The position numbers and the translations under genes were made by a program. From the NCBI RefSeq assembly GCF_000970045.1, contig NZ_CP009505.1, positions 3,868,808 through 3,932,807 of the forward strand: DNA of 64,000 nucleotides, given 5' to 3'. Positions 1-64,000 of this stretch are shown here, one piece after another. Numbering within the stretch: the stretch's first letter is position 1; the number at the start of each line of letters is the position of its first letter. The notes below the pieces were generated by a model, which searched no databases, was not told where the DNA came from, and was given only the letters and a program-made list of their open reading frames with translations. The DNA is from Methanosarcina sp. MTP4 (GTDB lineage Archaea; Halobacteriota; Methanosarcinia; Methanosarcinales; Methanosarcinaceae).

Positions 1-1810
1 CCGCTGTGCGGTTCATCCCGTACGCCGAACCAGGGAGCCATTCATGGGTCCCGTGGGTCCCGAGGTGGATCAGGGCATCAGGCTTCCATTCCTCGTTCTT
101 ATTCAGCCAGAGATAGAAAGCAATGTACTGGTGCGGGGGCGGGAGGATGCTGCTGTGGTACATGGCATTTTCATTCTGCATGAAACCCCTGGCAGGCTGG
201 GGCATGAGCCAGACGTTCCCACAGCGGACAGCCGGGATCACGATATATTTCCCGCTTTCGTTTTCCCAGATCATGTGACTCTTGTCCGAAGGCACGTCTT
301 CTTCCCAGGGCGCACCCCACTCTGCAATGGTAGCTTCCCGGAGGTCTTCGGGAATTTCAGCCTCAAACCACTCCCTGTAAGTCTCCATTGGCAGGAGCAC
401 CATGTCCCCGTTTTCAATTCCGTTCTGGACCATTGCCTCAAGTTCCCCGGGAGCCCAGGAACCGACATTCCTGCCCCGGTCCTGGATCCTGTCCAGCAGT
501 TCCGTTGAATTTTTCGGGGCGTCCTCGATATTATAATTCCGTTCACTTTCATTCATCTTTTGAAGTATGGAAACCATACTCGAGATAGTGTCAAGGTAAC
601 TTGCCCCGACGTTGTCTTTTCCAGGCGGGTAGTTGTAATAGATGATTGCAACGTTTTTCTCAGTGTTATCCTTGAGTTTCAGTTCTGCCCAGTTTATCGA
701 GCGGTTTGCAATCCAGTCTACCTGGGCAGGGATTGCCTCATATACGTACTCGTTCCAGGAAACCTGTATATTCTTCCCGACCACGATGTACTCGAAAATC
801 CCGTCCCTGTCCGGAGCCATAGTCTTTCGGGCGACCTCTTCGGTGGGAATCCCCCTGTTAGCGTCGGCGGGGTCATCGGATTCCGAAGCCACGATGCCTT
901 TCAGTACCGCCACGTCCAGGTCCTCCAGTTCCTCGATTCCGCGGGTATAGTTTTCGTAATTAAGTGCGAAGCTCTTTAGAGAAATCGCACACTGAATGAG
1001 GGGTTCACCGCTTTCGTCACAATAAAATTCGGTGACATTGTTAAACGTATCAAAACCTGCGATTACGTTGCAGTCCTTGCTTTCAAGGTCCCTGATAAGG
1101 GCATCCACAACCTCGGTATTCCCGTCTTTGTAATCGCTCTTATGGAACCATATCCCGATTGTGGGACGGTCCGGGTCATAGACCCTGTGCTCCCCGTTTG
1201 AGCTGTTGCCGTACCATTCAAGGTATTCGGAGTTGTTGTCGAACCAGTACTTATCGACCGGAGAATCCGGATGGTAAAGCCCGGCAGGCAGGATTATAGG
1301 GTCCTCATATTCCCAATCCGCTGTCAACTCCGTTTTGCTTGAGAAATTCTGGGCAAGGTAGGCAAGGAAATTTCTGGAGTTTTCCTTGAGGAATTCCTCC
1401 TCTACCCCGATGTTGTAAAAGTACTTCTCGACCATACTTCCGTTTTCATCCCCAGGGTAGGCATAGTCATAATCGGACATATTAAAAGAAGCCCCGGGGA
1501 AGGAGGTGATGTCGATTAGCACGGCACCGTTCGACTTTGCCCTTTCAAGGTCATCTCCGACCTCATCAAAAACCGAATCCCAGAGCATGTAGGTGAATAT
1601 GATGTCCGGGTTCCCTAAATCGACCTCCGAAAAGTCCGTGGTTCCGGATTCGTAATATGTCAGGTTCAGCTTATCTTTATATGGACTGGTATTCCAGCCC
1701 TCTTCAAAAGCAGCCTGAGTACCATAGCTTATTACTGTTATATCAACGTGGTTTTCATCTGCCGATACCGTTGGCGCAAGCAACAAAAGAAGCACTGCGC
1801 TTAAAAACAA
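1..1810 (-). CDS. Surface CobN-family protein, copy 3 (C-terminal part outside window)
   Basis: Open from about 1810 to the left edge, so the gene is partial. It starts with a signal-peptide-like stretch (LLFLSAVLLLLLAPTVSA), has one N-terminal module, then the CobN core. The family motif HLGTHGTHEWLPG lies at about residue 580 (bases 33-75). The two neighbouring paralogues reach that motif near residues 865-890, so this copy has a shorter N-terminal half. CobN/ChlH proteins are the large, tetrapyrrole-binding subunits of cobalt and magnesium chelatases and are normally cytoplasmic; this one should act outside the membrane. The start is unclear. A TTG at 1810 is the first usable in-frame codon. 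Upstream in the same frame is GTG (1834-1832), well placed after a GGGGGA ribosome site, but it is followed at once by a TAG codon. The gene may be read from TTG, use TAG as pyrrolysine, or be damaged at its start. Confidence 0.85.
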   Translation of the reverse strand, partial: MFLSAVLLLLLAPTVSADENHVDITVISYGTQAAFEEGWNTSPYKDKLNLTYYESGTTDFSEVDLGNPDIIFTYMLWDSVFDEVGDDLERAKSNGAVLIDITSFPGASFNMSDYDYAYPGDENGSMVEKYFYNIGVEEEFLKENSRNFLAYLAQNFSSKTELTADWEYEDPIILPAGLYHPDSPVDKYWFDNNSEYLEWYGNSSNGEHRVYDPDRPTIGIWFHKSDYKDGNTEVVDALIRDLESKDCNVIAGFDTFNNVTEFYCDESGEPLIQCAISLKSFALNYENYTRGIEELEDLDVAVLKGIVASESDDPADANRGIPTEEVARKTMAPDRDGIFEYIVVGKNIQVSWNEYVYEAIPAQVDWIANRSINWAELKLKDNTEKNVAIIYYNYPPGKDNVGASYLDTISSMVSILQKMNESERNYNIEDAPKNSTELLDRIQDRGRNVGSWAPGELEAMVQNGIENGDMVLLPMETYREWFEAEIPEDLREATIAEWGAPWEEDVPSDKSHMIWENESGKYIVIPAVRCGNVWLMPQPARGFMQNENAMYHSSILPPPHQYIAFYLWLNKNEEWKPDALIHLGTHGTHEWLPGSAYGMNRTA

Positions 1811-2113
1811 TAACCTGAATTTTAGACTCTACACAATATCCCCCACAACTTCTTGTGAAATTCCGGATCACCCCTGGAGAAAAATTGCCAGAATGTCGGA
1901 ACCACAATTTCATTTTCTTTTTAGAACCGAATTAGATTGTACTGGTGTGCTACAAAGAAATCCGGATAGCCAGGTTGTAAAAATGAAGCTGGAAGCTCTC
2001 ATTCCGGCATTAAATCCAGATCCAGAACCACCAGTAACTAATCAATAGCGACCCCACAGACCCATTCGATACTCATGAGCTGTAAGGGTATAAAATATAT
2101 AAAAAATAGTTTT

Positions 2114-2142
2114 TGGCTAACGATTATTAGCCATTTGGATAA
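2114..2142 (-). promoter_or_regulatory. Operator palindrome of cobN copy 3
   Basis: TGGCTAACGATTATTAGCCA at 2114-2133 is a perfect inverted repeat (arms TGGCTAA/TTAGCCA around CGATTA). A third half-site, GGATAA, starts 22 bases after the first (2137). The same layout precedes the other two cobN units (8087 and 15435); here both arms carry C/G where the 15435 copy has G/C, so symmetry is kept by paired changes. It lies some 280 bases upstream of the gene start. The binding protein is unknown; the nearby ArsR-type regulator is the obvious candidate. Confidence 0.7.
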
Positions 2143-2252
2143 AAAGACCGATTTAAGGCATATTTAACTGATAAAAAACATAAATCACACACTAATTTCA
2201 AATAAATCAATAATGAGAATGAGTTTTATGAGATAGTCATATTATGAGCCCA

Positions 2253-2272
2253 AAAAAAGAAGAAGAAGCGCA
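2253..2272 (-). terminator. U-rich termination tract after cobN copy 1
   Basis: On the minus strand a T7 run with flanking TTC repeats lies about 90 bases after the stop of the gene ending at 2363. Archaeal termination commonly occurs at such U-rich tracts; no clear hairpin was seen. Confidence 0.35.
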
Positions 2273-2362
2273 CGTAAGAATATAAGCACGAATAAATGAA
2301 AGTGCCTGGAAGCACTTTCTACCAGAAAAGGCTCATTATTCTTGCGCCGCATTTCTATCTGT

Positions 2363-5300
2363 TTAAAGCTTCTTCTTCCTGAATCCGAGATAGATACCTC
2401 CCACTGCTGTAAGCACAAAGAGGATACCGAAGGCATCTGCCCCTGAAAAGGACATACTTCCTTCTCCAGATTCCTCAACGGACTCTTTTGTCATCTCATA
2501 GCCCTCAACGTAGCTGGAATCCGCATCCTGAGAATTGGGGCTTGTCGGGGTTTCGAGGGTATCGGTCCCATAACCTGCAACCGCATCACTGGTTAAGGTC
2601 TGGTTGCTTCCTTCGGAACTCCTGATTGTGGGGGTAGAGCTACCCTTATTCCCGCTTCCGGATTTATGGGAGTTTTCTGGATTTTGGGTCGGGACAGAGA
2701 GACTGCCGGAAACAAATTCGTTCAGCAGGGGGTTCCCGCAGGTATGGTGGCAACATGCTGCCCCATATTCTTCAACGGATTCGGAGTAATCCTGGGCAAG
2801 TTGTTGAATTACATCTTCCGATGGTGTCCAGTACCCTTTCCTTATAGCTTCAATCATTCTGCCGGTAATTGATTGGTATGCATATTTATTATTTTCATTG
2901 AACCACTCTTTCATTTCTTCACTTGTGTAGATTTCATAGGTCTGCTGCCAGACACTGTCATCAACAAGCTCAGGATCGGACACTTCCCATCCCCAGAGAT
3001 TATCCACGAATTCTGAGAACATTCTTCCACCAGCATAACCGGATTCTTGCATGCCCTCTACCCATTTGGGGTTCCAGTATCTGGAACGCAGGTTTTTCAT
3101 TAGATACTCCTGCATTCCCACCATCCTGGCGGCATCGGGATCGCGGGTATCTGAAACATACATTTCGGGAGTCTCTCCTGATACATACCTCGTTGCAAGA
3201 TTCAACGCACCGAAGTACTGGAAGAAATCGTCATTATCCAGCGTATCGTAGAGATTAGAAGAATCTGAATGAACAGATGCATCCACATTTCTAAGATTTC
3301 CGATCAATAGTTCCGAACTCTTGAAGCCCCAGAGAGATTGTCCGTAAACGTATCCCATTTTTTCAAGATACAGTTCGGCAATTGCACTTTCATCATCCCA
3401 GGAGTCACTTGAATCAATTGCGTTACCTGTTCCTATTTCATAGGTGCCGTCCATTACGGCAAAGCATCGCATGGTTGAAAGCTGCCCTGCAAGGCTTGAA
3501 GCCTCTTCTTCACTCATCCCCTGAGCAATAAACTGGGTATACAATTCATCATATATTGCTGAACTGCTTTCATTCACATAATTTGTGTAATTTCCTGAAG
3601 GAGCCTCACTTGCCATCTGGACCGCATAATCGATCATTTTGATCTTGCTCGGGAAAGCATCCCTCATTCCTGCAGTTACATAGACAATATCAATTCTGGG
3701 CCTTCCGGGATACTCACCATAGCTTGGACCCAGTTCTTCTTCGGGTATCAACTTAAATTGCTCGTGATCAATCTTCTTGTTGCCATTCCATCCCGGCTCT
3801 ACACCAAGCAGATAAAGGATTTCAGCCTCAAGAGTTCCATGATCTCTGATGAATTCCACCCCGAAGCGCGAGAAGGAGACCTTTCTCGGATATTCACCAT
3901 ATTTTTCGTAATAGTCCTGAAGCAGTTGTTCAGCAAGATATTTCCCCATCCTCCATGTTGCTTCGGATGGATAGAGATCCGGATCAACTCCATAGAAATT
4001 CCTTCCGGTAGGCACTGCTGCCGGGTTCATGACAGGGTCTGTACCTGGACCTGCAGGGATAAATTCTCCAGATAAGGCACCAATCACACGGTCCATCTCA
4101 ATTGTGGAGGCAAGGAGACGGTCACGGTAGATTAGACCGCGTTCCAGATCTGCAGTAACAGATTCGTTGATTTCACCGTACACCATGAGCTGGGAGTCAT
4201 TGACACTGGTTTCATTGGTTACAACTTCCCAGACAAGTTGCATTACCTTTGTATCATTGGAAGGAATACCTAACGGATATTCATCTTCCGGATAGAAAGC
4301 CAGGGTTACATTCTCATCAAATTTGTTTCCAAGCATAGCCCATACCATGGCAGAAAGCTCATCACGTGTCGGATCTGACATATTGGTCGAAGGAACCTGA
4401 CCGAGGATATGCATTCCGTAGGGCATGTTTTCACCTTCTACTTCTTCGACATATTCATGGAGTACATTCTTGATGAAATCACCGAACTGAGTTGTGTTGT
4501 ATGAATACAACTCTGTGACATTAATACCAAGATCGAGATCCAGGTTCAGACCGACCATTTCATCAATGATATCTATCTGGTAAGCCTGCTTGGTCTGCTC
4601 ACTCATTTCAGGTCCGTAATAAGTCTGCATGAGCTGGGAAAGATTTGCGATTTCACCGTAACTGCCAGATCTTTCAAGAGTTGGGGTAAGGTGGTCAATG
4701 ATCAGAGCATTTCCACGGTATTCAGCCGTTAACCCCTCTCCCACATTGGCGACGATGTAGGGATATATATTCGGAAGGTCCTGTAGCAAGATGGGAGCCC
4801 ATTCCGCAGTACGGTTCATCCCGTAGGTTTGTCCAGGAAGCCATTCATGGGTTCCATGAGTACCTAAGTGAATAATTGCATCCGGATTCCATTCCTTATT
4901 TAACCAAAGATAGAAACATATGTACTGGTGAGGTGGCGGGACAATAGCACTGTGATAAAGGGTATCATCGTTCTGTAAGAATCCGCGTGCAGGCTGAGGC
5001 ATGAGCCATACGTTATCAAACTGGACAGCAGGGATCACCAGATATTTTCCACTTTCGTTTTCCCATATCATCAAGGACTTGTTCTCTGGCAGATCTTCAT
5101 CCCACGGAACACCCCATTCCTCGATAACCTGATCCTGAAGGTCCTGAGGCACTTCCTCCTCAAACCATGTGCGATACTGTTCCATCGGGATGAGCTGCAA
5201 GCCCCACTCTTCCCTGTTCTCGACCATTCCGTCAAGAACATCCGGAGCCCACGAACCTGCATTTATACCCTGGGACTGCAGCATTTCCAGAAGCGCTGAA

Positions 5301-7540
5301 TTGTTTTCAGGAATGCTGGAGACCGTATAGTTTGCATCATCCATTTCTTCAAGCAAGAGCCTCATACTTGTTATCGTGTCAAGGTAGCTGGCACCGATGT
5401 TATCCTTGCCTGAAGGATAATTGTAGTAAATTACTGCAACTTTCTTATCGCTGTTTTTCTCCAGTTTGAGATTTGCCCACTTGATGGCTCTGTTTGTGAT
5501 CCAATCGATCTGGCCCTCCATAGGAACGTACTGTGTCCCGACATCTGATTCAACTTTCTGGCCGATCACAATATACTCGAATATACCATCAATATTTGGC
5601 ATCATGGTCTTGCGGACTACTTGATCATTTGGGATTCCTCTGTTTGCATCTGCAGGATCGGGCTTAGAATTTACTTCTACCACTATTCCCCTAAGTACTG
5701 GCACATCAAGATGCGTCAATGAATCAAATCCATAACCTTCATAGATACGAGGATCAATACCTATACCAGTATCGAGGCTGAAGCTTTTTAGGGATATTAT
5801 AGATTGAACAAGTGGAGTTTCATTTTCACCACAATAGTATCCTTTAATGTCATAGAAGGTATCCGCCCCTACAATTACATTGCAGCCCTTGTCTTCAATA
5901 TCCTTTATCAAAGAATCGACAATAGCTGCATTACCTTCCATGTAATCCGGCCTATGGAACCACATTCCAATTGTTGGTTTGGATGGGTCATACACGTGAT
6001 GATCTGAAGAGGAATTTTCATACCAATCCAGATATGTAGAAAGGTTTTCAAAGTATTTATTTTCAGCATCAGGGTGATAGATAAATTCAGAAGGAATAAC
6101 TTCGCCCTGGTCTGAAAGACACCATCCAGATGTAAGGTCAGGTTTATTGCCATATTCTTTGGCGATGTATGTCAAAAAATTCTCAGCGTTTAGCTGGCCA
6201 TATGAATCCGTACCCATGTTGCTATAGTAGAGGTAAATAGTATCATTTTCAGTACCATTTGAAACATAATCGAAGAAATCAGGAGTAAGGCCTGAATTTA
6301 TGTCAAGCAATGAAGAGCCGTTCTCATGAGCAGGGAGGAATGCATTGGTAAAGTTATCATCATACCCTATCATGTCACAAAAGATGACATCCTGCTGTGA
6401 AAGGAAACCACTATCTGAAGCTTGCAACAGTTCTTCACTGGGACCACCTGACCCATAAGAGAGTATGAAGCTATAATTGATGAACTCTGCGTAAGGGTTT
6501 GTCATGCTTGCAAGTTCAATAGCAGGAGTCGGGGATGTCTGCTGGTCATAGTAAACATAGGTAAAGTTGATTTTTGGCCATTCATCTGTGATTTCAGGAT
6601 GGTTACCATATTCTCTTGAAAGATACATCAAAAGGTTCTCAGAGCTCTTGATACCTGAAAAAGTATTGACACTCATACCGTTGTAATATGTACAGATGCG
6701 GTCTTCATCATCGCCATCAGAAATATAGTCAAAGAATTCTGGAGTTCCTGAAGAGCGTATATCAATTAGCGAAGAGCCGTTCTGATCTGCCATCGAGAAA
6801 GTGTTATTTAGATCTTCACTATAGAGCAGCATGTCACAGAAAATAACATCTTGATGGGAAAGAAAAACGTCATTTGAACCGTCTGAAACATCATCGTTTA
6901 CGTTCAGATAAGTATAATCAATGAATTCTGAATAAGGACATGTCATACTTGCAGCTGCAATTGAAGGATTTTCAGACCAGCCAATGTATGTGATGTTGAT
7001 CATCGGCCAGCTGTCTGTTATTTCAGGGTGCCCCCCATATTCTCTGGAAAGGTGGATCAGTAAGTTTTCGGCATTCTTTGTACCTTCAAAAGTTTCTGAA
7101 TCCATATTGTTGAAGTAGCTGCCTATTTTAGCATCAACAGAATCATCTGATGCATAAACAAAGTAATCAGGTGTGTCAGTAGATCTTATGGACAGTAAGG
7201 AAGCTCCGTTTTCATATGCAGAGAAAAAACTACTGTTGGTCTCATTAAAAACTGGAGCCCATAACATATCACAGAAAATTACATCCTGGGTTGAGAAAAA
7301 ACCGCTTTCAGAAGCATTTTGAAGATCATCTCCCCCATATGCGAGAATATAGGTAAAATTGATCTGATCAGAGTATACATTGCTAAAGCTTGCTGACTGA
7401 AGTATCTCTGCTGGCTCAGATAAGCCCACATATGTTACATTTATCTGGTTCTCTGATGCCGATACCGCTGGCATTGAAAAAGCCAGCAAAATCAATAGAC
7501 CTAATATTAATTTTATCAAAAAATCCTTTCGTTTGAGCAT
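2363..7540 (-). CDS. Surface CobN-family protein, copy 1 (triplicated N-terminal module)
   Basis: 1725 residues. Start chosen at ATG 7540 (MLKRKDFLIK), after GAGG with 7-base spacing; the leader matches that of the paralogue starting at 13536. A signal peptide ends at VSASE near residue 30. Residues about 30-480 hold three tandem modules of roughly 150 residues, each with a QDVIFCDM block, an NG(A/S)SLL.I.S block and an ENLL.YL(S/A)(R/K)EYG block. The CobN core follows, with HLGTHGTHEWLPG near 890. A CCHHTCGN motif lies near 1596, then a Ser/Thr-rich linker, a conserved SFSGAD stretch, one membrane segment and a basic tail (RKKKL). The layout predicts a cell-surface protein anchored at its C-terminus. 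It may bind or exchange metal in an extracellular tetrapyrrole; that is inference. No ATPase partner could reach it there. Confidence 0.93.
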   Translation of the reverse strand: MLKRKDFLIKLILGLLILLAFSMPAVSASENQINVTYVGLSEPAEILQSASFSNVYSDQINFTYILAYGGDDLQNASESGFFSTQDVIFCDMLWAPVFNETNSSFFSAYENGASLLSIRSTDTPDYFVYASDDSVDAKIGSYFNNMDSETFEGTKNAENLLIHLSREYGGHPEITDSWPMINITYIGWSENPSIAAASMTCPYSEFIDYTYLNVNDDVSDGSNDVFLSHQDVIFCDMLLYSEDLNNTFSMADQNGSSLIDIRSSGTPEFFDYISDGDDEDRICTYYNGMSVNTFSGIKSSENLLMYLSREYGNHPEITDEWPKINFTYVYYDQQTSPTPAIELASMTNPYAEFINYSFILSYGSGGPSEELLQASDSGFLSQQDVIFCDMIGYDDNFTNAFLPAHENGSSLLDINSGLTPDFFDYVSNGTENDTIYLYYSNMGTDSYGQLNAENFLTYIAKEYGNKPDLTSGWCLSDQGEVIPSEFIYHPDAENKYFENLSTYLDWYENSSSDHHVYDPSKPTIGMWFHRPDYMEGNAAIVDSLIKDIEDKGCNVIVGADTFYDIKGYYCGENETPLVQSIISLKSFSLDTGIGIDPRIYEGYGFDSLTHLDVPVLRGIVVEVNSKPDPADANRGIPNDQVVRKTMMPNIDGIFEYIVIGQKVESDVGTQYVPMEGQIDWITNRAIKWANLKLEKNSDKKVAVIYYNYPSGKDNIGASYLDTITSMRLLLEEMDDANYTVSSIPENNSALLEMLQSQGINAGSWAPDVLDGMVENREEWGLQLIPMEQYRTWFEEEVPQDLQDQVIEEWGVPWDEDLPENKSLMIWENESGKYLVIPAVQFDNVWLMPQPARGFLQNDDTLYHSAIVPPPHQYICFYLWLNKEWNPDAIIHLGTHGTHEWLPGQTYGMNRTAEWAPILLQDLPNIYPYIVANVGEGLTAEYRGNALIIDHLTPTLERSGSYGEIANLSQLMQTYYGPEMSEQTKQAYQIDIIDEMVGLNLDLDLGINVTELYSYNTTQFGDFIKNVLHEYVEEVEGENMPYGMHILGQVPSTNMSDPTRDELSAMVWAMLGNKFDENVTLAFYPEDEYPLGIPSNDTKVMQLVWEVVTNETSVNDSQLMVYGEINESVTADLERGLIYRDRLLASTIEMDRVIGALSGEFIPAGPGTDPVMNPAAVPTGRNFYGVDPDLYPSEATWRMGKYLAEQLLQDYYEKYGEYPRKVSFSRFGVEFIRDHGTLEAEILYLLGVEPGWNGNKKIDHEQFKLIPEEELGPSYGEYPGRPRIDIVYVTAGMRDAFPSKIKMIDYAVQMASEAPSGNYTNYVNESSSAIYDELYTQFIAQGMSEEEASSLAGQLSTMRCFAVMDGTYEIGTGNAIDSSDSWDDESAIAELYLEKMGYVYGQSLWGFKSSELLIGNLRNVDASVHSDSSNLYDTLDNDDFFQYFGALNLATRYVSGETPEMYVSDTRDPDAARMVGMQEYLMKNLRSRYWNPKWVEGMQESGYAGGRMFSEFVDNLWGWEVSDPELVDDSVWQQTYEIYTSEEMKEWFNENNKYAYQSITGRMIEAIRKGYWTPSEDVIQQLAQDYSESVEEYGAACCHHTCGNPLLNEFVSGSLSVPTQNPENSHKSGSGNKGSSTPTIRSSEGSNQTLTSDAVAGYGTDTLETPTSPNSQDADSSYVEGYEMTKESVEESGEGSMSFSGADAFGILFVLTAVGGIYLGFRKKKL

Positions 7541-7556
7541 TTGTTTTCCTCGAAAA

Positions 7557-7601
7557 TGCCGGAAGCTTTCACAACCCATAAAACAAAGAGAAGTTCCGAC
7601 A
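7557..7601 (-). promoter_or_regulatory. Conserved 5' leader hairpin of cobN copy 1
   Basis: In the mRNA, UGUCGGAA pairs with UUCCGGCA around a loop that resembles that of the hairpin before the paralogue (13553-13599). One pair is G-U here and G-C there. The ribosome site GAGG begins a few bases after the 3' arm, so folding could affect translation. Confidence 0.5.
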
Positions 7602-7664
7602 GGGTTTTCCATATTAATTTTTGTATAATTTTAGATATGAAAGGCAGATTGATTTAAGACAAAT

Positions 7665-8039
7665 TTAAAGCCAGCAGCAAGCAGGCACAGCAAGAACCGC
7701 CAGGCAGACAGGGCAGGGCATTGAGATGGTGAGGAAGTTATGCCTTGAAATATCCCTTCCGGAGTTCCATTCTTTCTGAGTGTAAATCCCGGCTCCGATG
7801 AGAAGCAAAGATACTAAGACATGAATTCCCATGCCCATGGAAGAAATTTTTTCAAAACGATCCATGCTTATGTGGTCTACAACCTTTCCGAAAATCAGGG
7901 CCAAAAAGGAATAGCTGCCTCCGACTGCGAGGAGTTCCCGCGTTTTTAGGTTTGAAAAGCCGCAACCGAATCCAGTTTTAAGCCCAAAGAGGAGGATCCC
8001 TATTAAAAATCCAATAACAGTCAATACAGCAGAGTCCAT
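7665..8039 (-). pseudogene. Truncated DUF2162 copy
   Basis: 124 codons that closely match the first part of the intact 225-residue DUF2162 protein at 14710-15387 (MDSAVLTVIG start, GCGFSNLKTRE, SSMGMGIHV, and the CPVC motif). Just after CPVC one base is missing relative to the intact copy (GCTGTGCC against GCGGTATCC), shifting the frame to ACCWL and a stop. Similarity ends within a few bases of that point, in the leader of the next cobN. So it is a 5' fragment with a frameshift, left by duplication of the whole unit and loss of the rest of DUF2162, the ExbB-like and the DUF2149 genes. It keeps its own operator upstream (8087), so the promoter may now serve the downstream cobN directly. Confidence 0.75.
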
Positions 8040-8086
8040 ATTATCTCTCTGAGAATTTAGAACTTTATTAAATAAAAGCTGGTTTT

Positions 8087-8115
8087 TGGATAACGGATGT
8101 TACCCATTGTGGTAA
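8087..8115 (-). promoter_or_regulatory. Operator palindrome of the DUF2162-fragment/cobN copy 1 unit
   Basis: TGGATAACGGATGTTACCCA (8087-8106) is the least symmetric of the three operators. A third half-site TGGTAA starts at 8110, again 22 bases after the first. It lies about 50 bases upstream of the DUF2162 fragment, the same distance as the intact unit's operator. Confidence 0.65.
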
Positions 8116-8371
8116 CAACATGCCTATTGAAACCGTTTTTCATTAATGGAAGTTGGCAGCCTTCTATAAGCCGGCACATAAAAGAGAGGGAGATATTAAA
8201 AAAATAGCTCTGAAGAGAACCGATCTAAATCAGCTTCAAGAGGCTTAAAACAAATAAGAAGAAGCATACCAATCCATTCAGTTCAAATTAATGGAGATTC
8301 TTTATTTCAGAGGATTTCTACAGAGCCAAAAAAAATGGTAATTAAAGAGGGGGAAAAAGAATAATAGCCAG

Positions 8372-8386
8372 AAAAAAAGAAAAAAA
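8372..8386 (-). terminator. U-rich terminator of cobN copy 2
   Basis: On the minus strand the pattern T7-C-T7 begins about 42 bases after the stop codon at 8428, typical of intrinsic termination in archaea. Confidence 0.5.
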
Positions 8387-8427
8387 GTACGGCGCATAAT
8401 ATCGCGCCGCTTTTCAGACATCCATAT

Positions 8428-11400
8428 TCAAAACTTCCTTTTCCTGAATCCGAGATAGATTCCTCCAACTGCTGCAAGTACGAACAAAGTGCCCACAATG
8501 TCAGCACCTGAGAAAGACATGCCTCCTGACTCTTTTTCGGCAGTTTCCCTTGTCATCTCATAGCCTTCGACGTAATCGGAATCTGCAGCTTGTCGGACTT
8601 CAGGAGCAGGTTCGGGAGAATCAACACCATACCCGACATCCGAGTCCTGAACAGTCTGGTTGCTGGCAGTTTCTTCGGTGTTTGTAGAGGTCTGGTTGAG
8701 TTTTTCGGCAACACTTGTCTGGTGCCCGTTGCTGCTGTGGCTGCTACCTTCACTGGACTGCGGAAGCTCCCTTTGTGTTGCCTCCTGCATCAGTCTCTCA
8801 TATTCTTTTGCGGTATCCGGGTCGACAACTCCCGGGACTGACATTACACCCTGTATATACTCATTAAGCAGGGCATTGCCGCAGGTATGGTGGCAGCATG
8901 TGACACCGTTTTCGGCCACAGATTCGACATACTCTTTGACCAGGTTCTGCAGCACTTCATCCGAAGCATCCCAGGATTCTTTCCTTATAGTTTCGATCAT
9001 CCTCGCTGTTACGGATTGGTACTGATATGCATTTTCCTTAAGGAATTCATCCACACCAACATTCTGTGAGTCCAGTATCAGTGTCTCATACATTTTTTCC
9101 CAGTCCGAATCCGTTACCAGGTCAGGGGTAGTTGCCTCCCAGCCCCACATGTACTCTACAGCCTTCATCATTTCCCTGGCACCGGCATAATCAAACTCCA
9201 TCATTCCGTTAAGCCAGTTCGGATTGAGGTATCTGGCTGCCAGCTCCTTACTGAAAGCTTCTCCAAGGGTGATAATCTCAGGATTGGCAACACTTGTAAA
9301 GTCGGCAACAAACATCGAAGGAGCTTCACCACTCAGCGTTTTTACGGCAAGCCCGAGTCCGCCGAGATACTGGTAGTAATCATCGTTGTCCATGAGGCCA
9401 TAGAGGTTAGATGTATCACTGTGAATAGCTGCATCTACTCCCATCAGGTTGAGCTTGAATACATCCTCATAATTATCTCCCCACACATCCGCTCCATAAA
9501 CATTTGACATCCTGGAAATGAACAGGTCAGCAATCTCGGAGGTGTTGTCCCATGTGTCACTTGCCTCCACAGCTTCCACCACTCCGGTACCATAGGTTCC
9601 TGGAGCTTCACTGAAGATTCTGGACCTTGAGATATAATGTGCAACACTTTCATTGTACCCACTTTCCAGCATTGCACTTTCTATTATGAGCGAATTCATC
9701 CTGACGTAATTTGTCTCATTCGTCTCATTGAGGTCTGCAACCGTGCGTACCGCAGTGTCCATTAGTTCAAGCTGGTATGGGAAGGTATCACGATAGAGTC
9801 CTGAGGGTACCAGTAACACATCAATTCTAGGATGGGTCATATTTTCCTGAGGGATAACTTCAAATCCTGTTATCCTCCCACTGGTCCTTTTAATTTCCAC
9901 ACCCAGAAGCTCGTATATCTGCGCTTCCATAAGTCCTTCATGGCGCATGGTTTCAACAGACCAGAGAACAAAGGCTACTTTGTTAGGATAGGTACCATTT
10001 TCCGCATAATATGAATCAAGCCATGTGTTGATAACTGCACGCCCCATGGCTTCCGTTTCTTCGTCCGGGATAGTCCTCTGGTCAAAGCTGTAGAAGTTCT
10101 TTCCAGTGGGCAATGCTTCTGGATTGCGGATAGGATCGTTACCGGTTCCCGGTTCAATGTATTCTGCATTGAGAGCCCGCAGTGTCTGGTTTATCTCTCG
10201 GGTTGTCAGAGCCAGGTTATTGGCATACACGATTCCCAGTTCAAGGTCTGCTGTTATGTTTTCATTGGTAAAGTTAAGTACCTCAAGCTGGGCACCTGTC
10301 ACACTGGTTCCTTGCAGCAACGTGGAATTCAAAAGCAACACGGCATCAGAATCGGCTTCATTTTGCCAGTCTTCCTCGGTTCCGTTGACTTTAGGCAATG
10401 CATCATAGATATGGTCTGTGAAATCATCACCCAGCATGGATTTGACCATGCAGACAAGTTTCTCATCTTCCGGTGCAACACCGAAGATATGGAGGCCGTA
10501 AGGCATGAGTTCCGATTGCAGTTCGTGCAGGTAATCGTGCAGCACACTGTCCAGGAAGCTCTCAAATTCATTATCTGTCATGGCAGACAATTCATCAGTT
10601 GAAACCCCGAGATCCTCTCCAAGGGTCAGATTATCATACAGTTGTATCGTACTGTTGCGGTACAGCACCATCATTCCGGTTTCGTTGTCACCCTTTGCAT
10701 CCTCATAATTGTGGATTTTCTCATGCAATGTTGCAAGGTCACCATAGAGGCCAGCCTCAACGATGGGAGGTGTCAGGTGGTCGATTATGACTGCGTTACC
10801 GCGGCGCTTTGCCTGTGTTCCTTCACCTACGTTATCCATGATATAGGGGTATACAACCGGTGTTTCAGCCACCATGATGGATGGATAGTCATATCTCCAC
10901 AATCCGACTTCATTGCCTGGTAACCATTCCTGTGTACCATGGGTACCGAAATGGATAATGGCATCAGCATCGTATATGCTGTTGATCCAGAAATACGCTG
11001 CAAGATACTGGTGTGTCGGAGGTATTGATGAGTTATGGTATGTGAGCGACTCATCGGAAAGTTTTGATCTTGTTGGCTGGGGTATGAAATTGATGTTGCC
11101 AAGCTGTATCGTAGGTATTACAAAGTACTTTCCGCTTTCATTTTCATAGGTCATGACATCGCCAGGGGCTTCTCCCCATGTTTCCTCAACTTCTGAGCGG
11201 ACACTTTCAGGCAGCGTGTTGTACCATTCAAGGTATTCCTCTGAAGGGAGCAGAGTTACATAGCCTGACTCTACGACTTTCTCAAGTTCTCCGGGCGCCC
11301 ACGTCCCTACGTTTCTGCTTGTTATGAAAAGGTCAATGAACTTGCTGCCGTTTGGAATGCTGTTGTTTCCAAGGTCATATCCGGCTGCCTGCATGTCCTC

Positions 11401-13536
11401 TAACAGGAGAGTGAAGCTTGAACTGATATCAAGGTAGCTGGCGCCGATGTTGTTCTTACCACCTTCATGGTTATAGTAAATGATGGTGATTTTCTTGGCA
11501 GCATTATCCATTTCTCCAAGTTCTGCCCATGCAATTGCCCTGTCGCATATCCATTCGACCTGGTACGTGAGAGGTTCATAGTAATACGTTCCTTCATCGT
11601 TTTGAGTCCTTCCTGCTATCCATATGTAATCGGTTAGTCCATCTATTTCCGGTTGTGTGACCTGGGAAGGAATGGAAGTGGAACTGAGCCCATTTACATT
11701 TTCAAGGTACTTTTCGGGATATTGGTAATAATCGGTTACAGCTTTTAAGACGGGAACGTTGTATGTTTTCTGCAGGTATTCTACTGCTTTTTCATGGTCG
11801 TTATAGTTGAGATAGAAACCTTTCACTGAAACGATCGAATCGACAAGTACTTCTCCGTCTCTGGTGAAATAGTCCAGATTTCCATCACAAACATCATCTG
11901 TTGTGAGGATTACATTGCACCCCTTTGATTCAAGTTCTCTGATGAGTGCATCCTCAGCCGTGAATGAAATTGTCGTCTGACCAAAATCGTTACTGATAAT
12001 ACCTATTGTTGGAGCAGAGGAATTATATCCGTTTTCGGCATACCATTCAAGATACTCCGTACTGTTCCCAAAGATCCTGGGGAAGGCATCCGGATGGTAT
12101 ATACCATTCTTCGAAACGTCAGGGGCCTGTGCAGGAGCATATTCTATGTAGACATCCTCCAGCATTGCGCCAGTGCAACGGATCCAGTTCTCCATATTCG
12201 TATACCCGCTGTTTGTGCGGTAATCTTTCAACACATCATATGGCGGTACTTCCATGTCGAACGTTGCTATCCCGTACACATCTGCCAGCATTCCGAACAT
12301 CCCTATCTGTGCACCGTTGTACTGTGCTTCAAGAAGTTTGTCCTTCAGTTCAGGAAGTTCGTTAGCTCCCACCATGTAAAGTATTATTACATCATCGTTT
12401 GATACGTCAATGTCGTTGTTTATGGCCTCTGTGCCGGTCATGACTCTGACATTGAACCTGTCTGTGATCACTTTTCTTTCATCAAGGACCTCCTTCATGA
12501 AAGAAATCTCAACATCGGAATTAAGGATGTAAGTCACATTCACCTTTGGCAGAACTATTTCAGGTTCATCGATCAGTTCATCCTGCCAGATTTGTGCAAA
12601 CTTCTGCCCCATTAATTTGAGCATGTTTTTCATGTTTGTCTCGCCGCCCTGTATCCAGTATCTTTCGATATCCTTGTATTCGTCCGAATACAGGTCAACG
12701 TTTGGCAGAGTGATATTGGAGGAAAGGTTGTACCCTATGACCATTGAACCGTGTGTCCTGGCAAGATTTATGCTATCTGTCGAGTTATTTACCGCATTTT
12801 CACTCTGGGAATCTATGAAAATCATAGAATAGTTGGAGAAATCAAAGCCTTCCGGTACAGGAGTATCCTTTGTGAAAACCGTTATGTTGAGTTCTTCCGA
12901 GATATTGCCGTCCAGAACCGCATTATTCAGAGCCTCTTCATTGAATTCCGTCCCCAGGACAAACAGGAATTCGTTGTAGTTTACAATCGTATTGTCCCAA
13001 TCACCGGTTATCTCGGTATGATTCCCGTACTCTTTTGCCAGGTAAATCAGCAAGTTTTCTGCGTTTTTGAGTCCTAACCCCACTGTGCTCATGTTGTTGT
13101 AATAGTTGCATATCGGATCAGCAGTGGAGCCATTTGAGGAATAATCGAAATAAAAAGGTGCACTGTCTGAGTTTATGCTAAGCAATGAGGTCCCATTACC
13201 ATGGGCAGATTCCAGGCTTTCATTTATCCCGTTAAAGACCGTATCGCCAACCCTGTCAAAGAATATGACATCCTGAGTTTCCAAAAATCCACTATCGACA
13301 GCTGCCAGCAATTCATCACTTGCATAATATGTATCCTTAAATGCCGGAATGTAAGTGTATTCAATAAATCCGCTATACGGATTTGTCTGGCTCGCCAGCT
13401 CCAGAGCCTCACCCGGCTGCCATGCTACATACGTAATATTAATTTTGTTTTCATCTGCCAATACGGGTGCTGAAAGCACCAGAAGAATCAACAAAAATAA
13501 AAATGGTTTTACCAAAAAATCCGTTCTTTTGAGCAT
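8428..13536 (-). CDS. Surface CobN-family protein, copy 2
   Basis: 1702 residues, starting MLKRTDFLVK after GAGG. The signal peptide ends at VLADE near residue 28. There is one N-terminal module of the type triplicated in copy 1 (QDVIFFD, GTSLLSI, ENLLIYLAKEYGNH), then a different region to about 470. The CobN core carries HFGTHGTQEWLPG near 865 and CCHHTCGN near 1543. A hydrophilic Gln/Ser-rich linker, SFSGAD, one membrane segment and an RKRKF tail end the protein. It is last in the series DUF2162, ExbB-like, DUF2149, cobN, with about 155 bases before it that hold a leader hairpin. The context suggests that the channel proteins act on this surface protein, as ExbBD acts on TonB; that is inference. 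Confidence 0.94.
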   Translation of the reverse strand: MLKRTDFLVKPFLFLLILLVLSAPVLADENKINITYVAWQPGEALELASQTNPYSGFIEYTYIPAFKDTYYASDELLAAVDSGFLETQDVIFFDRVGDTVFNGINESLESAHGNGTSLLSINSDSAPFYFDYSSNGSTADPICNYYNNMSTVGLGLKNAENLLIYLAKEYGNHTEITGDWDNTIVNYNEFLFVLGTEFNEEALNNAVLDGNISEELNITVFTKDTPVPEGFDFSNYSMIFIDSQSENAVNNSTDSINLARTHGSMVIGYNLSSNITLPNVDLYSDEYKDIERYWIQGGETNMKNMLKLMGQKFAQIWQDELIDEPEIVLPKVNVTYILNSDVEISFMKEVLDERKVITDRFNVRVMTGTEAINNDIDVSNDDVIILYMVGANELPELKDKLLEAQYNGAQIGMFGMLADVYGIATFDMEVPPYDVLKDYRTNSGYTNMENWIRCTGAMLEDVYIEYAPAQAPDVSKNGIYHPDAFPRIFGNSTEYLEWYAENGYNSSAPTIGIISNDFGQTTISFTAEDALIRELESKGCNVILTTDDVCDGNLDYFTRDGEVLVDSIVSVKGFYLNYNDHEKAVEYLQKTYNVPVLKAVTDYYQYPEKYLENVNGLSSTSIPSQVTQPEIDGLTDYIWIAGRTQNDEGTYYYEPLTYQVEWICDRAIAWAELGEMDNAAKKITIIYYNHEGGKNNIGASYLDISSSFTLLLEDMQAAGYDLGNNSIPNGSKFIDLFITSRNVGTWAPGELEKVVESGYVTLLPSEEYLEWYNTLPESVRSEVEETWGEAPGDVMTYENESGKYFVIPTIQLGNINFIPQPTRSKLSDESLTYHNSSIPPTHQYLAAYFWINSIYDADAIIHFGTHGTQEWLPGNEVGLWRYDYPSIMVAETPVVYPYIMDNVGEGTQAKRRGNAVIIDHLTPPIVEAGLYGDLATLHEKIHNYEDAKGDNETGMMVLYRNSTIQLYDNLTLGEDLGVSTDELSAMTDNEFESFLDSVLHDYLHELQSELMPYGLHIFGVAPEDEKLVCMVKSMLGDDFTDHIYDALPKVNGTEEDWQNEADSDAVLLLNSTLLQGTSVTGAQLEVLNFTNENITADLELGIVYANNLALTTREINQTLRALNAEYIEPGTGNDPIRNPEALPTGKNFYSFDQRTIPDEETEAMGRAVINTWLDSYYAENGTYPNKVAFVLWSVETMRHEGLMEAQIYELLGVEIKRTSGRITGFEVIPQENMTHPRIDVLLVPSGLYRDTFPYQLELMDTAVRTVADLNETNETNYVRMNSLIIESAMLESGYNESVAHYISRSRIFSEAPGTYGTGVVEAVEASDTWDNTSEIADLFISRMSNVYGADVWGDNYEDVFKLNLMGVDAAIHSDTSNLYGLMDNDDYYQYLGGLGLAVKTLSGEAPSMFVADFTSVANPEIITLGEAFSKELAARYLNPNWLNGMMEFDYAGAREMMKAVEYMWGWEATTPDLVTDSDWEKMYETLILDSQNVGVDEFLKENAYQYQSVTARMIETIRKESWDASDEVLQNLVKEYVESVAENGVTCCHHTCGNALLNEYIQGVMSVPGVVDPDTAKEYERLMQEATQRELPQSSEGSSHSSNGHQTSVAEKLNQTSTNTEETASNQTVQDSDVGYGVDSPEPAPEVRQAADSDYVEGYEMTRETAEKESGGMSFSGADIVGTLFVLAAVGGIYLGFRKRKF

Positions 13537-13552
13537 TTGCTTTCCTCGAAAA

Positions 13553-13599
13553 TGCCGGAACCTCTCACTAACCCCATAAAATAAAGAGAAGTTCCGGCA
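13553..13599 (-). promoter_or_regulatory. Conserved 5' leader hairpin of cobN copy 2
   Basis: UGCCGGAAC pairs perfectly with GUUCCGGCA, and a further five pairs (UUCUC with GAGAG, one of them U-G) extend the stem to 14. The loop is U-rich with UUUUAUGGGG. The GAGG ribosome site follows within a few bases. The leader of copy 1 has the same structure with one wobble and one or two mismatches. Confidence 0.55.
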
Positions 13600-13691
13600 G
13601 GGGTTTATAGATACAAATTTTTATTCAATGTGAATAATCAAAGAAACTTGTTTTAAGACAAATTTACTTGCATTGAATTTAGAAAAAAAAA

Positions 13692-14084
13692 TTAATCTGA
13701 GGGAGAGGTCTCGTTGCCTCCGGCCTCTTCCTCACTTTCAGGCACGTAAATTACCCTGCCGTCAGCCAGTTTATAAGCCGTACCGAGAGCTTCTCCTGTC
13801 CCTCCCCCGATGTTGTCGGTCATGTTCAGGACTTCTATGGGTTTCCCCTCTTCCTTGATAATGATCTTCATATCCTGCTGCCCCGGATTTTTCACAATAG
13901 TGATATCTTCGTTGGGGTTCAGGAGTTCAGGGAGCTGGTAGGACATCACCAGGGCGACCAGCAGGGCAACCGAGAAGACCATAGCCACGTCGAAAAGGTT
14001 GGCAACCCCGGTAAGGGGGTTCTGGTCATCAGGGTCAGCGAGGAGACCTGTACGGTGGTAGCGTCTCGATTTTGATCTTTTCAT
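13692..14084 (-). CDS. DUF2149 protein, ExbD/TolR-like
   Basis: 130 residues: a basic cytoplasmic start, one membrane segment at about 28-50, then an extracytoplasmic domain with an acidic tail. The segment reads NLFDVAMVFSVALLVAL. This has the same layout as ExbD/TolR, where the conserved aspartate at the start of the helix carries protons (FIDVMLVLL in ExbD). It starts 2 bases after the stop of the ExbB-like gene, so the pair should be co-translated. Role: likely the stator/effector part of an ion-driven motor that acts on the large surface CobN protein encoded next. The DUF2149 assignment is from recognition of the family and its usual neighbours; the ExbD likeness is read from the sequence. 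Confidence 0.88.
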   Translation of the reverse strand: MKRSKSRRYHRTGLLADPDDQNPLTGVANLFDVAMVFSVALLVALVMSYQLPELLNPNEDITIVKNPGQQDMKIIIKEEGKPIEVLNMTDNIGGGTGEALGTAYKLADGRVIYVPESEEEAGGNETSPSD

Positions 14085-14086
14085 CC

Positions 14087-14713
14087 TTAATCTCCTGTTT
14101 TTTCTTCGATTGTGTCAAGGATGTAATCGATATCTGACATATCTTCCCAGTACCAGCGCCTCCTGATCTGGGTCAGGACGTAGCCGATGATTCCGGCAAA
14201 GAGCCCCACAACCGTAGTGGCAAAGGCGATCATGAGGTTGTTTGCAAGCGTGGCAATGTCTCCGCTTGAAAGCCCTATCAGAGCGGGGCCGAGAGGGATA
14301 AGGGTCCCCATAAGCCCGAGCATGGGGGAAATCGTTGCAACGATCTTTGTTTGCTCAAGGCGCTTGGCCATTTTGATTTCATAGTCCTCGGAAAGCCTTT
14401 CGATCGCCGGGAAGTTCATGTCGTTCAGGTACTTCGAAGCTTCTCTCGAAAAAGCACTTACCATGTAGTTCTGCTTTATGTTTCCCAGAACTCTGGCAGC
14501 CTCCGAAAAGTTTGAATTCAGGCAGGATTCCCTTAAACCCTTGCACTGAACTTCCAGATTGTCCCTGTCCCTGTGCCGCTTTGCGTACTCGGAGAGAAAT
14601 TCCCCGATAAGGATCAGGGAAAAAAGCACCAGAAACAGAAGGATCAAGATTACCGGATAGAGCAGAGCCGAGGAGAAGGTATACATTATCTCGAAGATGG
14701 GGCCTGCACTCAT
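14087..14713 (-). CDS. MotA/TolQ/ExbB-family proton channel
   Basis: 208 residues with three membrane segments: about 10-38, 118-140 and 155-180. The region ISPMLGLMGTLIPLGPAL and the following helix (NLMIAFATTVVGLFAGIIGY) match the ExbB/TolQ core. A cytoplasmic loop of about 75 residues lies between the first two segments, as in ExbB. Its ATG overlaps the DUF2162 stop (ATGA), and DUF2149 follows after 2 bases. In bacteria ExbB and ExbD turn the proton gradient into mechanical work on a partner reaching across the cell envelope. Here there is no outer membrane, and the likely partner is the membrane-anchored CobN-like protein. Confidence 0.92.
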   Translation of the reverse strand: MSAGPIFEIMYTFSSALLYPVILILLFLVLFSLILIGEFLSEYAKRHRDRDNLEVQCKGLRESCLNSNFSEAARVLGNIKQNYMVSAFSREASKYLNDMNFPAIERLSEDYEIKMAKRLEQTKIVATISPMLGLMGTLIPLGPALIGLSSGDIATLANNLMIAFATTVVGLFAGIIGYVLTQIRRRWYWEDMSDIDYILDTIEEKTGD

Positions 14714-15387
14714 TGTTCAGACCTCACATGCCCGAGGAAAAACCCTCCCAGAATGATGAGTCCCAGTATCAATAGGGGAACCACTCCTGAACTGCCTCCG
14801 TCCAGGGTAGCCAGGTGCATCTGTTTAGTTTTCATGTAGGCAGGGATCAGCAAAGCCCCCAGAAGGTAATAGATTCCGAGGAGCATCATAACGGTTCCCA
14901 GGGTCTCGGGAGTCTTGCCCATTTTCCTGAAAATGAGGGAAGAGCCTACAACCGAGATGAAAAAAGCAGTTCCTACAAGAAGTCCGATCTTCAACCCGCC
15001 TATGTCAAGGGTGGAAGCCAGCAGCAAGCAGGATACCGCAAGAGCCGTCAGGCAGACAGGGCAGGGCATTGAGATGGCGAGGAAGGTATGCCTTGAAACA
15101 TCCTTTCCCGAGTTCCACTTTTTCTGGGTGTAAATCCCGGCTCCAATGAGAAACAGGGAAACGATCACGTGAATCCCCATGCCCATCGATGAAATTTTTT
15201 CAAAACTATCCATGCTTATGTTATCCACAATACTTCCAAAGAGCAGGGCCAAAAAGAAATAACTGCTTCCGACTGCGAGGATTTCTCGCGTTTTTAGGTT
15301 TGAAAAGCCACAACCTAATCCAGTTTTAAGCCCGAAGATGAGGATACCTATTAAAATCCCAATAACAGTCAATACAGCAGAGTCCAT
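14710..15387 (-). CDS. DUF2162 membrane protein (putative transporter)
   Basis: 225 residues, about six membrane segments. A CPVC motif sits in the fourth (SMPCPVCLTALAV), and another cysteine pair region (GCGFSNLK) is near residue 27. The fold resembles the LysE/DsbD-like transporter group; a CxxC within a membrane helix would allow transfer of metal or reducing power. It heads the operon DUF2162, ExbB-like, DUF2149, cobN and has the operator 48 bases upstream. A truncated, frameshifted copy lies at 7665-8039. Substrate unknown; possible jobs are moving a metal or tetrapyrrole released by the surface protein, or keeping that protein's cysteines reduced. Confidence 0.88.
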   Translation of the reverse strand: MDSAVLTVIGILIGILIFGLKTGLGCGFSNLKTREILAVGSSYFFLALLFGSIVDNISMDSFEKISSMGMGIHVIVSLFLIGAGIYTQKKWNSGKDVSRHTFLAISMPCPVCLTALAVSCLLLASTLDIGGLKIGLLVGTAFFISVVGSSLIFRKMGKTPETLGTVMMLLGIYYLLGALLIPAYMKTKQMHLATLDGGSSGVVPLLILGLIILGGFFLGHVRSEQ

Positions 15388-15832
15388 AGTATCTCTCTGT
15401 GCATTTAGAATTGAGTTAAATAAAAACTGGTTTTTGGGTAACGATTATTACCCAGAAGGCTAACAAGCCCGAAGCTGAGATCGTTTTTTAGAGAAGGAGA
15501 AGTTTAGGAAGAACTATGGACCTGAACTTAAGAACTAAAAAATTAAAAAAATAACATCAGAAAATAGTAAAGGATTATTATAATCAGCGATTAAAAAAAT
15601 AATCGGAAGAGGGAATAAGAAATATTGACGGATTGTTAATATTAATTATGCCCTAATTAACTCTGTTAACATTTGAGATTTGATTTGGGATTGTGGAATG
15701 GAGAAAATAAAATTCAAGTAAATTTGAGTAAATGCAATTAGAAAAAAGTAGCTAAAAGAGGGCATATAATATATTACTTGTATTTATGAATAGCAATAAT
15801 TATAAGTAATGGAGTTTGTATAGGAACACATT
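15388..15832. other. Divergent promoter region, DUF2162 operon and ArsR-type regulator
   Basis: AT-rich. The operator (15435-15454) is at the left end, near a T/A-rich TATA-like stretch on the minus strand. The right part contains TGTTAAT.. and ..ATTAAC runs (about 15635-15680) that could serve the regulator promoter. No gene was seen. Confidence 0.5.
15435..15463 (-). promoter_or_regulatory. Operator palindrome of the DUF2162-ExbB-DUF2149-cobN operon
   Basis: TGGGTAACGATTATTACCCA is a perfect inverted repeat with a CGATTA centre. A third half-site, GGCTAA, starts at 15458, 22 bases (about two helix turns) after the first. On the transcribed strand it precedes a TTTTTATTTAA stretch that may be the TATA box, so the bound protein could either recruit or block the transcription machinery. 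Confidence 0.75.
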
Positions 15833-16378
15833 ATGGTAGTAAATGTTATGAAGAATTCAGGAATAAACGGAGGGGGAGAGAAACTATTCAAAGCAATATC
15901 AAGCGATACCCGCCTCTCCATTCTTGAACTCCTGAGCGGAGAGGACACTCACATCTCAGGTATTGCCAGGGAACTGGGGATCTCCGTACCCGTAGCTGCC
16001 AAACACATAAAGATCCTGGAGGAAGCCGAACTGGTTGAGAGAAAAAAGTTAGGGAACCTCCATATGATAGCAATCAAAATCAGCAACGTATATTCATTTC
16101 TGGACCACTTTGCAGAAAACCGGGACGTAGAAGTTGAAGAAGGCACAACCCTCCTTGAAGCCCTGAAAAGTGTTGCCGCCGTGGAGGTCACACAGATGGG
16201 AAACAGGATAAAAGTAGTTTCCACGGACGGAGAGGAAGGCTTTTACATTTATGAAGTTGACGGGAAATTCTCGGACAAAACAGTGGATGAATATACTTTT
16301 GAAGAAGACGCAGTCGTGGAGTGGAAAAAACTTATTCCGGTCACGAAAAAGAGACTGTTTGTGAACATCAGGAGATGA
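15833..16378 (+). CDS. ArsR-type regulator with DUF4430/transcobalamin-like domain
   Basis: 181 residues. Residues about 15-85 form a winged helix of the ArsR kind (LFKAISSDTRLSILELL, then ISGIARELGISVPVAAKHIKILEEAELVERKK). Residues about 97-178 (EEGTTLLEALKSV, GFYIYEVDGKFSD, EDAVVEWKK) follow the pattern of DUF4430, the beta-grasp domain related to the C-terminal domain of transcobalamin and intrinsic factor. That domain binds cobalamin in animals, so a corrinoid or related tetrapyrrole is a reasonable ligand guess. The gene is divergent from the CobN operon, which makes it the likely reader of the shared operator. The usual ArsR metal-site cysteines are absent. The domain match is made by eye. 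Confidence 0.85.
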   Translation: MVVNVMKNSGINGGGEKLFKAISSDTRLSILELLSGEDTHISGIARELGISVPVAAKHIKILEEAELVERKKLGNLHMIAIKISNVYSFLDHFAENRDVEVEEGTTLLEALKSVAAVEVTQMGNRIKVVSTDGEEGFYIYEVDGKFSDKTVDEYTFEEDAVVEWKKLIPVTKKRLFVNIRR

Positions 16379-16720
16379 GAAGGGTATTCAGGAACCTTTT
16401 CCAAAGCTTTTCTGTAGTTCTTAACCTTTTTCCTTTGGCTTTTCAGGCTGATTCCTGCAACTCTTTATCCAAATTCATTATCCAAATTTCCACGGCTTTC
16501 AACTATAGTCAAGGACTCAAATTCCTTCACCAATCTCAAGTGAAAGTTTAACCACAGAAAGCACGGAAAACACGGAATAAAGGAAATTGGGGAACAATCT
16601 TTCCGTGCTTTCTGTGTCTTCTGTGGTTATAATGTAAGTGTAAATATTTACGTTCGGGACTATAATTCAGATGACTATTAGCCGAATTAAAATGGTCTTT
16701 AGCCCAATTCCTTCGACTTT
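16379..16720. other. Intergenic region with palindromic repeat
   Basis: Lies between the convergent ends of the regulator and flpA. It contains the 81-base inverted repeat element at 16549-16629 and otherwise nothing gene-like. Confidence 0.5.
16549..16629. repeat. ACCACAG inverted-repeat element, copy 1
   Basis: Perfect outer arms TAACCACAG/CTGTGGTTA enclose an imperfect palindrome built from GAAAGCACGG/CCGTGCTTTC. The same element lies inverted at 32172-32250. It carries no open frame; it resembles a short non-coding dispersed repeat. Confidence 0.7.
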
Positions 16721-17410
16721 TCAGTCCGATTTTTTGAGCTTTGCCAGGACGCCGAGATGGTCTTCATGATAGGGTTTCAGGTCCCTGGCAGTAAGGATTT
16801 CAAACTTTGGTTCGAATGCCTGCTCCAGTTTTTTGATTTCGTCCCTGAAAACCTGTTTCGGGTTTGCCGCAGTGTCAATGCTCCGGGCTTTGATGGCTAA
16901 CAGGAGATACCCGTCACTTTTCAAATAGCGGGCTGCATTCCTCGCAGCGATTTCGGCCTGGTTAGGCTGGGCAACGTCCTGGAAGACCACGTCCACCGGT
17001 TCGACCAGGTGGGCATAGATATTGGGTTTTCCAGCGTCTGCAAGGATCGGGTGCAGGTTACTACGGCGGGCTACAAGGCTTATCAGGTCCCGCATGCTCC
17101 GGGGGGAAAACTCAACGGCATAAACTGCCCCTCCGGGTACAATATCCGAGACATGGCTAACCGTTGTGCCGGAAGCAGCCCCAAGATAGAGGACTTTTGA
17201 ATCCTGCCTGAGAGGAATTCTGAACTTTTTGAGTACCATTGCCCCAAGCTTGCTCCGGCGCGGGTCCCAGGTCCTGTACTCCGAGCCTTCGATAGAGAGT
17301 AGTCTTTCCCCGTAGACAGTCATACCCGGGACCAGGTTTTTCGTGGCGAGATACTTTTTGCCCTTCGTAATTTCAAAAATTCCTTCGGAAAGAGTCTTTA
17401 CTTCGGGCAT
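16721..17410 (-). CDS. flpA: Fibrillarin-like rRNA/tRNA 2'-O-methyltransferase
   Basis: 229 residues. The SAM-binding region is VLYLGAASGTTVSHVSDIV (about 72-90), followed by VYAVEFSPRSMRDL and VDVVFQDVAQPNQAEI, all typical of archaeal fibrillarin. It is the catalytic subunit of the box C/D RNP that methylates ribose 2'-OH groups of rRNA and tRNA under guide RNAs. Its ATG follows the nop5 stop with no gap (TAA-ATG), so the two partners of the complex are co-translated. Confidence 0.97.
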   Translation of the reverse strand: MPEVKTLSEGIFEITKGKKYLATKNLVPGMTVYGERLLSIEGSEYRTWDPRRSKLGAMVLKKFRIPLRQDSKVLYLGAASGTTVSHVSDIVPGGAVYAVEFSPRSMRDLISLVARRSNLHPILADAGKPNIYAHLVEPVDVVFQDVAQPNQAEIAARNAARYLKSDGYLLLAIKARSIDTAANPKQVFRDEIKKLEQAFEPKFEILTARDLKPYHEDHLGVLAKLKKSD

Positions 17411-18427
17411 TTACTGCCTCCTTTTCTTTTTTCCTTTTGGCTTTAACCCGCTTTCCGGCTTTTTCCGGGGAGGTTCGGGATTCAGAAGCCGGATCTGCTG
17501 CACCTTTGCGTCCAGTTTTTCTGCAAGGGAGGGGACTTTTTCCCCGGAGTAAAGGTCCGTTCTCGCAGCCAGGGAAAGCTTTGCAGCAACGGCTCTTGCG
17601 ATTTTCCCCCGCTGCCACCAGGGAGAGGTATTGATCAGGGGGTGGCTGAAAATTATCCCGTGTTTCGGGGAGGGAGCCCTGGACCTGAGGTGCTTAAAAA
17701 GGGCTTTGTTAGCCCCTATTACCTGGATCGTACTGGAGGGAAAAGCGGCAAGTTTTTCCAGGCTGCCTGCGATGCTGATAAGCCTTGCCCCAAGCATGGG
17801 ACCTGCAAGCAGGCTAAGGTTTGGAGCTGTGTTTTCCATACTGGATTCTATATATGCCTCGATCTGCTTCCGCCGGTCGTAGAGGCTGCAGACGCTTGTG
17901 GCAAATCCTTTGAGAAGTTCCTCATCAAAGGCTTCGAGTTCCGCACCCATGGAATCCGCGGCTTTTGCGTAAAGAGGATCTTCAGGGGCAACATTTTTCC
18001 TGGAACCGTATTTTGCGACAAACCGGGCCAGGGTTTCCCCACTCAAACCGCTTTCCGGGAAATAACCCCCGTACCACTCGGAAAGCCTTTCCGAAAGGAC
18101 GTTTACAGTCTCATTTACATCATCCAGGGCTTCCACTGCAAGGATTATGCGCTGGTCAGGCGTTAAAGCCCCCGAGATCTGCAGCTTTGCAGCATCCAGG
18201 GTTACTTCGTGTAAGAGGGAATCATACTCTTCCGGAGATCCGACAAACCCACAGGCAAGAGCAGCGGAGCGGAGGTCAAAACCTGCAGGAGGAATACCTT
18301 TTCCCGCTTCCCTCAGGGAAAGGGAACGAAGCGCAAGCTCCCTGACATTTTTTGAAAAAGGATCTGATGCAAGGACTTTCCCGTCCTCGCCCAGATCAAG
18401 CGTCCCGAACCAGGCCTCAAGTTTCAA
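17411..18427 (-). CDS. nop5: Nop5/Nop56-Nop58-like box C/D RNP protein
   Basis: 338 residues. An N-terminal domain (WFGTLDL start) binds fibrillarin. Then comes a coiled coil and the Nop RNA-binding domain with the signature APNLSLLAGPMLGARLISIAGSLEKLAAFPSSTIQVIGA (about residues 192-230, positions given because it is long) and the GIIFSHPLI segment. The tail is Lys-rich (KPKGKKKRRQ). The start is TTG, overlapping the upstream mptG stop (TTGA), with GGAGG 6-7 bases before it. It bridges L7Ae-bound guide RNA and fibrillarin. Second-last gene in the mptG-mptG-nop5-flpA series. Confidence 0.96.
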   Translation of the reverse strand: MKLEAWFGTLDLGEDGKVLASDPFSKNVRELALRSLSLREAGKGIPPAGFDLRSAALACGFVGSPEEYDSLLHEVTLDAAKLQISGALTPDQRIILAVEALDDVNETVNVLSERLSEWYGGYFPESGLSGETLARFVAKYGSRKNVAPEDPLYAKAADSMGAELEAFDEELLKGFATSVCSLYDRRKQIEAYIESSMENTAPNLSLLAGPMLGARLISIAGSLEKLAAFPSSTIQVIGANKALFKHLRSRAPSPKHGIIFSHPLINTSPWWQRGKIARAVAAKLSLAARTDLYSGEKVPSLAEKLDAKVQQIRLLNPEPPRKKPESGLKPKGKKKRRQ

Positions 18428-19395
18428 AAAAGCCCTCCGGAGATCTCCGCACCCCTGTTCCTCGCTTTCGTGAGCAGAGCTTCTCCCCCGATGGACTCGT
18501 CAAGCATCTGCTGGACTTCCTTTCGGAGCTTTTCACCTTCACTCATGCTCCCTGCAATCCCGTAGACCACAGGCCCGAAGGAGCTGACTCCGGAGCCGCT
18601 TGCTCCGTTATCCCGCATGAACTGTACGACATCGAGCACCGGCCGGGGCTGGATTTCGACCTCCCGCTTTTTGAAGCCGACAGTCTGGAGGTGATTGACC
18701 GCAGCTCCAAAGCTTTCCAGGTCTTCTTCCACGAGCGCGGGAAGCATCTGCATGAGAATCACATGAGCAACTTCCTGGACTTCAGCCAGGGGAATGGGGC
18801 AGACCTTTTTGAAAATATCAACCTCTTCCGCATCATGGGCCCCTTTGGTGTCCGCTATTGCAAGGATGATAGGCCAGTCCGGGAAATCCTCCCTGAAAAG
18901 TACAGGCCCCGGGGGCACATGGCTGGCGGCTGAAGGGGAAAAAGCACCCTTGTCCTTGAATTTGTGCCCTCCGTCCAGGAGAAATCCCCCATTTTCAAAG
19001 GCAGCAACCCCTATACCGGAAGTTCCCCCTCTCCCTACGGCAACCGCAAGTTCCCTGACAGATTTACCAAGCCCATAAACTTCATTTACAGCTGCGGCAG
19101 CCGAAATTGCGGCCTGGGTCCCGGAACCCAGCCCTACATGATCAGGGATGTCCCTTTCGATATTGATCCTGATCCCCCGGTCCTCGGGAAGTAAGGACTT
19201 CGCCGCTTTTCGCACCCTCCCTGCGAGAACGGAATCACCAAGGACCTCCACAGTCTCAGCTTCAACTGCGGAAAGTTCCATGCCCGGGGATTCAAGTGTG
19301 ATTCCCACCCCTCCATCAACCCTGCCAATCTCCGCATTCAGGTCAATAAGGGTCAGATGAAGTCTGGATGGAGACACTATTCTAATCATATCCAT
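18424..19395 (-). CDS. mptG: Beta-RFAP synthase (methanopterin pathway), copy A
   Basis: 323 residues from ATG 19395 (MDMIRIVSPSRLHL), preceded by GAGG; the frame stays open upstream but the paralogue supports this start. GHMP-like fold with the glycine-rich loop DHVGLGSGTQAAIS (about 85-98). The enzyme condenses p-aminobenzoate with PRPP to form beta-ribofuranosylaminobenzene 5'-phosphate, the first committed step to (tetrahydro)methanopterin or sarcinapterin, with loss of CO2. It shares nearly the same start region with the copy upstream (aacgaggatacagATGGAT in both), a sign of tandem duplication. The stop overlaps nop5. Confidence 0.92.
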   Translation of the reverse strand: MDMIRIVSPSRLHLTLIDLNAEIGRVDGGVGITLESPGMELSAVEAETVEVLGDSVLAGRVRKAAKSLLPEDRGIRINIERDIPDHVGLGSGTQAAISAAAAVNEVYGLGKSVRELAVAVGRGGTSGIGVAAFENGGFLLDGGHKFKDKGAFSPSAASHVPPGPVLFREDFPDWPIILAIADTKGAHDAEEVDIFKKVCPIPLAEVQEVAHVILMQMLPALVEEDLESFGAAVNHLQTVGFKKREVEIQPRPVLDVVQFMRDNGASGSGVSSFGPVVYGIAGSMSEGEKLRKEVQQMLDESIGGEALLTKARNRGAEISGGLF

Positions 19396-19552
19396 CTGTA
19401 TCCTCGTTACATATTCATAAAGCTTAGGGCTAACCCCTTCGATCGCTTCTGAAAAAGATAGAACAGGCAAACCTTTTCGGCTTAGTCCGGCAGGAGCTTT
19501 CAGAAGCAGAGCAAGTTGCCAGGAACTGACTCAACAAGAGATGTCCGCATCT

Positions 19553-20506
19553 TTAGATGATATCCGCACCTTTATTCCTGGCTTTCGTCAAAAGTGCAGT
19601 TCCACCTACCGACTCATCGAGCATCCTCTGGACCTCGTTCCTGACCTGAGCCGCTTCCCTGGAGTTGTCAACCAGGCCGTAGACAAGAGGCCCGAAGGAA
19701 CTCATGCCTGCCCCGTAACAGCCGTTCTCCCGCATGAAAGCCATAGTATCCTGCGCGATCGGCTGGAGGTCAACCTCTCGCTTTTTGAAGCCCACGGTCT
19801 GGACGTGATTGACCGCAGCCCCGAAACTCTCGGGATCCCCTTCAAGGAGGGCGGGCAGCATCTGCATAAGGATCACGTGAGAAACCTCCCTTACCTCGGA
19901 AAGCGGGATCGGGCAAGTCGTATTGAAGACATTGATCTCCTTATCGTCATGGACCCCCTGGCCGTCGGGGACTGCAACAACAATCGGCCAGTCAGGAAAC
20001 TCGTACCTGGAGAGCAAAAGACCCGGGGGCACCCCCTTCACATCGTGTGAGAAGGTTTTCTTATCCCCGAACCTGTGCCCGCCGTCCAGCAGGAAGCCGC
20101 CCCTTTCAAAAGCTGCGACACCGATCCCCGAGGTGGTCCCCCGGTTTGCGGCAATGGCAATTTCAGTTACGGATTTTCCAAGACCGTAAAGTTCGTTTAC
20201 GGCCTTTCCCGCGGAAAGCGCTGCCTGGGTACCCGAACCAAACCCTACATGGTCAGGATAATCTGCTTCGACCCGGATGCGTATACCTTCTCCCTCGGGG
20301 AGCAGGGCAAGGGCTGAACTTCGGATTTTTCCCGTAAGACCGGAATTCCCGAGCACCTCAACGGAATCCGCTTTTTCTGCGGAAAGCTTGAGAACGGGAG
20401 AATCGAGGGTAATCCCCACCCCTCCATCAACCCTACCAATCTCCGCATTGAGGTCAATAAGGGTTAAATGAAGCCTGGATGGAGACACTATTCTAATCTT
20501 ATCCAT
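19553..20506 (-). CDS. mptG: Beta-RFAP synthase, copy B
   Basis: 317 residues, MDKIRIVSPSRLHLTLIDLN start after GAGGATACAG. The loop DHVGFGSGTQAALS is intact, as are GTTSGIGVAAFERGG and the C-terminal HVILMQMLPALLEGD region. It is clearly homologous to copy A throughout, differing mostly in the middle and the C-terminal third, so both could be active. About 157 bases separate the two. One copy may be specialised for a related aminobenzene substrate, but nothing in the sequence says which. Confidence 0.92.
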   Translation of the reverse strand: MDKIRIVSPSRLHLTLIDLNAEIGRVDGGVGITLDSPVLKLSAEKADSVEVLGNSGLTGKIRSSALALLPEGEGIRIRVEADYPDHVGFGSGTQAALSAGKAVNELYGLGKSVTEIAIAANRGTTSGIGVAAFERGGFLLDGGHRFGDKKTFSHDVKGVPPGLLLSRYEFPDWPIVVAVPDGQGVHDDKEINVFNTTCPIPLSEVREVSHVILMQMLPALLEGDPESFGAAVNHVQTVGFKKREVDLQPIAQDTMAFMRENGCYGAGMSSFGPLVYGLVDNSREAAQVRNEVQRMLDESVGGTALLTKARNKGADII

Positions 20507-20532
20507 CTGTATCCTCGTTTACACATTCATAA

Positions 20533-21414
20533 TTATAAAGCCTGGGAATGAGCTTTCAGTTTACCCTGAAGCCATTCTTTAATAATCGAATATGTAAAAC
20601 ATAAAGTTTTCCGGTTTAATATAAATTTAAAAAATGAGAAAATAATGGAATATATTTTTATACTGATTTTTGTATTCCCCCGGAAATCCAGGACCGGATC
20701 CATGAATACAGGATTGATATAAACGTTGCACTGCCTGCACCTCCCATGAAGCCCCCCTACAAGGGAGTGAGCAACGCCGCAGAGCATCCCCGTGTCTGCA
20801 GGGTCGGGCAGGCCGAAGGTAAAATCAGCATCAAGATGTTTGATCTTCAAGGCATTCAATGTATCGAAAAAAAGCCGGAACAAAGGTTCACTAAGGCAAC
20901 GGAATGCCCTTAAAATATAAGAGTATTCCTTTTTCCAAAACTTTTTAGATTCTTTAGTCTCCTCTATTTCCTTTTCAATTTTTTCTTTTATTTCTTTTTT
21001 TTCTTTTCCTTTCCCTTTTTCTTTTTCAATCCCCTCTACTTTCTTCTCTGCCACCCCACCTTTTTCGGCCCAAATTTTTTCTTCTTTTTCCTTTTCAATT
21101 CCTTTAATTTTCCTTTTTTCAATTTCTTTCTCTTTTTCCCTCTCTATTTCCTTCCGTATTTCAATTTCTGTTTCATCCTTGAGTTCACATTTTTTGCCCT
21201 TTTCTGACCTATCGTCAGATTCCTTTTTTTCCGGCCTCTCAATAGAAATCTTACGTGAGAGGAAAAGCCACCTTACGGCAAAACTGCCCTTGAGTAAACT
21301 TTCTTTTTCCCTGCGCCGGGCTTCCGCATCCATAGTAAACTCTATCGGCGTGATAAGCACGAGTAAAACTAAAAGAAGTAATATGGAAATAGCGTATACA
21401 GCCAGCATATTCAA
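20533..21414 (-). CDS. DUF2953 membrane protein with charged repeat region
   Basis: 293 residues. One N-terminal membrane segment (ISILLLLVLLVLITPIEF), then DUF2953-type segments at the start (GSFAVRWLFLSRKI) and end (LDADFTFGLPDPADTGMLCGVAHSL, residues about 200-224). Between them, about residues 60-155 are almost only Lys, Glu, Ile and Arg and should form a long charged helix. Start is TTG 21414 or ATG 21408. It sits beside a GerW-like gene, as DUF2953 genes do in Firmicutes where YtfI and YtfJ (GerW) are neighbours. Function unknown. Confidence 0.85.
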   Translation of the reverse strand: MNMLAVYAISILLLLVLLVLITPIEFTMDAEARRREKESLLKGSFAVRWLFLSRKISIERPEKKESDDRSEKGKKCELKDETEIEIRKEIEREKEKEIEKRKIKGIEKEKEEKIWAEKGGVAEKKVEGIEKEKGKGKEKKEIKEKIEKEIEETKESKKFWKKEYSYILRAFRCLSEPLFRLFFDTLNALKIKHLDADFTFGLPDPADTGMLCGVAHSLVGGLHGRCRQCNVYINPVFMDPVLDFRGNTKISIKIYSIIFSFFKFILNRKTLCFTYSIIKEWLQGKLKAHSQAL

Positions 21415-21538
21415 TAGCTTCGATAAACAACGGAAACTCCGGGCTACCTTCCCGGTTTCAAAATCCTTTTCGGTTCAGTCCCGAACCCGGAACTTATTTT
21501 TCAACAAAACCGGGCTTCAGAGGAGTTTATCAGCAGCA

Positions 21539-21982
21539 TTATTCCTCTTCTTCCCCACTTACCATAATCCCTTCCGACTCCTCTTTTTCCGGGCTTTCTC
21601 CAGCCCCCTCTTTCTCGCCTTTTTTACCTTTGTGCCGGACAGCTTTAAGTTTTTCCATGATTTCGGGAACGATTTCAGGGACGGCTTCAAGAAATTTCCC
21701 AACATCACTCTTCTCCGAAACCCTGAATATCCGGGTATCCTCCTTTGAGACCACAATAAAGGCTATAGGCTCGATTTTTGCACCTGCCCCACCGCCTCCT
21801 CCGTACCCGGATTCTTTTTCCCTTTTACCTTCCCCGCCTCCGGCTCCGAACCCCATCGAAATTTTCGAAATAGGAATGATGGTCTTGTCTGCTGCAGTAA
21901 TAGGATCTCCTACAACAGTTTTAGTGCTTGCCATACGTTCAAGTTCCCCTGCTACTTCTTTAATGGTTTCTTCTACTCCCAT
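21539..21982 (-). CDS. GerW/YtfJ-family protein
   Basis: 147 residues. It has the family pattern: a start like TIKEVAGELERMASTKTVVGDPI, then TIIPISKISMGFGAGGGEG, a glycine-rich loop with GYGGGGGAGA, and IEPIAFIVVSKEDTRIF. The C-terminal third is Glu/Lys-rich and longer than usual. A clear ribosome site (GGAGGGAATAAACC) precedes the ATG. In Bacillus the relative has a role in spore germination; its archaeal function is unknown. It comes before DUF2953 on the same strand. Confidence 0.9.
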   Translation of the reverse strand: MGVEETIKEVAGELERMASTKTVVGDPITAADKTIIPISKISMGFGAGGGEGKREKESGYGGGGGAGAKIEPIAFIVVSKEDTRIFRVSEKSDVGKFLEAVPEIVPEIMEKLKAVRHKGKKGEKEGAGESPEKEESEGIMVSGEEEE

Positions 21983-22313
21983 GGTTTATTCCCTCCAGAA
22001 ATGGTATGCTTATGAAAAGCTTTTACTTATGTTTCGGATTATATCTTTGGTTCTCAAACCCTAATAAACCTTCCATCGATGAAGAAGTGCCCTAAAAACC
22101 TTCTATAGAAAAAAGATTGCCCAGGAGATATTTCATCAAAAAAAGGTTACCTGAGAGATCCTTTACCAAAAAAATCCCGAGAGACCTTTCACCAAAAAAG
22201 ATTCTCTAATACATTTCATCAAAAAAGATCCCCCTGTATTTTCCAATAAACAGGTCTGGACCATATCGAAAGCAGGGCGGGGATATTTTAAGCTGCAACC
22301 CCGAACCCGGACA
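21983..22313. other. Intergenic region with degenerate tandem repeats
   Basis: Separates the XPD gene end from GerW. About half is made of the decayed repeats listed at 22090-22232; the remainder is a likely promoter for the GerW gene. No gene was seen. Confidence 0.45.
22090..22232. repeat. Degenerate tandem repeat, about 25-30 bases per unit
   Basis: Four to five units, each beginning with AAAAAA(A)G and containing an AGAGA..TTTCA(T/C)CA block. The units differ by substitutions and small indels. No coding pattern. Confidence 0.5.
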
Positions 22314-24656
22314 TTACAATTTTTCCGCCAGGCTGCCCGGGATAAAACTGCCCGGAGTTGAGGACCTAGCCTCCTTTTTTTCGGCATCGCCAGTTTTGAT
22401 GTTTGAGAAAAAATCTTCAAGGACAGGGCCAACTTCAGCAGGGGCAACATCAAGAAATTCCCGGCTTTCTTCCGGCGGGAAGTACTTGAAGACTGTAAAT
22501 TTACCCAGTTTTTTCTGCAAAGACCCCTGGTACCTGGCGTCAAGCAAAATCCTGACCCCGAAATCCCGGGGGGAGCGAACGACCCTACCCATAGCCTGTC
22601 TCACCTTCCGGATAGTGGGCACCTGGACCGCAAATTCCCAGCCTTCCCCACAGCCAAAGACCGTGTCATAGGCAGATTCAACCGCCTTGATCCTGTCATT
22701 CAGCGCAGGGTAGCCGACTCCGACCACGATCACGGTCCTTCCCCTGTTATCCCTGAAATCCACGCCTTCACTCAGAGTGCCCCAGAGGTATGTGATGAGT
22801 ACGGATTTCTCGCCCCTTTCCCCGGCTCTGAAAAAGTCTTGCCTGACCTGCTGGGCCGAGACTCCTACTTCGTCCAGGAAAAGGGAGACCGAAAGTTCCG
22901 GTTCAAGCAGTTTGGAATAGCGCAGAGCTTCGGAGTAACTCTGGAAATAGATTACAACGTTCCCCGGAGATGCGGAAACAGCCGCAAGCAGAGCCTCTTT
23001 TATGCTGTCCAGGGTTTCCGGCATGTCCCGGTTCTTTGCAAAGAGAGGGGGGACCGAGACTGCCAGGCTCAACCTTCTTTCCTGAGGGAAGGTTGTCCCG
23101 TAGGTTATTTCCTCCACCTCCCTGGAAATGCCCAGAGTGGCCCTGACCATCTCAAAAGGCCTCAGGGTAGCCGACATTAGCACGCCTGCGAAAATAGAGT
23201 CCAGCAGGGGCTGGGTCACATTTTTGGGGATACAGGTAAAAAGCTCGATCCGCCCGTAGACCCTGTCGCTCTTCCAGTCCTTACGCACATTCAGGATGGG
23301 GTAGTAGTTCTGCCTGTCGGAAAGCACAAGGTAGGAAGAAAGGAAGTCCGCAACATAGCGAATCTGGGAACGTTTCGGGACGGCAAGAAGCCCATTTTTA
23401 TAGTTCTCGGCATAGATTTCCTCCAGCCGGCCCCCGAACTCCCCAATATCCCGGAGCCGGGTAAGCACGCTTTCTTCGTCCGTAAAGCCTTCCTTTTTCG
23501 CTTCGCGCAAGAAACGAGCTTTCAGCACGTCAAAGCGCTCGTAAGGGTCGCTGATCTGGATGTCCTGCCAGTGTTTTCCCAGCCTGTTTCGCTCCCCGAA
23601 CTTCAGTTTCGAGTCGTAGGTATCCTTCACGGCCTGCAATAGACAGGAAAAAAGCCTTTTTGCGTGTATCCGGTTCGCATAGTCCCCATCTAGCGGGATA
23701 CCGTTTCCGCCTCCGAATCCTCCAGCTCCTGTTCCTGCTCCTCCGAACCCTGATGAGTTGTCAGGTTCCGGGACTTCCCCTACTTCCGAGAGGGCTTTTT
23801 CGATAGAAAGTTCCGCGAGTGTGATAGAAGAATGGGAACGGGCCGAAGCTTCGACATTGTGCGCCTCGTCAAAAATCAGGATGACATCTTCAGAGTCCTT
23901 CTCGAGCCATTTCAGGAGGGTCATGAAAATATCAGGGTTCAGGACGTGGTGGAAGTTACATATCAGGAGTTCGGCATTTTTCAGTTCCTTTTTGAGGAGC
24001 TCGTACCCGCACATGTCCCGGTCTGCCGCATACTCCATGACATCTTCCGGGCTCCGGACATCCGAAAAGAGCCAGGACGAAAACTCGCTTCCCTCAAACC
24101 TCAGGACCTCGTAGAGCTTCTGACAGGAATTGTTCCGGAGGCCCCGGGACTTATTCCGGGCTTCCTCAAGTTCCTTTTCAAGCTCGTTTCTGAGAGCATA
24201 GAGGGAAGGGTCTTTTGTCTTTTTGTACTTCTCAAAAGCGTCCTTGAGTTCCTTTTCTTTTGAGGTAACTTCCCTTTCGAATTCCAGGAGGTCATAGGTG
24301 TTTTCCCCTTTAAGCTTGCACTCCTCATAATCGAGCTTCTCGGGGCACATCGCCGTCTTTCCTTTGAAGACGATGGTCTTGATGCTGTTGTCCCGGTTGA
24401 TCTCCCTTGCCTCATTGATGAACTGGACCATCTGCTGGTGGACATTGGTAACTATGATCACGATTTTGTTGAGCTTCCTTCCCACATGCAGCGCCGGAGC
24501 CAGGGCACTAAGGGTCTTTCCCGTGCCGCAGGCCCCTTCAAAGAGCACGATTTTTTGCTCCAGGAGGGCGGCATGGATTTTGTCCATGGCTTCTGCCTGG
24601 TTAGGGTAGCAGCTCTGTTTTGTAAAATACCGCATGTATCCGTTCTTCTGCATCAT
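22314..24656 (-). CDS. XPD/Rad3-DinG family ATP-dependent DNA helicase
   Basis: 780 residues. Walker A GACGTGKT (about 41-48), DEAH box in LIFDEAHNVEA (about 265), and motif VI in QAMGRVVRSPRDFG (about 720). Four cysteines between Walker A and the DEAH box (MCPEK, EECKL, SCQKL, DMCGYE) fit the 4Fe-4S domain of XPD-type helicases. These enzymes unwind DNA 5' to 3' in repair. A Gly-rich stretch (SGFGGAGTGAGGFGGGNG) follows the DEAH region and is unusual. Start at ATG 24656 is uncertain; the ATG at 24638 (MRYFTKQ) looks more like the family start. Confidence 0.94.
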   Translation of the reverse strand: MMQKNGYMRYFTKQSCYPNQAEAMDKIHAALLEQKIVLFEGACGTGKTLSALAPALHVGRKLNKIVIIVTNVHQQMVQFINEAREINRDNSIKTIVFKGKTAMCPEKLDYEECKLKGENTYDLLEFEREVTSKEKELKDAFEKYKKTKDPSLYALRNELEKELEEARNKSRGLRNNSCQKLYEVLRFEGSEFSSWLFSDVRSPEDVMEYAADRDMCGYELLKKELKNAELLICNFHHVLNPDIFMTLLKWLEKDSEDVILIFDEAHNVEASARSHSSITLAELSIEKALSEVGEVPEPDNSSGFGGAGTGAGGFGGGNGIPLDGDYANRIHAKRLFSCLLQAVKDTYDSKLKFGERNRLGKHWQDIQISDPYERFDVLKARFLREAKKEGFTDEESVLTRLRDIGEFGGRLEEIYAENYKNGLLAVPKRSQIRYVADFLSSYLVLSDRQNYYPILNVRKDWKSDRVYGRIELFTCIPKNVTQPLLDSIFAGVLMSATLRPFEMVRATLGISREVEEITYGTTFPQERRLSLAVSVPPLFAKNRDMPETLDSIKEALLAAVSASPGNVVIYFQSYSEALRYSKLLEPELSVSLFLDEVGVSAQQVRQDFFRAGERGEKSVLITYLWGTLSEGVDFRDNRGRTVIVVGVGYPALNDRIKAVESAYDTVFGCGEGWEFAVQVPTIRKVRQAMGRVVRSPRDFGVRILLDARYQGSLQKKLGKFTVFKYFPPEESREFLDVAPAEVGPVLEDFFSNIKTGDAEKKEARSSTPGSFIPGSLAEKL

Positions 24657-25007
24657 GAGGAGTTCCCCGGGACCCGGCAGGTCCGTAACATTCTCTGCCT
24701 GCCCCGCCTTTTTAAAGATTGAATCAAAGTTTTTGCGTAACGTTTATCGTTTTATGTACCTGAAAGCAGGTTAAATAGCTTGTGCATCCCCTGAGTGAAA
24801 GTACTCCGGAAAAACAGGACAAAAGGAAAAGAGATAGGGAAAGTGGAAAGGAAAAGGATAGCACCAGGTGTAGATTGCGCAGCGCCAATCATACAGACAT
24901 CATAAGGCCGACAAAATTATATGCGGATTAACTATTGTGTTAGCTTTCAGCTCCTATTTAAGAACAATAAAAACCATAAGAAGTGAAAAACTCAGAGGAA
25001 TTTACAG
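24657..25007. other. Divergent promoter region, XPD helicase and MATE exporter
   Basis: AT-rich toward the right. No gene, no clear repeat. It should contain both promoters. Confidence 0.4.
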
Positions 25008-26396
25008 GTGGACGAAAGGAGCCAGATGCTGGCAAACGAAAATATAGGCAAACTCCTTCTCAAACTCTCGGTACCTGCAACCATCGGGATGATGGTGCAG
25101 GCATTTTATAACCTTGTGGACACGGTGTTTGTTGGCAGGGCCTATGGGATAGAAAGTGTCCAGGCCATAGGAGGAATTGCCGTTGCCTTTCCCATCCAGA
25201 TGATCGGAATGGCTGTGAGCCTTGCCATAGGGATAGGAGGGGCATCCCTAATCTCCCGCCGCCTTGGAGAGAGGGAGCCGGAAAAAGCCAGCAGGACCTT
25301 TTCAAACTTGATATTCCTTTCCCTGATGTCCAGTTTCCTGATAACCGTTCTCGGACTCATATATATAGTGCCGATCCTGAAAATTTTCGGAGCCACTGAC
25401 ACAATTCTCCCTTATTCCCTCGAATACCTGGAAATAATCCTTTACGGCACAGTCCTCTTCTCCCTTGCAATGGTTACAAACAGCGTGGTCCGCTCCGAAG
25501 GGAACGCAAAAGTTGCCATGAACGCCATGATGATCTCAGGCGGGCTCAATATCGTGCTTGACCCGATCTTCATTTTCACCTTCGGGATGGGGATCCGGGG
25601 AGCAGCCATTGCGACCGTGCTTGCACAGGGGATCGGAGTGCTGTACATTGCCCGCTACTTCCTGAGCGGAAAAAGCACACTCAAGTTCCGCCTCAGAGAA
25701 TTCAGACCGGACCGGAAAATCACCGAAGAAGTCCTGGCTATCGGGATGTCCCCCTTTGCCAGGAACGTTTCAAGCAGTTTCATGGTCATAATCCTGAACA
25801 ACCTCCTTGCCCTCTACGGAGGGGACATAGCGATTGCCGTCTTCGGGATTGTAAACCGGCTCCTGATGTTCACCTTCATGCCCATGTTCGGGATCATCCA
25901 GGGCCTGCAGCCTATAGTCGGTTTCAACTACGGGGCAAGGAACTTTGAGAGGGTGAGGGAATCGGTAAAACTTGCCATCCTTATCACCACATGCATGTCA
26001 TTTGCAGGTTTCCTGATACTCTACCTGTTTCCGGAACAGCTTTTCGGGATTTTCAGCGGAGACCTCCAGCTGATAGCGGAAGGAAAAAGTGCTGTAAGAA
26101 TCATTGTGCTTGCAACCCCCCTTGTGGGGTTCCAGGTAGTAGGAGGAGCCCTTTACCAGGCTCTTGGAAAAGCAAGACCTTCCCTTTTCCTTTCCATGTG
26201 CAGGCAGGTGCTTTTCCTTATCCCCCTGGTACTGCTGCTCCCGAGGTATCTGGACCTTCCAGGGATCTGGGCAGCCTTTCCACTTGCTGACCTCCTGGCC
26301 TTTGCAGTAACCCTGGTAATGGTAATCCGGGAGTTCAGACTCCTTGCCGAAGCCCGGGACAGGACAGCAATTAATGAACAAACAGCAGTTAATTGA
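25008..26396 (+). CDS. MATE-family efflux transporter
   Basis: 462 residues with 12 predicted membrane segments in two halves. Recognisable family blocks are LLLKLSVPATIGMMVQAFYNLVD near the N-terminus and the matching second-half block with FGIIQGLQPIVGFNYGA near residue 295. These carriers expel cationic drugs or metabolites against sodium or proton gradients. The GTG at 25008 has AGAGGAA upstream; an ATG at 25026 has AAAGGAG and could also be used. Single gene, divergent from the helicase. Confidence 0.94.
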   Translation: MDERSQMLANENIGKLLLKLSVPATIGMMVQAFYNLVDTVFVGRAYGIESVQAIGGIAVAFPIQMIGMAVSLAIGIGGASLISRRLGEREPEKASRTFSNLIFLSLMSSFLITVLGLIYIVPILKIFGATDTILPYSLEYLEIILYGTVLFSLAMVTNSVVRSEGNAKVAMNAMMISGGLNIVLDPIFIFTFGMGIRGAAIATVLAQGIGVLYIARYFLSGKSTLKFRLREFRPDRKITEEVLAIGMSPFARNVSSSFMVIILNNLLALYGGDIAIAVFGIVNRLLMFTFMPMFGIIQGLQPIVGFNYGARNFERVRESVKLAILITTCMSFAGFLILYLFPEQLFGIFSGDLQLIAEGKSAVRIIVLATPLVGFQVVGGALYQALGKARPSLFLSMCRQVLFLIPLVLLLPRYLDLPGIWAAFPLADLLAFAVTLVMVIREFRLLAEARDRTAINEQTAVN

Positions 26397-26952
26397 CCAG
26401 GCTAAGGTTAACTGGCCCTGTAAACCGGACTTACCGGGATTAACTCGTTCATCGCCTGTTAATCATCTGTTGATCACCGGTTCATCCCCGCTTCATCGCT
26501 GTTTTTTCCCAGTTCATTACCGGTTCATCAACTTTTTTTGTCAGGAGCACCTAGCTTTTCCGGGCATTCAATTCCAACCTGTAGAAGGGTTCAATACCGG
26601 AATAAAAGTTTTTTTGAATGATCAGGATATACTAAACCTTAACTCCGATTTTTTTGTAGGGAATAGGTTGAATTGGAGAACTTTATCTAAGTCTCTTACT
26701 TTTTTAGGAACCTTTATCTAAGTCTCTTACTTTTTTAGGAACTTCAGTTATGATTTCGGTTTCATTAAACTCTATTATTTTTACTTTTCTGAACTTTAAT
26801 AATATTTCAGTGGGTGAAAACTTGTCATTAATATCCGCTTTGAAGGGAACTGATAGAATTGAAAAAGAGAAAAAAGAAGTACTGAAACTACAAGCTTTTG
26901 AACCACTGCGCCAGCAGTTTAATGCAAATTTATATTATGCGAGGATTTTAAG
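26397..26952. other. AT-rich intergenic region with a 31-base duplication
   Basis: The left part has several GGTTCATC/CTTCATC-like words in a loose series. A direct 31-base duplication follows at 26681-26742. One short, doubtful frame (26750-26956) is listed separately. Confidence 0.4.
26681..26742. repeat. Direct tandem duplication, 2 x 31 bases
   Basis: Two identical head-to-tail copies beginning CTTTATCTAAGTCTCTTACT and ending TTTAGGAAC. It lies in front of the AT-rich acetyltransferase gene and may mark a recent slippage or insertion event. Confidence 0.8.
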
Positions 26953-26956
26953 ATGA
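26750..26956 (+). CDS. Doubtful small open frame before the acetyltransferase
   Basis: 68 codons, not recognised. Its TGA overlaps the acetyltransferase ATG (ATGA) and a weak AGGAA lies 9 bases before its ATG, which would fit translational coupling. Its first half is hydrophobic and its second half charged. It may be chance. Confidence 0.2.
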   Translation: MISVSLNSIIFTFLNFNNISVGENLSLISALKGTDRIEKEKKEVLKLQAFEPLRQQFNANLYYARILR

Positions 26957-27411
26957 GTGAGATTTGGATTGGATTTGCTGAAATGAATGATTTGAATTCA
27001 TGGATGGAATTAGTTAAGCTTGTTAGTTGGAATTTCCCGGGATTAGAAACAGAAGAACTTATACAAGGTTATAAGGAGAATATACTTGTCAAAAATATAA
27101 AGAGAAAAAGTGCGATATGTGCAAAAGATGGTGAGCGTGTTGTAGGTATATTGGTATTTTCGATAAAGTGTAATATGCTTTGCTGTATGGCAGTTCATCC
27201 TGATTATCGACGTAGGGGAATAGCTTCTAAATTAATTAAATTGATGCTAAATAACTTGGATAAAGAGAGAGATGTTGTTGTTATAACATTTAGAGAGGGC
27301 GATGAAAAAGGTATTGCTCCACGCACTTTATATAAAAAACTTGGATTTGTTGAAGATGAGCTATGTGAAGAATTTGGATATCCGCAGCAAAAATTTATAT
27401 TGCACAGATAA
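26953..27411 (+). CDS. GNAT-family N-acetyltransferase
   Basis: 152 residues. The acetyl-CoA site is seen in CMAVHPDYRRRGIASKLIKLM (about residues 77-97, motif R-R-x-G-I-A), followed by the C-terminal TLYKKLGFVEDE typical of GNAT enzymes. Substrate unknown. Base composition and codon use (many AGA, ATA, AAA, TTA) are much more AT-rich than in the neighbouring genes, pointing to transfer from elsewhere. The ribosome site GAGGATTTT precedes the ATG. Confidence 0.88.
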   Translation: MSEIWIGFAEMNDLNSWMELVKLVSWNFPGLETEELIQGYKENILVKNIKRKSAICAKDGERVVGILVFSIKCNMLCCMAVHPDYRRRGIASKLIKLMLNNLDKERDVVVITFREGDEKGIAPRTLYKKLGFVEDELCEEFGYPQQKFILHR

Positions 27412-28048
27412 TGAGCATAATCTGAAGGTTAAGCGGGATAATATATCCAAGTTCTTTGCATTTTAATAGGTTTAGCACTAACTGATTTACCCATGAGCGG
27501 CATCAGCAATCATTGCTGAACTATTCCCCACTATCTCTGCAAAAAACTTAAACCCGGTCAGTAAAACCGGAGTTTCTAAGAGGCAGTCTTAAAATTCAAA
27601 CCATTTCTACATTTGGATAATGGGCATTGTGATTTTAAATTTAGACCGTAAATTTATTACATCGGACTTGATCGCCCGATGTATAAAATCAAATACATTA
27701 GACGTCATGGCTAAAATTTAAATTTTAGACATTTAACGGTTTAATGATACCATTTTTCAGTTCAATGAGCAAGTACTGTCCCAATTATAGAATCAAATTT
27801 AATTTAAGACATCCTTAGGGAAAAACTGAATATAAGCTCCTATTGTATCCTTTTTGTTAGTAACTACCCCAGCTCTATGTATGAGATATAAGTATAGTTG
27901 TTACAAATTAGATAACAACAAGCATAGATTACTCAACACTAACCATAAAAGCAATCATAAACGCAGCTATAAGAGTCAATCATATAGACATCAGAATAAG
28001 GATACTACATAAAAATAATATAAATATTAGTAACGGGAGAGAATTACA
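27412..28048. other. Intergenic region, AT-rich, with one hairpin
   Basis: 637 bases. A 7-base-pair hairpin (ACATCGG/CCGATGT, 27659-27682) is flanked by TTTAAATTTAGAC-like words on both sides (about 27634 and 27715), possibly the remains of a small mobile element. The right end carries the promoter of the flavoprotein gene. No gene was seen. Confidence 0.4.
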
Positions 28049-28606
28049 ATGAAAGTCATAGGAATCGTAGGAAGCCCGAGGAAGAACGGAAACACGAACA
28101 CCCTGGTCCAACAGGTACTTGAAGGAGCCTCCGAAGCCGGAGCCGAAACAAAGTCCTTCATCCTCAACGAAATGGACTACAGAGGCTGCCAGGGCTGCAA
28201 CTACTGCAAAGCCCATGACAAATGCAAGCTTGAAGACGACCTTGCAGAAGTCTTCGAGGAGATCAAAGCAGCAGACGGTATTGTTTTCGGGTCCCCGATT
28301 TACTTTGCCCAGTTTACAGGCCAGATGCGACTCTTCCTGGACCGCTGTTACTCCCTGGTAAACCCTGACTTTTCCTCACGGGTCCCGGCCGGAAAGAAAG
28401 CAGTGCTTATAGGCGCCCAGGGTGAGCCAGACCCCACAGCCTACACCAGAGTCTTCGAGGAATTCGGAGGAGAAATCTCCCGCTTCATGGGCATGGAAGT
28501 AAAGGACACCCTCATAGCAGCCGGATGTGCAGCCCCCGGAGACGTCAAAGGCAATGCCGAACTTATGGAAAAGGCGAAGAACACAGGCCTGAACCTATTC
28601 AAATAA
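28049..28606 (+). CDS. Flavodoxin-fold iron-sulfur flavoprotein (Isf-like)
   Basis: 185 residues. The FMN loop is GSPRKNGNTNTLVQQVL (about 8-24). A compact cysteine set, CQGCNYCKAHDKC (about 51-63), matches the CX2CX2CX4-7C cluster motif of Methanosarcina iron-sulfur flavoproteins. Such proteins take electrons from ferredoxin and reduce O2 or peroxide. It is first in a run of small redox genes (28-32 kb); a strong hairpin separates it from the next gene. Confidence 0.9.
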   Translation: MKVIGIVGSPRKNGNTNTLVQQVLEGASEAGAETKSFILNEMDYRGCQGCNYCKAHDKCKLEDDLAEVFEEIKAADGIVFGSPIYFAQFTGQMRLFLDRCYSLVNPDFSSRVPAGKKAVLIGAQGEPDPTAYTRVFEEFGGEISRFMGMEVKDTLIAAGCAAPGDVKGNAELMEKAKNTGLNLFK

Positions 28607-28618
28607 CGTAAAATGCTG

Positions 28619-28649
28619 TCAGGAAGTCTCCCACCGGAGTACTTCCTGA
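28619..28649. terminator. Hairpin between flavoprotein and nitroreductase genes
   Basis: TCAGGAAGT pairs with ACTTCCTGA; a further CTCC/GGAG pairing extends the stem to 13 with one bulge and a CACC loop. It sits 12 bases after the stop. It could stop transcription, mark an mRNA processing site or stabilise the upstream message. Confidence 0.5.
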
Positions 28650-28703
28650 TTCCATTCAACTCGATTCATTCAATTCTTATTCTAAAAGGGGGGAAACATA
28701 GAT

Positions 28704-29228
28704 ATGGACACACTCGAAGCAATCCACACCCGAAGAAGCATACGAAAATACACTGACCGACCCGTTCCCCGGGAACTTATTAAAGAACTGATCCGGGCTG
28801 CCATGTGCGCACCCTCGGCAGTCAACGCCCAGACCTGGGTCTTTATCGTAATCGACGACCGCAAACTGCTCGATGAGATCCCGACATTCAGCCCCTATGC
28901 AAGCATGTGCACGGGAGCCTCCCTTGCAATCCTGGTCTGCGGAGATACGACCAGGGAAAAAGCACCCGGCTTCTGGGTGCAGGACTGCTCGGCAGCTACC
29001 CAGAACCTCCTGCTTGCAGCTCATGCCTTTGGCCTCGGCGCGGTCTGGACCGGGATCTATCCCATGGAAGACAGGGTTGAGGGTTTCAGAAAAGCGTTCG
29101 AACTTCCGGAGCATGTGATCCCCCTGGGCCTGGTGCCCATTGGTTATCCTGCCCAACAGCCCGGACCTCAGGACCGGTACAGGGAAGAAAAAGTATTCCA
29201 CAACAGGTACGGCCGGAAAAAAGAGTGA
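28704..29228 (+). CDS. Nitroreductase-family FMN protein
   Basis: 174 residues, short for the family, which is common in archaea. The start (LEAIHTRRSIRKYTDRPVP) carries the RRS.R.. FMN-phosphate site, and GLGAVWTGIYP with GLVPIGYP give the second half. These enzymes reduce nitro groups, quinones or flavins with NAD(P)H. The next gene starts about 40 bases later. Confidence 0.93.
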   Translation: MDTLEAIHTRRSIRKYTDRPVPRELIKELIRAAMCAPSAVNAQTWVFIVIDDRKLLDEIPTFSPYASMCTGASLAILVCGDTTREKAPGFWVQDCSAATQNLLLAAHAFGLGAVWTGIYPMEDRVEGFRKAFELPEHVIPLGLVPIGYPAQQPGPQDRYREEKVFHNRYGRKKE

Positions 29229-29269
29229 AGCTGTAAAAACTGAGTGTTATTAAAAAACCGGTGATTTTA

Positions 29270-29560
29270 TTGACAGTAAAAGTAGTTGCAAAAAACCGGG
29301 TCAAACCTGAGAAAATTGAAGAATTCACGGACCTGTGCAAAACCCTTGTTGAAAAATCGTTGAAAGAAGAAGGCTGCATAGAATACGGGCTGTATCAGGA
29401 ATTAGAAGAACCAGGACTCCTGACCATGATAGAGGAGTGGGAGGACGAAAAAAGCCTGGAAGAACACTTTAACTCCGTGCATTTTAAGAAAATAGTTCCA
29501 TTGATTTCAAAATATCTTGAAAAGGAAGCAGAAGTTAATGCGTACGAGAAAAAGCTGTGA
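29270..29560 (+). CDS. ABM-domain (YgiN-like) monooxygenase family protein
   Basis: 96 residues from TTG 29270, which has a perfect GGTGAT ribosome site 5 bases before it; a GTG at 29261 lies inside that site. The sequence is a single ferredoxin-like ABM domain: KPEKIEEFTDLCKTLVEKSLKEEG..., then EWEDEKSLEEHFNSVHFKKIVP. Relatives oxidise quinols or act on other small aromatics without cofactors. In this cluster a role in quinone-like or oxidative stress seems plausible. Confidence 0.88.
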   Translation: MTVKVVAKNRVKPEKIEEFTDLCKTLVEKSLKEEGCIEYGLYQELEEPGLLTMIEEWEDEKSLEEHFNSVHFKKIVPLISKYLEKEAEVNAYEKKL

Positions 29561-29651
29561 TTTTATTTTTTAATTCACAAAAAAAAACCCACAGGCATAG
29601 TCAAATTTGATATAAGACATGGGTCCATAAAATAGACAGGGGGGATAAACA

Positions 29652-30227
29652 ATAGCAGAGAAAATCAAGATCAATAACAATGTATTTGTCTATCCGATGC
29701 CCGTAACCCTGTTGGGGGCAAATGTTGAAGGGAAAGCCAATTTCATGGCCCTGGGCTGGATCACCCGGGTCAATGCAAACCCACCCATGCTCGGAGTCGG
29801 AGTTCACAAATCCCATTACACGGCCGAAGGCATCAAAGAAAACAAAAGCTTCAGTGTCAACTTCCCTGAAGCCGAAATGATAAGAGAAACAGATTACTGC
29901 GGGCTTGTCTCAGGGGAGAAGGTCGACAAGTCCGGCCTGTTTGAAGTATTCTACGGGGAACTCGAAACCGCACCCATGATAAGGGAGTGCACCCTGAATC
30001 TCGAATGCAAACTCGTAGAAACCCTGGAGTTTCCAACAAACTACTTTTTTGTAGGGGAAATTACTACCGCGTACTCCGAAGAGCAATACCTGACCCAGGG
30101 GAAGCCCGATATCAAGAAGATTGAGCCTCTGCTCCTGACCATACCCGACAACAGTTACTGGAAGGTTGGGGACTATGCAGGGGAAGCCTGGAAAATAGGA
30201 AAAAGCCTGAAAGGAAATGAAAAGTAA
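29652..30227 (+). CDS. Flavin reductase-like FMN-binding protein, apparent AUA start
   Basis: 191 residues if read from ATA at 29652. The conserved family start (VFVYPMPVTLLGA, then FMALGWITRVNANPPMLGVGV) begins upstream of the first ATG (29697), and that ATG has no ribosome site. A strong AGGGGGGAT lies 6 bases before ATA-GCA-GAG-AAA, and a stop (TAA, 29646) closes the frame just above. So translation probably begins at AUA. The protein belongs to the flavoredoxin/flavin reductase group (split beta-barrel) and should bind FMN. A sequencing error or strain mutation of ATG is the other explanation. Confidence 0.88.
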   Translation: MAEKIKINNNVFVYPMPVTLLGANVEGKANFMALGWITRVNANPPMLGVGVHKSHYTAEGIKENKSFSVNFPEAEMIRETDYCGLVSGEKVDKSGLFEVFYGELETAPMIRECTLNLECKLVETLEFPTNYFFVGEITTAYSEEQYLTQGKPDIKKIEPLLLTIPDNSYWKVGDYAGEAWKIGKSLKGNEK

Positions 30228-30284
30228 CCAGGGAAGGGGAGATTGAAAAGGAAATCAGAATGAAGGAAATGGAGGAGTAAAAAA

Positions 30285-30860
30285 ATGAAAGTCGTAGCAT
30301 TCAACGGAAGCCCGCGAAAAGAAGGGAACACAGCAAAGCTTATAGGACACATATTTTCAGAACTTGAAAAGGAAGGCATTGAAACCGAAATGGTGCAGCT
30401 TGGAGGAAAAAGCATTCACGGCTGCATAGCGTGCATGAAATGCTTCGAAAATAAGGATAAAAAATGTGTCATTGACAAAGACATCGTCAACGACTGCATC
30501 GCAAAAATGGCTGAAGCCGACGGCATAATCCTGGCCACCCCAACCTATTTTGCAGACCTGACCCCTGAAATTAAAGCCCTGATCGACCGTGCGGGAATGG
30601 TCGCAATAGCAAATGACAACCTTTTCAAGCGGAAGGGAGGGGCAGCTGTCGTTGCCGTAAGAAGGGCAGGCTCGATCCATGCCTTTGACTCCATCAACCA
30701 TTTCTTCACCATCTCCCAGATGATAATCCCTGGGTCCAGCTACTGGAACATGGGAATCGGATTTGGAGAAGGGGATGTTGAGAAAGATGAAGAAGGCATC
30801 AATACCATGGAAAATCTGGGACAGAACATGGCATGGCTGTTGAAGAAAATAAACGCATGA
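30285..30860 (+). CDS. Iron-sulfur flavoprotein (Isf-like), second copy
   Basis: 191 residues. FMN loop [17 protein letters not shown] (about 8-24) and cysteine set [15 protein letters not shown] (about 47-61), CX2CX2CX7C, as in the Methanosarcina thermophila iron-sulfur flavoprotein. GGAGGAG precedes the ATG. It differs a good deal from the copy at 28049, so the two probably have different partners. Likely job: ferredoxin-linked reduction of oxygen species or other acceptors. Confidence 0.92.
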
Positions 30861-30970
30861 AAATTAAAGGAATGCATTATAAATAGAATTTAAGCCGAAC
30901 CCGGAAGTTTTGAAGGTATTTCAGACTTCCCTACCCTGTTTTTTGATTTGTTTCCCCACATAATCCGGGT

Positions 30971-31006
30971 TCCCACCCCGATCGTGCTTGCACGACCGGC
31001 ATTTCC
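30971..31006 (-). repeat. Dispersed GCCGG hairpin, copy D
   Basis: Read on the minus strand: GGAAATGCCGG, stem CCGGTCGTGC / GCACGATCGG with a 2-base loop, then GGTGGGAAC. One stem pair is G-U. It is the most diverged of the four copies. Confidence 0.55.
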
Positions 31007-31169
31007 TTAAAAATACAGAGAAAAAACAAAGAATATACGCAAAAGCCCTGTTTTTACTTCGATTCAAGTTCAATTCAAGTCCAGCCCCTGATAAAAAATG
31101 GGAAAAAAGATAAAAAGAGAGAAAAACACGGTTGACTGACTTGAATTTCATGCTTCAATTATTATTTTT

Positions 31170-31212
31170 GGGAAAAGCCGGCCGCCTTCGGCGCCCGGTG
31201 AGAGCCCCGGGA
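31170..31212 (+). repeat. Dispersed GCCGG hairpin, copy A
   Basis: GGGAAAAGCCGG, stem CCGG-C-CGCC / GGCG-C-CCGG with loop TTC, then GGTGAGAGC and a GC-rich tail. The flanks match copies B and C. Confidence 0.65.
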
Positions 31213-31266
31213 CCCGAGGTCTAATCGAAAAAAACCTGCCATGGATAAAAATTTAAGAAACTAACC

Positions 31267-31347
31267 CTGCAATGGGTTTTCCTGCAATAATCATTCCTGC
31301 AATACCCTCCCCTGCAATAATTTTTTCTGCAATGTTTTCCCTGCAAT
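31267..31347 (+). repeat. Six CTGCAAT boxes spaced 15 bases
   Basis: CTGCAAT begins at 31267, 31282, 31297, 31312, 31327 and 31341. The bases between differ. The array ends about 42 bases before the start codon of the next gene, with TTTTATACC directly after it. It could be a decayed 15-base tandem repeat or a row of protein binding sites. Confidence 0.75.
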
Positions 31348-31388
31348 GCTCTTTTATACCCTCAGGGGAATTTGTATTGGGGGATATA

Positions 31389-32030
31389 ATGAAAATTCTT
31401 TACATTTATGCACAACAGGAACCAACTTCCTTTAATGCTTCCCTGAAAGACACCGCCCTTGCCGCTCTAAAGGAAAAGGGCCATGAAGTTGAGCTTTCAG
31501 ACCTTTACGCAATGAACTTCAATCCCGTGCTTACCGAGGGAGACTTCACGAAACGGAAAAAACCGGATGTATTCAAGCCTTTCCTGGAAGCAATAAATGC
31601 CGTTAAGAACGGGGCTTTTTCGCCCGACATCCTGGCCGAGATGGAGAAAGTAAAATGGGCAGACATCCTGATCTTCCAGTTCCCTATCTACTTTACGTCC
31701 ATGCCTGCAATCATGAAGGGCTGGATTGACCGGGTCCTGGCTCCAGGGTTTGGCTTCAATCCGATTACGAACAGTGCTTACGAAACCGGGCTCCTGAAGG
31801 GAAAATCCGCAATGATTGTCACCACAACCGGGGCTTCACAGGAATGGTATTCGGAAGGGGGAGAACACGGGGACCTGAACAAACACCTGGAATCCGTCAC
31901 CCACTGCGTCTTTGAGTACATGGGGATACAGGCACTTCCGTCTCATATCGTCTACGAGGTCAGCAGAATTTCCAGAGAAAAAGGAGCCGAAGAGCTCGAA
32001 AAGTACAGGCAGAGACTGCTTGAACTCTGA
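31389..32030 (+). CDS. NAD(P)H dehydrogenase (quinone)/MdaB-like flavoprotein
   Basis: 213 residues from ATG 31389 (MKILYIYAQQEP), which has GGGGGAT before it; the frame stays open upstream only because the CTGCAAT array lacks stops in it. Flavodoxin-2 fold: SFNASLKDTALAALKEKGHEVELSDLYAMNF (about residues 14-44), FQFPIYFTSMPAIMKGWIDRV (about 98-118). These enzymes carry out two-electron reduction of quinones with FAD or FMN. Last of the redox cluster. Confidence 0.93.
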   Translation: MKILYIYAQQEPTSFNASLKDTALAALKEKGHEVELSDLYAMNFNPVLTEGDFTKRKKPDVFKPFLEAINAVKNGAFSPDILAEMEKVKWADILIFQFPIYFTSMPAIMKGWIDRVLAPGFGFNPITNSAYETGLLKGKSAMIVTTTGASQEWYSEGGEHGDLNKHLESVTHCVFEYMGIQALPSHIVYEVSRISREKGAEELEKYRQRLLEL

Positions 32031-32171
32031 AGTATCGGGTTCCCGGGCATTCAATCATAAATTGGAATCCGGGGCATTAAACTCTGAAAAACTCAAAAAT
32101 ATTGAAGGGGATAAAGAGCTGTTGCCCTGCAACCGGCAAACTATAGTCCTGAAATACTTACACTTACTTTA

Positions 32172-32250
32172 AACCACGGAAGACCCGGAAAGCACGGAAG
32201 GATTGTTTCCCTATTTTCTTTATTCCGTGTTTTCCGTGCTTTCTGTGGTT
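32172..32250. repeat. ACCACAG inverted-repeat element, copy 2
   Basis: AACCACGG...CTGTGGTT with inner GAAAGCACGG/CCGTGCTTTC words; inverted relative to 16549-16629 and matching it over nearly its full length. Confidence 0.7.
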
Positions 32251-32487
32251 GAATTCTCACCTGAGATTTATGAAAGAATCTGGGTTATTGGCTATAATTC
32301 AACTCTCTCCAAACCGACTTAAATCCTCTTCAAACCGTTTTCGTTATGGAAAACGGCCTTAAAGGCAAACTCTTTTTTCATGTACCGTTTCTTTCATTCG
32401 AATAAAAACAGAGTCGCCACAAATTTTTATAAAAATTGAATGAAAGAATTTAGGACCTCGTAATTTAATGAAAACCTTTATTAAGCG

Positions 32488-32510
32488 TTATGTATGATGG
32501 AACATATCAG
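32488..32510 (+). promoter_or_regulatory. Mo/W palindrome upstream of modA
   Basis: TTATGTA-TGATGG-AACATATCAG. The right arm (AACATATCAG) and the left TTATGT match the site at 45239-45261 upstream of fmdE; the spacer is again 6. It lies about 76 bases before the modA ATG and just before a CTCTATACTAAAAA stretch that may be the TATA box. Confidence 0.65.
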
Positions 32511-32585
32511 TTCAACTCTATACTAAAAATCCGTTCAATGAAGGTCTCTAAACAAAAAATATATACACTGATATGAGGTTCCCGG

Positions 32586-33413
32586 ATGAAAAAAGTTTGT
32601 ACGTTTGTTTTAATTCTGGTCCTGGTTCTAGTTGCATCGGTATCAGGCTGCAGCGAGAAGAAAGCAGCAGGTGCGGAAGGTTCAGGTGCTGAAAACCCGG
32701 ATATACAGTTCGAAGGAAAAAGCCTGACTGTCTGCTCGGGGGCCGGACTTATCAAGCCCATGAACGAACTGGTCCGGAACTTTGAAAACGAAACAGGAGC
32801 CGACATCCAGGTCCGGTACGGCGGAAGTGCCGAGATCTTCGGGATCCTGGCTGCACAGGAATGCGACGTTTTCATCCCCGGGGCCTACTATTATACGGAA
32901 CAGGCAATGGGCAAGAATTATGTCCTGAACGAAAGCGTCCAAAATGTCACTCTGCACGTCCCTGTGATTGCAGTTCCTTACGGGAACCCCGGAAACATCG
33001 GGAAACTTGAAGACTTTGCAAACCCGGGGGTAGAACTGGCTCTCGGAGACCCGAGCGGGCCGGCCATAGGGAAGGTTGCGAAGAAAATATGTTCACAGGC
33101 AGGCATTCTCCCGGAAGTGGAAAAGAACACGATTGTCCGGACCACAACGGTAAACCAGCTCCTGATCTATATCGTTACCGGGGAAGTCGATGCAACCTTA
33201 ATCTGGGAGGATATGGGAAGCTGGGGAGAAGCAAACGGCAAGCTTGAACTTGTCCCGATCCCTGAAGACCAGAATACCATAAAGACCATCCCCACGGCGG
33301 TTTCCGTTTATACGAAAGAACCCGAACTTGCAGAGGCTTTTAACAATTATATAGCAGGAGAAAAAGCTGAAGAGACCTGGGAAAAATGGGGCTTTGAGCC
33401 ATGCAGTCCGTAA
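32586..33413 (+). CDS. modA: Molybdate/tungstate ABC transporter, binding lipoprotein (ModA-like)
   Basis: 275 residues. Lipoprotein signal with lipobox VSGC (about residue 19-22), then a Glu/Ala/Gly linker and the ModA-type domain: LTVCSGAGLIKPMNELVRNFE, VRYGGSAEIFGIL, VELALGDPSGPAIGK, TVNQLLIYIVTGEVDATLIW. The serine-containing loops are where the oxyanion is bound in this family. It catches the oxyanion outside the cell and passes it to the permease. GAGGT lies 6 bases before the ATG, and a Mo/W palindrome lies upstream. The choice between Mo and W cannot be made from sequence. Confidence 0.9.
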   Translation: MKKVCTFVLILVLVLVASVSGCSEKKAAGAEGSGAENPDIQFEGKSLTVCSGAGLIKPMNELVRNFENETGADIQVRYGGSAEIFGILAAQECDVFIPGAYYYTEQAMGKNYVLNESVQNVTLHVPVIAVPYGNPGNIGKLEDFANPGVELALGDPSGPAIGKVAKKICSQAGILPEVEKNTIVRTTTVNQLLIYIVTGEVDATLIWEDMGSWGEANGKLELVPIPEDQNTIKTIPTAVSVYTKEPELAEAFNNYIAGEKAEETWEKWGFEPCSP

Positions 33414-34207
33414 GAAAAACCTGCTTAAGGAATTCCTGGTTCAGGAATGCCACCATCGGCATCTCCTTTTTCTTCACCTTTTTGCTTTTCCTGGCCGTGG
33501 GGACCCTGCTTCTCGTCCTGAAGCCTTCTGAACTCCTCTCGGCCCTAATGTCGGAAGAGATGCTTTATTCCATGGAGCTTTCGGTACTAACAGCCTCAGT
33601 TTCCACAGTTACGGTTATGTGCTGTTCAATCCCGACAGCCTATGCTCTTTCCCGTTTCTCCTTCCCGGGAAAAAGCCTGGTAAAAACAATACTCGGGCTT
33701 CCCATGGCATTTCCGGAACTGGTGCTCGGGCTTGCCCTTCTCCTTCTCTTCGGACAGGGCTTTCTGGGACCGTTCCTTGAGACCCTGGGAATAAGGGTGC
33801 CTTTCAGCAAACTCGGGATAGTGGTTGCCCAGTTTTTCATAGCTTTTCCCTATGCAGTCAGGGTCATCTACTCCACTTTCGAGGACATAAACCCCAGGTA
33901 CGAGCAGGTTTCCAGGAGTTTCGGGTACGGGGAATTCGAAACCTTCAGGAACGTAACCCTCCCGATGGCCCGGAGCGGGCTTTTTGCCTCGGCAGTGATC
34001 ACCTTTGCCCGCTGCATAGGAGCTTTCGGGGCCGTACTTATCCTTGCGGGAGGCTCGTACATGCACACCGAAGTCCTGCCTGTCACCCTTTACCTGAACA
34101 TCTCCTACGGGAACCTGGAAATGGCAATCACAAGCGGGGTCCTGCTGATGTTGATCGCTTTCCTGGCAATCCTGAGTTTCGAACGCTTCGAAGGAGGAAG
34201 CCTGTGA
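33401..34207 (+). CDS. modB: Molybdate/tungstate ABC transporter permease (ModB-like)
   Basis: 268 residues, about six membrane segments. The BPD_transp_1 coupling region is seen as FRNVTLPMARSGLFASAVITFARCIGAFGAV (about 185-215), with the EAA-like loop that docks on the ATPase. It overlaps modA by 13 bases and modC by 4 (GTGA), so the transporter subunits are tightly coupled in translation. Confidence 0.93.
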   Translation: MQSVRKTCLRNSWFRNATIGISFFFTFLLFLAVGTLLLVLKPSELLSALMSEEMLYSMELSVLTASVSTVTVMCCSIPTAYALSRFSFPGKSLVKTILGLPMAFPELVLGLALLLLFGQGFLGPFLETLGIRVPFSKLGIVVAQFFIAFPYAVRVIYSTFEDINPRYEQVSRSFGYGEFETFRNVTLPMARSGLFASAVITFARCIGAFGAVLILAGGSYMHTEVLPVTLYLNISYGNLEMAITSGVLLMLIAFLAILSFERFEGGSL

Positions 34208-35409
34208 GTTTTCTTGAAGTCCGGGACCTTCACCTTGACTTGGGTGGTTTCGAACTGACCGGAATGGGCCTTAATGCCGAAAAAGGAGACTATGTAGCGC
34301 TTACAGGCCCTTCGGGCAGCGGAAAATCTCTCCTGCTCGAAACCGTTATAGGCTTTTATGCCCCGAAGAAAGGCAGCATATTCCTGGAAGGCAGGGATAT
34401 TACGGCACTTCCTCCCGACAAAAGGCAGATCAGCATTGTCTACCAGGACCACATGCTCTTTCCCCACATGGACGTTTTCGAAAATATCGCATACGCTCTC
34501 CGGAAAAAGCTCAGGGACAAAAAGCAGATAGAAAGCGAAGTCCGGCAGATAGCTGGAATCCTGGGAATTGACGGCCTTCTCCACAGGAAACCCACCACCC
34601 TCAGCGGAGGGGAAAAACAAAGAGCAGCCCTTGCAAGAAGCCTGGTCGTCCGCCCGAAACTCCTCCTCCTTGACGAGCCCTTCAGTGCCCTTGATATGAG
34701 AAACAGGGAAAATATGAGGGAAGTCCTGAAAAAAGCCATCCGCGAATACCGCACCACCGTGCTCCAGGTGACCCATGACTTTGACGACATCTGGAGCCTC
34801 GCAAACAGGGTGATCATCATAAGGCAGGGGGAAGTGATGCAGGAAGGAGACCCCGAATCCGTATTCAGGCAGCCGTCTCCGGACTTTGTCGCGGATTTCC
34901 TGGGCACCAACGTGCTGAAGGGAAAGGTAAGGGCTCTCGAAGGAAAACTCACGGTGCTTGAAATTCTGGACCGGAAGAGAGACAGTAACCCGGAAAAGGA
35001 CGAGAGTAAGGACAGGAACTTGAACCAAAGCCGGGAACAGGCCCAGAATCAGAGCTTTGAGATCTATTCTGCGGACCCCGCCGAGCCCGGAGAGGAAGTA
35101 AGCATCTCCATCCGCCCGGAGGAAATAATCCTTGCAAAGGGAGCCGTGGAAAGTTCTGCCCGCAACACGGTAAAAGGCATAGTTACTGGAATTTCCAAAA
35201 AGGAACACCTTGTCCTGGTCGAAATGGAAATAGGAAATTCCGGATCAGGGAATTCTAGTTCAGGAAATTCGGGGCAGTGGAATTCCGAAACAGGGATTTC
35301 AGAGTTAAAAGCCGTGGTGACACCCACATCATGCGAACTGCTGGACCTCGAGATCGGAAAGGAAATTTATGCCGTATTCAAAGCCGCAAATGCCAGAATA
35401 ATACGCTAA
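34204..35409 (+). CDS. modC: Molybdate/tungstate ABC transporter ATPase (ModC-like)
   Basis: 401 residues starting at GTG after GGAGGAAG. Walker A GPSGSGKS (about 36-43), Q-loop YQDHMLFPHM, signature LSGGEKQRAALARSL (about 135), Walker B LLLLDEPFSALD. The C-terminal part has TOBE-type sequence (VSISIRPEEIILA...). A low-complexity Gly/Asn/Ser insert (about 345-368: GNSGSGNSSSGNSG) and a charged, Gln/Asn-rich insert (about 255-285) are unusual and make it longer than the 348-residue wtpC paralogue in this window. Confidence 0.94.
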   Translation: MSFLEVRDLHLDLGGFELTGMGLNAEKGDYVALTGPSGSGKSLLLETVIGFYAPKKGSIFLEGRDITALPPDKRQISIVYQDHMLFPHMDVFENIAYALRKKLRDKKQIESEVRQIAGILGIDGLLHRKPTTLSGGEKQRAALARSLVVRPKLLLLDEPFSALDMRNRENMREVLKKAIREYRTTVLQVTHDFDDIWSLANRVIIIRQGEVMQEGDPESVFRQPSPDFVADFLGTNVLKGKVRALEGKLTVLEILDRKRDSNPEKDESKDRNLNQSREQAQNQSFEIYSADPAEPGEEVSISIRPEEIILAKGAVESSARNTVKGIVTGISKKEHLVLVEMEIGNSGSGNSSSGNSGQWNSETGISELKAVVTPTSCELLDLEIGKEIYAVFKAANARIIR

Positions 35410-35510
35410 TCGGAATTCAAGAATGCTCTAACAGGAAATTTAGGAACAAGCTAAAAGGAATTAAGAAGTAAAAATAAAATGTCAAGAATAAAGGAGCAAG
35501 GAGCCAGACC

Positions 35511-36308
35511 ATGATCGATCTTTTTGAACTGTACTTTTTTGAAGACTGCCCCTATCAGGACGAAAGCGCAGAACTGCTAAAGCTTGAAGGAAAAGGAACT
35601 CTCAAAATCCGGACCAGGGAAGCCGGAATCTGCGCCTGTGCAGAAGACCTGGCCGAATATTACGAAAAAAAGGGCCTGAAGGTCCTGAAATACCTCAGGG
35701 ACGGGGAGAAGTTCGAGCCCCAGGACAGCATATTCGAAGCCGAAGGAGATCTCAGGACCCTTTTCAAATTCTGGAGAGTTTCCCAGACCTTCCTCACCGT
35801 CATGTGTGCCATAGCAGGCAAAACCTCAACTTTTGTAAACGCAGCCAGAAAAGAAAACCCGGATGTAATAATCGCAGCAAGCAGGAAAACCCACCCCGGA
35901 GCCCGCAGGTTCGAGACAAAAGCCATAAGGGCAGGAGGAGGAGACGTCCACAGGAACTCCCTGAGCGATTCTATCCAGCTCAGCCAGAACCACCTGGAAG
36001 TGGCAGGAGAACTGAGAAAACGCCGCGCCCTGAAAAAGATAGAAATCGAACCCAGGTCCCGGGAAGAAGCCTTCAAATTCGCCGAAATGTCCGACATCAT
36101 GCTCCTTGACCACCTTTCCCCCGAAGAGCTCAGGGAGCTGGGCCCCGAACTCAAGAAACTCAACCCAAAACTCGAACTTGCCGTTGGAGGCATAAAGGCA
36201 GATAAGATTCCCGAATACGCACCTTTCGTGGACATCATAGTTTCGAGTGCTCCGTATTATGCACAGCCCCTTGACTTTACTACGAAGATCGAGAGAATAG
36301 GGAACTAA
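35511..36308 (+). CDS. modD: ModD (NadC-like phosphoribosyltransferase homologue)
   Basis: 265 residues. Related to nicotinate-nucleotide pyrophosphorylase: VMCAIAGKTSTFVNAAR, ASRKTHPGARRFETKAIRAGGGDVHRNSLSDSIQLSQNHL (about 125-165), and a C-terminal SDIMLLDHLSPEELREL. The ASRKT.PG..R..K.A...GG..HR block is the family signature. ModD proteins are found next to molybdate transporters, but their reaction is unsettled. It follows modC by about 100 bases in the same direction. Confidence 0.9.
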   Translation: MIDLFELYFFEDCPYQDESAELLKLEGKGTLKIRTREAGICACAEDLAEYYEKKGLKVLKYLRDGEKFEPQDSIFEAEGDLRTLFKFWRVSQTFLTVMCAIAGKTSTFVNAARKENPDVIIAASRKTHPGARRFETKAIRAGGGDVHRNSLSDSIQLSQNHLEVAGELRKRRALKKIEIEPRSREEAFKFAEMSDIMLLDHLSPEELRELGPELKKLNPKLELAVGGIKADKIPEYAPFVDIIVSSAPYYAQPLDFTTKIERIGN

Positions 36309-36343
36309 AGTAAAAGGAAAAGCCAACAGATGAAGGTGACCTC

Positions 36344-37171
36344 ATGACAGGCAACGAAAAAAAATATGAAAACGGAGCCGTACCTGCCCTTGTAAACGAA
36401 CTCAGGCAGAACTTCGGGCCTGCCCTTAAAGAAATTAAAGCCGAAGACGTCCGCATAGGTCTTGCCTACACCGGAGTCATGCTCTCGGACGGCTACGGAG
36501 GCGTGGCCTGCACCCCAATTTTTGATTTTTCCGGCTGCCCTGCCCTGGGTTTTGCAGGCAGGCTGAAAGGAAGCCCTGCAGACACCCTGCTTGAACTTGC
36601 CCTCTCAAAAAACCACCTTGAAGCAGCCGTAGGAATCGCAGCCGCAAACGCCCTTTCCCACATGCTCCTGGACCAGAAACCCGAAAACTTCCCTGCTTTC
36701 GGACCTGACACGGAACTTGACGTCCTTGACCTAATCAACCCCGGAGACAGGGTTGCAATGGTGGGGTATTTCGCCCCCATGGTCCCGAGTATTTCGAAAA
36801 AAGCCGGGAGCCTGACCGTCCTTGAAAAGCGGGAAATAGAATCCCCTAAAGTAAAAACCCTGCCCTCGGAAAAGGCAGATGAAGTCCTTCCCGCCTCCAA
36901 CGTAATCATCCTCAGCGCCAGCACCCTTGCCAACGGCACACTGGACGAGCTTCTGAAATTTGCAGCCTCCGGGGAAGCAAGAGAAGTTATACTGCTTGGA
37001 CCGAGTGCACCCCTGTACCCGAAGCCTTTCTTTGAACGCGGGGTTACGGCAGTAATGGGGACAAAAATCACGGATTCGAAGAATATGCTTACCGTGCTTA
37101 GCGAGGCAGGGGGAACCAAGAAGCTGCACAGGTGCTGTGGAAAGAAGGTGGCTTTCAGGAAAAAGCAGTAA
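36344..37171 (+). CDS. DUF364/DUF4213 protein (putative heavy-metal chelation)
   Basis: 275 residues. The N-terminal part (IRIGLAYTGVMLSDGYGGVA-like, about 30-55, with FDFSGCPALGFAG) matches DUF4213. The C-terminal part (LINPGDRVAMVGYFAPMV, then NVIILSASTLANGTLDELL and VILLGPSAPLYPKPFFERGVTAVMGT) is the Rossmann-like DUF364 domain. These two domains are annotated as putative heavy-metal chelation and often lie beside metal or oxyanion transporters. Here it ends the mod operon. A CCGKK motif is near the C-terminus. It could act as an intracellular carrier or sensor for Mo/W; that is inference. Confidence 0.9.
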   Translation: MTGNEKKYENGAVPALVNELRQNFGPALKEIKAEDVRIGLAYTGVMLSDGYGGVACTPIFDFSGCPALGFAGRLKGSPADTLLELALSKNHLEAAVGIAAANALSHMLLDQKPENFPAFGPDTELDVLDLINPGDRVAMVGYFAPMVPSISKKAGSLTVLEKREIESPKVKTLPSEKADEVLPASNVIILSASTLANGTLDELLKFAASGEAREVILLGPSAPLYPKPFFERGVTAVMGTKITDSKNMLTVLSEAGGTKKLHRCCGKKVAFRKKQ

Positions 37172-37267
37172 AAAGTCCGCTAATGTTCAGGAAAAGTAAC
37201 AGATAAGCCGCTTATTGATTCAGGATTTCAGTCCCCGGAAAAGTTAAATCGTATAGATTTCTGATCC

Positions 37268-37306
37268 CCACGCTCTCACCGGTCGTCGAAGACGACCGGC
37301 TTTTCC
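37268..37306 (-). repeat. Dispersed GCCGG hairpin, copy B
   Basis: Minus strand: GGAAAAGCCGG, a perfect stem CCGGTCGTC/GACGACCGG with loop TTC, then GGTGAGAGCG. It lies 100 bases past the mod operon, between convergent genes, where it could also act as a terminator. Confidence 0.65.
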
Positions 37307-37412
37307 ATACGTAAATTGAAAAAGAAATTGAAAAAAATACAGAATAGCCGTACTTTTGAACATAGGCTGGAAGGTAGAAGCAGTAACTGGAAAGCTTCTC
37401 CCTGGAAATAAA

Positions 37413-38420
37413 TTACTTCCGCTTTACCTTCACCAGAATCAAAAGCCCTAAAATGACCATTATTGAAGTAAAGCCAGGCGTTTGATTGGTTGTTTCATCA
37501 TCCGCAGCTTCTTCTTTCTCATCTGACAAATCAGCATCATCAACTTCATCCAGTACCGGCGCCTCACACTCTTCTTCATCCAGTACAATCTCTCCTTGCC
37601 ATATAAAAACGACAGGTACGTCACTTATACCTTCCTGCTCACATTGTTCATCAATTACTTGATATATTTCATCAATTAGAGATTCATTTACTTTTTCTGA
37701 ACTGTATCCCTGAAAACCTACTTCTAAATATCCATTAATTGAGGTCCCAAAACTGCTCACAGGGCCATCAAATTCAACAAAATACGCGCCAATTCCTGCA
37801 TCAGGATGAGAAGGATTACAAAGTGTCCGACTACACTGAACAAGTGAATCTGTCCACTCCCTTTTTTCACTGGCATCTGTAAGTACAGGCATTGTTCCTC
37901 TAGCAGCTACGAACCCGGAACTCCTCTCGGCCTTTTCAAACATCTCTTGCCCATAGTCCGGTAATGGGTCCTCCTCATCCTGATCCCACAAAAAGACAAC
38001 AGGGATTTCGCTTATTCCTTCCTGCTCTTCGCAGTAATCCTCAATTTTCTGATAGATCTCGTCAATTTTGGAGTCATCTACTTCTCCTTGATATTCAGAA
38101 CCCAATTCAATTATTAGTACATGACTGACAGCAATGTTTGTTATAGAGCTGTCAAATTCGGAATATGACGGCCCTATACGGTTAAGATTTAGCCAGCAAT
38201 CTGAAATTGAATTTTTCCATTCCCGATCAATTGTTTCCGGCACGGTTCCCCTGTAGGCTATGAACGAGGGATCATTTGCAAATTCCGTAATAGAATCGGA
38301 GATTTCATTATATTCGGAATCGTTCAATTCATCATCAGCGGCACTTGCAGAACCAGATGATAAAATTAAAACAAAGATCATGAGCAGTAGACATTTGCCA
38401 ATACTGTTTATTTTAAACAT
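37413..38420 (-). CDS. Secreted two-repeat protein with PGF-CTERM anchor
   Basis: 335 residues from ATG 38420, chosen because GAGG lies 9-10 bases before it; an ATG three codons earlier is too close. A signal peptide ends at SASAAD. Two related domains of about 110 residues follow, each with F.A.RGT(V/M)P, a W.(D/N)S(I/L) segment, SLIDEIYQ or SKIDEIYQ, and EGIS(E/D)(I/V)PVVF(L/I)W. A Glu/Asp-rich stretch leads to TPGFTSIMVILGLLILVKVKRK-type ending: PGF, a hydrophobic helix and basic residues, the archaeosortase sorting signal (residues about 314-335). Not recognised otherwise. It should be a surface protein, cleaved and lipid-anchored. Confidence 0.85.
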   Translation of the reverse strand: MFKINSIGKCLLLMIFVLILSSGSASAADDELNDSEYNEISDSITEFANDPSFIAYRGTVPETIDREWKNSISDCWLNLNRIGPSYSEFDSSITNIAVSHVLIIELGSEYQGEVDDSKIDEIYQKIEDYCEEQEGISEIPVVFLWDQDEEDPLPDYGQEMFEKAERSSGFVAARGTMPVLTDASEKREWTDSLVQCSRTLCNPSHPDAGIGAYFVEFDGPVSSFGTSINGYLEVGFQGYSSEKVNESLIDEIYQVIDEQCEQEGISDVPVVFIWQGEIVLDEEECEAPVLDEVDDADLSDEKEEAADDETTNQTPGFTSIMVILGLLILVKVKRK

Positions 38421-39228
38421 CAAAATCATACCTCATTGATCGTGGAAAGTACATTTGAACTCCACAAATTACTTTCAATCGCCTCCTTATAAATATTCTG
38501 ACCAAACCATCAAACTGACTGTTTTTCACACTCATCTCAAGTCTGCAATTATTTTCAGATCTTCGATTTTTTGATAGTTTGGCCAGAAAAAGTATATATG
38601 AGGAAATGCCCCCACTAATAATCATAAGCTAATATAGAAAAAAAAGTGAAAAACTTCACGTTTATTTTAGCTTATATTAAACTATTTTGTGCGAAATTAA
38701 TGATAATTATCTTACAATTATAGAAATCGGGGGAATAAATTTAGAGATCCGCGTTCTCAAAGCCGGGCAGTTGGTAGGCTTTTCCAGAAAGAAACTGAAA
38801 AGTAAATCCTGTAAAAACCAGAAAACATGTCTTCGAAGATTGGTTCCTCATCTGTAATATCAAGGACTGCTTTTCATATTAGAATCGATTATTCCAGTAT
38901 ACCATTAATACTCTGTTTATTATTAGTCTTTTATAATATTATATGGGAAAGGCCGGTTGCTTACGCAACCGGTGAGTTCCCGGGGTTCGATCTCTATAAA
39001 GACAACTGCTGCACTGGGAAGTGAAAAGCCAGAAAGATTACATAGTGGCACAGGAAATTGAAAAAACAGAAAAGCAAATCGCAGGAAAACTAAAAACTAG
39101 AAAATCAAACTGCTGGAAACTGAAAATCCAAAAAAAAGAAGTTGAGGGCTTTTATCACCCTCATTTCATCATTCAACCACTTTATTTCCCAGCATTCTCA
39201 AATGAACCCGTGGGAAACAAAAGCTCTC
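38421..39228. other. Intergenic region with hairpin copy C
   Basis: About 800 bases, AT-rich. The dispersed hairpin copy C lies at 38945-38990. Two open frames here (66 and 75 codons) have no ribosome sites or recognisable features and I do not call them. Nothing else stands out. Confidence 0.45.
38945..38990 (+). repeat. Dispersed GCCGG hairpin, copy C
   Basis: GGGAAAGGCCGG, perfect 8-base stem CCGGTTGC/GCAACCGG with a TTAC loop, then GGTGAGTTCCCGGGG and TTCGATC. The stem bases differ from copies A and B but still pair. Confidence 0.65.
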
Positions 39229-40536
39229 TTACACCCTTTCCTTGATCTTGGCAAAGAGCTGCTTCAGGGTGTCTTCGTTGCTCTGCGTGTACTCGAAGGG
39301 GGAAGTTGTGAAGGGTTCGAAGTGCACGGCAACGTCGTCCAGCCTGTAGAAGGTTCCGTCGCATTCCATGGCGTCGATGACTCCGGGGAGTACTACGTCG
39401 GATGCGACTGTGGTTGGGCAGGGAGCGATGTCCAGGCAGACCATGGGGATTTCGGCAAGGTAGGCGGCGCAGTCGGCGGGGATGTGGCAGACAAGGTCGG
39501 CACACATAACCAGGGCAGCGTCGACGTCCTTTTCCCTCAGGAGGTCTACGGTTGTGAATTCTCCGGGGTTGTAGCGGGGGTGGCCTCTCATGAAGTCAAG
39601 CCCGAAGGGGTAGCCGTAGAGGTAGGAGGCGACCTGGTTGAAGCCTGCGACGTTGCAGTGACCCCGGAGAGCTCCCAGGGTGAACTTTGAGTAATTGTTC
39701 AGCTCCTTGACCAGGTTCATGGCAATTTCGGCGTTCCTGTGCTTGCCTATGGAAGAGGACAGGCCAAGGCCTACGGAAATAGCCCCGAACTTGCAGTTCT
39801 TCATCATCTCGAGCATTTCTTTCATGGTGGAGATGGAGACCCCGGTGATTTCTTCTACCGAGGGGTGGGGCTCTTTCCCGTGCAGGAGTGTCAGAAGGGC
39901 GCTTGCCAGTTCGTAATCGGAATTGGGCTTGAGCTGGACGTGCAGGTCGGAAGCTTCTGCGGTGGGAGTCTTTCTCGGGTCGATGGTGATGACCGTCCGG
40001 TCAAAACGCCCGCGCTTTGTCCAGTAGCCCCGCGGGAAAACCCCGTACCTGGACATCTGCCGCGGCATGGACTCAAGCGGGTTGGTCCCCCAGTATACCA
40101 CAAGGTCAGCCCTGTTTTTCTTCTGCCCTTCGGTTGCTCCGACTTTTCCGGCTTCCTGGATTCCCATGGCTGTCGGGCCGTGGCAGATCGTGGCATTGGA
40201 GTCGACAACTGCCCCCAGGTATTCCCCGATATGGAGCCCTACTTCGTGAGCTTCACAGGAGGTCTCGCTTCCAAGGAAGAGCAGGGGGCGCTTTGCGGAA
40301 ACCAGGATGTCAGCAGCCTTTTCAAGGGCAGCGTCCCAGGCTGCGGCTTGGGGTTTGCTGTCCCCTTCCCCTTTAATGAGAGGTTCTCTGAGCCTGTGGG
40401 AACTTACAACTTCCTTAAACTTGGCACTTCCCATCTTGCATGCGTTCTTTACTTCAATCGTCCCGTCCCCGAGCTCGACCTGGATATCATCGCAGGCTGC
40501 TCCGCAGACAGGACATACTATGTTTTTGGAAACCAT
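39229..40536 (-). CDS. fmdB: Molybdenum formylmethanofuran dehydrogenase subunit B
   Basis: 435 residues from ATG 40536 (MVSKNIVCPVCGAACDD), which has GGAGGG 8-9 bases before it; a GTG at 40542 overlaps the fmdD stop. This is the molybdopterin-binding catalytic subunit: the CPVC...C set at the start holds a 4Fe-4S cluster, and cysteine in NATICHGPTAMG (about 120) is in the place of the metal-ligating Cys/Sec. It reduces CO2 bound for methanofuran, or runs in reverse in methanol oxidation. The gene order fmdEFACDB marks it as the Mo isoenzyme rather than Fwd. Confidence 0.95.
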   Translation of the reverse strand: MVSKNIVCPVCGAACDDIQVELGDGTIEVKNACKMGSAKFKEVVSSHRLREPLIKGEGDSKPQAAAWDAALEKAADILVSAKRPLLFLGSETSCEAHEVGLHIGEYLGAVVDSNATICHGPTAMGIQEAGKVGATEGQKKNRADLVVYWGTNPLESMPRQMSRYGVFPRGYWTKRGRFDRTVITIDPRKTPTAEASDLHVQLKPNSDYELASALLTLLHGKEPHPSVEEITGVSISTMKEMLEMMKNCKFGAISVGLGLSSSIGKHRNAEIAMNLVKELNNYSKFTLGALRGHCNVAGFNQVASYLYGYPFGLDFMRGHPRYNPGEFTTVDLLREKDVDAALVMCADLVCHIPADCAAYLAEIPMVCLDIAPCPTTVASDVVLPGVIDAMECDGTFYRLDDVAVHFEPFTTSPFEYTQSNEDTLKQLFAKIKERV

Positions 40537-40538
40537 AT

Positions 40539-40928
40539 TCACAGCCCTCCGACATAAACTTTCAAAACAACGTCTTCGGCGCTCAGGACCTCGTCTTCCG
40601 TGGGCTCGATGTTTACCGGGGCGCCCTTGTAGAGGGGGGAACCCGTGGAAAGGGTATCTGGGTCAATGACCACATTGGACCAGATGGCTCTTGGCATAAA
40701 CACATGCCCTTCCCGGACCGCATCGGTGCATTTCGTGTTGACTGCAACGGTGTGTTTGCCGTTCCTGCTTGTGACCTTCACCTTTTCAGGAGAGCCGAGC
40801 ACTTCAAAATCTTCAGGGGAAATCCAGCAGACCGCACATTCCACCTGGTATTCGGCAGTCAGCTTATCCCCGCCCTTGGCAAGTTTGCCTTCCTCAATCG
40901 TACTTCCGGTAATGAGTAATACTTCCAT
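40539..40928 (-). CDS. fmdD: Formylmethanofuran dehydrogenase subunit D
   Basis: 129 residues from ATG 40928 (MEVLLITGSTIEEG), with GAGGTGAGAGGA before it; the open frame extends upstream only inside fmdC. A small molybdopterin dinucleotide-binding domain (GHVFMPRAIWSNVVIDPDTLSTGSPLYKGAPV, about residues 70-102) completes the cofactor site of FmdB. Its stop overlaps the possible GTG of fmdB. Confidence 0.95.
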   Translation of the reverse strand: MEVLLITGSTIEEGKLAKGGDKLTAEYQVECAVCWISPEDFEVLGSPEKVKVTSRNGKHTVAVNTKCTDAVREGHVFMPRAIWSNVVIDPDTLSTGSPLYKGAPVNIEPTEDEVLSAEDVVLKVYVGGL

Positions 40929-40938
40929 TCCTCTCACC

Positions 40939-41760
40939 TCAGAGCCCCGGGTTTGCGTCCGCAGCCACGTAGAGCACGCCTTTTGCCCGCTTGCTGATCG
41001 CAAAGTCCCCTGTAAATTTCTTAAACTCGCCCGCGTACTCGAAGTCTCCGAAAGAGGGGCCTGTTTCCGACCCGACGTATTCGAAGCCAGGGGAAAAGCG
41101 CTCGATCCGGCCTCCGATGAGCAGGGTCCCACCACTCATTTCAACTCCAACAGTGCGAAGAGCACCGCCGCGGACAGCAATAAGCCCGCCTGTCTGGCGA
41201 ATCCCACAGAACCCTTCCACATTTCCTTCCACGAAGATTTCCCCGCCGTCCATGCCGCCTCCGAGCTGGTGCCGCGCCGAGCCTTCTATGACGATGTGCC
41301 CGCCTTTCATCCCGTGCCAGGAACCGCGATAAGCGCAGCCGACGTGGTCTCCGGCGTTGCCTTTGATATGCAAAAGCCCGCCTTCCATTTCCATGCCTGC
41401 CCAGGAATCCGCGTCTCCCGAGACCAGGATTTCGCCTCCTTTCATTCCGGTACCCACATGCATGCCTGCGGAACCTTCGATCTCGATCCTGCCTGCGGTC
41501 ATGCCTTCCCCGATCTTTTTGACCCGGAGCATGTCCCCTTTTATGCGGATAAGGGTATCTTCGGCAGTTTCACCGGCAAAATCCCCTTCATTTCTTTCCA
41601 CATCGAAAAACTCGGCAAGGGGATAGGTCTTTGGCCCCTGCCAGATTTCCAGCTTTCCGATTTCTTCGGCGCTCTTGCCGGCAAAAGCGTCAGGGGTGAT
41701 GGCCTCTGCCTCAAGTTTGATGTCAATTTCCTTTTTCAGTATAAGCACTACTTCTGCCAT
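40939..41760 (-). CDS. fmdC: Formylmethanofuran dehydrogenase subunit C
   Basis: 273 residues. The centre is a beta-helix of repeats with the pattern GxxMxGGxIxVxGxAGxxVG (for example AGMHVGTGMKGGEILVSGDA and GCAYRGSWHGMKGGHIVIEG), homologous to the C-terminal domain of glutamate synthase. In Fwd complexes this subunit is a scaffold between A and B. It follows fmdA after a few bases and precedes fmdD. Confidence 0.95.
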   Translation of the reverse strand: MAEVVLILKKEIDIKLEAEAITPDAFAGKSAEEIGKLEIWQGPKTYPLAEFFDVERNEGDFAGETAEDTLIRIKGDMLRVKKIGEGMTAGRIEIEGSAGMHVGTGMKGGEILVSGDADSWAGMEMEGGLLHIKGNAGDHVGCAYRGSWHGMKGGHIVIEGSARHQLGGGMDGGEIFVEGNVEGFCGIRQTGGLIAVRGGALRTVGVEMSGGTLLIGGRIERFSPGFEYVGSETGPSFGDFEYAGEFKKFTGDFAISKRAKGVLYVAADANPGL

Positions 41761-41764
41761 TGCC

Positions 41765-43519
41765 TCACCTCTCTTTGTTTATCTGTATCGGAGTCGGGTT
41801 TGCAAGGTACTTTTCAGGAGTCGGGTAGTTGGCAAAGCCTAGAGTGTAGTACCTGAACCACTCCTTCACATCAACAAGCATCTCTTTTTCCTTTTCGTCT
41901 TCCACGTGCACCTCGGAATAATAAGTCCGCTTTTCGGGCACGGATACGATTTCCCCGTTCTTTGCAACGATTTCTCCCGCCTTGATTGTGTATTCGGCCC
42001 GTGCAAAGGCCCGGATGAGTTCCTCGTAGTTGTTTGAATCAAGCTTCTGCGGGTTGAGGTTGTAGACCGTAACGTCCCCGTCAGCCCCGAGGCCTAGAGA
42101 CCCTTTCCTGTGCGCCATACCTATGGTCCGGGCAGTGTTGGCCCTGGTCAGGATTGCAATGTCGTAGAGGGAAAGTTCCCGGTCCACGCCGCCAAGCTCG
42201 CTCCTGTCGTTGGCCCATTTGTGGCATTCCGAAAAGGTCTGCTTCCTGGAAGCCTCGGACATGAGCCAGGCCATGACTACGGGATACTTCGTAAACGGCC
42301 CGCCGTTCGGGCTGTCCGTGGTCATGATGGTCTTCCAGGGGTCTTTTATAAGGAGAAGAGTTTCAAGCCCCATCGCCCACTGCAAACTGTGCACCGGGTT
42401 GGCCTTGAGGTAGGTGAAAGGCAGGACCCCTGACCCGCATTCGAGCTCTATGTCGGCGTTCGACCATTTGTTGCCTGTGAGGGTGTAGAGGTCGTGGATT
42501 GCAGGGCCGTCTCCGGTCATGACCGTGGCTTCCCCGAAAGGTGTGCATCCACTGTCGATAACCACGTGGTCCTTATTGTTAATGTAATCCGCAACGTCTT
42601 TCACGCCGGATTCACAGTCCCCCCAACTTGTGCCCGCAAAACTGTTGAACATCAGGTGGGTGAGGTAGACAGAGCGGTCCCGGGAAGGGTCCATTTTTGT
42701 CTCGGCCCATTCCACGTCCATTTTCTGTTTAGCCTTTATCCCGTCCGGGATTTTCAGGGAATCTTTTGTGATCTCGTAGCAGCCCGGATGCCCGAGGTTG
42801 TTGGCGTGAAGGTGCAGGGGCATGGGCATTCCCAGCATTTCGTTAACCTCAGCCAGACCCTTGATCATTTCCCTGGGAGTCATTTCGAAATGGATGTTTG
42901 CCTGGTCCAGGTTGTTTACGTTGTCTCCCCAGCCCCAGTTTTCTACTCCCGCAGGGTTGACGCACTTGATCCCGTAGGTCTTGTGAGTTTTCATCATCCA
43001 GGCAACATAGGCTGCAGCCCTGTCGAATTCACCATCCCTCAGGTAGCGCATCAAAAACCAGTTGTTTCCGAGCACAAGGTAGCCGCCCATGTCAAGCATG
43101 GGAGTGGCACGCATTTCCTCATGGGTATGCCTGGCTTCAAGCGGAGGGACAGCGGCTTCAAAGACCGTGGTGTAACCCATTGCTGCGTAATCGTAACCCT
43201 GCTTGTAGACCGAAGGAACGGTGTAGCCTGAACCCGAATGTGTAAGATCGGTCTTCATAAGGTTGGTTTTGTAGTGGTCCTCAGGACGCATCTGCCTTCC
43301 GGCATTGACCTTTGCCCCTGCTACGTGAGAGTGAGAGTCAACCCCGCCCGCCATGACCGTCATGCCTGTGGCATCGATTACTTTTGCGTCCTGCATTTCA
43401 GCAGCGGAAAGTTCCCTTACGACTTTTCCGTCCCTGATAAAGATGTCCATGACGTCCCCGTTGATCTCGTTCAGGGGGTCAAAGACATACCCGTTCTTGA
43501 TGGCAATGGTTCCTGCCAT
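41765..43519 (-). CDS. fmdA: Formylmethanofuran dehydrogenase subunit A
   Basis: 584 residues. An amidohydrolase: HxH metal site in GGVDSHSHVAGAKV (about 58-70), a further LHLHANNLGHPG (about 240), and the C-terminal GMAHRKGSLGLGADGDVTVYNL. In the complex this subunit joins formate, made by subunit B from CO2, to methanofuran at a dinuclear zinc centre. Four bases separate it from fmdC, and the fmdF stop lies just upstream. Confidence 0.97.
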   Translation of the reverse strand: MAGTIAIKNGYVFDPLNEINGDVMDIFIRDGKVVRELSAAEMQDAKVIDATGMTVMAGGVDSHSHVAGAKVNAGRQMRPEDHYKTNLMKTDLTHSGSGYTVPSVYKQGYDYAAMGYTTVFEAAVPPLEARHTHEEMRATPMLDMGGYLVLGNNWFLMRYLRDGEFDRAAAYVAWMMKTHKTYGIKCVNPAGVENWGWGDNVNNLDQANIHFEMTPREMIKGLAEVNEMLGMPMPLHLHANNLGHPGCYEITKDSLKIPDGIKAKQKMDVEWAETKMDPSRDRSVYLTHLMFNSFAGTSWGDCESGVKDVADYINNKDHVVIDSGCTPFGEATVMTGDGPAIHDLYTLTGNKWSNADIELECGSGVLPFTYLKANPVHSLQWAMGLETLLLIKDPWKTIMTTDSPNGGPFTKYPVVMAWLMSEASRKQTFSECHKWANDRSELGGVDRELSLYDIAILTRANTARTIGMAHRKGSLGLGADGDVTVYNLNPQKLDSNNYEELIRAFARAEYTIKAGEIVAKNGEIVSVPEKRTYYSEVHVEDEKEKEMLVDVKEWFRYYTLGFANYPTPEKYLANPTPIQINKER

Positions 43520-43520
43520 T

Positions 43521-44558
43521 TTATTCCACCTCCCTTTTCACAAGCCTGATCGCGTCCACGGGACAGATAAGGGCACATGTGCCGTCTCCTCCGCAGAGTT
43601 CCTGGTCCACGACTCCTACCTTTCCGTCTTTCACCTCGAGGATAGCTTTCTCGTCCAGGTTATTCAGGTGCCCTGCGGCAAGTTCCCTGTCCCCTAAGGC
43701 ATTTACGGGACAGACAATCACGCAGTTTCCACAGCCCAGGCAGCTTGCATCATCGGTTTCCAGGCGGGTGCGGAGCAGGGCTTCCGGGACCGGAGCCTCA
43801 ACCAGCTTTTTCTCAAGGGCTCCTTTCTTCTCCATTTCCGGCAGGATAGCCGTCTTGCGGACGTCAATGGCGTCCACAGGACAGGACACCGCACAAGCCC
43901 CACAGTAAATGCAGGCATCCGGCCGGTGAGTAATCTTTTCAACCCTTTCCCCGGCAGCCCAGTCTTTATTGAGAAGGGCATTTGCAGGGCAGACTTCCAC
44001 GCAGGTGTGGCAGGTCTGGCAGGTGTTCTCGTCCCATTCCCAGCGCCCTTCAAAGGGTTTTTCCACGGAAATAGCGTCCGCAGGACAGACCGCCGCACAC
44101 CAGCCGCAGTGCACGCAGCTTTCCGTATCAATGCTGGTCTTTCCGACAAGCTTCAGGCTTCCGTCCTCTGCAAGTTCTTTTGTAACCGTAATGCAGTCTT
44201 GCGGGCAGACTTCAGCACAGAGCCCGCAGTGGACACAATCTTCGTTCACGGAAGTGGGTTTCAGGGCTCCTGAAAGGTGAGAAGCATCTTTCAGGGACTT
44301 TCCTTCCTGCCTCAGTTCCAGAGCACCTGTGGGGCAGACCCTGGCACAGATCCCGCAGACAATGCAGTCTTCGCCTTTCATTTCAAGGAAATCCGTATCA
44401 AGCAGACCTCTTGCAACGGCACCCACGGCCCCGATTGCAAGGCTCCCTTTCGGGCAAGCCTGCACACAGGTCCCGCAGCCTATGCATTTCTCAGGCAGGT
44501 AGACCAGTTGCTTGTCTTTTTTTTCAGAAAAGACCGACAATCTTCTGTCATCTTGCAT
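43521..44558 (-). CDS. fmdF: Polyferredoxin subunit of formylmethanofuran dehydrogenase
   Basis: 345 residues from ATG 44558 (MQDDRRLSVFSEKK), with GAGGT 7 bases before. There are eight 4Fe-4S motifs in a row: seven are complete CxxCxxCxxxCP. The last, near the C-terminus (LCGGDGTCALICP), has Asp instead of the second Cys, as in Pyrococcus ferredoxin, so that cluster may be Asp-ligated or of the 3Fe-4S kind. It should wire electrons from ferredoxin to FmdB. Its stop codon overlaps the start region of fmdA closely. Confidence 0.95.
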   Translation of the reverse strand: MQDDRRLSVFSEKKDKQLVYLPEKCIGCGTCVQACPKGSLAIGAVGAVARGLLDTDFLEMKGEDCIVCGICARVCPTGALELRQEGKSLKDASHLSGALKPTSVNEDCVHCGLCAEVCPQDCITVTKELAEDGSLKLVGKTSIDTESCVHCGWCAAVCPADAISVEKPFEGRWEWDENTCQTCHTCVEVCPANALLNKDWAAGERVEKITHRPDACIYCGACAVSCPVDAIDVRKTAILPEMEKKGALEKKLVEAPVPEALLRTRLETDDASCLGCGNCVIVCPVNALGDRELAAGHLNNLDEKAILEVKDGKVGVVDQELCGGDGTCALICPVDAIRLVKREVE

Positions 44559-44577
44559 TTTATTTACCTCTAAACCG

Positions 44578-45147
44578 TTATTCTGTGCATTCGCCGCACA
44601 GCAGCTCATCATTATACCGAATGAACATCTCGCCGCAGTTTTCACAGCGCTGTATCCGTTTTTTACCCTTAACCGGGACTTTGACATCCACGAAGTTCCA
44701 GGTGTACACCTTTTCCCCGGCTGCCAGCAAGTCTGGCAGGACCTCGGTATGGGGGAGTTTGTGGGTATTCAGGTACCAGGCGTGGAGTTTCGGATACGCC
44801 TCTGTCTTTTCAGGGTCGAGAATAATGCGGACCCCCTTTGCAGCATCTACACCATCAGGAACTCGCTTGTTCACGGTTACTGCCATTTTCCCCAGGTCTT
44901 TGATCTTCAGCCCGTTATTCCCGCTGGTTGCCCCGCCCAGGATCTGGAAGGGGTCAGGTACGCAGTTTCGGGTTTCACAGGTCACGTATATACGCTCCTC
45001 GTCCCTGACATCGAGCACTTTCCTTGCAATATTGAGCATCTGGAGGCCGATGAAAGCCCCGGAAGTCAGGTAGCCGTGAAAGGGAACGAGCCTCTCGATC
45101 TGGGAAAGCAGTTCAGGGTCCTTTATTTGTTCTATAATCGTTTCCAT
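44578..45147 (-). CDS. fmdE: FmdE-family protein
   Basis: 189 residues from ATG 45147 (METIIEQIKDPELL), with GAGGC 5 bases before it; GTG 45159 is the other choice. The FmdE domain has the HGYLTSGAFIGLQML region (about 25-39) with its conserved His/Gly, and CETRNCVPDPFQILGGATSGN (about 62-82). The C-terminus has a zinc ribbon, CENCGEMF..CGEC. First gene of the fmd operon. FmdE co-purifies variably with the complex and may handle metal or cofactor; its role is not settled. Confidence 0.94.
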   Translation of the reverse strand: METIIEQIKDPELLSQIERLVPFHGYLTSGAFIGLQMLNIARKVLDVRDEERIYVTCETRNCVPDPFQILGGATSGNNGLKIKDLGKMAVTVNKRVPDGVDAAKGVRIILDPEKTEAYPKLHAWYLNTHKLPHTEVLPDLLAAGEKVYTWNFVDVKVPVKGKKRIQRCENCGEMFIRYNDELLCGECTE

Positions 45148-45238
45148 GGAACGCCTCACAGGATCTAAATCCGGAATTCAAATCCGATGTATTCTTTAGT
45201 GGGCCTCCCGGCATGTCACACCCATTATGCCAGATTCA

Positions 45239-45261
45239 TTATGTTAATTCCAACATATCAG
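45239..45261 (-). promoter_or_regulatory. Mo/W palindrome 1 upstream of fmdE
   Basis: TTATGTT-AATTCC-AACATATCAG, arms TATGTT/AACATA with a 6-base spacer. About 92 bases before the fmdE start. It shares TTATGT and AACATATCAG with the modA site. Confidence 0.65.
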
Positions 45262-45356
45262 GAGTCCATGAGGATGCCCGGTTCGATTGAACAATCACAC
45301 AAACCTGCCGCAGGCAAAGGAAAGTCTGAAACAGGGAATTATTTTACAAATAACCA

Positions 45357-45377
45357 ATATGTTAATTCTGACATAAC
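45357..45377 (-). promoter_or_regulatory. Mo/W palindrome 2 upstream of fmdE
   Basis: ATATGTT-AATTCT-GACATAAC; the left arm and spacer are almost the same as in palindrome 1, the right arm is weaker. Centre about 117 bases from that of palindrome 1. Confidence 0.55.
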
Positions 45378-45537
45378 ACAAAAAAATATGCTATGCCACA
45401 TAGATCATTTTTCGAAATAAACGTAGTGAACTTTTATTCACAGCACCAAAGGAACGGAGACAAGGCATTCTACCTGCAGGATTTGTCATAAAGCTCCCAG
45501 TAGGTCAGAAGAACCCCGAACATCAAATTGATGTACC

Positions 45538-45563
45538 CCGATATGTTTTATTAAACATATCGG
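45538..45563 (-). promoter_or_regulatory. Mo/W palindrome 3, most symmetric
   Basis: CCGATATGTT-TTATTA-AACATATCGG, 11-base perfect arms. It is the most complete example of the motif and its 10-N6-10 layout with outer CG resembles the bacterial ModE box. It lies about 390 bases upstream of fmdE, past the end of the pilin-like gene, and could also act as that gene's terminator. Confidence 0.55.
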
Positions 45564-45723
45564 TAGAGACAGAATCTCCATTAAACTTTGAGAATAATAT
45601 AAGCAGATCAATTATAAAATTATCGATAGAAAATTTGCAGGGAAAAGAGAAAAATAGAGAAATTCGAGACCATCCGGTACCCTGCAGGAATTTAAAAGGA
45701 AAAGTTCTTCACCCCCCTCTGGC

Positions 45724-46413
45724 TCAGTCTTTTACAAATTCCACAGCCGCCGTCCTGTCCGCAATAACGTTCCGCCCTTCGCTGTCAATGACCTTTAAGC
45801 TAATTTCAGACCCTGCCTTGAAGCCGTAGTTGTCCGAGGTGTTCTTCCCTCCCCCAACACTTACTTTGACACTGGAATACGAATCACCTTCCGCACTGTC
45901 CTGCCCACAGAGAATTAATCTTTCCCCTACATCCCAGAACCCATCTTCAAGAGCGGCACCATTTCGGGCCATGTAGTCAGGATTCTTACCTTCCGAACTC
46001 AGGTCGTAGTAGTGGACAGTGGTGTCCCCTTCTACTCTGCCACTCCCCTCAGTTCCAACAACGCCACGGTAGGAATTTCCATACCCACTAATTCGAATAG
46101 AAGTGGCTTTAAGAGGTAGTGAGTCTCCCCCCTTATGCTCAAGAATTATCTGGTTTTCTCCAAGCGTGACCCTTTCATCCGTCGGACCAACCCCGTAAAG
46201 TCCCCCCTCACAGGATTCAATATTGATTTTAGCCACAGGTGACTGGAAATTTGCGCCCCCCCGAGAGCTGTCGAAGAAACTGGACGCAGCTAACCCCACA
46301 AGTATGAACAAAATCATCAAAAGAATTAGGGAGCCTATTACCTGAACGGCAGCATCTGATGCAGATTTTGATGAAAAGAAGGATTTAAACCGAACTTGTA
46401 TAAAGGCTTTCAT
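45724..46413 (-). CDS. Type IV pilin-like protein
   Basis: 229 residues. The N-terminus has a basic start, then SASDAAVQVIGSLILLMILFILVGLAASSFF, matching the archaeal type IV pilin N-terminal domain (membrane helix about residues 20-47, cleavage before the helix). The rest is a beta-rich extracellular part with FQSPVAKINIESCEGGLYG and many Gly/Ser. Likely a minor pilin or a surface protein that is exported by the pilin pathway. Single gene with its own spacing. Confidence 0.85.
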   Translation of the reverse strand: MKAFIQVRFKSFFSSKSASDAAVQVIGSLILLMILFILVGLAASSFFDSSRGGANFQSPVAKINIESCEGGLYGVGPTDERVTLGENQIILEHKGGDSLPLKATSIRISGYGNSYRGVVGTEGSGRVEGDTTVHYYDLSSEGKNPDYMARNGAALEDGFWDVGERLILCGQDSAEGDSYSSVKVSVGGGKNTSDNYGFKAGSEISLKVIDSEGRNVIADRTAAVEFVKD

Positions 46414-46518
46414 TACAAGAATTTATAGACATATCAGGATAAATAGATGAGGGTTGATCAAAAAATAATTAGGAACCGATAAAATTATGAGGAAAGAAGG
46501 TTATTTTCCGAAAGGAGC

Positions 46519-47385
46519 TTATTTTCTTTTACGCTTTTCTTTTTCCTCGTATTCCTTTTCAAGTTCAAAAATTTCCCTGACCTTCAGGAGTTCCTTCTTG
46601 CTTCTTGAGTAGTGCACGAAAACCATCACAACCCCGAAAAGAAGGGCAACGATTGCCGCAAAGAAGTACAGAGGAGAAGACTCACGGTAATACTTCACCT
46701 GGATAGTCTGCTCCCTTTCATCCATTTCCGAGGCAATCCAGAGAAAGGTCTGCCTGCCTAGCTCATCCTCTTCCGCGGCATAAGGCTCTGGCCTGGGTAT
46801 CCCGAAAACACGGTTGCCCGTGGCATAACCTTCCGGGATTACCACACGGATGAACTCCGAATCAGGCCTCATGATAGCGAGATTCTGGGCACCCGGCATT
46901 TTAAGGGTGTAAGCAATAAAACCCGTTACATTTTCCTCAAAATCCAGGTTTATGACTTTCATATTGCGGCGGTTTTCCCTGGTCAGGGTATAATTGAGGT
47001 CCGAAAGCTCACTCCTTTCAGAAAGTTCCTGGAAGGTGTCCAGGTCTGCCTCCGTTGTATTCGAAGGCTCTACAAGCAGGACGAGGTTTTCGATGGGAAC
47101 TTCCTCGGAACTTCCGCCAAAGGATTCGGTGGGGAACATCTCCAGCTTGCTGGCATCTATGACCATATTGACGACCCGGACTTCCGTAGTGTTTCCAAGG
47201 GGATAATACGTGGTGGTATTTGCTGGAATTCCGGTCCCGCCTTCATCCACAAAAACTTCAAATTCATAGGAAGAAGCGTTCCCCGGCTCATCAAGGACAA
47301 TTTCTTCCGTTTCTTCGATACAGCCCGATACGAAGACCACCAGAAGGGCCAGGAGCGCAAACAAAGCCTTAGTTCTCATTTTCAC
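46519..47385 (-). CDS. DUF5803-family membrane lipoprotein
   Basis: 288 residues from GTG 47385 (GGGAG 9 bases before); TTG 47391 and ATG 47379 are other in-frame choices. Lipobox FVSGC near residue 20, extracellular domain, then a membrane helix (SPLYFFAAIVALLFGVVMVFVHY, about 238-260) and a charged cytoplasmic tail rich in Glu, Lys and Arg. Anchored at both ends. Function unknown. Confidence 0.88.
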   Translation of the reverse strand: MKMRTKALFALLALLVVFVSGCIEETEEIVLDEPGNASSYEFEVFVDEGGTGIPANTTTYYPLGNTTEVRVVNMVIDASKLEMFPTESFGGSSEEVPIENLVLLVEPSNTTEADLDTFQELSERSELSDLNYTLTRENRRNMKVINLDFEENVTGFIAYTLKMPGAQNLAIMRPDSEFIRVVIPEGYATGNRVFGIPRPEPYAAEEDELGRQTFLWIASEMDEREQTIQVKYYRESSPLYFFAAIVALLFGVVMVFVHYSRSKKELLKVREIFELEKEYEEKEKRKRK

Positions 47386-47620
47386 GGACAACTTCTCCCA
47401 TTCAGTTTAGAGTGTGTATATTTTCAACCTGCGGCAATCTCCTGTTCCCCCGAAAAAGAGGACTTTGCAGGGCCGGGGTAAATGTCAGCTTTTATCCTAT
47501 GCGTCCCCATCTTAATAAACAAAACGGATACCCGGCCTGAATGAGCAGCCTGAAATGAACAGCCAAACCGCCTCTCCGAACCCTCCGAAGCAGAAAAGAT
47601 TACGGAAAAACCCGGAAAAC

Positions 47621-47878
47621 TCAGACCCCGGCATCTCCACCGGAATTCAGATATCGTTCCACCATTGGCCAGTCTATCTTTTTAATATATTTGGCCTGAA
47701 GCTTTGAGACATACAGGACGTTGCCCCCGAGAAGAATTTTCAGGTCAGAAGGCTTCGCAGAGACAGATCCAAGCGGCATCAACACCGGCCCCTCGGGTGA
47801 AGTCGAGAGCCTGAAGTCCTGCCCGCTTTTCCGGACATACGCCCTGACTTTTTCATCAATTGCAAATCCTGGAATCAT
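47621..47878 (-). CDS. Conserved small protein of unknown function
   Basis: 85 residues, MIPGFAIDEKVRAYVRKSGQDF start, then TSPEGPVLMPLGSVSAKPSDLKILLGG and an end with WPMVERYLNSGG. Not recognised. The sequence looks like a real, compact beta-rich protein with normal composition. Only weak GGTG lies before the ATG. The gene is divergent from SRP19. Confidence 0.65.
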   Translation of the reverse strand: MIPGFAIDEKVRAYVRKSGQDFRLSTSPEGPVLMPLGSVSAKPSDLKILLGGNVLYVSKLQAKYIKKIDWPMVERYLNSGGDAGV

Positions 47879-48122
47879 TTAAAACACCGGATCAGAGATT
47901 GTCTGAAAAATATAAATAACTGAAGGTTGTGGGCTTCCCGAAGAACCGGTTGAATGTATCCCATGCACAGGAGCTTGAAGAACTGGATGAATTAATTCCA
48001 TGCACAGGATTCGAAAGGCTCATTTGAATTCACACTTTCCAGGACAGCAGGTCCGCCTGCTCTCAGGGCCTTTCCGGGGCAGTTTTAAATTTCATGAAAA
48101 CAATCTAGAAAATAGATAGCGT

Positions 48123-48416
48123 ATGATGATGAAAGACAAGGGAAAACTTGTAATCTGGCCTGTATATATAGACCAGACCAGGTCCAGAAGCAACGGAAGA
48201 ATCATCTCCCGGAAAAGTTCGGTAAAAGAGCCTCAGCTCAATGAAATAAAAAAAGCAGCCCTTGAACTGGGCCTTAACCCTGAAGTTGAACCTGAAAAAG
48301 CTTATCCTAAGGCCTGGTGGGAAGTGAGCGGCAGGGTGCTCGTAGACAACAAGGGCCCTAAATCCGTAATTGCAAAACAAATCTCGGCAGGCATAAAAAA
48401 GACTCGAACCAAATAA
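48123..48416 (+). CDS. srp19: Signal recognition particle subunit SRP19
   Basis: 97 residues. GKLVIWPVYIDQTRSRSNGRIISRKSSVKEP is the SRP19 start (about 6-36, with GR.ISR), followed by ALELGLNPEVEPEKAYPKAWWEVSGRVLV. It binds helices 6 and 8 of 7S RNA and prepares it for SRP54. The first three codons are all ATG; any may be used. No strong ribosome site, so a short or absent leader is possible. Confidence 0.95.
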   Translation: MMMKDKGKLVIWPVYIDQTRSRSNGRIISRKSSVKEPQLNEIKKAALELGLNPEVEPEKAYPKAWWEVSGRVLVDNKGPKSVIAKQISAGIKKTRTK

Positions 48417-48542
48417 AGCTCAAAAGTTTAGAGGTCCAGGGTTTTCCGCCGTTCCAAACTTATTATCTTTCAAAAAACGGTCAGGCCTGAAATGATTTTA
48501 CAAAGTTTCAGGAAGGAAAAACAATGTTTATATCAGTTAGGA

Positions 48543-48851
48543 GTGAAAAAAACACTTATGTCCGAAACCAATAAAAAAATATTGCCTGTAATAAATCCAA
48601 CATCCAGTTCAAACCAGCACTCTTCGTCCAGAAAAACACCCTCCAACCCCAACCATGAAATTCAACTAGGATGCGGATGTTGCTCTACGCCCTGTAAGGG
48701 TTGCGGCGGAGCCCTGGGAATAAAAGTAGGGTCCGAAAAAGACGTCGTATACCGAAACGTTGCCATCTACCTCTCAATTGCAGTTGTGATAATTCTTGGG
48801 ACTTTAGTGGTGCAGAGAATTTTGACTGTGCTTTCAGCAGGGTTAACATAA
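48543..48851 (+). CDS. Small Cys-rich single-pass membrane protein
   Basis: About 102 residues from GTG 48543 (AGGAG directly before, a little close) or 97 from ATG 48558. A Ser/Asn/Pro-rich first half is followed by CGCCSTPCKGCGG, six cysteines, and a membrane helix (VAIYLSIAVVIILGTLVVQRIL). The cysteines could bind a metal at the membrane face or carry lipid. Not recognised; it lies between SRP19 and a convergent RNase P gene. Confidence 0.6.
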   Translation: MKKTLMSETNKKILPVINPTSSSNQHSSSRKTPSNPNHEIQLGCGCCSTPCKGCGGALGIKVGSEKDVVYRNVAIYLSIAVVIILGTLVVQRILTVLSAGLT

Positions 48852-48876
48852 CCTTTCCCAGCGCCTTCCCCTCAGG

Positions 48877-49245
48877 TCACGCATTCTCCCTGTCCTTACT
48901 GCTATTGCCTTTTTTCCGGGAAGGTTTCAACCCTTTATAGGGATACCGCATTTCCTTTCCACAGCGCTCGCAGGAGACTACAGTATACCCGCCTTTCAGC
49001 CGGTAGCGAGCGTTTACTCCGGGAACCAGGAAAGCATAGCAGTGTTTGCAGATACGGCGTTTTATTTCCCGCGGAACCCTCATCCGGTTTCGCATTGAGA
49101 TGTTCCGGATAAGCTGAACGTAGCGCTCGCTTCGTTCGGGATGTTCCTTGAACTCCTTTTCCGCAAGCTCAAAGAGCCTCCACATGCGCTGGGTTGCAAC
49201 GATTCGGAGCATATTTTTCTGTTTTTTCCTGGGAATTCGCGACAT
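48877..49245 (-). CDS. rnp4: Ribonuclease P protein component 4
   Basis: 122 residues from ATG 49245 (MSRIPRKKQKNMLRIV). A longer frame back to TTG 49344 overlaps the upstream gene (TTGA), but the homologous part begins here. There is no ribosome site, while TTATAAGATAAATT lies about 30 bases upstream, so the mRNA is probably leaderless. The zinc ribbon is C-x2-C (CKHCYAF) and C-x2-C (CERCGKEM), as in Rpp21. It helps the RNase P RNA process the 5' end of pre-tRNA. Confidence 0.93.
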   Translation of the reverse strand: MSRIPRKKQKNMLRIVATQRMWRLFELAEKEFKEHPERSERYVQLIRNISMRNRMRVPREIKRRICKHCYAFLVPGVNARYRLKGGYTVVSCERCGKEMRYPYKGLKPSRKKGNSSKDRENA

Positions 49246-49340
49246 GGTGGGATAGATTCTGCAATTTATCTTATAACCCTTCTCTTTTAACCTGAGCCTC
49301 CCTTTAAGGTCCTGTAACCTGTTGCAGGAAAAAGGAGAAC

Positions 49341-50003
49341 TCAAGGATCAAAAATAATTACTTCGACGTCGGGATTCTTTTCTTTAACAAGAGCTTTAAA
49401 CTTTTCAGGGTTCCCATCCGTCCCTTCAATCTTTCCGTAGTGCATGGGGATTGCAACTTTCGGGGAGATAACCTCAACTGCCCTGGCAGCTTCCTCTTCA
49501 TCCATGGTATAGGTCCCTCCTATGGGCAACAGTACAACATCAGCCCTGAGATCCTCCATCTCCGGGAAAAAGTCACAGTCCCCAGCATGATAGATGCGCA
49601 GCCCTTCAAGTTCGACAATGTACCCTACCCCAAGTCCCCGCGGGTGGTAAGGTTTGTCAGGATTGTAAGCAGGTACGACTTCGATCCTTGTCCCCTTGAT
49701 CTCAAGCCCCTCAGCCAGGACATCCCCTTCGGCAATCCTCCGGGCATCCCCTTTAAAGTTCAGGGAACAGGCTTCAGGGATTAGGGTCGTGGAATCGGAC
49801 CTCCTGACCTTCCGGATATCATCAGGGCTGCAGTGGTCGAAGTGTTCATGGGTAATCAGGAGAATGTCAGCCTTTTCGTCAAACTCGGGTTCTTCCGCAA
49901 GCTCAAATGGATCGATGTAAATCCTTTTGCCTTCCCCTTCCAGCAAAAAGCCTGAATGCCCGAGCCAGCTTATCTTCACACCTCCAATTGTTGCGCTTTT
50001 CAT
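49341..50003 (-). CDS. Metallo-beta-lactamase-fold hydrolase (UPF0173-like)
   Basis: 220 residues from ATG 50003 (MKSATIGGVKISWLGHSG), GGAGG 9 bases before. Metal-binding motifs are HEHFDH (about 66-71), HAGDCD (about 147) and HYGK (about 190). This family is annotated as metal-dependent hydrolases acting on unknown substrates. Its stop overlaps the upstream-extended frame of rnp4, but rnp4 seems to have its own promoter. Confidence 0.92.
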   Translation of the reverse strand: MKSATIGGVKISWLGHSGFLLEGEGKRIYIDPFELAEEPEFDEKADILLITHEHFDHCSPDDIRKVRRSDSTTLIPEACSLNFKGDARRIAEGDVLAEGLEIKGTRIEVVPAYNPDKPYHPRGLGVGYIVELEGLRIYHAGDCDFFPEMEDLRADVVLLPIGGTYTMDEEEAARAVEVISPKVAIPMHYGKIEGTDGNPEKFKALVKEKNPDVEVIIFDP

Positions 50004-50286
50004 GTAATTAAACCTCCGAGGATCTTTTGGTAATAGAAACGTTTGATAAAAATCCTGCGAACTGCCAGGATTCATAAAAATGGAATTTAATTAAGATCAG
50101 AATCCAATATATAAATTAGGGATAGATAAACGACAGATCAGAATTATTAGTATAAATTCAAACAAAAATGGATAAACTGAGAAGACATAACCGGATATTT
50201 AGAAGATTTTAGAATGAAATAAATTTCCTGCAGTAATTATATTCAGTAATCATATGCAGTAATCATATACACCATCCCTGCAGCGC

Positions 50287-51060
50287 TTATTGATGAGTAT
50301 CTATTATAAAACCGCCTTCAACAAGCCAGTTATAAATCAACTTTTGAAGGTGGCAGACCACGGGCAGCCTGATTACCACCGCCTCCCTATTGTTTCCGGC
50401 CGAATGGACGGCTATGGACTCCTTTCCATCCGCAATCATGAAGCAGTCTTCAGTGTACTGGACTCCATCAATGAACATGTTCCGGACAAAGTCCCCAAAA
50501 TCTTTACCGGTCTCCGTGAAGTCGAAGGGCATCCCTCTGAACTTATTAAGATCATCAACAATGAGAATTAGCCGGCAGTTTTTTTCCAGCTTTTTCAGGT
50601 CTGATTCAAACTCGCCCAAAAATTCCGGGTTGGTAGAGAAAACTATCAGTTCCTCCCTGACATTATAGAGAATCTCACGAACCCTTTTCCGGATACCCCA
50701 TTCGCTCTGGATGCACCAAACAGGAGAAGACCTTGGAATTTCGTAACTCAACTCGTTAAGCTGGTCCAGAGCCTCGATGGCACAGGTGAAAAACTCGTTC
50801 TTGATCCTGCCAATTACATGTTTCGGATCGACCGCCCTGAAATAAACCGGAGAACCCTGCCGAACTTCCACAAAACCTTTTCTGGACAGTGTTTTGAGGA
50901 TGTCATAAACCTTAGCCCTGGGCACTCCTGTCAGTTCATGGACTTCCCTTGCGGTGGCTTCTTTTAAACTTACCAGCCCGGCATAGGCCTTACCCTCATT
51001 TTCGGTAAGTCCCAGCTTCTCAAGATTGCTGACAAGCCCCGGATTTATCGCAGGATACAT
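50287..51060 (-). CDS. TrmB-family transcriptional regulator
   Basis: 257 residues. Winged helix at about 8-75 (KLGLTENEGKAYAGLVSLKEATAREVHELTG, then PRAKVYDILKTLSRKGFVEV), followed by the TrmB linker and a C-terminal ligand-like domain (EELIVFSTNPEFLGEFESDLKKL...). TrmB proteins commonly sense sugars, but many Methanosarcina members control other genes. It is divergent from the RND exporter operon, so control of that operon is the simplest guess. Confidence 0.92.
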   Translation of the reverse strand: MYPAINPGLVSNLEKLGLTENEGKAYAGLVSLKEATAREVHELTGVPRAKVYDILKTLSRKGFVEVRQGSPVYFRAVDPKHVIGRIKNEFFTCAIEALDQLNELSYEIPRSSPVWCIQSEWGIRKRVREILYNVREELIVFSTNPEFLGEFESDLKKLEKNCRLILIVDDLNKFRGMPFDFTETGKDFGDFVRNMFIDGVQYTEDCFMIADGKESIAVHSAGNNREAVVIRLPVVCHLQKLIYNWLVEGGFIIDTHQ

Positions 51061-51297
51061 TTGTTACCCCTAAAGTAACAATAGATTTAAATCTTTTCTT
51101 TCAATATACCCTCAATGTAAGAGAACAGTATCAAGTAATTATATAAATGAATAGAAAATAAAACTATCAAATACAAATAATTACAGATTTAGGTTTAAAA
51201 ACCAGGGTTTACATTACTGGCCCCTGAGCCTCAAAAAGCGAGACCCGGCTTCAAAATCTGTTTATGTTCGAGACAATCGAAATGAGGGGAATTCGCC

Positions 51298-53649
51298 ATT
51301 AAGAACATTTTTGAAAAACTAGGAATTTTTATCCAGAATAACCGCCTGACCATACTCCTGGTCTTTTTCCTTTTCGTAATCATAGCAATGCAGGGCGCAC
51401 AGAAAATAGAAATGGCATCAGGCACCGAAACTTTTGTCGGGAAAGACTCACGAATGTATCAGGATTTCGACCACCTTTTCCTGAACATTTTCCAGACAGA
51501 GTCTATTGTAGTAATGGTGGAGGGAAATGACGTAAAAACGTCGGAACTCATGAAGGCCGTGGACCGACTCGAACACCAGCTCCAGTCCACAGAAGGCGTT
51601 ATAGAGACCATGAGCCCTGCATCGATTATCAAAGGCATAAATTACCAGATGACCGGCAGATACGTGGTCCCGGACACAGATGAAGAAATTGAGGCCATAA
51701 TCGAAAGCAACCCGGACACTTTTGAGGCGCTAACCCCTGACGATACGCACATGTTCATCTCGGTGGTAATGGCGGGTTCAACCACGGAAGCAAAACAGAA
51801 GGAGATCCTGTACGCAACCGAAGAAGCAATCACATTTTCGGATTTTCCCCCCTCATACGGCATCATAGTAACAGGTGACCCTGCATTCCAGATCTCAATG
51901 AACGATGAAATGAATTCAAGTATGGGACCTCTTCTCGGGCTTTCCGCTTTTTTTATGCTCATTGTTCTAAACCTTGTTTTCCGGCACGTCCGCTGGAGAC
52001 TCCTGCCCTTACCTATTGTCCTGATTGGAATAATATTCACTTTTGGAGCTATGGGATACCTTGGAATTCCCCTCTCCATGGTTTCCATGGCCGCTTTCCC
52101 GGTGTTGATAGGGCTTGGCATCGATTATGCGATCCAGTTCCATAACAGGATAGAAGAAGAACTGCAGGAAAACAGCAACAAACCCCACGCAATTGTGGCC
52201 ACCATAAAAAATACAGGCCCTGCTGTCCTTGTCGCCCTCGGGATGACAGCTCTCGGTTTTGCATCCCTGTTCACCTCTTCAGTCCCCATGATAAGGGATT
52301 TTGGAAAACTCCTCATGATAGGGATAATCATGTGTTATCTTGCGGCCATATTTGTGGGCGTCATCACGGTATCCCTCTTTGACGGGGTCTCGGAAAAGAA
52401 CCTGTTCGGGAAAATGAAGAATAAAATAAAACCTGGCCGGGCAAAAGCCGGGGAAACCCCGGATGGGCACGCGAAAACCCAGAAAATTGAACACTTCCTG
52501 ACGAAGCTTACCGACTTTACAATAAAATACGACGTGATAGTGCTCGGGATTGCAGCACTTCTCTGTCTCGGAGGCATTTATGCCGACCAGTCCGTGGGCA
52601 TCCAGACTGACGTCACAACCTTTGTCCCCCAGGACATGCCCGCCCTTGTAGACCTGGAACACATGAGCGATATAATGGGCGGGGACGACCAGCTGAACAT
52701 CATCATAAAGGTAAAAGATACTGCCGACCCCGAGATCCTGAAGTGGATCGATGAGTTCAGCGAACATGAGGTGAGCGGAAGAGGACATATATACAGTGCA
52801 TCAAGCATCGTACCCCTCATAAAAGAGCAAAACGGCGGTACAATACCGGAAAGTTCCCAGGAAATAGAGGCAATCTACGAAGAAATCCCGGACTACCAGA
52901 AAACCCGCTACATGCACGGGAAAAACATGCTTCTCCTGAACTTTAACATCGGAAACGCCGTTTCTGACATAAAAGTAACAGGGATCAAAGAGCTGACCAA
53001 CATCGTAAGAGAGGATATCCAGTGGATGCAGGCGCCCCCCGGCACATCTATCACGATTACGGGAAACAACGTGGTCTTCATAGAGGTCATAACCGCGCTT
53101 ACAAGCGGCAGGGTGCAGATGACTTTCCTCGGGCTTATCCTGGTCCTTGCCGGGCTTTTCATAGTCTACAGAGACTGGCTAAAAGCCCTGACTCCGGTCA
53201 TTCCCATGTTTATCGTGATCGGCTGGTCCGGCGGGGTTATGGACTACCTGAACCTTGACTACAACCCCATGACCGCAACCCTCGGAGCCCTGATCCTGGG
53301 GGTCGGGTCTGAGTACGCAATTCTCATGATGGAGCGCTACTTTGAAGAAAAAGAGGCAGGTGCAAGCCCAATGGAAGCTATCCATAAGGCAAGCACAAAA
53401 ATAGGAACTGCAATTGTTGCCTCCGGAGCTACAACGGTATTCGGGTTCTCAGCCCTTATCGCCTCCCCGTTTGGCATGATAAGTGACTTCGGGATCGTGA
53501 CGGTCATCGATGTCCTGCTTGCCCTGGTTGCTACATTTGTAGTATTCCCGCCCCTGATTGTCGTCCTGGACACCTGGCGAGATAAAAGAAGAGGCGCACA
53601 AGCAATACAAAACCAACCCAACAAACAAGTTCAAGGGGCTGATATCTAA
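51298..53649 (+). CDS. RND superfamily (MMPL/HAE3) exporter, apparent AUU start
   Basis: 783 residues if read from ATT 51298. The first membrane helix (NNRLTILLVFFLFVIIA) lies before the first ATG (51388), so the gene must start earlier. The frame opens at TGA 51283 and contains no ATG, GTG or TTG before the helix; GAGGGG lies 8 bases before ATT-AAG-AAC. The protein has 12 membrane segments in two halves, each with an extracellular loop, and FPVLIGLGIDYAIQFHNRIEEEL (about residues 235-257) and ILGVGSEYAILMMERYFEE with acidic residues of the proton path. It probably exports lipids or hydrophobic compounds. Its stop overlaps the next gene by one base. Confidence 0.93.
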   Translation: MKNIFEKLGIFIQNNRLTILLVFFLFVIIAMQGAQKIEMASGTETFVGKDSRMYQDFDHLFLNIFQTESIVVMVEGNDVKTSELMKAVDRLEHQLQSTEGVIETMSPASIIKGINYQMTGRYVVPDTDEEIEAIIESNPDTFEALTPDDTHMFISVVMAGSTTEAKQKEILYATEEAITFSDFPPSYGIIVTGDPAFQISMNDEMNSSMGPLLGLSAFFMLIVLNLVFRHVRWRLLPLPIVLIGIIFTFGAMGYLGIPLSMVSMAAFPVLIGLGIDYAIQFHNRIEEELQENSNKPHAIVATIKNTGPAVLVALGMTALGFASLFTSSVPMIRDFGKLLMIGIIMCYLAAIFVGVITVSLFDGVSEKNLFGKMKNKIKPGRAKAGETPDGHAKTQKIEHFLTKLTDFTIKYDVIVLGIAALLCLGGIYADQSVGIQTDVTTFVPQDMPALVDLEHMSDIMGGDDQLNIIIKVKDTADPEILKWIDEFSEHEVSGRGHIYSASSIVPLIKEQNGGTIPESSQEIEAIYEEIPDYQKTRYMHGKNMLLLNFNIGNAVSDIKVTGIKELTNIVREDIQWMQAPPGTSITITGNNVVFIEVITALTSGRVQMTFLGLILVLAGLFIVYRDWLKALTPVIPMFIVIGWSGGVMDYLNLDYNPMTATLGALILGVGSEYAILMMERYFEEKEAGASPMEAIHKASTKIGTAIVASGATTVFGFSALIASPFGMISDFGIVTVIDVLLALVATFVVFPPLIVVLDTWRDKRRGAQAIQNQPNKQVQGADI

Positions 53650-54797
53650 TGAAAGAGCCCGGAAATCAAGCTACACAGAAGATAATAAAAACATTCGCTA
53701 TAATCGCAGTACTCTTTGCAGTTATCTCAATAACCGCAGCTCCGACCCTTGCAAACGGGAATAATGATGATGATGAAGTGAACTTCATTATTCCGGAGCA
53801 CGGGTACACCGTGGACTACTACCGGAGCTACGGGGAACCGATCATACAGGCATCTATTGTCGGAGACCCCGAATTCAAGAGGGGAGAGATTGCAGGCCTT
53901 CAGGTAAAAATAGTGAACAAGGGATATATAGAAGGTTTCAAAAGGCTGAATGCAGACCAGGGAGGAGACAACTCCACTGAGGAACTGCTGGCACTTGCAG
54001 AACTGGAAGAAGAAGAGGAATGCACAACCACAAAAGACCTCAAAGCCACCCTTGTCTCGGAAACGGAGTATATAGAAGTCGACCCCGTAACCAGTGTCCA
54101 GGATGTGGAAGAGATTGAAACCGGGCACACACAAACCCTCCGGTTCACGATAAAAATCGATGGAGACACGCCTGCAGGAAACTACGAACTCCTCCTGCCC
54201 GTGAGCTACGAGTACCAGGTAAATGTAAGGACAGCAACTCCTGAAGTAATTAACCTTGGCCTGACCAATACGGAATTCACACGAGAATATAAAACAAAAA
54301 ACACAGTCATCAGCTTACCAATCTCTATTGAGAGCGAACCGAAATTTGAGGTGACGGAAGTTTCCGGGAACCTTAAACAGGGAGAAACACAAGTCGTTGA
54401 GGTAACCTACACAAACACCAGGGAAATCACAGCAGAAGATGCTATGGCCCGTATCATAGTCATGAGCCCCCTGAGCACGGGGAAGTCCATAATCAGACTC
54501 GGGGACATCGGGCCCGGAGAAAGCAAGACCGCCCTGTTTAAAATTTCAGCAGACCAGGATGCAGTTGTGAAAAAATACGGGATTGACAGTGAAATAAAGT
54601 ACATTGACGAAGAAGGAGAAACCTCCTTTTCAGAAAACCTGAAAGTAAATGTGCCCCTGGAAGCGTCCGAGAAAAAAATCAGCATAACGGGCATAGCAAT
54701 CGTACTGATAATCCTTATCGCTCTATACCAGATCATAAACATGCACCGGAAAAGGAATCAAAATAATGAGAATTCATCAGGTGATGATAATGAATAA
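53649..54797 (+). CDS. COG1361 S-layer-like surface protein, exporter partner A
   Basis: 382 residues. Signal region (IIKTFAIIAVLFAVISITAAPTLA), then Ig-like domains: EFKRGEIAGLQVKIVNKGYIEGF, DTPAGNYELLLPVSYEYQ, FEVTEVSGNLKQGETQVVEVTYTNT, and a C-terminal membrane helix (ISITGIAIVLIILIALYQII) with a polar tail. This COG1361 pattern is common on archaeal surface and exporter-linked proteins. It starts at the exporter stop (TAATG) and overlaps the next gene. Likely an extracellular partner of the RND exporter. Confidence 0.9.
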   Translation: MKEPGNQATQKIIKTFAIIAVLFAVISITAAPTLANGNNDDDEVNFIIPEHGYTVDYYRSYGEPIIQASIVGDPEFKRGEIAGLQVKIVNKGYIEGFKRLNADQGGDNSTEELLALAELEEEEECTTTKDLKATLVSETEYIEVDPVTSVQDVEEIETGHTQTLRFTIKIDGDTPAGNYELLLPVSYEYQVNVRTATPEVINLGLTNTEFTREYKTKNTVISLPISIESEPKFEVTEVSGNLKQGETQVVEVTYTNTREITAEDAMARIIVMSPLSTGKSIIRLGDIGPGESKTALFKISADQDAVVKKYGIDSEIKYIDEEGETSFSENLKVNVPLEASEKKISITGIAIVLIILIALYQIINMHRKRNQNNENSSGDDNE

Positions 54798-55842
54798 AAA
54801 AGGAATTTTTGCTGCAGTCACTACCCTTCTGATCCTGGGCCTTGCAGCCCTGCCAGCACAGGCAGCCATACCAGAAAATTTTGACATCAGTAACAATTAC
54901 TACACCGTCTACGGAGGTCCGGACCTCAGCGCCACCCTTCTCGGGGACAACGAGTTTTCCAGAGGGGACACAGTGACCCTTAGCATCGAGATGATGAACA
55001 AGGGTGCAATTTCCGGCTTCAAGTCCGAAGATGAAGCTGATGATGGAAAAGAAACTGTACTCCAGAAAACTGAGATGCAGTATGAAGCCCAGACCGTGAC
55101 TGCGATTGGAATCCTTGCTACCCTTACGTCCGACGACCCGAACATCAAGGTAAAATCCGGGTCCCAGGAAGCAGGAACTCTCAAACAGGGAAAGGACAGC
55201 TCAAGCCCCACAAAATTCACCATCGAAATCAGTAAGAATGCACCTGCCGGAACGTATCCATTAACACTCGATCTTTCGTACAAATACCAGAATAATGTGC
55301 AGGTAGGTGGAGATGATATTGACACAACTACGGGCCTGGTAACAAACCACGAGGTTGGGATCTGGTACGAAAACACTACCCAGACCCAGACCCTGGAAGT
55401 AAAGGTCAAAAAAGAGCCCTACTTTGAAGTAACGGAAGTGGAAGGGAACCTCTACCCCGACGAAGGCGGTATGCTCTACGTCACCTATAAAAATACAGGA
55501 GAAGAACCTGCAAAGGATGCCACCGTAAGAGTCAGCGCAGGTGACCCTTTCAGTACCACGGACGACCAGGCCTACCTGGGAACCCTGAACCCGGGAGAAA
55601 GCTCAGTTGCCGTCTTTGACATGGACGTGGACGAAGACGCAAACCCCAAGCCTTACTCCCTTAATAGCGAGATCCTTTACGAAGACACCGACGGACATGA
55701 CCAGATCTCGGACAGTGTCAAGATCAACACGGAAGTCCTGTCCGCAGAAAAAAGCCTCCCTGGATACCAGATTGGTGCAGGAATAGGTTTCATAGCCCTT
55801 GCAGCCTGTTTCGTCCTATACAGGAAGAAACAGCAGGAATAA
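54790..55842 (+). CDS. COG1361 S-layer-like surface protein, exporter partner B
   Basis: 350 residues from ATG 54790 (MNKKGIFAAVTTLL), which has AGGTGAT 4 bases before; it overlaps the previous gene by 8 bases. Same build as the previous gene: signal peptide (LPAQAA), two COG1361-like domains (EFSRGDTVTLSIEMMNKG, NAPAGTYPLTLDLSYKYQ, PYFEVTEVEGNLYPDEGGMLYVTYKNTG), membrane helix (IGAGIGFIALAACFVLY) and basic end. The two arose by duplication. Three 15-base repeats follow the stop. Confidence 0.9.
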   Translation: MNKKGIFAAVTTLLILGLAALPAQAAIPENFDISNNYYTVYGGPDLSATLLGDNEFSRGDTVTLSIEMMNKGAISGFKSEDEADDGKETVLQKTEMQYEAQTVTAIGILATLTSDDPNIKVKSGSQEAGTLKQGKDSSSPTKFTIEISKNAPAGTYPLTLDLSYKYQNNVQVGGDDIDTTTGLVTNHEVGIWYENTTQTQTLEVKVKKEPYFEVTEVEGNLYPDEGGMLYVTYKNTGEEPAKDATVRVSAGDPFSTTDDQAYLGTLNPGESSVAVFDMDVDEDANPKPYSLNSEILYEDTDGHDQISDSVKINTEVLSAEKSLPGYQIGAGIGFIALAACFVLYRKKQQE

Positions 55843-56160
55843 AGGTAAGACCTGATGAAAGGTAAGACCTGGAACGGAAAAGGCTCAAAAGGAAAAGGCT
55901 CAAAAGGAAAAGGCTCAAAAAGCCAGATCTAAAAAACCCGACGTAACCATACCGCTTGAGGATTAAACTCAACCAGGAATGGTTACACTTTTTTGTAACA
56001 CATCTTCTTCTGCTTCATCCGGACCTGATTGATTTATCTAATGGGGTAAAACGATTGATCGATCTGATTGAATGAACAGATTAACGAAAATAAGATAGAT
56101 GTGAGGGAAGAAGAAAGGTAAAACGGTTTATTTACCGGGTATTAAAAAAGGATTATTTTC
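55843..56160. other. Intergenic region between convergent operons
   Basis: Contains short direct repeats (GGTAAGACCTG twice) and the 3 x 15 array at 55876. The right half is AT-rich with nothing gene-like. Confidence 0.45.
55876..55920. repeat. Tandem repeat, 3 x 15 bases
   Basis: Three perfect copies of GGAAAAGGCTCAAAA directly after the COG1361 gene. Confidence 0.85.
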
Positions 56161-56784
56161 TTAATTCTTTTTTTCAGGCTTCTTTTCTTTCGATTTATTA
56201 ACTTTCAATTTCTTATCTTCAGGTTTATTTTCTTCAGAACACTCAGGCTCCGGCCTCTTTGCAACCATTACTTCCGTGGACTTAATAACAGCATATATCC
56301 GGTCTCCGGGCTTTATGTCGAGTTGCTCCACGGCCTCTTCGGTGACAACTGAGGTAAGGATTGAAGGTTCAATTTCAATCGTAATCTTCGAGACCAGACC
56401 GCCTTTCTCGACTTCAAGGACCTTTCCTGGAAGCCTGTTCCGGGCTGAGATTTTAAAGCCAACGTTTTCCCAGGCGGTTTCGTCTCCCACAGCCTCTTTG
56501 ATAAGTTGCCTACTGGTTTCATATTCGGCCAACATTTTTCGACCCACTTCCGTAAGGAAGGTCCCCTGGTTTTTCCCCCCCCGCACCGTGACTACTGCGG
56601 GATCTCCGAGCCTTTCGTTCATTTTTTTCAACATGAGCCAGGCATGTTTATAGGAGATCCCCAGTTTCTCGCAGGCTTTCCGGAGAGACCTTTCCTCGTC
56701 AATAGCTTTGAGCAAACTGGCTTTCCCGGCCCCCATTACGGGCTTTCCGTCTTCTGTAAACCAGAGCTTTGTTTTCGCTTTCAT
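56161..56784 (-). CDS. ModE-type regulator with TOBE domain
   Basis: 207 residues from ATG 56784 (MKAKTKLWFTEDGKPV), after GAGGTGG; a longer frame runs back into wtpC but has no site. The N-terminal winged helix is of the ModE/LysR-like type (LLKAIDEERSLRKACEKLGISYKHAWLMLKKM, about 22-53). A single TOBE/Mop-like domain follows (ISARNRLPGKVLEVEKGGLVSKITIEI..VEQLDIKPGDRIYAVIKSTEVMVA), then a Lys/Glu tail. It should bind molybdate or tungstate and control Mo/W genes. It is the last gene of wtpA-wtpB-wtpC and is the natural candidate to read the GATATGTT-N6-AACATATC sites. Confidence 0.9.
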   Translation of the reverse strand: MKAKTKLWFTEDGKPVMGAGKASLLKAIDEERSLRKACEKLGISYKHAWLMLKKMNERLGDPAVVTVRGGKNQGTFLTEVGRKMLAEYETSRQLIKEAVGDETAWENVGFKISARNRLPGKVLEVEKGGLVSKITIEIEPSILTSVVTEEAVEQLDIKPGDRIYAVIKSTEVMVAKRPEPECSEENKPEDKKLKVNKSKEKKPEKKN

Positions 56785-56795
56785 AAATTTCCACC

Positions 56796-57842
56796 TCATC
56801 GGAGCACATGGATAGAAGAAGCTTTGAACTGGGCATAAACAGGCACCCCGGGAGCTAGCTCCATTTCTTCGGCAGACTGCCGGGTTACCAGTGCGTTCAG
56901 GAGGAGCCCGCAATCCATCCGCACCCGCACAAGTGCGCCCAGGCTCTGAACCTCTATCACCATGCCTTTCAGTGAGTTCCTGATGCTGGATTGTGTGAAG
57001 GTCTTACTTAAAACTATGTTTTCCGGCCTCAGGCCGACATGTACCATGTTCCCGACCTCCACCTCCCCGGCAGCTTCAAGCACCGTTCCTTCGGCTTCGA
57101 TCCGGAGGAGGCCCTCTTCACAGGAAAGTACCCTGCCTTTCAGGACATTCTCGAAACCTACGAAATCAGCGATCACGTCGTTTGCAGGTTTTTCAAAGAC
57201 TTCTTCCGGCGTACCCACCTGTACAAGCTTTCCGTCCATAACCACCGCAACCTTATCTGCCATGATCCGGGCTTCGGTCTGGTCGTGGGTAATGTGGAGC
57301 ACGGTCAGCTTACCCTTCCGGTGCACATTCAAAAGCATCTCCCGGGCACTATCCTGTGTCCTCGGATCAAGGGCACTCAAGGGCTCGTCCAGCATGAGGA
57401 TTTCAGGATCTGTAACGAGAGCCCGGGCAAGGGACACCCGCTGCTGTTCCCCACCAGAAAGGTTTAGAGGATGCCTTTCCAGCAGGTGGGAAATATTAAG
57501 GTATTCCGAAATTTCCATTAACTTTTCGGGAGCTTTGAGTTTTTTCATCTTCAGCCCGAATTCGATGTTCTTTTTAACGGTCATGTGGGGAAAAAGGGAA
57601 TAGTCCTGGTACACAAAAGCCAGGTTGCGTTTTTCCGGAGATAAGTCCGTAACGTCCTTTCCATTGATCAGGATTTTTCCAGAATCCGGGCGGTGGAAAC
57701 CTGCTATAAGTTCAAGGAGTAAGGTTTTTCCGGAACCTGTGGGCCCGAGGATTACGAAATACTCTCCGTCCCGGATAGTTAGGTCCAGAGAATCCAGGGC
57801 AAAAGTTTTCCATTTTCGGGAAAGGGCTTTAATCTCTATCAT
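56796..57842 (-). CDS. wtpC: Tungstate/molybdate ABC transporter ATPase
   Basis: 348 residues. Walker A GPTGSGKT (about 34-41), YQDYSLFPHM Q-loop, LSGGEQQRVSLARAL signature, LMLDEPLSALD Walker B. The last 115 residues are the regulatory TOBE-type domain (ENVLKGRVLSCEEGLL..., LLLNALVTRQSAEEMEL...). In the M. acetivorans ModBC structure this domain binds the oxyanion and locks the transporter when the cell is replete (trans-inhibition); the length here is the same. Overlaps wtpB by 14 bases, with GGAG before the ATG. Confidence 0.95.
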   Translation of the reverse strand: MIEIKALSRKWKTFALDSLDLTIRDGEYFVILGPTGSGKTLLLELIAGFHRPDSGKILINGKDVTDLSPEKRNLAFVYQDYSLFPHMTVKKNIEFGLKMKKLKAPEKLMEISEYLNISHLLERHPLNLSGGEQQRVSLARALVTDPEILMLDEPLSALDPRTQDSAREMLLNVHRKGKLTVLHITHDQTEARIMADKVAVVMDGKLVQVGTPEEVFEKPANDVIADFVGFENVLKGRVLSCEEGLLRIEAEGTVLEAAGEVEVGNMVHVGLRPENIVLSKTFTQSSIRNSLKGMVIEVQSLGALVRVRMDCGLLLNALVTRQSAEEMELAPGVPVYAQFKASSIHVLR

Positions 57843-58653
57843 ATATGCTCCAGCCTGCAGAAAGTATTCTGATTACTATAAAGATTGTGAGGGTTATAAG
57901 GATCAGGAGAACTGCAATTGGCCTTGATGCCGAAAGCCCATATGATATGTAGCGCTCGTAGATCAGGGTTGGTCCTATCATCGGATAGTAGGCGATGATT
58001 ACAACAGCCCCGAACTCACTGATAGCCCTGGCCCAGGTCATGATAGCTCCCACAAGAAGGTGCCTGGCCGAGAGGGGAAGAGTTACAAGGAAAAAGGCTT
58101 TCCAGAGAGGAGCACCCAGAGAACGGGCCGCTTTTTCAAGCCTTGGGTTAACACTTTTGAAGCCTTCCCTTGCGGAATTGGCAAGGTAGGGCACGGACAC
58201 GAAAAGCATTGCAACCACTATGCCTGGAAGAGCATCCCTAAACTGGACATAAGGTTCGAGCGGGCCGCCTATAAGCCCGCGGGATCCGAAAACCGTCAGG
58301 AGCGCAATCCCGGCAACCGTATGCGGGACTACAACAGGAACATCGATGATACTCTCAACAAGGCGTTTTCCCGGGAAATCAAACCTTGCCAGGATGTAGC
58401 CCGTGGGAGCCCCGAGAAAGAGGGCTATAAGAGTAGCAAGAAAACCTGCATAAAGAGAGAGAAAAATTGAGCTCATAACCGAACTGTTTTTTGCAGTTCT
58501 GACCAGGCCAGGAAAATCGTTCAGTAACTGGCCAATGATCATGTTTGCAAGGGTAACGGAAATAAAAAGGAAAAGAACAAGCAGTAAAAAGGAAAAAACG
58601 GAAATCAAAGGCTCGAGTTTTTTAGACTTCCTGGCTACGGGTTTCATATTCAT
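57829..58653 (-). CDS. wtpB: Tungstate/molybdate ABC transporter permease
   Basis: 274 residues, six membrane segments: PLISVFSFLLLVLFLFISVTLAN at the start, VPVVVPHTVAGIALLTVFG in the middle, and the docking loop ARSLGAPLWKAFFLVTLPLSARHLLVGAIM (about 180-210). Homologous to modB of the other operon but distinct. It follows wtpA after about 157 bases of low-complexity ACACAAACATGC-type sequence. Confidence 0.95.
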   Translation of the reverse strand: MNMKPVARKSKKLEPLISVFSFLLLVLFLFISVTLANMIIGQLLNDFPGLVRTAKNSSVMSSIFLSLYAGFLATLIALFLGAPTGYILARFDFPGKRLVESIIDVPVVVPHTVAGIALLTVFGSRGLIGGPLEPYVQFRDALPGIVVAMLFVSVPYLANSAREGFKSVNPRLEKAARSLGAPLWKAFFLVTLPLSARHLLVGAIMTWARAISEFGAVVIIAYYPMIGPTLIYERYISYGLSASRPIAVLLILITLTIFIVIRILSAGWSIYDRD

Positions 58654-58810
58654 CCTTTTTACTGTCGTTTTGCTTGTTATGGGTTTCCCCGTTTTTCAAT
58701 GAATTGCATTATTATATGCATTCACACAAACATGCGTATGTAAACGTTCATACACAAAGTGCGTACACAAACATGCAGACGCAAATATACATTCACACAA
58801 CAATTCGTCT
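58654..58810. other. Short spacer between wtpA and wtpB
   Basis: CACAAACATGC-like words recur, giving a purine/pyrimidine-alternating stretch. No gene; it could contain an mRNA processing or partial termination site that lets wtpA be made in excess. Confidence 0.35.
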
Positions 58811-60299
<1,489 letters not shown>

Positions 60300-62222
60300 A
60301 TGGACAGTTATCAGATCTTCTTGGCGCTGCTCACGGTCTATTTAGCAGGACTTGTGAGCATTGGCTGGTACTTCAATAAAAAACAGAAATCCGTTACTGA
60401 CTTTTGGCTCGCTGGGCGCCGAATAGGGCCCACAGGAGTCGGGTTTTCAGCAGCTGCATCCTGGATCACCGCAGGTGGGATTCTTGCAGTCATTGGTTTT
60501 TACATGCTGCTGGGGATGGGCTCGATCTGGGGTTTTGTGGCCCCGAACATCATTGCTCTCCTGCTAATTGCATTGCTTGTGGGTAAGATAAAAAATCTCC
60601 CCGCAATCACCCAGCCCGAACTCCTAGAACAGCGTTATGGAAGTTCGATCAGGATGCCTATCGCCCTGGTCATTGCAGTTGTTATGATCCTTTTTGCCGT
60701 AGCTGATGTCCAGGGACTTGCTATGGTCCTGCAGATATTCTACGGGCTTGACAAAATATATGCCGTGGCTTTAATCGCTGTTGTTGTTTCGATTTATGTC
60801 ACCCTGGGAGGACTTTCGGCCGTTGTCTGGACAGATGTAATCCAGTTTACTATCCTTGCGATCTTTACCATAGCAATGGCTTTTGCCGCCGTGGGTACGG
60901 TGGCCGACGGAGGCCTGGGGACCACTGCAATAAGCAACTCCGAACTTCTCGGAAACGTGCCTGACGGCTGGTGGAATCCCTTCTCAATCGGGCTGCCGCT
61001 GGTCCTTATTTATATCCTGGCCATCATTCCGGGATGGATTTCCGAGCAGGACCCCTGGCAAAAGGTCTGGGCTGCAAGGGATGAAAAATCTGCACGTACG
61101 GGAATGATCCTGGGAGCTTTCATGATCCTGGTGGTCTTCGGGTCCTGTGCGGTGATTGCAATCGCACTCAATGCCATATACCCCGAAATCGCAGCTATGG
61201 GCTTTCCTGCAGGCATGGCACTTGCCGAACCTGCCCTTCTAACCTTCATTAACGAACGATTTGCCGCATCTCCCCTCCTGATCACCCTCAGCGCGATCGG
61301 ACTTACCGCTGCTGCCATGTCCAATGCCGACACTTTCGCAACCTCCGGCGGCTCCAACCTTTCCCGGGACATCTACCAGAGGTACATAAAACCGGATGCC
61401 ACCATGAAGGAGATGCTGGTCGTAAACCGTATTAGCGTGCTCATAATCGTGCTTGGGGCGTGTGCGGGCACTTTCTACATACAGGGCATCATCGAAGCAA
61501 TTCACATCGCAACCTTCATTGCCAGCGCTTCTTACTTCTTCCCCCTCATGGGAGGGCTTTACTGGAAGAGAGCAACAAGGCAAGGCGCTCTAGTATCCAT
61601 GGTAGTCGGAGGAGTGTCTCAAATAGGGCTTGTACTCCTTGACTACACAATGGAAGCCCCACCCATGGCAGCCACCTATCTTGAAGGCATCCACCCGGCC
61701 CTTATGAGCCACGGAGTCATTCTGGGCATGTCATTGAGCGCTGTCGCTTTCTTCGGAGTTTCTTTGATGACAAAACCCTCAAGCAGAGTCAACCTCGCCC
61801 CCTTCTTCGAGGAGGAAGCCCAGTCCCTTGCTCGCTACGAAGCCAGGGAAATCAATGAAATGGATCCTGTATACAGCTCCTTCCTCGGGAACGTCGAAGA
61901 AAAAGTCACAGGTGAACGCTCCCATCTTCAGTTGAACCTCCGGGTCTCTGACACCCTCAGCTGGCACGAACTCGTTGAAAAGCTGAAATCCGTATCTCCA
62001 GCCTGGGTCACTCCTACAGGACAGGACTCGGTATACAGGCTGACCCACGGGGATATGCTCTCCTGTGTTACAGTAACAAGGGGCAGCGGCGACAGGGACA
62101 TCTGGCTCAAAGCCGAGCCCAGACTTGAGACCGTGGGCAGGCAGAAAAAAGAGCTGTTTACGGCTTATGAAGAATTGAAAAACGTTATGGGCCAGAAAGG
62201 AGTCTCCCTGGACTTCTATTAA
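60300..62222 (+). CDS. Sodium:solute symporter (SSS family) with C-terminal extension
   Basis: 640 residues. About 12-13 membrane segments up to residue 490, with the family blocks DFWLAGRRIGPTGVGFSAAASWITAGG (about 32-58) and the later SAIGLTAAAMSNADTFATSGGSNLSRDIYQRYI (about 335-367). These carriers bring in amino acids, osmolytes or carboxylates with sodium. The last 150 residues are soluble (VSPAWVTPTGQDSVYRLTHGDMLSC...), an extension of unknown role, perhaps regulatory. AGGTG precedes the ATG. A clear terminator follows. Confidence 0.95.
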   Translation: MDSYQIFLALLTVYLAGLVSIGWYFNKKQKSVTDFWLAGRRIGPTGVGFSAAASWITAGGILAVIGFYMLLGMGSIWGFVAPNIIALLLIALLVGKIKNLPAITQPELLEQRYGSSIRMPIALVIAVVMILFAVADVQGLAMVLQIFYGLDKIYAVALIAVVVSIYVTLGGLSAVVWTDVIQFTILAIFTIAMAFAAVGTVADGGLGTTAISNSELLGNVPDGWWNPFSIGLPLVLIYILAIIPGWISEQDPWQKVWAARDEKSARTGMILGAFMILVVFGSCAVIAIALNAIYPEIAAMGFPAGMALAEPALLTFINERFAASPLLITLSAIGLTAAAMSNADTFATSGGSNLSRDIYQRYIKPDATMKEMLVVNRISVLIIVLGACAGTFYIQGIIEAIHIATFIASASYFFPLMGGLYWKRATRQGALVSMVVGGVSQIGLVLLDYTMEAPPMAATYLEGIHPALMSHGVILGMSLSAVAFFGVSLMTKPSSRVNLAPFFEEEAQSLARYEAREINEMDPVYSSFLGNVEEKVTGERSHLQLNLRVSDTLSWHELVEKLKSVSPAWVTPTGQDSVYRLTHGDMLSCVTVTRGSGDRDIWLKAEPRLETVGRQKKELFTAYEELKNVMGQKGVSLDFY

Positions 62223-62234
62223 GGCACCTGAAAA

Positions 62235-62254
62235 AAGAGCCGCAATCGGCTCTT
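62235..62254 (+). terminator. Hairpin terminator of the symporter gene
   Basis: AAGAGCCG-CAAT-CGGCTCTT, a perfect 8-base stem 12 bases after the stop, followed by T-rich sequence. Confidence 0.7.
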
Positions 62255-62276
62255 AACCTATTTTATTCACAACTTG

Positions 62277-62462
62277 TATTTTCTCTTAACTTATTTTCTC
62301 TTAACTTATTTTCTCTTAACTTATTTTCTCTTAACTTATTTTCTCTTAACTTATTTTCTCTTAACTTATTTTCTCTTAACTTATTTTCTTTTAACTTATT
62401 TTCTCTTAACTTATTTTCTCTTAACTTATTTTCTCTTAACTTATTTTCTCTTAACTTATTTT
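62277..62462. repeat. Tandem repeat, about 12 x 15 bases
   Basis: Unit TATTTTCTCTTAACT, almost perfect; one copy has a C-to-T change (CTTTTAAC). It is T-rich on the plus strand and could help stop transcription from the left. Copy number should vary between strains. Confidence 0.95.
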
Positions 62463-62517
62463 ATAATAGTATATATCTGTTAAAATCGGGATCCCTATCT
62501 TATTCCGGAAAGGCAAT

Positions 62518-63327
62518 TCAGAGCTTCAGGATATTTTCCAGAGTCTTTTTTCCCTGAAGGACGTCTTCCATTGAAAAAACTTCAAAGTTGTAGACACCTT
62601 TATACCCGGAAAGCAGGTTCAGCACGGAGAAGTCTACACAGCCGTTTCCGGGAGCCATGTGCTCATCCCCATCATACGTTTCCGTCCACTGGCCCCCATT
62701 ATCATGTACGTGGAGGTGGACGATATGTTCTTTCAGGGTTTCCACAAAACTCAGGAGTTTTTCAGGGTCCCCCCCACAGGTAAGGTTTGCGTGCCCTATA
62801 TCGAACGTCGCTTTCAGGGACCCGGAATTTACGGCCTCAACCGCACGTGCAAGTTCTTCGGCTTTGCAACAGAGGTTGTAAGGGTCAGTACCTTCCTTAT
62901 TTTCCAGCCCCAGCATGACCCCCTGGTCCTCGGCAGTGGAAGCGAGCACCTTGAGGTTTTCAACCATTGAAGAAAAAGCCTTTTCCCGGTCCTGTCCGAT
63001 CCTCCCCGGATGCAGTACAACAACCCCGGCCCCGATCCGGTTTGCAAGGGCTATGGACCCATCCATGAGGGAAAACTCCCGTTTTCCCATGCAGGCAGTA
63101 TCTACCTGGAGGGACCCGGGATAGTTAGGGTCCGGCGCAAAATAAGGAGCATGAATGGTGCTTGCAAATTCGTATACTGATAGCTCGTCAAGTATCAGGT
63201 TCAACTTTTCATTTTCCAGCTTCCTGCCGGAATAAACCCCGAGCTTAGGGATATACAGTTCTATTGAATTCACATTTCCCTTTAGTTCAGCAGGGGTAGC
63301 TGCAAAGGATGAGGCTCCGAGAATCAC
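62518..63327 (-). CDS. Sugar phosphate isomerase/epimerase-like TIM-barrel protein
   Basis: 269 residues from GTG 63327 (ILGASSFAATPAELKG start). No ribosome site is seen, but TATATTTTA lies about 25 bases upstream, which fits a leaderless mRNA; the longer frame to 63414 is unlikely. AP-endonuclease-2-like barrel with metal and substrate motifs: STIHAPYF (about 61), VVLHPGRIG (about 107), LGLENKEG (about 141), TFDIGHANL (about 174), VHLHVHDNGG (about 206) and NFEVFS near the end. The His and Glu residues of the metal site are all present. Substrate unknown. Confidence 0.9.
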   Translation of the reverse strand: MILGASSFAATPAELKGNVNSIELYIPKLGVYSGRKLENEKLNLILDELSVYEFASTIHAPYFAPDPNYPGSLQVDTACMGKREFSLMDGSIALANRIGAGVVVLHPGRIGQDREKAFSSMVENLKVLASTAEDQGVMLGLENKEGTDPYNLCCKAEELARAVEAVNSGSLKATFDIGHANLTCGGDPEKLLSFVETLKEHIVHLHVHDNGGQWTETYDGDEHMAPGNGCVDFSVLNLLSGYKGVYNFEVFSMEDVLQGKKTLENILKL

Positions 63328-63911
63328 AGAAAAAGAAGGAAAATAAAATATAATAATATTTTTGCCCGGCCCTGACCCGGACATTTGAGAGTGAAGACTC
63401 CGGAGGGGTTCCAACTAAACATAAAAAGATTACAAAATGCCGCGCGATTCCACCCGGGCAACAGGGCAGTCCCATGGAAAAGTCACAGAAAAAACATAAA
63501 ATAACCACAAGAAAAACATACAAAAAGGTCTACTTGCAAAAATTTACCACTGGCAACGTATTTATATATAATAAAGTGTTACCCCGTAAACAGATTAAAA
63601 TAATTTATAGATATATTTAAAAAAAAGTATATATATTTACAGGGGAAATCTTGAGAAATATATATCAACAATGCAACATATATTGGATAGTATGGCATGT
63701 GGTAAATACATTTGATCTGGACGCACAGTAAGCATAAAAGTCTAAGAAAAAATATAAAGTTGAAAATAATTATAAGGAATGAATATATAAAAAATAAAAG
63801 CTCGGAAGAAACTGTTTTAAATAAAAATGAGAATTATATAACTTGGATTAAAAAAATGGATTGGCCCATATCAATATCGCAATCTTTATATGATATTGAA
63901 AGGAGTATAAT
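63328..63911. other. AT-rich intergenic region at right edge
   Basis: Very AT-rich from about 63540. A 73-codon frame (63712-63933, TTG start, mostly Lys/Ile/Asn) has no clear ribosome site and overlaps the start of the next gene; I do not call it. No repeats noted. Confidence 0.4.
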
Positions 63912-64000
63912 ATGTTTTTTTATATATATTTAGCATTTAGTGCACTTTTCCTGCTACATACATCATATAAAAATGATTGTATATTATATAATCCTATAAT
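63912..64000 (+). CDS. Start of an unidentified membrane protein (runs off window)
   Basis: ATG at 63912 with AAAGGAG 6 bases before it. The 29 visible codons begin MFFYIYLAFSALFLLHTSY, a likely membrane segment or signal. Very AT-rich, like the surrounding bases. No family can be named from this much. Confidence 0.4.
   Translation, partial: MFFYIYLAFSALFLLHTSYKNDCILYNPI

Follow-up and report, generated by a model that had tools for sequence, protein, structure and literature searches.

A probable tetrapyrrole and cobalt acquisition regulon with a newly inferred operator beside an ArsR-DUF4430 regulator of Methanosarcina

The regulator gene and its divergent CobN operon

The window analysed here, a stretch of 64,000 nucleotides from Methanosarcina sp. 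MTP4, carries the gene for a one-component regulator and, divergently transcribed from it, a DUF2162-ExbB-DUF2149-CobN operon (Table 1). A CobN operon next to the regulator had been named in an earlier sequence-only reading of this DNA, and the link was not only borne out at the locus but held across the order. The N-terminal ArsR-type winged helix posited by the same reading is also well founded: the Pfam family HTH_5 (ArsR) matched residues 25-69 with 39.6 bits against a cut-off of 22, the helices and wing are visible in the full-length AlphaFold model (pLDDT 76), and a Foldseek comparison of this model with the PDB matched ArsR proteins alone, including SrnR and CzrA. Matches to the regulator were detected in 197 of 238 genomes of the class at E<=1e-3, a count that includes some weak generic ArsR matches. 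The translation of 181 residues contains no cysteine, and the NCBIfam model HTH_metalloreg scored 48.9 bits, below its cut-off of 55. Metal sensing through an ArsR-type cysteine site was rejected because of the missing cysteines.

Judged by its translation, the CobN-like protein encoded in the operon has a signal-like N-terminus and a hydrophobic C-terminal segment; it has the look of a chelatase-like protein that is secreted, anchored in the membrane and partnered by ExbB and DUF2149. As a system it is closer to the HmuSTUV module for haem dechelation in bacteria than to an aerobic cobaltochelatase. Five giant CobN-like genes stand in tandem on the minus strand (window 1-13536; L109:5063-18899), the third of which crosses the left edge of the window; signal-like N-termini were seen in all that were inspected, and CarboxypepD_reg repeats in one. 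Ahead of the second CobN gene, the truncated DUF2162 copy with its intact promoter and predicted operator (window 7665-8115) constitutes a duplicate of the regulatory cassette.

Table 1. Positions in the window of the regulator, the neighbouring operon and the predicted control elements
Feature	Positions	Strand	Basis
Second CobN-like gene, 1749 aa	2363..7612	-	PF02514, 966 bits
Truncated DUF2162 copy, 124 aa	7665..8039	-	Profile match 1-118 only
Predicted second operator copy, TTACC-N6-GGTAA-N6-TTATC, before truncated DUF2162	8089..8115	-	Triple half-site scan
CobN-like protein, 1702 aa	8428..13536	-	PF02514, 1115.6 bits
DUF2149 (HmuV family in bacteria)	13692..14084	-	PF09919, 120.6 bits
MotA/TolQ/ExbB-type proton channel subunit	14087..14713	-	PF01618, 45.9 bits
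DUF2162 membrane protein, first gene of divergent operon	14710..15387	-	PF09930, 235 bits
TATA-like element TTTTTATTTAA, just downstream of predicted operator	15416..15426	-	Nearly invariant in 14-sequence alignment
Predicted operator, TTAGC-N6-GGTAA-N6-TTACC, 5' of DUF2162-CobN operon	15437..15463	-	Alignment, triple half-site scan, class-wide pattern
ArsR-DUF4430 one-component regulator gene, 181 aa, ATG start	15833..16378	+	ORF and Pfam matches
Winged-helix DNA-binding domain, residues 14-92	15872..16108	+	HTH_5, AlphaFold model, PDB fold matches
DUF4430 / transcobalamin-type SLBB domain, residues 104-165	16142..16327	+	Pfam, profile-profile comparison, models
Extra C-terminal strand, residues 171-180, past DUF4430 end	16343..16372	+	Isolated-domain model

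A transcobalamin-type domain behind the winged helix

All three motifs on which the sequence-only reading had based a DUF4430 segment (EEGTTLLEAL, GFYIYEVDGKF and EDAVVEWKK) are present. In the window protein the domain matched PF14478 with E 9.5e-4 and 20.0 bits, and with 22.1 bits when scanned alone, both below the cut-off of 23.8; taken singly this match is only suggestive, and the assignment was therefore tested further. All 21 aligned orthologues matched PF14478 (best E 4.9e-8), as did their C-terminal domains on their own (21 of 21, best 1.3e-8), and four orthologues scanned singly exceeded the cut-off with 26.7-28.9 bits. The profile search that had been put forward as a check thus supports the family, while the window copy itself stays under the threshold. 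A profile-profile comparison (hhalign) of the regulator domain with 28 DUF4430 domains taken from large archaeal proteins, most of them extracellular, gave a probability of 92%, E 6.7e-7 and a score of 40.6 over 62 columns, compared with a maximum of 20.1 for 100 column-shuffled alignments and 10.2 for the reversed alignment. It places GFYIYEVDGK(F) of the regulator on the canonical GWMYQVNG(Q) of DUF4430, and the invariant residues of the regulator concentrate in this short GFYxYEVxG segment. These profile comparisons indicate that the homology to DUF4430 is real, and the family matches settle the assignment of the window protein as an ArsR-DUF4430 regulator. In animals, domains of this kind hold vitamin B12 in its carrier proteins.

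Both the full model and a model of the isolated domain (pLDDT 92) contain a helix (residues 107-114) followed by a hairpin of two strands (117-122 and 125-131). A hairpin in this place is described, in the sections of Burroughs et al. 2007 (PMC1796856) on these domains, as a prominent insert that contacts B12 and as the hallmark of the C-terminal domains of transcobalamins; the feature that marks the transcobalamin-like SLBB clade, a hairpin insert after the conserved helix, is thus present in the regulator models. The isolated-domain model has a single strand before the helix, so that the first SLBB beta-strand appears to be missing, and the extra strand at the C-terminus may replace it. A Foldseek search of the PDB with the isolated domain returned no significant match, with transcobalamin outside the best 50, and the fold therefore rests on sequence profiles and topology, not on a structural match. 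Structure prediction, which had also been suggested as a check, accordingly upholds the winged helix and the post-helix hairpin but neither the first strand nor a PDB counterpart for the domain. A phmmer search of the PDB with the genome's other DUF4430 domain matched nothing.

Predicted operator and gene context across relatives

In an alignment of 14 Methanosarcinaceae sequences the half-sites of a block upstream of DUF2162 are invariant or nearly so. The core of this predicted operator, TTACC-N6-GGTAA-N6-TTACC, consists of three half-sites directly upstream of the TATA-like element. Spacing is strict: across 1.09 Mb of collected loci, with at most one mismatch, the 6/6 arrangement of half-sites gave 21 matches as opposed to 0-4 for ten other spacings. 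Most of these triple sites precede DUF2162, CbiM or, in L069, an operon of a TIM-barrel gene and the regulator; two cbiM cases were inspected individually. A 22-bp operator pattern was found in 21 of 238 genomes (4 matches for the reversed-pattern control), the downstream gene being almost always DUF2162, CobN or CbiM, and every one of the 21 genomes carries an ArsR-DUF4430 orthologue. Family f5 has the orthologue in 15 of 34 genomes, and all five genomes in which a convincing site was found belong to these 15 (p 0.011). This co-occurrence of operator and regulator could be a by-product of linked cassettes. Promoters of cbiM are generally without the operator, and among these genes just particular ones have it. 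In the distant archaea ANME-1 and L020, a half-site pair lies in the promoter of the orthologue itself, downstream of the TATA-like element.

The shorter single pair GTTAYC-N6-GRTAAC showed no enrichment over the control when searched genome-wide, and our claims therefore rest only on the longer triple half-site; one of the two exact matches to this pair in the 4.2 Mb genome falls in the operator copy before the truncated DUF2162. A site within a cbi operon (G000:421213) was discarded, since it does not exceed background and is situated in repeat-like DNA that separates two halves of cbiG. At L110:5600-6900 a split cbiG was observed, its two genes separated by repeat-like DNA. Separate conserved elements, AAAGTAAATTTG and TTTACTTG...ATTATAAGTA, occur 5' of the regulator gene (window 15724-15811), and AAAGTAAATTTG recurs several times in L053. 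In genera g9 and g5, where DUF2162 stands without the regulator next to it, the gene is preceded by a variant site, TTACCC...GGGTTACAC or GGTTACAC (L296:1016-1050; L299:1124-1150).

In every Methanosarcina locus with sufficient flanking sequence, the orthologue and DUF2162-ExbB are divergently oriented, the one exception being L009, which belongs to the same genome as L059. The pairing of regulator and DUF2162 extends to other genera (g7, g14) and to another family (f2: L291, L292), where the two genes are about 65 bp apart. The gap between them in this family (L291/L292, around 6715-6780) holds a different inverted repeat, AGCTTA-TTTT-TAAGCT, which suggests a diverged operator. Elsewhere, orthologues or paralogues adjoin CbiMNQO (L063, L064), CbiM (L086, L027, L139), CbtA (L075), NicO (L081) and CbiZ (L076-L078, L091), and CbiD and a tetrapyrrole methylase lie a few genes from the regulator relative in L069. 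Some orthologues in methylotrophic genera and ANME stand beside DNA-repair, ADP-ribosylglycohydrolase-like or housekeeping genes. An AP-endonuclease-2-like TIM-barrel gene occurs directly 5' of the regulator in many genera (L069, L073-L078, L091-L093), and L082:8541-9029 with its neighbour comprises two divergent ArsR paralogues of the regulator family, the second of which looks shortened. Regulator and DUF2162 are also lost together: all five Methanosarcina (g13) genomes that lack the orthologue (G161, G166-G169) lack DUF2162 too, which is absent from 6 of the 31 genomes (hypergeometric 3.5e-5). As one deletion could take out both genes, this co-loss shows a unit rather than regulation.

Proposed corrinoid sensing, rival explanations and known systems

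We hypothesise that the window protein acts as a one-component transcription regulator whose dimeric ArsR-type winged helix would bind TTACC-N6-GGTAA-N6-TTACC, with half-sites recurring every 11 bp on one helix face. The bound operator would adjoin promoters of tetrapyrrole and cobalt acquisition genes, here those of DUF2162-ExbB-DUF2149-CobN and in relatives also cbiM/cbiMNQO and the regulator's own operon. Some soluble ligand inside the cell would be bound by the transcobalamin-like beta-grasp domain at the C-terminus; the likeliest candidate is a corrinoid, either cobalamin or one of its precursors, and occupancy of the domain would alter DNA binding such that uptake is matched to corrinoid supply. 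As a whole, this model has in our estimation a marginally better than even chance of being correct. That the regulator controls the adjoining genes for capture of B12-like molecules and cobalt is probable, as is a tetrapyrrole/cobalt acquisition regulon with the newly inferred operator. In archaea, the position upstream of the TATA element serves activators as well as repressors. Since the window operator occupies this place, control may be positive or negative.

B12-dependent methyltransferases are used to an exceptional degree in Methanosarcina (PMC2667541). A search for the cobalamin riboswitch (RF00174) found none in 30 relatives, the same search being positive in 8 of 14 control genomes. 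Direct sensing by this protein is plausible given the corrinoid and cobalt neighbourhoods, the conserved operator and the lack of a detected riboswitch. A corrinoid is favoured as ligand because of the cobalt and corrinoid genes at other operator sites; CbiM families import nickel as well, which counts against a corrinoid-specific reading of this context. More tentative, and somewhat short of an even chance, is the full proposal that a direct corrinoid sensor of the transcobalamin fold replaces the bacterial B12 riboswitch, with one operator joining cobalt uptake to tetrapyrrole capture by a secreted, proton-channel-linked CobN. The missing B12 sensor of these archaea has a ready candidate in the regulator, and now that a regulator, a predicted operator and probable targets can be named, the way in which corrinoid supply is sensed can be tested directly.

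The same regulator and operator might instead serve another tetrapyrrole, such as haem, F430 or a nickel or iron precursor, for HmuSTUV-like dechelation or scavenging. Haem and F430 are possible ligands since the neighbouring operon is like the haem-dechelating hmuSTUV, with which it has ExbB, DUF2149 and CobN in common; HmuS strips haem of its iron, and the role of archaeal HmuS/CobN homologues was stated to be unclear in 2025 (PMC12583661), a matter on which the regulator would also offer a handle. Relatives of the regulator and operator, however, are found at CbiM, CbtA, CbiZ and CbiD and not at iron or haem genes, and we regard a non-corrinoid tetrapyrrole as rather unlikely. The operator could also belong to another factor, for example the nickel regulator NikR, with the ArsR-DUF4430 protein a mere neighbour. 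NikR is encoded in 229 of the 238 genomes, nickel can be carried by CbiM-type transporters, and the delta-proteobacterial NikR half-sites GTGTTAC/GTAACAC are similar to TTAC/GTAA. Published NikR sites, however, have a spacer of 13-14 bp rather than 6, genomes that lack the operator encode NikR as well, the cbiM genes sampled from genomes that have NikR but not the regulator showed no convincing operator in front of them, and the 22-bp operator was seen solely alongside the orthologue, all of which makes ownership by NikR unlikely. We consider it still more improbable that the DUF4430 domain is past ligand binding and now mediates dimerisation or contact with a protein such as a membrane partner, the regulator answering to some other signal. 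The strand changes in the domain model and the gathering of invariant residues in one short segment would fit such a role, but two marks of the transcobalamin-like clade, its hairpin insert and its aromatic strand, are retained and strongly conserved.

Among known systems, the corrinoid-responsive regulator proposed here has the winged-helix fold and recognition helix of the ArsR/SmtB metalloregulators (CzrA, SmtB, SrnR), from which it differs in lacking cysteines and in its sub-threshold HTH_metalloreg score. With the C-terminal domain of transcobalamin and intrinsic factor it has in common profile homology over 62 columns, the post-helix hairpin and the aromatic strand; unlike those proteins it has neither a signal sequence nor an alpha/alpha toroid, is fused to a winged helix, seems to lack the first strand, and has an added one at the C-terminus. 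The window operon likewise has the partners CobN/HmuS, ExbB/HmuU and DUF2149/HmuV of the Bacteroidota haem system hmuYRSTUV, with DUF2162 where HmuT would stand (a putative equivalence) and ArsR-DUF4430 next door; no HmuY or HmuR was present among the operon neighbours examined.

The closest precedent is the ArsR-SLBB fusion gi:72395507, from the same or a sister genus and identical in architecture to the window regulator, which is named in the sections of Burroughs et al. 2007 (PMC1796856) on such fusions and proposed there as a one-component regulator for B12, its precursors or another soluble ligand; a reviewer wanted the B12 wording softened. The architecture and the idea of a B12 sensor are thus not new, and the main idea of the sequence-only reading was already in print as a prediction, for which our literature search found no experimental test. 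The window protein is a real member of the predicted kind. Neither a link to a CobN operon nor an operator, a regulon or a co-loss is mentioned in those sections, and the term CobN is absent from the paper's text. New here are the absence of a detected cobalamin riboswitch in 30 relatives; the finding that the universal NikR does not track the predicted operator; the joint absence of regulator and DUF2162 in Methanosarcina; the order-wide siting of orthologues beside corrinoid and cobalt genes in several lineages (DUF2162-ExbB-DUF2149-CobN, CbiM/CbiMNQO, CbtA, CbiZ); and a predicted, strictly spaced operator that precedes cbiM as well as the CobN operon in genomes of different families that carry the regulator.
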